Part shown: positions 1 to 21,771 of the stretch, piece by piece
Layout of the letters: each line of letters begins with the position of its first letter
Position numbering within the stretch: position 1 is the first letter of the stretch
IMG/VR virus record: IMGVR_UViG_3300033153_001946
Span: 1 to 21,771 of that record
Origin: a virus
Strand: one strand, 5' to 3'
Length of the DNA: 21,771 nucleotides
Notes under the pieces: generated by a model
Told to the model about the DNA's origin: nothing
Seen by the model: the letters and a program-made list of their open reading frames with translations, nothing else
Databases searched by the model: none
Translations under genes and position numbers: made by a program

Positions 1-108
1 GCTTATTATGGTAAGGTTGAAGGGTTGCTGACACACACAAATGTCAGGAAAGATAAATATGATTGTTTCCCGGACCCTGGTCTGGTGGATGTAATCATGA
101 GTTTATAA
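1..108 (+). CDS. C-terminal end of an upstream protein (partial)
   Basis: Frame 1 is open from the first base and closes with TAA at 106-108, giving 35 residues that end in GLVDVIMSL. The composition (Tyr, Asp, Gly, Pro, one Cys) looks like real protein and the strand agrees with everything downstream. The gene begins outside the window, so its product cannot be identified. It is followed directly, without spacing, by the first inverted repeat of the leader. Confidence 0.55.
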   Translation, partial: AYYGKVEGLLTHTNVRKDKYDCFPDPGLVDVIMSL

Positions 109-174
109 GGTAGGTTAGGCAATTATTTTTAAACAAAGTGTTTGGGACTTGATAATTCTGAAAGCCTGCCTACC
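109..174 (+). promoter_or_regulatory. Structured leader element 1 (three nested inverted repeats)
   Basis: GGTAGG (109-114) pairs with CCTACC (169-174), and AGGC (117-120) with GCCT (164-167). AATTAT (121-126) pairs with ATAATT (152-157), and AAACA (131-135) with TGTTT (139-143) around a three-base loop. All the pairs nest, giving one long imperfect stem directly after the upstream stop codon. Only TTT follows it, so it is a poor intrinsic terminator. It may be an RNA processing site, a regulatory leader or a small structured RNA; the function is unknown. Confidence 0.5.
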
Positions 175-185
175 TTTAAGATATA

Positions 186-281
186 GAGAAGGGGAGAAAC
201 TATTTTTACTTAATTTTATTATTTAATAATGGGTTGATATATTTATTTTATGGCTAAATTAAATTACCCCCTTCTCTTTTT
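186..281 (+). terminator. Structured leader element 2, possible terminator ahead of the operon
   Basis: GAGAAGGGG (186-194) is a perfect nine-base inverted repeat of CCCCTTCTC (268-276), followed by five T residues (277-281). Inside it, TTAATTT (210-216) pairs with AAATTAA (256-262) and ATTATT (218-223) with AATAAT (225-230). A pyrimidine right arm plus a T run fits a terminator for the upstream gene, but the enclosed loop is unusually long (about 70 bases). It ends 12 bases before the first start codon of the operon, so it could also act as a 5' leader structure for that operon. Confidence 0.4.
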
Positions 282-293
282 AAAATTTAAAAC

Positions 294-653
294 ATGACAA
301 AAGTAAGTAAGGTAGACAAGAAGGTTAGGTCAACAAGAGACAAAGTTATAAAGTATCAGATCTTAACATATTGTTTTTTTAAAAACATCAAGATTAGCAC
401 TACTGAACTTGAGCTGTTAACAGAGCTATCCAAAAATAATGGCATAGAGATAAACGAGCTGTGTCAGCAATTATCTGTTAAAAGTGTGTATAGAACTAAG
501 CAGTCGGCCAGGAATGCTATAACAAAAGCAGAGAAAAAGACGTTAATAATAAAGAATGGTGATGCCAGAAAGAAGAGGGTTTATATATCTGAAGATTTAA
601 ACATTCAGATAGATGGTATTATATTTTTAGATATAAAAGTATTGGGAGAATGA
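294..653 (+). CDS. Small winged-helix-like DNA-binding protein
   Basis: The product has 119 residues and is basic. Residues about 34-100 alternate helix-like segments, with a probable recognition helix around VYRTKQSARNAITKAEKK, followed by a basic hairpin-like stretch (GDARKKRVYI). This is the pattern of a winged helix-turn-helix. I associate this type of gene with positions next to the HU/IHF-like gene in Bacteroidota phages, but that is from memory. It is the first gene of the operon, starting after the structured leader with an A-rich upstream sequence, and overlaps the next gene by four bases (ATGA). It could regulate the late operon or bind DNA during packaging. The fold is a moderate call and the role is not shown. 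Confidence 0.6.
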   Translation: MTKVSKVDKKVRSTRDKVIKYQILTYCFFKNIKISTTELELLTELSKNNGIEINELCQQLSVKSVYRTKQSARNAITKAEKKTLIIKNGDARKKRVYISEDLNIQIDGIIFLDIKVLGE

Positions 654-1009
654 ATCCACAGAAGTCCAGCAAGTATAAAGAGGGTATAGCAAAGGAATTA
701 GGTGTTCATGAAGATGTGGTAGATGCCTTTATAGGATTTTACTATGACAAGGTCAGGCAGTCATTATCAGATTTAGTTTACCCTAAGGTGTATTTACATA
801 ACTTAGGGACTTTTGATTTAAGGAGGAGGAAGTTGGAGCAAAACATAACCAGGCAAAAAGATATACTGGGAAATTTAAAGAAGAGAACATATTATGGTTA
901 TGAGCAAAGCGTGGTAATTCAGGAGAGGATAGAACTTTTTGAGAGAGCTTTAGGGGATATGAATAAAATATTAGAAGAAAAGAAAAAGTTTAAAAATGGA
1001 TCTAAATAA
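650..1009 (+). CDS. HU/IHF-like protein with a coiled-coil C-terminus
   Basis: The product has 119 residues. Residues 6-60 follow the HU/IHF pattern: two N-terminal helices, a basic/hydrophobic strand (PKVYLHNLGTFDLRRRK), and the diagnostic glycine-threonine-phenylalanine (53-55) that matches the GFGTFEVR signature. After about residue 65 the likeness stops. The DNA-intercalating arm with its RNP tip cannot be seen and is replaced by a charged, helical, probably coiled-coil tail. HU/IHF-type genes are known in the structural block of crAss-like phages. It could bend or bind packaged DNA, or act as a virion component. It overlaps the neighbours by 4 bases (upstream) and 14 bases (downstream), so translation is probably coupled. 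Confidence 0.7.
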   Translation: MNPQKSSKYKEGIAKELGVHEDVVDAFIGFYYDKVRQSLSDLVYPKVYLHNLGTFDLRRRKLEQNITRQKDILGNLKKRTYYGYEQSVVIQERIELFERALGDMNKILEEKKKFKNGSK

Positions 1010-1322
1010 ATATTTAGGAGCTTTCAAGAGCAGGAGGCAGATTCTTGAGGGTATTAAGAATAGGATATTTAAGAAGGAGCATGTGGAGGCAGAGGCTGCA
1101 AAGAGATGGGCAAAGTGTAAGCAATGTCCAAGTTTGGATGTCAAAGGTTCTAAATGCATGGCTTCCGGAACACAACCCTGCTGTGGTGAATGTGGTTGCG
1201 CTCTATCTCTAAAAACAAGATCCTTGTCTTCTGACTGTCCTTTAGGAAAGTGGGGAGCTTTAATGGATGAAGATTTAGAGGATAAGCTTATGATAGAGTT
1301 AACAACTGAAAATAAAGATTAA
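996..1322 (+). CDS. Cys-rich zinc-ribbon-like protein
   Basis: The product has 108 residues with an N-terminal basic helical part (1-40) and a Cys-rich centre: Cys 41, 44, 54, 62, 63, 66, 68 and 81. The pairs CKQC, CCGEC and CGC followed by LKTRSLSSDCPLGKW form a probable two-site zinc fold. A short zinc protein ending in a KTR...CP.GKW motif recurs in phages of several hosts, in families of unknown function. It starts 14 bases inside the HU-like gene and its stop overlaps the next start by one base (TAATG). It may be an adaptor or DNA-binding accessory of the packaging module. The zinc fold is likely, the function unknown. Confidence 0.7.
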   Translation: MDLNKYLGAFKSRRQILEGIKNRIFKKEHVEAEAAKRWAKCKQCPSLDVKGSKCMASGTQPCCGECGCALSLKTRSLSSDCPLGKWGALMDEDLEDKLMIELTTENKD

Positions 1323-2128
1323 TGGGATTAATATTTATAGAAAAGGGTCACAAGTATGAAAGCCAGGATGGTATCATCTGGACATCTGTTACATCTTTTA
1401 TATCTAAGCTTAAATCTTCTTTTGACAAAAAAGGGGTGGCAAAAAAATGCTCAAAAAAAAAAGGTTCTAAATGGTATGGTTTAGATCCTCAGGTGGTAAT
1501 GAACATTTGGGAGGGAGAAACACAAAGAGCTATAGACCTGGGAAACTGGTATCACAATCAAAGAGAAACAGATATTTTAGATTTTAAAACTATTGAAAGA
1601 GAAGGTGTTAACCTACCAATTATTAAACCTATAATTGAAGATGGTATAAAACAAGCTCCTAAACAAAAGCTGATAGATGGTGTATATCCTGAACATTTTG
1701 TTTATTTGAAGTCTGCTGGATTGTGTGGGCAAGCAGACCTTGTAGAAATTGTTAATGGAAAGATAAACATTACAGACTACAAGACCAATAAAGAGATTAA
1801 AGAAAAGAGTTTTGTAAACTGGGAAGGAATATCTTCTAAGATGTATATCCCGGTAAATCATTTAGATGATTGTAATCTAAACCATTATAATTTACAAATG
1901 AGTATATATGCTTATATAATTAAAAAGCATAATCCTAAATTGAAAGTTGGAGCATTAAAAATACAACATGTAAAATTTGAATCAGAAAGTCAGGATGAGT
2001 ATGGATACCCGGTAACAAAGTATGTAAATGGAGATCCTGTGATTAAAGAAATAAAAATGTATAATCTTCCATATTTAAAAGAAGAGGTTACCAACTTAAT
2101 AATGTGGATTAAAGACCAAAGACCATGA
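1322..2128 (+). CDS. PD-(D/E)XK nuclease, RecB/Cas4-like
   Basis: The product has 268 residues and carries the RecB-type exonuclease signature in the right order: G74-x3-H78 in LGNWYHNQ, E124, D139 in GLCGQADLVEI, D152-Y-K154 in ITDYKT (the catalytic D...DxK core), and Q192-x3-Y196 in LQMSIYAYI. All expected metal-binding and catalytic positions are present, so it is probably active on DNA. It sits four genes upstream of the terminase in one overlapping operon, which suggests processing of replication or packaging intermediates. A long A run at 1453-1462 encodes KKK and stays in frame. The next gene overlaps by ATGA. The fold call is strong; the exact substrate is not known. Confidence 0.85.
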   Translation: MGLIFIEKGHKYESQDGIIWTSVTSFISKLKSSFDKKGVAKKCSKKKGSKWYGLDPQVVMNIWEGETQRAIDLGNWYHNQRETDILDFKTIEREGVNLPIIKPIIEDGIKQAPKQKLIDGVYPEHFVYLKSAGLCGQADLVEIVNGKINITDYKTNKEIKEKSFVNWEGISSKMYIPVNHLDDCNLNHYNLQMSIYAYIIKKHNPKLKVGALKIQHVKFESESQDEYGYPVTKYVNGDPVIKEIKMYNLPYLKEEVTNLIMWIKDQRP

Positions 2129-2643
2129 TAATTAAATTATTTGATATACAGAACGAGAAAGTTGTACCTACAGAACATTGTTATACATTGAAGTTTCTTA
2201 AAGATATCATGGAGGCATTCCCTGATACATATTTAAATATATATCAGTATCTGTTTTATATGACCTGTCCAAACCCGGATATGAATCCATTTTTTAATTT
2301 AAGGGAGCATGAAAAAGAAGATTTGATTCTTGAAGAGATAAACATGGAAGAATCTACAGAAGATGAGCTTATCCAGGAAGCATTATATAAATGTGAAAAG
2401 CTTTATCAAACTCCTACCTATAGAGCATATAAAGGAATAAAAGGAATGATGGATAAGCTGGCAAAATACATGGAGACAACACCTATAGAGCATGGAAGAG
2501 ATGGGAATATAAACGCTCTTATAAATGCAGCGTCTAAATTTGAAAATATCAGAAACTCTTACAAAGGTGCATTTAATGATATGAAAAAAGAGCAGCAAAG
2601 TGTTGTAAGGGGTGGGCAGGGATTAGCATATGATCAATTATAA
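2125..2643 (+). CDS. Pre-terminase protein, possible small terminase subunit
   Basis: The product has 172 residues, is acidic in the middle and helical throughout. The N-terminal part contains an YQYLFYMTCPNPDMNPFFN stretch. The second half (about 85-160) is a helical segment containing CEKLYQTPTYRAYKGIKGMM, then a GRDGNINALINAASKFENIR segment. I recognise no catalytic motif. Position (two genes before TerL), size and helical character fit a small terminase subunit, but no helix-turn-helix is obvious and the proposal rests on context alone. The start overlaps the nuclease gene by four bases; the stop is 11 bases before the GroES-like gene. Confidence 0.6.
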   Translation: MIIKLFDIQNEKVVPTEHCYTLKFLKDIMEAFPDTYLNIYQYLFYMTCPNPDMNPFFNLREHEKEDLILEEINMEESTEDELIQEALYKCEKLYQTPTYRAYKGIKGMMDKLAKYMETTPIEHGRDGNINALINAASKFENIRNSYKGAFNDMKKEQQSVVRGGQGLAYDQL

Positions 2644-2654
2644 AAACAAATACT

Positions 2655-2927
2655 ATGAAAATTAGACCATTAGGCAGTAAGGTACTACTGAAAGAAAAAG
2701 AAGCACCAAAGTTTTTTAAAGGAACAGGAATCTTAATACCTCAGACAGCACAAGACAAAGAGTACATGGGGTATGTTGTTAAAAAAGGTAAGAATGTAGC
2801 AAATGTAGAAGAAGGTGACCTTGTTAAATATGCAAAGCATATACAGATTATAGAAATGGAGCATGAAGGAGAAGACCACTTTCTTATTGATGAAAAAGAT
2901 ATACACGCAATAATTGAAGATGATTAG
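2655..2927 (+). CDS. GroES-like co-chaperonin
   Basis: The product has 90 residues and aligns along its whole length with GroES/Cpn10: the start MKIRPLGSKVLLK matches the N-terminal strand, KGTGILIPQTAQ matches the mobile loop, and LIDEKDIHAIIE matches the C-terminal strand. The loop keeps Gly followed by a hydrophobic tripeptide (G25-ILI), the part that contacts GroEL. It is a little shorter than bacterial GroES (about 97 residues), mainly in the roof-hairpin region. Phage co-chaperonins such as T4 gp31 form a lid on host GroEL so that the capsid protein can fold. Its place between packaging genes and TerL suggests a similar job here. It overlaps the TerL start by eight bases. Confidence 0.85.
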   Translation: MKIRPLGSKVLLKEKEAPKFFKGTGILIPQTAQDKEYMGYVVKKGKNVANVEEGDLVKYAKHIQIIEMEHEGEDHFLIDEKDIHAIIEDD

Positions 2928-5091
2928 TATACCAACACACAAGGATGGCAATTGGCAAACTACTGAATTTAGTGACGAATCAGAGTTTGCCATTTTTATT
3001 TTAGGTTTGTTTAAAGAGCCTGGTAACTACGAATTTGATGATACCTCATTTTTGTTTAATGAACAAGCCAGGGCTTTTAATAAACAGAAATTTTATTGCA
3101 AGAGCCCATTCAGATCCAAAGACTTTATAAAGTATTGGGAAGAAGAAAAGAATAAGTGCAGGAAAGGGGTGCTTTATATAAATAAAGATAAATCCTGGTT
3201 TATCACCAGGGATTATTATATGTGGCTAAACTTCCTTCCTATTTATGACAAGGAAGAAAAAAAGTATGGTTTTGCTAAAGTCAGAGATGCCCAATACCAT
3301 ATGGCTTTATATGAATTGCTTGCAGAGTTAAATAATGAACACGCAGCCATTTTAAAGAAAAGGCAGATAGCTTCTTCCTATTTTCATATGGCAAAGCTTT
3401 TAAATCAATATTGGTTTGAAGAAGGTTCTGTTTGTAAGATAGGTGCTTCTCTAAAAGATTATATTAATGATAAAGGTTCCTGGAAGTTCTTAGAAGAATA
3501 TAGAGATTTCCTAAATGAACACACTGCATGGTATAGACCAAGTAATCCAGAAAAGGTTTTGTTATGGCAGCAACAGATTGAAGTAAGGATAGGTAATAGA
3601 AAAACAAATAAAGGATTAAAATCAAAAATACAAGGTGCGTCTTTTGAAAAAAACCCCACTACAGGAGTAGGTGGACCTACAACATACTTTTTTCATGAGG
3701 AAGCAGGCATTGCTCCTAAGATGGATAAGACATATGAGTACCTGCGTCCTGCAATGTCATCCGGTATGATGACAACAGGTATGTTTATAGCGGCAGGCTC
3801 TGTAGGTGACCTAGATCAATGTCAGCCCCTAAAGGAAATGATTCTACATCCTAAAGCAAATGGTATAAGAGGTGTTGAGACAGATTTAATAGATGAAGAT
3901 GGCAGAATAGGTATAGCTGGATTATTTATTCCTGAGCAGTGGTCCATGCCTCCATTTATAGATGATTATGGAAACTCTTTAATTCAAAAAGCATTAGACG
4001 CTATATATAAAGAAAGAGCACAATGGAAAATAGACTTAAAGCCAGAACAGTATCAATTAAGAATTTCTCAAAAGCCAACAAACATTGCTGAAGCTTTTGC
4101 GTATAGAAAAGAAAGCATCTTTCCTCAGGGAATAATATCCAGGCAATTAAAAAAGGAATATAGTTATGAACATATTGAGCTGGATAGAACCCAAGATGGC
4201 ATTCAGGCAAAAAGATCTAAAAAGATTCCTATAAGCACTTTCCCTATAAACAGAAAGCTCCAGGATAAGTCTGGATGTCTTGTAGTTTGGGAAAGACCAA
4301 TAAAAAATCCGGGGTTTGGAATGTATTATGCGGGTATTGACCCTGTTTCTGAAGGAAAAACTACAACTTCTGATTCTTTATGTAGTATCTTTGTATATAA
4401 GAACCCTGTAGAAGTTATTAGAGAAACCATAGAAGGAGTGGATCATATTATAGAACAAGATAAAATTGTTGCAGCCTGGTGTGGGAGATATGATGATATT
4501 AATAAAACACATAAACAACTTGAGTTAATAATAGAATGGTATAACGCATGGACTGTTGTAGAGAATAATATATCTTTATTTATACAGTATATGATTGCCA
4601 AGAGGAAACAAAGATACCTTGTTCCTAAGAATCAGATATTATTTTTAAAAGATTTAGGTTCAAATAAAAGTGTATTCTCAGATTATGGATGGAAAAATAC
4701 TGGGGTTCTATTTAAAAACCACTTGATATCTTATGCTATAGAGTTTTTAAGAGAAGAGATAGATGAAGAGTTTGATGAAGAAGGTAATACTATTGGCTCT
4801 ACTTTAGGAATAGAAAGAATTCCTGATCCCATGTTATTAAAAGAAATGATAGCATATCAACCAGGGGTAAACGTAGATAGACTTGTGGCTTTTGCATCAC
4901 TAATAGCATTTGCTAAAGTACAGCAATCAAACAGGGGTTTTTCAAAAAGAAAAGAAAGTGAATTAGACAATAAGTTTGACAATTCAAAAAATTTATATAA
5001 ATTAAAATACAGCCCATTTAGAAATATAGGGAAAAATAAAGTTGTAAATGGGAAGAAGTTTAAAAAGTCAGCTTTTAAAAATCTTAAATAA
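2920..5091 (+). CDS. terL: Terminase large subunit (TerL)
   Basis: This is the DNA-packaging motor: an ATPase plus a headful or cutting nuclease. I prefer the ATG at 2920 (723 residues) over an in-frame TTG at 2914. Numbered from that ATG: an adenine-binding-like SWFITRDYYMWLNFLPI region precedes a degenerate Walker A (KKRQIASS, 146-153). Walker B is TTYFFHEEA with Glu 260/261, and the coupling motif is FIAAGS (291-294). The RNase H-type nuclease has D474 (AGIDP), E548 (VVENN) and D653 (VDRLVAF). Length fits the large TerLs of crAss-like and related Bacteroidota phages. It overlaps the GroES-like gene by eight bases and the portal start by one (TAATG). Confidence 0.93.
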   Translation: MISIPTHKDGNWQTTEFSDESEFAIFILGLFKEPGNYEFDDTSFLFNEQARAFNKQKFYCKSPFRSKDFIKYWEEEKNKCRKGVLYINKDKSWFITRDYYMWLNFLPIYDKEEKKYGFAKVRDAQYHMALYELLAELNNEHAAILKKRQIASSYFHMAKLLNQYWFEEGSVCKIGASLKDYINDKGSWKFLEEYRDFLNEHTAWYRPSNPEKVLLWQQQIEVRIGNRKTNKGLKSKIQGASFEKNPTTGVGGPTTYFFHEEAGIAPKMDKTYEYLRPAMSSGMMTTGMFIAAGSVGDLDQCQPLKEMILHPKANGIRGVETDLIDEDGRIGIAGLFIPEQWSMPPFIDDYGNSLIQKALDAIYKERAQWKIDLKPEQYQLRISQKPTNIAEAFAYRKESIFPQGIISRQLKKEYSYEHIELDRTQDGIQAKRSKKIPISTFPINRKLQDKSGCLVVWERPIKNPGFGMYYAGIDPVSEGKTTTSDSLCSIFVYKNPVEVIRETIEGVDHIIEQDKIVAAWCGRYDDINKTHKQLELIIEWYNAWTVVENNISLFIQYMIAKRKQRYLVPKNQILFLKDLGSNKSVFSDYGWKNTGVLFKNHLISYAIEFLREEIDEEFDEEGNTIGSTLGIERIPDPMLLKEMIAYQPGVNVDRLVAFASLIAFAKVQQSNRGFSKRKESELDNKFDNSKNLYKLKYSPFRNIGKNKVVNGKKFKKSAFKNLK

Positions 5092-7847
5092 TGAGAGTAT
5101 TTAACGCATTACAGATAAAGAAAGGAGCAAAGGCAGAAGGGTATCCTACCTCTTCAAGCCTTACGCAGCCATTGCAGTTTTTGCCAAAGAAAAAGAAAGA
5201 TGATGATTGGTATGCATGGAATATGGATTGGCTTGAACTCCAGGGATTAGAATTTATAAGGTTAAATTCCAGAAGATTGCTAAAAAACTACAAACTTGCA
5301 AAAGGCATTATAGATAAAACAGACTATATTATAGAGGAAGACAATGACATGAGAGATCTTGTAGATATTCTCACAAAAGAAGATGAGTCTGCTTTGGAGC
5401 TAAAGTTTTATCCCATCATACCAAATGTTATTAATGTTCTGTCAGGTGAATTTTCTAAAAGGTTCTCTAAAGTGCAATTCAGAGCTGTTGATGACCTCTC
5501 ATATAATGAGATGCTTGAGCAGAAAAGAGCAATGGTTGAAGAAAACCTTCTTGCTGATGCTGAAAAAAAGCTTATCATGAAAATGATAGAGATGGGAATG
5601 GACCCAAGTAGTGAAGAAGCGCAGCAACAATTAAATCCTGAAGCCATAAAAAGCTTACCTGAAATTGAAGATTTCTTTTCTAAAGACTATAGATCATTAA
5701 CAGAAGAATGGGCTTCACATCAATTAAATGTTGATGATGAAAGATTTAAAATGCAAGAGATTGAAGAAAGAGCTTTCCGTGATATGCTAATTACAGACAG
5801 GGAGTTTTGGCACTTTAGAATGCTTGAAGATGATTATGACCTGGAGCTCTGGAATCCAGTATTAACATTTTACCAGAAATCTCCGGACACAAGATATATA
5901 TCAGACTCAAACTTTGTAGGGAAGCTAGATCTTATGACCTCATCAGATGTCATAGATAGATATGGATATTTAATGAATCAGGATCAGTTAGAATCACTAC
6001 AAAAAATATATCCTGCAAAATCTGCTCTGTATCAAGTTAATGGATACCAAAACGATGGTTCATATTATGATGCTAGTAAATCTCATGAATGGAATACAAA
6101 TATGCCAGGTCTTGCTTACAGAAGATTTGTTAGCAATTGGTCTAATGATCCAGCTAAAGGAGGAGATATTGTCTCTGCAATTTTAAATGAAAGTGATGAT
6201 CTAAAACTTTGGGGAGAAGGAGACTTAATGAGAGTAGCCACATGTTATTGGAAAACTCAAAGAAAAATAGGTCATCTAACAAGAGTGAAAGAAGATGGAG
6301 AAGTAATCCAGGAAATAATAGATGAAAGTTATAGAGTTACAGAAAAACCTATTTATGATACATCTATATTTAGAAATAAAACAAAAGAGAATTTACTTCA
6401 GGGAGAACATATAGATTGGATATGGATAAATGAAGTATGTGGAGGAGTAAAAATTGGGCCAAACCTACCAGCAAACTGGAGGTCTAATATGGGTAATAAT
6501 ATTAATCCTATTTACTTAGGTGTTAATAGAAAGAAGCCAGGTAGGGTGCCGTTTCAATTTAAAGGTTCTAAAACTCTATATGGCTGTAAGCTTCCTGTGG
6601 AAGGAAGAGTGTTTTCTGATAGAAACACAAAGTCAGTTGCTCTTGTAGATTTAATGAAGGCATATCAGGTTGGATATAATTTAGTCAATAATCAGATTGC
6701 AGATATACTTATTGATGAGCTAGGAACAGTAATTATGTTTGACCAAAATGCTTTACCAAGACATTCAATGGGTGAAGATTGGGGGAAAGGAAATTATGCA
6801 AAAGCATATGTGGCAATGAAAGATTTTCAAATGCTTCCTTTAGATACATCTATTACAAACACAGAAAATGCCACTAATTTTAATCATTATCAAGTTTTAA
6901 ACATGGAGCAATCTCAAAGATTGATGTCTAGAATACAGCTTGCTAATTATTTTAAACAGCAAGCATTTGAAGCAATAGGAGTAAACCCACAAAGATTAGG
7001 AGCTCCAATAGGTCAACAAACAGCCACTGGTGTTACTCAGGCTCTTAATCAATCTTATGCACAAACAGAAATATACTTCACTCAGCATTCAGATAATCTA
7101 ATGCCAAGGATACACCAAATGAGAACAGACCTGGCTCAGTTTTATCACAGTACAAACCCCAGTGTAAGATTATCCTACACTACAACAGAAGCAGAAAATG
7201 TTAATTTTATAATTAATGGCACAGATCTTCTTCTTAGGGATTTTAATGTTTTTGCTACAACAAGAACAAATCATAGGTCAATTTTAGATCAGCTTAAACA
7301 GTTGTCAATGACAAACAATACATCCGGAGCATCTATATATGATTTAGGAAATATTATAAAAGCAGATTCTATTGCTGAGGTTACAGATATATTAAAAGAC
7401 GCAGAAACTAAACAGCAAGCTCAGAGACAACAAGAAATGCAACAACAACAACAAATGCAACAAGAGCAAATACAAGCTAAGATGCAGGAGGAGCAAATGA
7501 AATTGCAGTTTGAAGCTCAGGAAAATGATAAAGAAAGACAAAAAGATATAACTGTTGCAGAAATTAGAGCCGCAGGTTATGGAGCAATGCAAGACATAAA
7601 TGAAAATAAACAATCTGACTATATGGATGCAATGAAAGATATCCGTGAAACTACAAAATATAGAGAGCAGATGGATATGAAAAGAGAGCAAAACATTAAT
7701 AAAAATTCTATAGATAAACAAAAGATTGAAATTGAAAGAGAAAGGCTTCAAACACAAAAGGATGTAGCAAATAAAAACCTAGAGATAGCCAGAGAGAATA
7801 AAAATAAATATGACGTAGAAGCAAAAAAGAAGAAAAAAGATAAATGA
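5091..7847 (+). CDS. Portal protein
   Basis: The product has 918 residues. It follows TerL immediately with a one-base overlap, the usual place of the portal, the dodecameric ring through which DNA enters and leaves the head. The size matches the oversized portals of crAss-like phages. The N-terminal two-thirds is a mixed fold containing FYPIIPNVINVLSGEFSKRF and, towards 640, a conserved-looking helical segment (IGQQTATGVTQALNQSYAQ) typical of the portal crown/stem region. From about residue 770 the protein becomes a glutamine-rich coiled coil (runs of Q, then E/K/R/Q heptads) ending in KKKKKDK. Such a barrel or tail would project into the capsid and touch DNA. I assign it from context and length rather than a catalytic motif. 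Confidence 0.85.
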   Translation: MRVFNALQIKKGAKAEGYPTSSSLTQPLQFLPKKKKDDDWYAWNMDWLELQGLEFIRLNSRRLLKNYKLAKGIIDKTDYIIEEDNDMRDLVDILTKEDESALELKFYPIIPNVINVLSGEFSKRFSKVQFRAVDDLSYNEMLEQKRAMVEENLLADAEKKLIMKMIEMGMDPSSEEAQQQLNPEAIKSLPEIEDFFSKDYRSLTEEWASHQLNVDDERFKMQEIEERAFRDMLITDREFWHFRMLEDDYDLELWNPVLTFYQKSPDTRYISDSNFVGKLDLMTSSDVIDRYGYLMNQDQLESLQKIYPAKSALYQVNGYQNDGSYYDASKSHEWNTNMPGLAYRRFVSNWSNDPAKGGDIVSAILNESDDLKLWGEGDLMRVATCYWKTQRKIGHLTRVKEDGEVIQEIIDESYRVTEKPIYDTSIFRNKTKENLLQGEHIDWIWINEVCGGVKIGPNLPANWRSNMGNNINPIYLGVNRKKPGRVPFQFKGSKTLYGCKLPVEGRVFSDRNTKSVALVDLMKAYQVGYNLVNNQIADILIDELGTVIMFDQNALPRHSMGEDWGKGNYAKAYVAMKDFQMLPLDTSITNTENATNFNHYQVLNMEQSQRLMSRIQLANYFKQQAFEAIGVNPQRLGAPIGQQTATGVTQALNQSYAQTEIYFTQHSDNLMPRIHQMRTDLAQFYHSTNPSVRLSYTTTEAENVNFIINGTDLLLRDFNVFATTRTNHRSILDQLKQLSMTNNTSGASIYDLGNIIKADSIAEVTDILKDAETKQQAQRQQEMQQQQQMQQEQIQAKMQEEQMKLQFEAQENDKERQKDITVAEIRAAGYGAMQDINENKQSDYMDAMKDIRETTKYREQMDMKREQNINKNSIDKQKIEIERERLQTQKDVANKNLEIARENKNKYDVEAKKKKKDK

Positions 7848-8197
7848 AGTTAACGGCTACACATATTATATTCATTGTGCAATCAGCTTTTATACTGATA
7901 TTATTCTTAGTAATAGTATTTAGAAAACCGCCATCACCAACGGTAGTGGACTATAATAAGATTAAAGACCAAATAGAAGAATCTATAAATACACTTAAGT
8001 CTGAATTTGATTCCCTGAGTGGAGAAAATACACTCCTTTATAGAAAAATGGATTCTTTGAAATACCAAATGCCGGATAATAAGAAAAGCTTAGATAAGAT
8101 TAACAGAGAAATAAAAAGATTAAATGAAACATATATTATTAGTAATTATAGGGATAGCTCTGATGCTGCCCTTATCCGCAGACTGTCAGGAGGATAA
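7844..8197 (+). CDS. Membrane-anchored coiled-coil protein, i-spanin-like
   Basis: The product has 117 residues. It has a short N-terminus, then one transmembrane segment (about residues 8-26, IIFIVQSAFILILFLVIVF), then a charged coiled coil (about 40-100). This is the build of an inner-membrane spanin (Rz-like): anchor inside, coil in the periplasm. The next gene starts 74 bases inside its end in another frame, as in Rz/Rz1 pairs. The location between portal and capsid is not where lysis genes are normally found, so a structural or envelope-penetration role is also possible. No sequence signature proves either role. Confidence 0.55.
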   Translation: MKLTATHIIFIVQSAFILILFLVIVFRKPPSPTVVDYNKIKDQIEESINTLKSEFDSLSGENTLLYRKMDSLKYQMPDNKKSLDKINREIKRLNETYIISNYRDSSDAALIRRLSGG

Positions 8198-8558
8198 AGT
8201 TCTGATTGAAAGAGATGTGCTTATAAGAATAGCATCTCAACTGGATAGTTTTGAGGTTCTAAAGAAATTAGAGATTGAATATCTTTCTTTTAAAGACTCC
8301 TGTGTTATATTGACAAATACTCAAATGGAATATATAGAAACACAGGACATGTTGATATTTAATAAAAGTAAACAAATAGAAAATCTAAAAACTTCAGAAA
8401 GTGAGTATAAAAATTTAGTTGAGGTAAATGAAGGTCTTGTTAAAACATATCAAAAAAAAGCTAAAATTGGTAGACGTAATACTGTTATTAGTCTTGTAGG
8501 TGGAGGAGTTTTAACACTGGGTTTAACAACAGCTTTAATCATAAGTGTAGTACAATAA
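8124..8558 (+). CDS. Secreted coiled-coil protein with a C-terminal membrane segment
   Basis: The product has 144 residues. The N-terminus is a clear signal peptide (MKHILLVIIGIALMLPLSA), with Cys 21 two residues after the likely cleavage site. The middle is a long coiled coil. The end (about 120-143, VISLVGGGVLTLGLTTALII) is a transmembrane segment. A signal peptide, coiled coil and C-terminal anchor make the layout of a unimolecular spanin, but a true lipobox is missing because Asp precedes the Cys. It overlaps the preceding membrane protein gene by 74 bases. An outer partner of a two-part spanin or an envelope-crossing virion factor are both possible. Confidence 0.6.
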   Translation: MKHILLVIIGIALMLPLSADCQEDKVLIERDVLIRIASQLDSFEVLKKLEIEYLSFKDSCVILTNTQMEYIETQDMLIFNKSKQIENLKTSESEYKNLVEVNEGLVKTYQKKAKIGRRNTVISLVGGGVLTLGLTTALIISVVQ

Positions 8559-8623
8559 AGCAGGTATTGGGGATTCTTAAATCTATTCTTGGTAGGAAGG
8601 TTATTTTTCTCCTTTATCTGCTT
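8558..8623 (+). promoter_or_regulatory. Inverted repeat in the gap before the scaffold gene
   Basis: AAGCAGGTA (8558-8566) pairs with TATCTGCTT (8615-8623) over nine positions including one G-U. AAGG (8597-8600) and CCTT (8611-8614) form an inner stem around TTATTTTTCT. The left arm begins on the last base of the preceding stop codon. There is no T run after it, so a terminator is doubtful. The rest of the gap (8624-8749) is AT-rich with no reading frame and no promoter I can defend. It probably carries the start of a capsid transcript. Confidence 0.35.
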
Positions 8624-8734
8624 AATATAATAAAGGGTAAAAAAAGTAGCTATATACTGCAAAGATTAATAAATTTAATATAAACCTTAGAAAGTTTCAA
8701 GTATAAATATTGCGTATATTAACATTATAAATAA

Positions 8735-8749
8735 CAAAAACCAACAACA
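8735..8749 (+). promoter_or_regulatory. A-rich translation leader (copy 1 of AAAAACCAACAA)
   Basis: The bases just before the scaffold-like gene read CAAAAACCAACAACA. The same AAAAACCAACAA core precedes the genes at 11918 and 16279. There is no Shine-Dalgarno sequence. A-rich leaders without one are usual for Bacteroidota genes, so this is read as a translation-initiation element. Confidence 0.55.
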
Positions 8750-9991
8750 ATGAGTGAAGTAACAGAAAAAATTGAGACTAAAACAGAAACAGTAAACATT
8801 GACATAGATGAAATTTTTAACGGAGCACCTTCTGCTGAAGGAATAACCTTGCCGGAAAGTGAGCCTCAAAAACAAAACATCTTTAAGCAAAAGGAAAGTG
8901 CTGATATGTCTTTTACAGAACCTGATAACTTATCAAAAGAAGTGAAAGAGGAGTCTGTAGAAGAACCTGTAGAAGAACAGCCAAAAGAAGAAGCAAATGA
9001 GTTATTAGATAATATTGATGAAGAAAGAGAAGAAGATTTTCAATCTCCGGTAAATAGAAAAAGTACATCATATATTTTTCAAAAACTTATAGAAAAAGAC
9101 AAGATAGTTCCTTTTGATGATAATAAATCACTAGATGATTATACTGCTAAAGATTGGGAGGAATTAATAGAAGCAAATTTTGAAGAAGTTGCTAATAAGG
9201 TTAGAAGAGAAACCCCTAAGCAGTTTTTTGAAAGCTTACCTCAAGAACTTCAAATAGCTGCAAGATATGTAGCAGAAGGAGGTGAAGACATGAAAGGATT
9301 GTTTCAGACATTAGCCGCTGTAGAAGAAACCAGATCTTTAGATATAAAAAATGAAAAAGATCAGCATGTTATAATTAGTGATTATTTGCAATCTACAGGA
9401 TATGGGACTATAGAAGAGATAGAAGAAGAGATAGAAATATGGAAAGACTTAGGAAAGCTTGAACAGCAAGCTGCTAAATTTAAACCTAAGTTAGATAAGA
9501 TGCAGGAAAAAGTTGTTGCAAGAAAACTTGAAGAACAGCAAATGAGACAGCAGCAACAAGAAAATGCATCAAAACAATATATGTCTAATGTATATCATAC
9601 ATTAAAAGATGGAAATTTAGGAGACATTAGGCTAAATAAAAAGACTCAATCTATGCTTTATAATGGATTGGTATCTCCAAGCTTTCCATCCGTAAGTGGT
9701 AAAAACACTAACCTGTTAGGTCATTTGCTTGAAAAATATCAATTTGTTGAACCAAATTATACTATAATTGCAGAAGCTTTATGGTTGCTTTCAGATCCTG
9801 CTGGATATAAATCTAAGATTATGGAAAAAGGAGCACAACAATCAGTGGAGAAAACAGTGAGAAAACTTAAAACAGAACAATCAAATAATACTGGATCTTC
9901 TTTGGGTATTCAAAAAGCAGAGGAAGAAAACAATAGAGTATCAAGAAAAAGAAAGATCCCTAGATCTAACAATATATTTAAAAGATTTTAA
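8750..9991 (+). CDS. Probable head scaffolding protein
   Basis: The product has 413 residues and lies directly before the probable capsid gene, the usual place of a scaffold. The first 110 residues are very acidic and low in complexity (runs of E and P, EEPVEEQPKEEANELLD). The middle (about 150-260) is helical and ends in a glutamine-rich coiled coil (KLEEQQMRQQQQENA). The C-terminus is strongly basic (SRKRKIPRSNNIFKRF). An acidic, coiled-coil protein with a basic tail that can grip the capsid inner face is typical of scaffolds. No protease motif is seen. An internal core protein that stays in the virion is the alternative. Confidence 0.65.
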   Translation: MSEVTEKIETKTETVNIDIDEIFNGAPSAEGITLPESEPQKQNIFKQKESADMSFTEPDNLSKEVKEESVEEPVEEQPKEEANELLDNIDEEREEDFQSPVNRKSTSYIFQKLIEKDKIVPFDDNKSLDDYTAKDWEELIEANFEEVANKVRRETPKQFFESLPQELQIAARYVAEGGEDMKGLFQTLAAVEETRSLDIKNEKDQHVIISDYLQSTGYGTIEEIEEEIEIWKDLGKLEQQAAKFKPKLDKMQEKVVARKLEEQQMRQQQQENASKQYMSNVYHTLKDGNLGDIRLNKKTQSMLYNGLVSPSFPSVSGKNTNLLGHLLEKYQFVEPNYTIIAEALWLLSDPAGYKSKIMEKGAQQSVEKTVRKLKTEQSNNTGSSLGIQKAEEENNRVSRKRKIPRSNNIFKRF

Positions 9992-10021
9992 ACATTTATT
10001 AAATTCAATCAATAATTAATT

Positions 10022-11641
10022 ATGGCAACTCCAGTATTAAACAATGGAATTTTCCTTAGAGATACAAGCTATAAAGCGAGTTCACATGTTGATTCATATC
10101 ACTTAACACAAATGTTAGGAAACACAGAACCTATGGATATGGGACCTGTAGACATTTGGGCTATGACACAAAAAGTAGAAATGCCTTTGTATCAAATGGC
10201 TTCTTTTGGTGGTAAGAATACAATTTTTGTAGACAACGCCAGAGGTGAGTATAAGTGGCAAACTCCTATTGCGCAAGACCTACCATACATTGTAGGTGAC
10301 ATTGAACCAGGTAATACTACAAAAGGTATTGACGGTCAAACATTTCAAATTAAATTGTCTAAAAGAACATTTGGGCATGGTGACATCATTACGTATGATA
10401 AATATAATGGCCTTGAGCTTTATATTACTGCTGATGATATTATCCCCGCAGGTGATGGGTCTATTTATACAGTCCAGCTTGTAAACAATGACAGTTCTGC
10501 TACATTAGACAATGCTTATCTAGCATCTGGAACTAAATTCTTCCGCAAAGGTTCTGCCAGAGGAGAATACGGTGAAAGATTCTCAGACATTGAAACAGGT
10601 TCAGGCTTTAGAGAATTCTACAACTATGTAGGTGGTGCTGAAGCTCATGTTCATTATTCTATTTCTAGCCGTGCTGACCTTATGATTAAAGGTGGTCTTA
10701 ATGCCGATGGCACAGTACCAGTAACAGAAATTTGGAGAAACTTTAATCAAGACCAGGGAAACCCTTCTGTTTCTTCTATTGAAGATCTTGTTCAAGGGAT
10801 GGGCAAAGCAGGAGCAAGACAAGCTTTTGAAGACGGTTCTTTATCAAGAACTTTCTTAACAAACCTTGAAGCTGCTCACCTTTCTAAAATTGCTAATGAT
10901 ATTGAAACTTACCTCATGTGGGGTAAAGGTGGTAGAATTAAGCAAGATGGTCCTGATGATATCAGACTTTCTGTAGGTCTTTGGTCACAGCTTGACAACT
11001 CATTTAAAAGAGTTTATAACAAATCTACTTTTAACCTTGACATGTTCAAATCTGAACTTTATAATTTCTACCAAGGTAAAGTTGAGTTTAAAGGCCCGGA
11101 TCCACAAAGACAGCTTATTGTACAAACCGGTATTGGTGGTATGCAGCTGATTAACAAAGCTATTGCTGATGAAGTTTATGGTTCAGGTCTTGTACAAAAT
11201 GCCACTGAAATTGGAGCTGTATCTGGAAAAGGTATGGATCTTGACTTTGGATTTGCATATACAAGCTTTACAATTCCTTTCTTAGCAAATGTTAAGTTTG
11301 TTCTCAACCCTGCATTTGATAACCTCCATACAAATGATATTGAGAATCCTCTTATTGATGGAAGACCTCTAAGTTCATTTAGCTTTGTCATTTTTGATGT
11401 TACTGATGAAGGCAATGATAACATTTTCTTGCTGAAACTTAACTGGGATAACCAATTAAAATGGTTTTATCAAAATGGTACTATGGACTATATGGGAAGA
11501 ACTCAAGGATTTGCATCTACCGGAAACTTCAACGGCTATAGAGTATTTATGACTCAGACTATGCCAGCGATTTGGGTGAAAGATCCAACTAAAGTTTTGA
11601 AAATTGTTATGAGGAATCCTGTAACAGGAGGCTCATTCTAA
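10022..11641 (+). CDS. Probable major capsid protein
   Basis: The product has 539 residues without transmembrane segments or a signal peptide. Support is mainly contextual: it follows TerL, portal and a scaffold-like protein, it has its own leader, and it ends at a strong intrinsic terminator, as expected for the most abundant protein. The N-terminal region (LGNTEPMDMGPVDIWAMTQK, GGKNTIFVDNARGEYKWQTP) resembles capsid proteins I associate with Bacteroidota phages, presumably of HK97 fold. Its codon use differs visibly from the flanking genes, with many CTT, GGT and AAC codons, consistent with high expression. The co-chaperonin at 2655 may assist its folding. Confidence 0.78.
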   Translation: MATPVLNNGIFLRDTSYKASSHVDSYHLTQMLGNTEPMDMGPVDIWAMTQKVEMPLYQMASFGGKNTIFVDNARGEYKWQTPIAQDLPYIVGDIEPGNTTKGIDGQTFQIKLSKRTFGHGDIITYDKYNGLELYITADDIIPAGDGSIYTVQLVNNDSSATLDNAYLASGTKFFRKGSARGEYGERFSDIETGSGFREFYNYVGGAEAHVHYSISSRADLMIKGGLNADGTVPVTEIWRNFNQDQGNPSVSSIEDLVQGMGKAGARQAFEDGSLSRTFLTNLEAAHLSKIANDIETYLMWGKGGRIKQDGPDDIRLSVGLWSQLDNSFKRVYNKSTFNLDMFKSELYNFYQGKVEFKGPDPQRQLIVQTGIGGMQLINKAIADEVYGSGLVQNATEIGAVSGKGMDLDFGFAYTSFTIPFLANVKFVLNPAFDNLHTNDIENPLIDGRPLSSFSFVIFDVTDEGNDNIFLLKLNWDNQLKWFYQNGTMDYMGRTQGFASTGNFNGYRVFMTQTMPAIWVKDPTKVLKIVMRNPVTGGSF

Positions 11642-11654
11642 CAGTATACTTTAA

Positions 11655-11683
11655 GGGAGGGGCTAACACCTCTCCCATTTTTT
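11655..11683 (+). terminator. Intrinsic terminator after the capsid gene
   Basis: GGGAGGGG (11655-11662) pairs with CCTCTCCC (11669-11676) with one G-U, around a six-base loop. A single A and then six T residues (11678-11683) follow. The stem starts 14 bases after the capsid stop codon. This is a textbook intrinsic terminator on the plus strand. Confidence 0.88.
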
Positions 11684-11701
11684 GATTTTAAAATAAAAGA
11701 T

Positions 11702-11893
11702 ATGTCTATTTATAAAAAAGCTCCGTTTACAAAAGTAACTGAACTTACAAACTCTTCAGTTTCTAAGTTAGTAGCATCTAAAGGAGCGGGTAAAGAACTT
11801 AAAGAATTTGCAGATAATAATGCCGCTTTAGCAGGAGGATTAGTTGCAGGTGATTTATACCATGCTGTAGGTGTTTTAATGGTAGTAGTATAA
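11702..11893 (+). CDS. Small structural-type protein following the capsid
   Basis: The product has 63 residues. The N-terminal part is basic and helical; the C-terminal half (NNAALAGGLVAGDLYHAVGV then LMVVV) is the Gly-rich beta pattern I associate with the ends of small capsid-associated or fibre proteins in Bacteroidota phages. It starts 18 bases after the T run of the terminator, so it either depends on read-through or on a promoter inside that short gap. A minor head protein is the likely role, but this is only a resemblance. Confidence 0.6.
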   Translation: MSIYKKAPFTKVTELTNSSVSKLVASKGAGKELKEFADNNAALAGGLVAGDLYHAVGVLMVVV

Positions 11894-11902
11894 TTAATAA
11901 AT

Positions 11903-11917
11903 AAAAAACCAACAAAA
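11903..11917 (+). promoter_or_regulatory. A-rich translation leader (copy 2 of AAAAACCAACAA)
   Basis: AAAAAACCAACAAAA ends directly at the ATG of the 338-residue gene. It is the same core as at 8735 and 16262. No Shine-Dalgarno sequence is present. Confidence 0.55.
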
Positions 11918-12934
11918 ATGAGTGATTACACAATTGTAGAAAAGTATCAACAAGGTAAAGATACAACCGTTGCTATTAAGCCATATTTTAATCCTGATAA
12001 AGATAATATGGGATTGCAAAATTATGGGATGGCTTTACATGACGGTGTCTGGCACCAGGAAAGTTTAGCATGTTTAGAAATGAATGGTGTAAAAAGATAT
12101 GTGACAGGACTTAATGAATTTGCTCCAGAGGTTAAATTATTACCTCCTGGAGAAAAAGAAATAAAAATAAAAGAAATAAGAAGAGTTGTAGCACAACTTG
12201 AGCAAGAATTAGCAGCTAATGTTATTGATCTTGAAGATAAAGAATTTTGGAATAAAGTTTCTTTGCTTAGACCTGATAATGATAAATTTTGGTCAAGAAT
12301 AGAATTAAGATGTGGTAATGACCCTGTGTATCTTGATCCTGTAAAAGACCCATATGACTTAATCAAAATTTATGCTATTAACGCTGGCGGGTTTTCTATA
12401 GTAGCTAAATCTTTAAAAAAAGCTAAACACTCTAATAATAAATATAAATTTTATTTAGATCAGCTAGAAGAATCAATTAGTACCCGTACTGAATATTCAA
12501 AAATAAGAAACAAGGCTTTATCTCAATTAGAAAGCATGTACAATAAGAATGTTACAAAGCTAATGTATGTAGCTAAATGTGTAGATGTAGAAAGCACTCA
12601 ATATACTAAATCAACATCTAATGATGTAATCTATGAAAACATGGATTTATTTATTAATGGTGAGGGAACTGAAAGAAATAAGAAAAAAGCCGCAGAGAAG
12701 TTTTTGTCAACATCTAAAATGACAATGAAGGATTTAAAAATTTCTGCATTGGTTAAAGATGCTTTATACTATAGGTTTATAACAAGAAAGCAAAATGGCT
12801 GGATAGAGACTTTAGACACAGCGGTAAAATTAGGGAAGTCTCCTACAGAAGTAGTGGCATTTTTAAAAAACCCGGAAAATGAAGATTCTTTAGCTCATAT
12901 AAAAGGCAAAGTAGAACAGTATTGGAATTCTTAA
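11918..12934 (+). CDS. Head/connector-region protein of unknown function
   Basis: The product has 338 residues and I recognise no family. The first 70 residues look beta-rich (YTIVEKYQQGKDTTVAIKPY); residues 75-110 are a charged helix; then follow an LLRPDNDKFWSRIELRCGND segment and a basic, helical C-terminal half. There is no signal peptide, membrane segment or enzyme motif. It lies between the capsid and connector-like genes and carries the shared A-rich leader, so a virion protein of the head or neck is the reasonable inference. The next gene starts 10 bases after its stop. Confidence 0.6.
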   Translation: MSDYTIVEKYQQGKDTTVAIKPYFNPDKDNMGLQNYGMALHDGVWHQESLACLEMNGVKRYVTGLNEFAPEVKLLPPGEKEIKIKEIRRVVAQLEQELAANVIDLEDKEFWNKVSLLRPDNDKFWSRIELRCGNDPVYLDPVKDPYDLIKIYAINAGGFSIVAKSLKKAKHSNNKYKFYLDQLEESISTRTEYSKIRNKALSQLESMYNKNVTKLMYVAKCVDVESTQYTKSTSNDVIYENMDLFINGEGTERNKKKAAEKFLSTSKMTMKDLKISALVKDALYYRFITRKQNGWIETLDTAVKLGKSPTEVVAFLKNPENEDSLAHIKGKVEQYWNS

Positions 12935-12944
12935 ATATTGAAGA

Positions 12945-13649
12945 ATGTTAAATGAAACTTTACAGATAAAGCTAAAACAAAGGCTGAATAAATTGTCAAG
13001 CAATGATTTTGACAATATAGAAAACTGGCAAATTCTGGAAGCCTTTAATAAAGCGCAAATAGAATGGGCCAGAAGACAGCTTCATGGTAATAACATCTAT
13101 AAAGAAGGTGATGAGCTATCTAAAAGAAGAGTTGATGACCTGCAAATATTGTTAGAAGAGTTAGATTTAACAGGTGTGGAAACAGATAGATATCTTGAAA
13201 CAGATAATTTTCCTGTAGACACATATCTTGAATATAAAAGAGTTAGTACAAAGGCTACTAATGACTGTTGTTCTGATGCACGGTCTATGACTGTTTATTT
13301 AGCTGAAGAAGCTAATGTTGAGCTTATTTATAGGGATGAGTTGAAAAGACCAGACTTTGAATGGGGTGAAACATTCTGTACATTGATTGGTAATACAATC
13401 AGGATTTATAGAAGAGACTTTACAATTGTAGAGCCGGTATTGACATATTATAGAAAACCCAGGCTTATTGAATTTCTTGGAGTTTTAAATCCATACACAG
13501 CAACAATATCAACAGCAGATGTTCTTTGTGAGTTTAAAGATGACATTGTTGAACTTATAATTGATGAGACAGCAGCTTTAATAGCAGGGGATATAGAAAA
13601 CATGATTCAAATGCAAAGAGAGCAGCAATCTGCTGAAAGAAATAATTAA
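12945..13649 (+). CDS. Probable head-tail connector (ring) protein
   Basis: The product has 234 residues. The N-terminal 75 residues are helical (LQIKLKQRLNKLSSNDFDNI, FNKAQIEWARRQLHG); the centre is beta-rich with VDTYLEYKRVSTKA and FTIVEPVLTYYRKPRLIEF; the end is a helix (VELIIDETAALIAGDIENM) and a glutamine-rich tail. Helical ends around a beta core, the length and the position after the capsid suit the gp4-like/ring connector that closes the portal in podophages. A WARRQ segment and a late DETAALIAGDIEN helix of this kind are familiar from Bacteroidota phage connector-like proteins, from memory. Confidence in the exact role is moderate. Confidence 0.6.
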   Translation: MLNETLQIKLKQRLNKLSSNDFDNIENWQILEAFNKAQIEWARRQLHGNNIYKEGDELSKRRVDDLQILLEELDLTGVETDRYLETDNFPVDTYLEYKRVSTKATNDCCSDARSMTVYLAEEANVELIYRDELKRPDFEWGETFCTLIGNTIRIYRRDFTIVEPVLTYYRKPRLIEFLGVLNPYTATISTADVLCEFKDDIVELIIDETAALIAGDIENMIQMQREQQSAERNN

Positions 13650-13651
13650 TA

Positions 13652-14083
13652 ATGGAAAGATTATTGAAAAAACAAAACAGCAATTCTTTGCAAAGGCCTA
13701 ATAGGGTTGATGAGATGACTGCAATGTTAGTTCAGGAATTAATGAATGCTGCAACAAGCTTTCATAAGTTGCATTTAAAAGTCACAGGGCCTGGTTCATA
13801 TGCTCAGCATAAAGCGTTGGGAGAGATATATGAAGTTTTGCCAAAATTTGCAGATGATATTGCAGAGGGTTTTCAAGGTGCCAATGAAGCTATATTGCAT
13901 TGTAATCCAAAGCCTTATGTTTATTTAAATGATGTTGACCATGCGTTAGAATACATGAGAGAAATATATAACGCCATTTCAGAGTTGCAATTAATAATGC
14001 CTTATTCTGAAATAACAAATCAACTTGATTTAGTGAAAGATGTAATTAATTCAGTAAAATATAAACTTTTATTTCTGAGTTAA
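13652..14083 (+). CDS. Dps/ferritin-like protein
   Basis: The product has 143 residues. Residues 20-75 read as Dps helices: TAMLVQELMNAATSFHKLHL, then KVTGPGSYAQHKALGEIYEV, then ADDIAEGFQG. The ferroxidase positions of Dps are all present with identical spacing: H41 and H53 (12 apart), D68 (15 later) and E72 (4 later), equal to H51, H63, D78 and E82 of E. coli Dps. The tryptophan after the first His is replaced by Leu. The protein is shorter than cellular Dps (about 165) and lacks a clear basic DNA-binding tail, though residues 1-18 are basic. It sits in the virion block, two bases after the connector-like gene. It may have become structural or may protect DNA from iron-driven damage. Confidence 0.72.
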   Translation: MERLLKKQNSNSLQRPNRVDEMTAMLVQELMNAATSFHKLHLKVTGPGSYAQHKALGEIYEVLPKFADDIAEGFQGANEAILHCNPKPYVYLNDVDHALEYMREIYNAISELQLIMPYSEITNQLDLVKDVINSVKYKLLFLS

Positions 14084-14088
14084 AGAAA

Positions 14089-14147
14089 AAAGAATTATAT
14101 TCTTTATATTGTATAGTAATTTATTTTGTAATTAAAAATTTTAAAAA
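14089..14147 (+). promoter_or_regulatory. Leader of the 502-residue protein with a small palindrome
   Basis: AAAGAAT (14089-14095) and ATTCTTT (14099-14105) form a perfect seven-base hairpin with a three-base loop. AT-rich sequence with TTATTTTG (14121-14128) follows; it differs at one fixed position from the Bacteroidota -7 element TAnnTTTG, and no well-placed TTTG at -33 is seen. The leader ends in AAAAAATG. It could hold a promoter for a heavily expressed gene, but this is weak evidence. Confidence 0.3.
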
Positions 14148-15656
14148 ATGGCTTATTTTAATCATGCTTTTTGTAAAAGCTTTTTAGTAACTGATGTTGC
14201 TGGCACTCCTGGAATTTTGCCGCAAACATTAATAGCCGGGCAGCTTGGTGCTGCTGATGGCTCTTGGGGAGTTTTAGACCCCACTTCTTTTCCAGCAACT
14301 TTAGCTAAAAATATGTTTTATTTAGCACAGGGTAGCTACAGTCCAAGTGATTCAATTGGTACACACGGAGGATATCAAGAGTCTATTAAGACAAAAGGTA
14401 TCAACCCTAGATATGTAACAAGGCTATGGTCTTCAGTTTGTCAAAATGCTACTGCATCAACGACTGAGATTTGTGTTGCTTCTAATTGTGCACCATGTGG
14501 TGAAAATCTTTTTCTAAGACTTGATGTTAAAGGTTCTCCTGCATTACGCTTTCTGAATCACAATGCTTATGCAATTGGTGATAGCTCAGGTGATGCTGCT
14601 GCAAATGGAGGTCCACTTCCAGGACTTTGTTGTGCAGATACTCAGGAATTTCTTGACCCTGCAATGGCTTTAGCGGCTGCCGCTCAAATGGTATTAGCTG
14701 ATCCAATTATCACCCCATTTGTTCAAGAAGCCGCAGCAGGTGGTATTGTAATTGCAAAAACAAGTGGTGGCCCTGGCGCAGGTGGCCTTGATGCTGCTTC
14801 TGTATTAGGTGCTTTAGTGGGTGGTACAACTTATGTTGCAGATAATGGAACAACAACTGGAACAGCTGTTAATGTTGCTACTACTGGTGGTACAGGAGCT
14901 GGCTTTACATTAGATATTACAATTGTTGCAGGAGTTATTACAGTAGCAACAATTAATTCTCCAGGTTCTGGGTATACTAATGGCGATACAGTTACTATTG
15001 TTGGTGGTGCATCTGATGCAACTCAGGTTATAACTACTGTTGCTGATACAGCTACTTATACAATCACTCAGGTTCTTAATGGAGGATATACTCCTTCTAT
15101 TGATCCTGTAGCTGACGGTGTTACTGCCTGTGTTACTTTTGAAGGTGCATATGTTGATACACAGTTTGGAACTTGTTCATTTGATACCAGAGATCATTAT
15201 GAAATGGAACCTGTGCAAATTACCGGAGCTATTCTTGATGAAACAGGTAATCCATGTAATGATTGTGGTGTTGTTACTTCAGTTCCAGGTCAAATGGCAC
15301 AAACTCATGGAGACACTGTAATAAGACACCTTCTTTTACATGAAAGGTATCTTCAAAATCCATATCATCAAGGTTCTGCTGATTCTGTAAGAATTAGAGA
15401 AATTGAAGGATTTGATCCTCTTAAAGCAGCTGTTGCAGCTAATCCTTTTTATAAAACATATTATCTACAACATAGTATTCCAAGGCTTAATAACCCTACT
15501 GGAACATTTGATAATGATCAATATGTTTATGAATTCTTTGTTCCTTGTGGTTCTGGAGCAGAAGGTGAAATGGAAGGACTGTTTGCACAAATAGCAGCAG
15601 CATGTGTTGCGTATGGCAATCCAATAACATTTGACCAAAATGTAGATCTAATATAA
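14148..15656 (+). CDS. Abundant virion protein with an inserted beta-rich domain
   Basis: The product has 502 residues. The N-terminal part (1-200) begins AYFNHAFCKSFLVTDV and has several Cys residues (SVCQNA, TEICVASNCAPCGENLFLR, GLCCAD). Residues about 205-320 form a Gly/Thr/Val-rich module containing the INSPGSGYTNGDTVTIVGG motif, a type of beta module I know from structural proteins of other phages. The C-terminal part (320-502) resumes the first style with NPCNDCGVVTS and LLLHERYLQNPYH. Its own leader, codon use shifted as in the capsid gene, and a strong terminator directly after it all suggest high expression. I infer a major tail or collar component; no enzymatic motif is seen. Confidence 0.65.
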   Translation: MAYFNHAFCKSFLVTDVAGTPGILPQTLIAGQLGAADGSWGVLDPTSFPATLAKNMFYLAQGSYSPSDSIGTHGGYQESIKTKGINPRYVTRLWSSVCQNATASTTEICVASNCAPCGENLFLRLDVKGSPALRFLNHNAYAIGDSSGDAAANGGPLPGLCCADTQEFLDPAMALAAAAQMVLADPIITPFVQEAAAGGIVIAKTSGGPGAGGLDAASVLGALVGGTTYVADNGTTTGTAVNVATTGGTGAGFTLDITIVAGVITVATINSPGSGYTNGDTVTIVGGASDATQVITTVADTATYTITQVLNGGYTPSIDPVADGVTACVTFEGAYVDTQFGTCSFDTRDHYEMEPVQITGAILDETGNPCNDCGVVTSVPGQMAQTHGDTVIRHLLLHERYLQNPYHQGSADSVRIREIEGFDPLKAAVAANPFYKTYYLQHSIPRLNNPTGTFDNDQYVYEFFVPCGSGAEGEMEGLFAQIAAACVAYGNPITFDQNVDLI

Positions 15657-15664
15657 TAACAATT

Positions 15665-15698
15665 AGAAAAGGTGAGAATTTTCTTGCCTTTTCTTTTT
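15665..15698 (+). terminator. Intrinsic terminator after the 502-residue gene
   Basis: AGAAAAGG (15665-15672) pairs perfectly with CCTTTTCT (15687-15694). The enclosed bases continue the helix through two G-U pairs (T73-G86, G74-T85 of 156xx) to a four-base loop. TTTT and then TTTT again after CC follow. It lies entirely in the 52-base gap between the stop codon and the next start. A strong plus-strand terminator. Confidence 0.85.
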
Positions 15699-15708
15699 CC
15701 TTTTAGCT

Positions 15709-16263
15709 ATGGCAGAAAAGCACATTTTAAGTTTAGAGGTTCCACTTAATACAAATTGTGGGTTAATAACTATAACAGACACAAGTGTATATACTACTAA
15801 CTTGCCTGTTGATTGTCCAGAGTTATTAATAACACCTCCCGGTTACAACTCTCCCATCTTGTTTAAATTACAAGAAGGGTTTTCTATAAATATAACTGCT
15901 TGTGATTTAAACTTGCAGTTAGCTGATTGTGGAAATACTTTAGGAATGATACCAGATGGTGTTTATGTACTTAGGTATAGTGTAGCTCCTAATGATAAAG
16001 TATATGTAGAGTACAATCATATGAGGGTAACCAATATTACAAACTTATATTATCAGGTATTGTGTGAGATAAACATAAATGACTGTGAGCCACATAGCGA
16101 AAGAAAAGATCTAATAAATGAACTTGAGTATATAAAACTTCTTATTGATGCTGCGATATCAAATGTAGAATATTGTAGAAGTCCATCTAAAGGGATGGAT
16201 TTATATAACTATGCTTATAAAAGACTACATAAAATATCCTGCACATATGGAGCTTGCGTATAA
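15709..16263 (+). CDS. Conserved-type virion protein, 184 residues
   Basis: The product begins with beta-rich sequence (ILSLEVPLNTNCGLITITDT, CPELLITPPGYNSPILFKL), passes through IPDGVYVLRYSVAPNDKVYV and EYNHMRVTN, and ends in a helical part (LINELEYIKLLIDAAISNVE) with MDLYNYAYKRLHKI. It has seven Cys residues. I recognise the pattern (SLEVP, PGF/PGY, YSV.PND.V.VEYNH, CDL) as a recurrent protein in the structural blocks of Bacteroidota phages, from memory, with no assigned biochemical role. It starts 10 bases beyond the terminator's T run, with TTAGCT before the ATG and no Shine-Dalgarno sequence. A tail or adhesion-complex component is likely. Confidence 0.65.
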   Translation: MAEKHILSLEVPLNTNCGLITITDTSVYTTNLPVDCPELLITPPGYNSPILFKLQEGFSINITACDLNLQLADCGNTLGMIPDGVYVLRYSVAPNDKVYVEYNHMRVTNITNLYYQVLCEININDCEPHSERKDLINELEYIKLLIDAAISNVEYCRSPSKGMDLYNYAYKRLHKISCTYGACV

Positions 16264-16278
16264 AAAACCAACAAAATT
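16262..16278 (+). promoter_or_regulatory. A-rich translation leader (copy 3 of AAAAACCAACAA)
   Basis: AAAAAACCAACAAAATT precedes the ATG at 16279, beginning within the stop codon of the 184-residue gene. It matches the leaders at 8735 and 11903 and is the main reason to accept the short gene that follows. Confidence 0.55.
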
Positions 16279-16469
16279 ATGGCAAACCATTCATTATGTA
16301 GCTATTGTAAAAAGGCAATAACTTGCGGTTGTCAGAAAGCAAGAAATTCAAAAGGTGAAACAGTTCATAAATCCTGCTTAAGTAATTCTAATGTAAAAAA
16401 AAAGTAGTAAATAAAAAACTGGACACTTTAACACAGGCAATACAAAAAGCAAATAAAAGGATTATATAA
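16279..16469 (+). CDS. Small zinc-binding protein, probably completed by a -1 frameshift
   Basis: Frame 0 runs from ATG 16279 to TAG 16405-16407 (42 residues) with zinc ligands C7, C10, C16, C18, H30 and C33 (CSYCKK, CGCQK, VHKSC). It ends GTA AAA AAA AAG TAG, which contains the dnaX-type slippery heptamer A AAA AAG in the correct phase just before the stop. A -1 slip continues as VVNKKLDTLTQAIQKANKRI plus I and stops at TAA 16467-16469, giving 63 residues. That stop overlaps the next ATG by one base (TAATG), as at 1322 and 5091. The shared A-rich leader supports the start. Alternatives are transcript slippage on the A9 run, a real inactivating indel, or an assembly error. The zinc fold is likely; the role is unknown. 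Confidence 0.65.
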
Positions 16470-17503
16470 TGTTTAGTTTAGAACACAGAATTAATACAGA
16501 GCAAAGATTTGCAAATTTGGTATATAAGGATTTTCAAACAAAAAGATTTGGCCTTACACCTTGTTGCGATGTAGAGATTGATGAAATTAAACTAAAGAAA
16601 TACCTTTGTGACTACCAAGAGCAAAAAGCTTATGATGACAATCTTCTACCTACAGAAGATTTAGATAGAACTGTTTTAGATTGTGATGACTTACCTGTGC
16701 AGCCAATCCCAACACCTCCTGATGATATACCTGTAATAGAACCTTTATTATGTAGAAGTTTGGATTTTGATGGAGTTTCAGCTGAATGGGCAGAATTTAC
16801 TTCTGTAAGCCCAACATTTTATGATTTTATTGATTATAATAAAGGTCATAGTTTGTCATTTTGGTTTCAATATAAACAGCCAGCTCCTCCACAACCAGGT
16901 GTACCACAACAATTGCCATTTTTTTCTAAGTATGACAAACCTACAGGAATAGGACTTCTAACAGGATTTCTTCCGTCTAATAATTATTTATATTATGGAT
17001 TAGTAGGAACAGGAGGGTTCGCAAACTCTTTAATTACTGTTACATCATATACTTTTGTAGTTGGAGGCTGGTATAATATAACATGGACATCAGATGGGGT
17101 TGATGCTTTTAATACACATACATATATAAATGGAGTTTTAGTAACATCTTTAGTTAATTCAAATTCTCTTTTATCTACTATACATACATTGCCCACTCCT
17201 TATCAAATAGCGGCAGTTGTTAGTCCAATAGATAAAAGACAATGGTGGGGAGAGTTTATAGGCCACTCTTTAAGAGGGTGGAGTACAATATTAACCCCAG
17301 CAGAAGTTCTTAATGAATTTAATCTAGGTGTTAGATTACCTACACCTGTTCAAAATGTAAATTTAGAATTAGATATTCAAATGTACAATTCAGTATGGAA
17401 TTCTTTAACATCAAGTTTTGAAATTCCTGAAGCTGTAAAAAGTGTTGTGTTTGATACCTATAATATGGAACAAGTTGATTTACTAAATATATGCCCTGAA
17501 TAA
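16469..17503 (+). CDS. LamG/concanavalin-like domain virion protein
   Basis: The product has 344 residues. Residues 1-65 (NTEQRFANLVYKDFQTKRFG, then Cys residues in LTPCCDVE and KKYLCDYQ) look like a virion-attachment part. A proline-rich linker (VQPIPTPPDDIPVIEP) leads into a LamG/concanavalin-like jelly roll, about 93-285: CRSLDFDGVSAEWAEF, SLSFWFQYK, WYNITWTSDG, HTYINGVLV, and GEFIGHSLRGWSTILTPAEV are the usual strands in order. Such domains bind glycans or proteins, so surface recognition is likely. No catalytic signature is evident. Its start overlaps the -1-frame stop of the preceding small gene. Two bases separate it from the next gene. Confidence 0.8.
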   Translation: MFSLEHRINTEQRFANLVYKDFQTKRFGLTPCCDVEIDEIKLKKYLCDYQEQKAYDDNLLPTEDLDRTVLDCDDLPVQPIPTPPDDIPVIEPLLCRSLDFDGVSAEWAEFTSVSPTFYDFIDYNKGHSLSFWFQYKQPAPPQPGVPQQLPFFSKYDKPTGIGLLTGFLPSNNYLYYGLVGTGGFANSLITVTSYTFVVGGWYNITWTSDGVDAFNTHTYINGVLVTSLVNSNSLLSTIHTLPTPYQIAAVVSPIDKRQWWGEFIGHSLRGWSTILTPAEVLNEFNLGVRLPTPVQNVNLELDIQMYNSVWNSLTSSFEIPEAVKSVVFDTYNMEQVDLLNICPE

Positions 17504-17505
17504 TT

Positions 17506-17751
17506 ATGGCTAACAATAGATATTTTATAATAAACGCAGCAGATCCAAATTTAGCTACAATATTAAGCTATGCTGTTGAAACCTCTCTTAAAAGATTAAG
17601 AGAAGACGGAAAGCAGGGTCTTATTAAATTACCTTCTGGAGATACTAATAACTATCCTGAGTTATCAATTTATCTTGAATATACTCATGAAGAAATTAAA
17701 ATATTTTTAACTCCTGAAGAGTGGACTTTGCCAGCAATTATTACACCTTAA
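17506..17751 (+). CDS. Small protein of unknown function (81 residues)
   Basis: The product starts ANNRYFIINAADPNLATILS and continues with a basic helix (YAVETSLKRLREDGKQGL), then beta-rich, acidic sequence (ELSIYLEYTHEEIKIFLTPE). It has no Cys, unlike its neighbours. It lies two bases after the LamG gene and is certainly in the same transcript. I do not recognise the family. A chaperone or small structural partner of the adjacent fibre proteins is possible from position only. Confidence 0.6.
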   Translation: MANNRYFIINAADPNLATILSYAVETSLKRLREDGKQGLIKLPSGDTNNYPELSIYLEYTHEEIKIFLTPEEWTLPAIITP

Positions 17752-17763
17752 CTAATAAAGTTT

Positions 17764-17779
17764 TGTTATAAATATAACA
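17764..17779 (+). promoter_or_regulatory. AT-rich palindrome ahead of the fibre gene
   Basis: TGTTATA (17764-17770), AA, TATAACA (17773-17779) is a perfect 16-base palindrome in the 43-base gap before the start at 17795. It is too AT-rich for a terminator stem and has no T run. It could be an operator-like or leader element, or chance in AT-rich DNA. Confidence 0.25.
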
Positions 17780-17794
17780 CATAAAGAAAAAAAT

Positions 17795-20700
17795 ATGTTA
17801 CCAACAGACAACGGAAAAAATATGCCTTGCACACCAGTTTCATCTAACTGTGTTATATGGCAAGGTCCAGATATAGAATGTATCAATTTATGTAATGGTG
17901 ATACAATAAGCGATGTAGTAGGTAAATTAGCTACAGAGCTTTGTGCATTAATAGACGCAACTTGTGAGTGCAATCCAGATTTAACAGGATTAAATTTAAA
18001 TTGTTTGCCTCCTGGAACAGATTTAACTGATTTAGTTTCTGTATTAAATGCAGTTGTAACTTTAGCTTGTACAGCTGCAACCGGTACATCTACAGATCTT
18101 AATGTTTCATCAAAAAGGGTGGCAGCAGATGGCAATTTGCTTTTACCTAAATGTTTATATTATCCTGATGAATTTGGGAATCCTGTTACTGAGCTTCCTA
18201 TAAATGAATTTGTAGTTTATTTAGCTAATGAGATTTGTGGTATACAAAGCAATATAGTATTAATAAATGCAGCAATAGAGAATTTTGAAACCAGAATAGG
18301 AATATTAGAAAACTGTGTTCTTCCTTGTGCTCCTCAGAAAAATGTAGTTACAGAAGTAGTTTCTACTTGTTTATTTCCCGGTGAGTTAAAAGAAGTTTCT
18401 ATCCTTCTTTTAGCAATAGAAAGAGATTATTGCAGTTTAAAAAACAATGTAGGAACATCTCAAGATATATTAAATGCTATAGCTGCACAATGTATTTTTG
18501 GAACAACAGATAGATTGGCAGCATCTGGTACATATGCCGCTGATCCAAATTGGATTAACAACCCAACAAATTTATCTCAATCTCTAAAAGACCAATGGGT
18601 GGTAATATGTGATTTATATGCATCTATAAAAGATATTCAAGAAAATTGCTGTGAGACAGGATGTTCTGGTTTAAATTTTGGATTTTTATATAATGTTATT
18701 ACAGATTCCAGCAATGTACCAATTACATTAAATCTTAATTTTACTTCTACGTCATTACCTGGAAGCTATTCAGATTGTGGAGGACTAACAAATGCTGCAT
18801 TAAATGTCAATAATTCCATTACTGTTCAAGTAGACTTCTGTGCAACAGATGGAGTTAATACATGTCAGGAAAAACAAACTATAATTATTCCTTTAGAAAC
18901 TTTGTGCCCTAATGATATAGTGGCAAGTGCCATTACTGAAGACCAGGTGACAGTAACATTTACAAATGTCTTAGGGACTTCAGTGCAATATAAAATTGAT
19001 ATAATTGATGATATTACAAGTGCAATAGCAGCAACCACAACAGTTGGTATGCCTGGTTTTTATGTTTCAGAAAATCTAACAGGCTTAGCAAGTGGAACAA
19101 ATTACAGTATTGCTATTACTATAATAAGTAATGGGATTCCTAAAATATGTATATCGGTTCCATTTGTAACAACGGGTGTTAATTGTAATAATTTTAGCAC
19201 AAATACCGTAGGTGTATCTGGTTCTAATGATATATATTTAGGATATACTGATAGTGGAGGTGTTCAAACACCTTATTATTACAATCCTGACAATAAAGTT
19301 ATTTCTGTTGGAGCAGCAGCCATCCCCACATGTTATGCTCCTATTGTAAATTCACAGTCTATTAATGAAGTTACCGGAGATGTAACTTTTGACCTTTCCT
19401 ATGGATTGGCTCCAGGAGCATCTATTCTAATAGAGTCAAGTATAGATGGTATAACTTGGCTTTTGCCAGATTCTGGTGCAGATGGTGTGAGAATTTATGC
19501 ATCAGGTATAACATCAGGAATATTATACTTAAGAATACAGACAGACTGTACAACAAGTACAAGTGAATATGTTATCATAAGATATGACTTTATAACAAAT
19601 CAATGGCAATTTATCCAAAGCCCAAGTGATTGTAAATATGATTCTATACTAAATGCTTGCCCGGCAGGTGTCCAGGTAGCACAACAGTATCTTGGGTGCG
19701 GAACAGTAACATACACTGTATTTTCTGGGGGAATAGATTCTTATTGGTTCTATATAAAGCAATATACCAGAGATGGGATTACATTTTATGTTTATGCTGG
19801 ATGGAATCAACTAACAGGTGTAACAACAGTTGTTGAATGTTGTGCTTGCCCTGCATTTGTTTTAACAGAGCAACTTACTATTTATTGCTTAGAAAACAAT
19901 TCAACAACTATAGATCTTCCTTATGTCTTAGGCAATGGAATACCTTTAATGAATGTTGTCACATCTACAACTAATGGTACTTTAGTTCAATCTACTACTG
20001 GCAGCAATTCATTTACTTATACACACCTGGGAGCGTCAAATAGTTATGCTGATACATTTTCTGTAGAAATAATTCCTCAGGTTCTTGGGGACTGTGAAAG
20101 TTTAACGGCTACAGTGCAGATACAAATTAAACCAAGTAGAGTAAAAATAAATTATCAGGATCAGCCTGTATTTGTTTTTGTTGATACAACTGTATATAGC
20201 GTAGGAGATGCTACAGATATAAAATCAGGAGTGACAGCTTTAGCGGCTCAATGGAACACAGATTGGGGGTATACCGGGATAGTGTATTTTATGCCCGTCA
20301 ATGATAAGAGATGGCTAGGTTATCAAAAATCTATTGTAGATGATGGAGTAAGTGCAAGTTTAACAGGAGGAGGATATGCAGGATTAGAAGTATTACCATC
20401 TTCTTGGCCAGGAGGTTCAGGAGCACCTATCTATAAAAACGGTGTATTGCTTTTTGTTTTCAGTAATGATTCAGATGGTGTGTATCATGACGCAACATTA
20501 GTATCTGGATTTGGTTCTGGGTTAACTGTTCAACCAAGAACTGATTATAAAGATGATTTTGATGCCTTGTATGATGCTGAAAATGGAACCAATACATCAC
20601 CATGGGCTACTGCTCTTGGTATTACCAGAGGTCAATACCCTGATGGTTTTAGTGCAGTATATTATCCATTTACTACTCAATACTCAGGAGCGGCAGATGC

Positions 20701-21502
20701 TGCATCTATATTACAGTCTTTAGCTGCATATGTAGGTGAAATGATACCTCCAAATCAATATGGAATTAAAACAGCTGTAGATATTACAGGTTATTTGTTA
20801 CAAGGTCTTGTGCCATCAGCAACAAATCCATATTCAGGAGCTACAACAACTGGAGGGAATACATTGATACCATTATACACATATGGATTTATGGTGTATT
20901 TAAACAACTTGTTAAAAACAAATACATTAACAGACATTGCCGCTGGTAATAATGGTCCATTTTTAACTCAGCTTACATTAGCAGCGCAAGACACTACTGG
21001 TACATTTCCTGCAACACCTACCGGAACAATTTTATTTCAGGTAATAAGATGTAATAGTGGAGGTGTAGGTTTATTAGAATATACAGGAGTTGCGCCTTAT
21101 CCAGCTGTGGATACAACATATGTTACTTTAGCGGCAGATAATAGCACAGGGCTTGACCAACATTTTCATATTACAGGATATGGATTAGGAGCGGCAGTAT
21201 TTGACTTTACAAACCCGGCAGTTGTAGCAGGATGTGAAGTTTTATCCACACAATTTAGAGTGGCTGATTGTACCACTGGTTATGAATATGATGTAGAGTT
21301 TGGTGCAACAGTAGGAGTGATCCCAGGAAATGTTTATAAATTAACCAATACAGGAGCCAGCTTTTTACCAGGTGCTCCCGATGATTGGGTAACTGGTCAG
21401 GATAGATGTATAACTGTATTAAACCAATTGGTTGTTGGGCTAGACATTACTTCAATAACAGTTGTTTCTACTCACTTGAACTGTACAACTTGTACACCTT
21501 AA
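17795..21502 (+). CDS. Large multidomain fibre/adhesin protein
   Basis: The product has 1235 residues and no signal peptide. Residues 19-52 hold a module (CVIWQG...GDTISDVVGKLA) shared with the next gene, followed to about 290 by Cys-containing helical segments (LANEICGI, AIERDYCSL) like trimeric fibre stalks. Residues about 371-456 resemble a fibronectin type III domain (VTVTFTNV, LTGLASGTNYSIAITI). About 689-779 resemble a cadherin-like repeat (ENNSTTIDLPYV, SFTYTHLGASNSYADTFSVE). About 785-985 resemble a von Willebrand A fold (PVFVFVDTTVYS, IKSGVTALAAQW) with a degenerate metal site (DTTVY instead of DxSxS). The last 250 residues are beta-rich. A host-surface-binding fibre is the best inference. 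ATG 17822 is an alternative start. Confidence 0.75.
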   Translation: MLPTDNGKNMPCTPVSSNCVIWQGPDIECINLCNGDTISDVVGKLATELCALIDATCECNPDLTGLNLNCLPPGTDLTDLVSVLNAVVTLACTAATGTSTDLNVSSKRVAADGNLLLPKCLYYPDEFGNPVTELPINEFVVYLANEICGIQSNIVLINAAIENFETRIGILENCVLPCAPQKNVVTEVVSTCLFPGELKEVSILLLAIERDYCSLKNNVGTSQDILNAIAAQCIFGTTDRLAASGTYAADPNWINNPTNLSQSLKDQWVVICDLYASIKDIQENCCETGCSGLNFGFLYNVITDSSNVPITLNLNFTSTSLPGSYSDCGGLTNAALNVNNSITVQVDFCATDGVNTCQEKQTIIIPLETLCPNDIVASAITEDQVTVTFTNVLGTSVQYKIDIIDDITSAIAATTTVGMPGFYVSENLTGLASGTNYSIAITIISNGIPKICISVPFVTTGVNCNNFSTNTVGVSGSNDIYLGYTDSGGVQTPYYYNPDNKVISVGAAAIPTCYAPIVNSQSINEVTGDVTFDLSYGLAPGASILIESSIDGITWLLPDSGADGVRIYASGITSGILYLRIQTDCTTSTSEYVIIRYDFITNQWQFIQSPSDCKYDSILNACPAGVQVAQQYLGCGTVTYTVFSGGIDSYWFYIKQYTRDGITFYVYAGWNQLTGVTTVVECCACPAFVLTEQLTIYCLENNSTTIDLPYVLGNGIPLMNVVTSTTNGTLVQSTTGSNSFTYTHLGASNSYADTFSVEIIPQVLGDCESLTATVQIQIKPSRVKINYQDQPVFVFVDTTVYSVGDATDIKSGVTALAAQWNTDWGYTGIVYFMPVNDKRWLGYQKSIVDDGVSASLTGGGYAGLEVLPSSWPGGSGAPIYKNGVLLFVFSNDSDGVYHDATLVSGFGSGLTVQPRTDYKDDFDALYDAENGTNTSPWATALGITRGQYPDGFSAVYYPFTTQYSGAADAASILQSLAAYVGEMIPPNQYGIKTAVDITGYLLQGLVPSATNPYSGATTTGGNTLIPLYTYGFMVYLNNLLKTNTLTDIAAGNNGPFLTQLTLAAQDTTGTFPATPTGTILFQVIRCNSGGVGLLEYTGVAPYPAVDTTYVTLAADNSTGLDQHFHITGYGLGAAVFDFTNPAVVAGCEVLSTQFRVADCTTGYEYDVEFGATVGVIPGNVYKLTNTGASFLPGAPDDWVTGQDRCITVLNQLVVGLDITSITVVSTHLNCTTCTP

Positions 21503-21513
21503 AATAAATAAAA

Positions 21514-21771
21514 ATGGCTTGTAATTGTAATAAATGTAATACCAGTAAAAACTGTGGATGTAATGATTCTGCATTAACAACACCATGCACATATTCTGAT
21601 TGCAGTGTAGGCTCTGAAAGATGTGAAGACGTACAATGTGCTGAATGTGTTAGTTATTGTGGAACTACATTTGAAGTAGGAAATGTTGGTAATTTAATCC
21701 AGATAGAAACTGGAGAAAGACTAGATTCTATAATTCAAAAATTTGCTTTGCTTCTTAGTCAGGGATTAGGC
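21514..21771 (+). CDS. Cys-rich fibre-like protein (5' part, truncated by the window)
   Basis: An ATG at 21514, 11 bases after the fibre gene and preceded by AAATAAATAAAA, opens a frame that stays open to the window edge (86 residues). The start is rich in Cys (ACNCNKCNTSKNCGCNDS, then CTYSDC, RCEDVQCAEC). Residues 45-79 repeat the module of the previous protein: C-V-x-Y-x-G, then GERLDSIIQKFA. Such starts are familiar from virion proteins of Bacteroidota phages. It is probably another fibre or adhesin subunit of the same complex. Domain content beyond residue 86 is unknown. Confidence 0.8.
   Translation, partial: MACNCNKCNTSKNCGCNDSALTTPCTYSDCSVGSERCEDVQCAECVSYCGTTFEVGNVGNLIQIETGERLDSIIQKFALLLSQGLG

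What the first reader, a model, noticed from the sequence alone, without database searches (positions are those of the whole stretch)
16390..16471. dnaX-type -1 slippery site in a tiny zinc-protein gene, with the shifted frame ending on the next start codon
Seen: frame 0 ends AAA AAA AAG TAG, containing A AAA AAG in phase. The -1 frame reads 21 further protein-like residues (LDTLTQAIQKANKR) and stops at TAA 16467-16469, overlapping the next ATG as TAATG, the same junction as at 1322 and 5091. Established: A AAA AAG is the E. coli dnaX -1 site. Inference: programmed frameshifting (or slippage on A9) makes 42- and 63-residue forms. No strong downstream stem is visible, which favours slippage or an indel as alternatives.
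Basis: partly seen in the sequence, partly recalled or inferred. Interest (0 to 1): 0.7.

Follow-up and report, generated by a model that had tools for sequence, protein, structure and literature searches.

The report
Frame-slipping zinc gene in a phage
In a small group of uncultured phages distantly related to crAssphage, a tiny zinc-protein gene is broken in two at a run of nine or ten A's, and the evolutionary record shows that the cut-off second half is still kept as protein, so the phage probably makes a short and a long version by slipping on the A's.

Summary
Frame 0 (16279-16407) encodes a 42-aa zinc-finger protein ending GTA AAA AAA AAG TAG. The -1 frame adds 21 codons and stops at TAA 16467-16469, overlapping the next ATG.

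The site itself is unremarkable: A9+ runs and in-frame A AAA AAG motifs occur elsewhere in this AT-rich phage. Homologues decide the matter. About 23 distinct relatives carry zinc part and tail fused in one frame (nearest: ...NDTLTNSINKANLNLSNRR). About 29 are naturally short, with no tail. Only a four-contig clade including the window is split. Its -1 tails are the top three of 1,563 six-frame pieces for a profile built from in-frame tails. They stay similar between members (P about 1.5e-4) although fourfold sites are only about 45% identical (window vs L004). The A-run persists (A9/A9/A9/A10), while nearly every other A7+ run decays.

So recoding at the A-run is well supported as a derived, conserved state. 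Route: RNA polymerase slippage is somewhat favoured (A9-A10, no Shine-Dalgarno-like stimulator, no conserved stem). Ribosomal -1 shifting is not excluded. Nothing was measured. It is a new example of a known kind of recoding, closest in logic to Citrobacter tssM and Shigella spa13.

The parts
16279..16407 (+). Frame-0 ORF: 42-aa zinc-finger protein (CxxC...CGCQK...VHKxC), ends in KKK then TAG
   Evidence: family alignment; structure of homologue L083: two short strands plus a helix (treble-clef-like finger), linker, C-terminal helix, pLDDT 82
16395..16403 (+). A9 run (A9 in L002 and L003, A10 in L004): the slippage site
16398..16404 (+). A AAA AAG heptamer in frame 0
16405..16407 (+). Frame-0 stop TAG, directly after the heptamer; conserved in all four split contigs
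16404..16469 (+). -1-frame tail VVNKKLDTLTQAIQKANKRII plus TAA; homologous to the in-frame C-terminal helix of relatives
16467..16471 (+). TAATG: -1-frame stop overlapping the start of the next gene
   Evidence: among relatives the zinc-gene stop lies -32 to +13 nt from the next ATG (two loci with an unresolved next ORF apart), while the split clade's frame-0 stop is 58-61 nt away
15709..16263 (+). Upstream conserved neighbour, 184 aa (beta-rich N-terminal domain plus helices), used as synteny anchor
16469..17503 (+). Downstream gene, 344 aa, weak Laminin_G_3 (concanavalin-like lectin) match; possibly translationally coupled to the -1 tail

Best explanation
The gene is one ancestral zinc-finger + linker + C-terminal-helix gene whose reading frame was broken in the linker at a lysine-coding A-run in one phage clade. 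The break is kept and read through by slippage. Most messages or ribosomes end at TAG and give the 42-aa finger-only form. A minority gain one A in the mRNA (RNA polymerase slippage on A9/A10, my preferred route, about 55%) or slip -1 on A AAA AAG (about 35%), giving a 63-aa form with the helix. That form ends on TAATG, so the shift may also set how many ribosomes arrive to restart on the lectin-like gene. Shown by sequence comparison: homology of the tail, conservation of the split, conservation of the A-run, derived state. Inferred: the slippage itself, its route, its frequency, the coupling and the role of the two forms. The confidence given is for conserved recoding by either route.
For: In-frame fused relatives, e.g. 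L083 ...NDTLTNSINKANLNLSNRR against the window's -1 ...LDTLTQAIQKANKRII. Of 132 distinct zinc genes only the four clade members are split; two further scans found no other member. The tail profile ranks the -1 tails 1-3 of 1,563, and the fused proteins gain about 16-18 bits over the zinc part alone. -1-frame tail similarity P about 1.5e-4, and the length difference between tails is exactly one codon. The split clade is monophyletic with 100/100 support, in a part of the tree where in-frame tails are common. Fourfold-site identity window-L004 is about 0.45 (0.13-0.59 by gene), so the split is old. Of seven other A7+ runs in window genes only one persists in all members; the A10 at 1453 and the A8 at 8452 are broken even in the near-identical L002, yet the zinc A-run is 9/9/9/10. 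The -1 stop restores the stop-start spacing of the family. The break falls in the linker between finger and helix in the predicted fold. No Shine-Dalgarno-like sequence upstream and no conserved stem downstream, the same reasoning by which C. rodentium tssM was first assigned to polymerase slippage (PMC4256274); A9 is efficient for bacterial RNA polymerase (PMC5009743).
Against: No transcript, peptide or reporter data. Only four contigs, so two or three independent data points. The A-run and the heptamer are individually ordinary in this genome. Third-position excess in the tail is weak (7/7/10 differences by codon position). Tail-less short homologues show that the tail is dispensable in some lineages. 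The host and its polymerase and tRNA-Lys set are unknown.
Confidence: 0.8

Rival explanations
1. The shift is made by the ribosome (-1 programmed frameshifting on A AAA AAG, followed at once by the UAG stop), not by RNA polymerase.
For: The heptamer is in phase and followed by the same stop in all four contigs; A AAA AAG is among the most efficient E. coli motifs when stimulated (PMC4066793).
Against: No upstream Shine-Dalgarno-like sequence, no stem shared by the members (L004 alone has a local hairpin, z -1.5). The run is longer than the heptamer needs in every member.
Confidence: 0.35
2. A plain frameshift mutation: the tail is decaying and the short form alone is used, as in tail-less relatives.
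For: Many relatives are naturally short and often end in lysines; the frame-0 product looks like them.
Against: The tail's -1 frame is open and similar across near-saturated synonymous divergence; the one-codon indel keeps the frame; the tail stop still sits on the next ATG; the A-run is kept while others decay.
Confidence: 0.08
3. The A-run is hypervariable in DNA (phase variation), or miscounted in assembly, so that real genomes are often simply in frame.
For: A9/A10 runs are prone to DNA slippage and to sequencing error (general knowledge); reads were not available.
Against: All four contigs are in the same register despite A9 against A10 and different flanking codons; none is in frame.
Confidence: 0.08
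4. The tail is a separate small gene with its own start, reached by re-initiation after TAG.
For: L004 has a GTG and the window and L003 a CTG early in the -1 frame.
Against: No start codon is shared by the members before the conserved LTQ motif; relatives have tail and finger in one protein.
Confidence: 0.03

Closest known systems
Citrobacter rodentium tssM1 poly-A transcriptional slippage (PMC4256274)
   Same: A gene interrupted shortly after a run of A's; homologues elsewhere encode the full protein; short and long forms from one gene; no Shine-Dalgarno-like or structural stimulator.
   Different: tssM1 has A11 with the stop 28 nt downstream and measured 20-25% shifting; here A9/A10 with the stop immediately after, in a phage, a 42/63-aa protein, nothing measured.
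Shigella spa13 slippage affecting spa32 (PMC5009743)
   Same: Slippage extends a short protein, and the extension's end overlaps the start of the next gene.
   Different: Unrelated proteins; coupling here is only inferred from TAATG.
E. coli dnaX -1 frameshift site
   Same: A AAA AAG heptamer in frame.
   Different: dnaX uses an upstream Shine-Dalgarno sequence and a downstream stem-loop, and the shift makes the shorter product; here there is no conserved stimulator and the shift makes the longer product.
Thermus thermophilus dnaX A9 transcriptional slippage (PMC1088944)
   Same: Run of nine A's inside a coding sequence, two product lengths.
   Different: There the unshifted product is the long one; here it is the short one.
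Phage lambda G/GT tail-chaperone frameshift (PMC5009743)
   Same: Phage -1 shift giving a C-terminally extended minor form.
   Different: Different proteins, different slippery site; no tail tape-measure context here.

Membership tests
Conserved productive reading-frame shift (recoding), route open | Shifted-frame segment encodes a protein segment homologous to relatives' product | tested here: met
Conserved productive reading-frame shift (recoding), route open | Shift site and shifted frame both conserved under selection | tested here: met
   (four contigs only)
Conserved productive reading-frame shift (recoding), route open | Both products detected | not testable with these tools
   needs protein or RNA data
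Bacterial transcriptional slippage | Homopolymer of about 9 or more A/T at the frame junction | tested here: met
   A9/A9/A9/A10
Bacterial transcriptional slippage | mRNA with added or missing A's | not testable with these tools
   no RNA data
dnaX-type -1 ribosomal frameshift | X XXY YYZ heptamer in frame 0 | tested here: met
   16398-16404
dnaX-type -1 ribosomal frameshift | Upstream Shine-Dalgarno-like stimulator | tested here: not met
   none in the 40 nt upstream in window, L003, L004
dnaX-type -1 ribosomal frameshift | Conserved downstream stem-loop or pseudoknot | tested here: not met
   z -1.1 to -1.5, different folds in the members; pseudoknots not modelled
crAss-like phage lineage (genome context) | TerL, portal and major head protein related to crAss-like phages | tested here: inconclusive
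   PHROG head-and-packaging matches; TerL hits about 25% identity to crAss-like and Flavobacterium/Cellulophaga phages: related but distant, no order-level tree made

The most novel reading that the evidence does not exclude
Slippage at one A-run in a virion-gene cluster does two jobs: it fixes the ratio of finger-only to finger-plus-helix zinc protein, and it meters translation of the next, lectin-like gene through TAATG. The clade would thereby make from one gene both length forms that relatives encode as alternative single-frame genes.
Probability: 0.25. Interest if true: 0.65.

Novelty: new member of a known kind. Interest (0 to 1): 0.5.

Why it matters
It is a cleanly polarised case: the in-frame genes, the naturally short genes and the split genes are all visible in one family, so the origin and upkeep of a recoding site can be followed. 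Automatic annotation would call a 42-aa gene and miss the tail. It also gives a compact, testable slippage site in crAss-related phages; two literature searches turned up no report of one.

Tried and rejected
Motif rarity as evidence: rejected, A9+ runs and in-frame AAAAAAG are ordinary here. Conserved stimulatory structure: none. TAG read as an amino acid: frame 0 meets TAA at once in the window and TGA in L004. PHROG and Pfam name for the zinc protein: none. PDB sequence and fold searches gave no confident match, only weak RING/FYVE-type zinc-finger resemblances for the finger and weak FN3/Ig-like ones for the upstream protein. The MAFFT alignment of the A-run region misplaced A9 against A10, so conserved-run statistics from it were not used. 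Annotated phages: no match to the 184-aa neighbour.

Full report
What is there. The window is a fragment of an uncultured phage (IMG/VR record) with a terminase, portal and head protein matching PHROG families; its terminase is about 25% identical to those of crAss-like and Flavobacterium/Cellulophaga phages, so the lineage is a distant one. At 16279-16407 lies a 42-codon gene ending GTA AAA AAA AAG TAG. From 16404 the -1 frame is open for 21 codons and closes with TAA 16467-16469, whose last A starts the next gene.

The motif proves nothing by itself. Synonymous shuffles of the window's genes give about 3.1 A9+ runs; two are present. In-frame AAAAAAG occurs at several further places.

Homologues decide. 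The upstream 184-aa gene served as anchor; together with searches by the zinc family itself this gave 132 distinct zinc genes. By simple rules about 23 carry a C-terminal segment of the form LTxx(I/L)xxA fused in one frame; about 29 are naturally short (38-49 aa, often ending in lysines); most of the rest have other C-terminal extensions. Only four are split: the window and L002, L003, L004, all with A9 or A10, then G TAG, then a -1-frame tail ending on TAATG. Searches aimed at the clade itself found no further member. In the nearest in-frame relative the protein ends ...NDTLTNSINKANLNLSNRR; the window's -1 frame reads ...LDTLTQAIQKANKRII.

Three tests of the tail. (a) A profile from 23 in-frame tails, none from the clade, searched against 1,563 six-frame pieces of three loci puts the three -1 tails first, second and third; joining tail to zinc part raises the family score from 45-50 to 62-67 bits. 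(b) Between L003 and L004 the tail has 24 differences in 60 bases, yet the -1 frame stays open and similar; random placement of the same changes does as well in 1.5 of 10,000 trials. Third-position excess alone is weak. (c) The window's tail differs in length from the others by exactly one codon. Fourfold sites of the 184-aa gene are 45% identical between window and L004, so the split state is not recent.

The A-run is kept. Seven other runs of A7 or more lie in the window's genes. Only one of them keeps its length in all clade members. The A10 at 1453 and the A8 at 8452 are already broken in L002, the nearest relative, whereas the zinc A-run is A9, A9, A9, A10. Lysine codons could have changed to AAG, as they did elsewhere.

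Polarity. In a tree of the 184-aa neighbour the split contigs form one clade (100/100) in the part of the tree where in-frame tails are widespread; its exact sister is not resolved. The split is therefore most simply a derived state. In relatives the zinc-gene stop lies -32 to +13 nt from the next ATG (two loci with an unresolved next ORF apart); in the split clade the frame-0 stop is 58-61 nt away and the -1 stop sits on the ATG.

Anatomy. The model of L083 shows a treble-clef-like finger, a flexible linker and a C-terminal helix; the break lies in the linker, the tail is the helix. The next gene has a weak lectin-type match.

Route. Polymerase slippage on A9 is efficient in bacteria (PMC5009743) and needs no other signal; ribosomal -1 shifting on A AAA AAG is helped by stimulators (PMC4066793). 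No Shine-Dalgarno-like sequence lies upstream and no stem is shared downstream. This was the argument, then confirmed by mass analysis of cDNA, in C. rodentium tssM1 (PMC4256274). I favour polymerase slippage, about 55 to 35, but sequence cannot settle it; both may act.

Verdict. Conserved recoding, about 0.8. Kind: known; instance: new as far as two literature searches reach. Function of the two forms and coupling to the next gene: inference.

Noticed in passing
L027 5549-5600, L029 5549-5600: The zinc gene is missing: the 184-aa homologue is followed directly by the next gene.
   Followed up: no
window 1453-1462: An A10 run inside the in-frame gene 1322-2128, private to the window: L002, L003 and L004 have it broken. 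If the host polymerase slips on A-runs, this gene would lose some product.
   Followed up: partly
window 7844-8558: Two small overlapping genes (7844-8197, 8124-8558), one with an N-terminal membrane-like segment, one with a signal-peptide-like start and C-terminal hydrophobic stretch; reminiscent of overlapping spanin pairs (impression only).
   Followed up: no
L248 (WLWP01000004.1): A 114.7-kb contig carrying this gene set is binned in a Pseudomonadales genome; possibly a phage contig placed in the bin.
   Followed up: no
zinc family, e.g. L031, L040, L050: A large branch of the family has a different conserved C-terminal end (WGxxRYxNLxKFTK) instead of the LTxxIxxA tail.
   Followed up: no
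window 14148-15656 vs L003/L004: The structural protein here is only 65% identical to L003's although most other compared genes are 83-96%: fast evolution or exchange.
   Followed up: no
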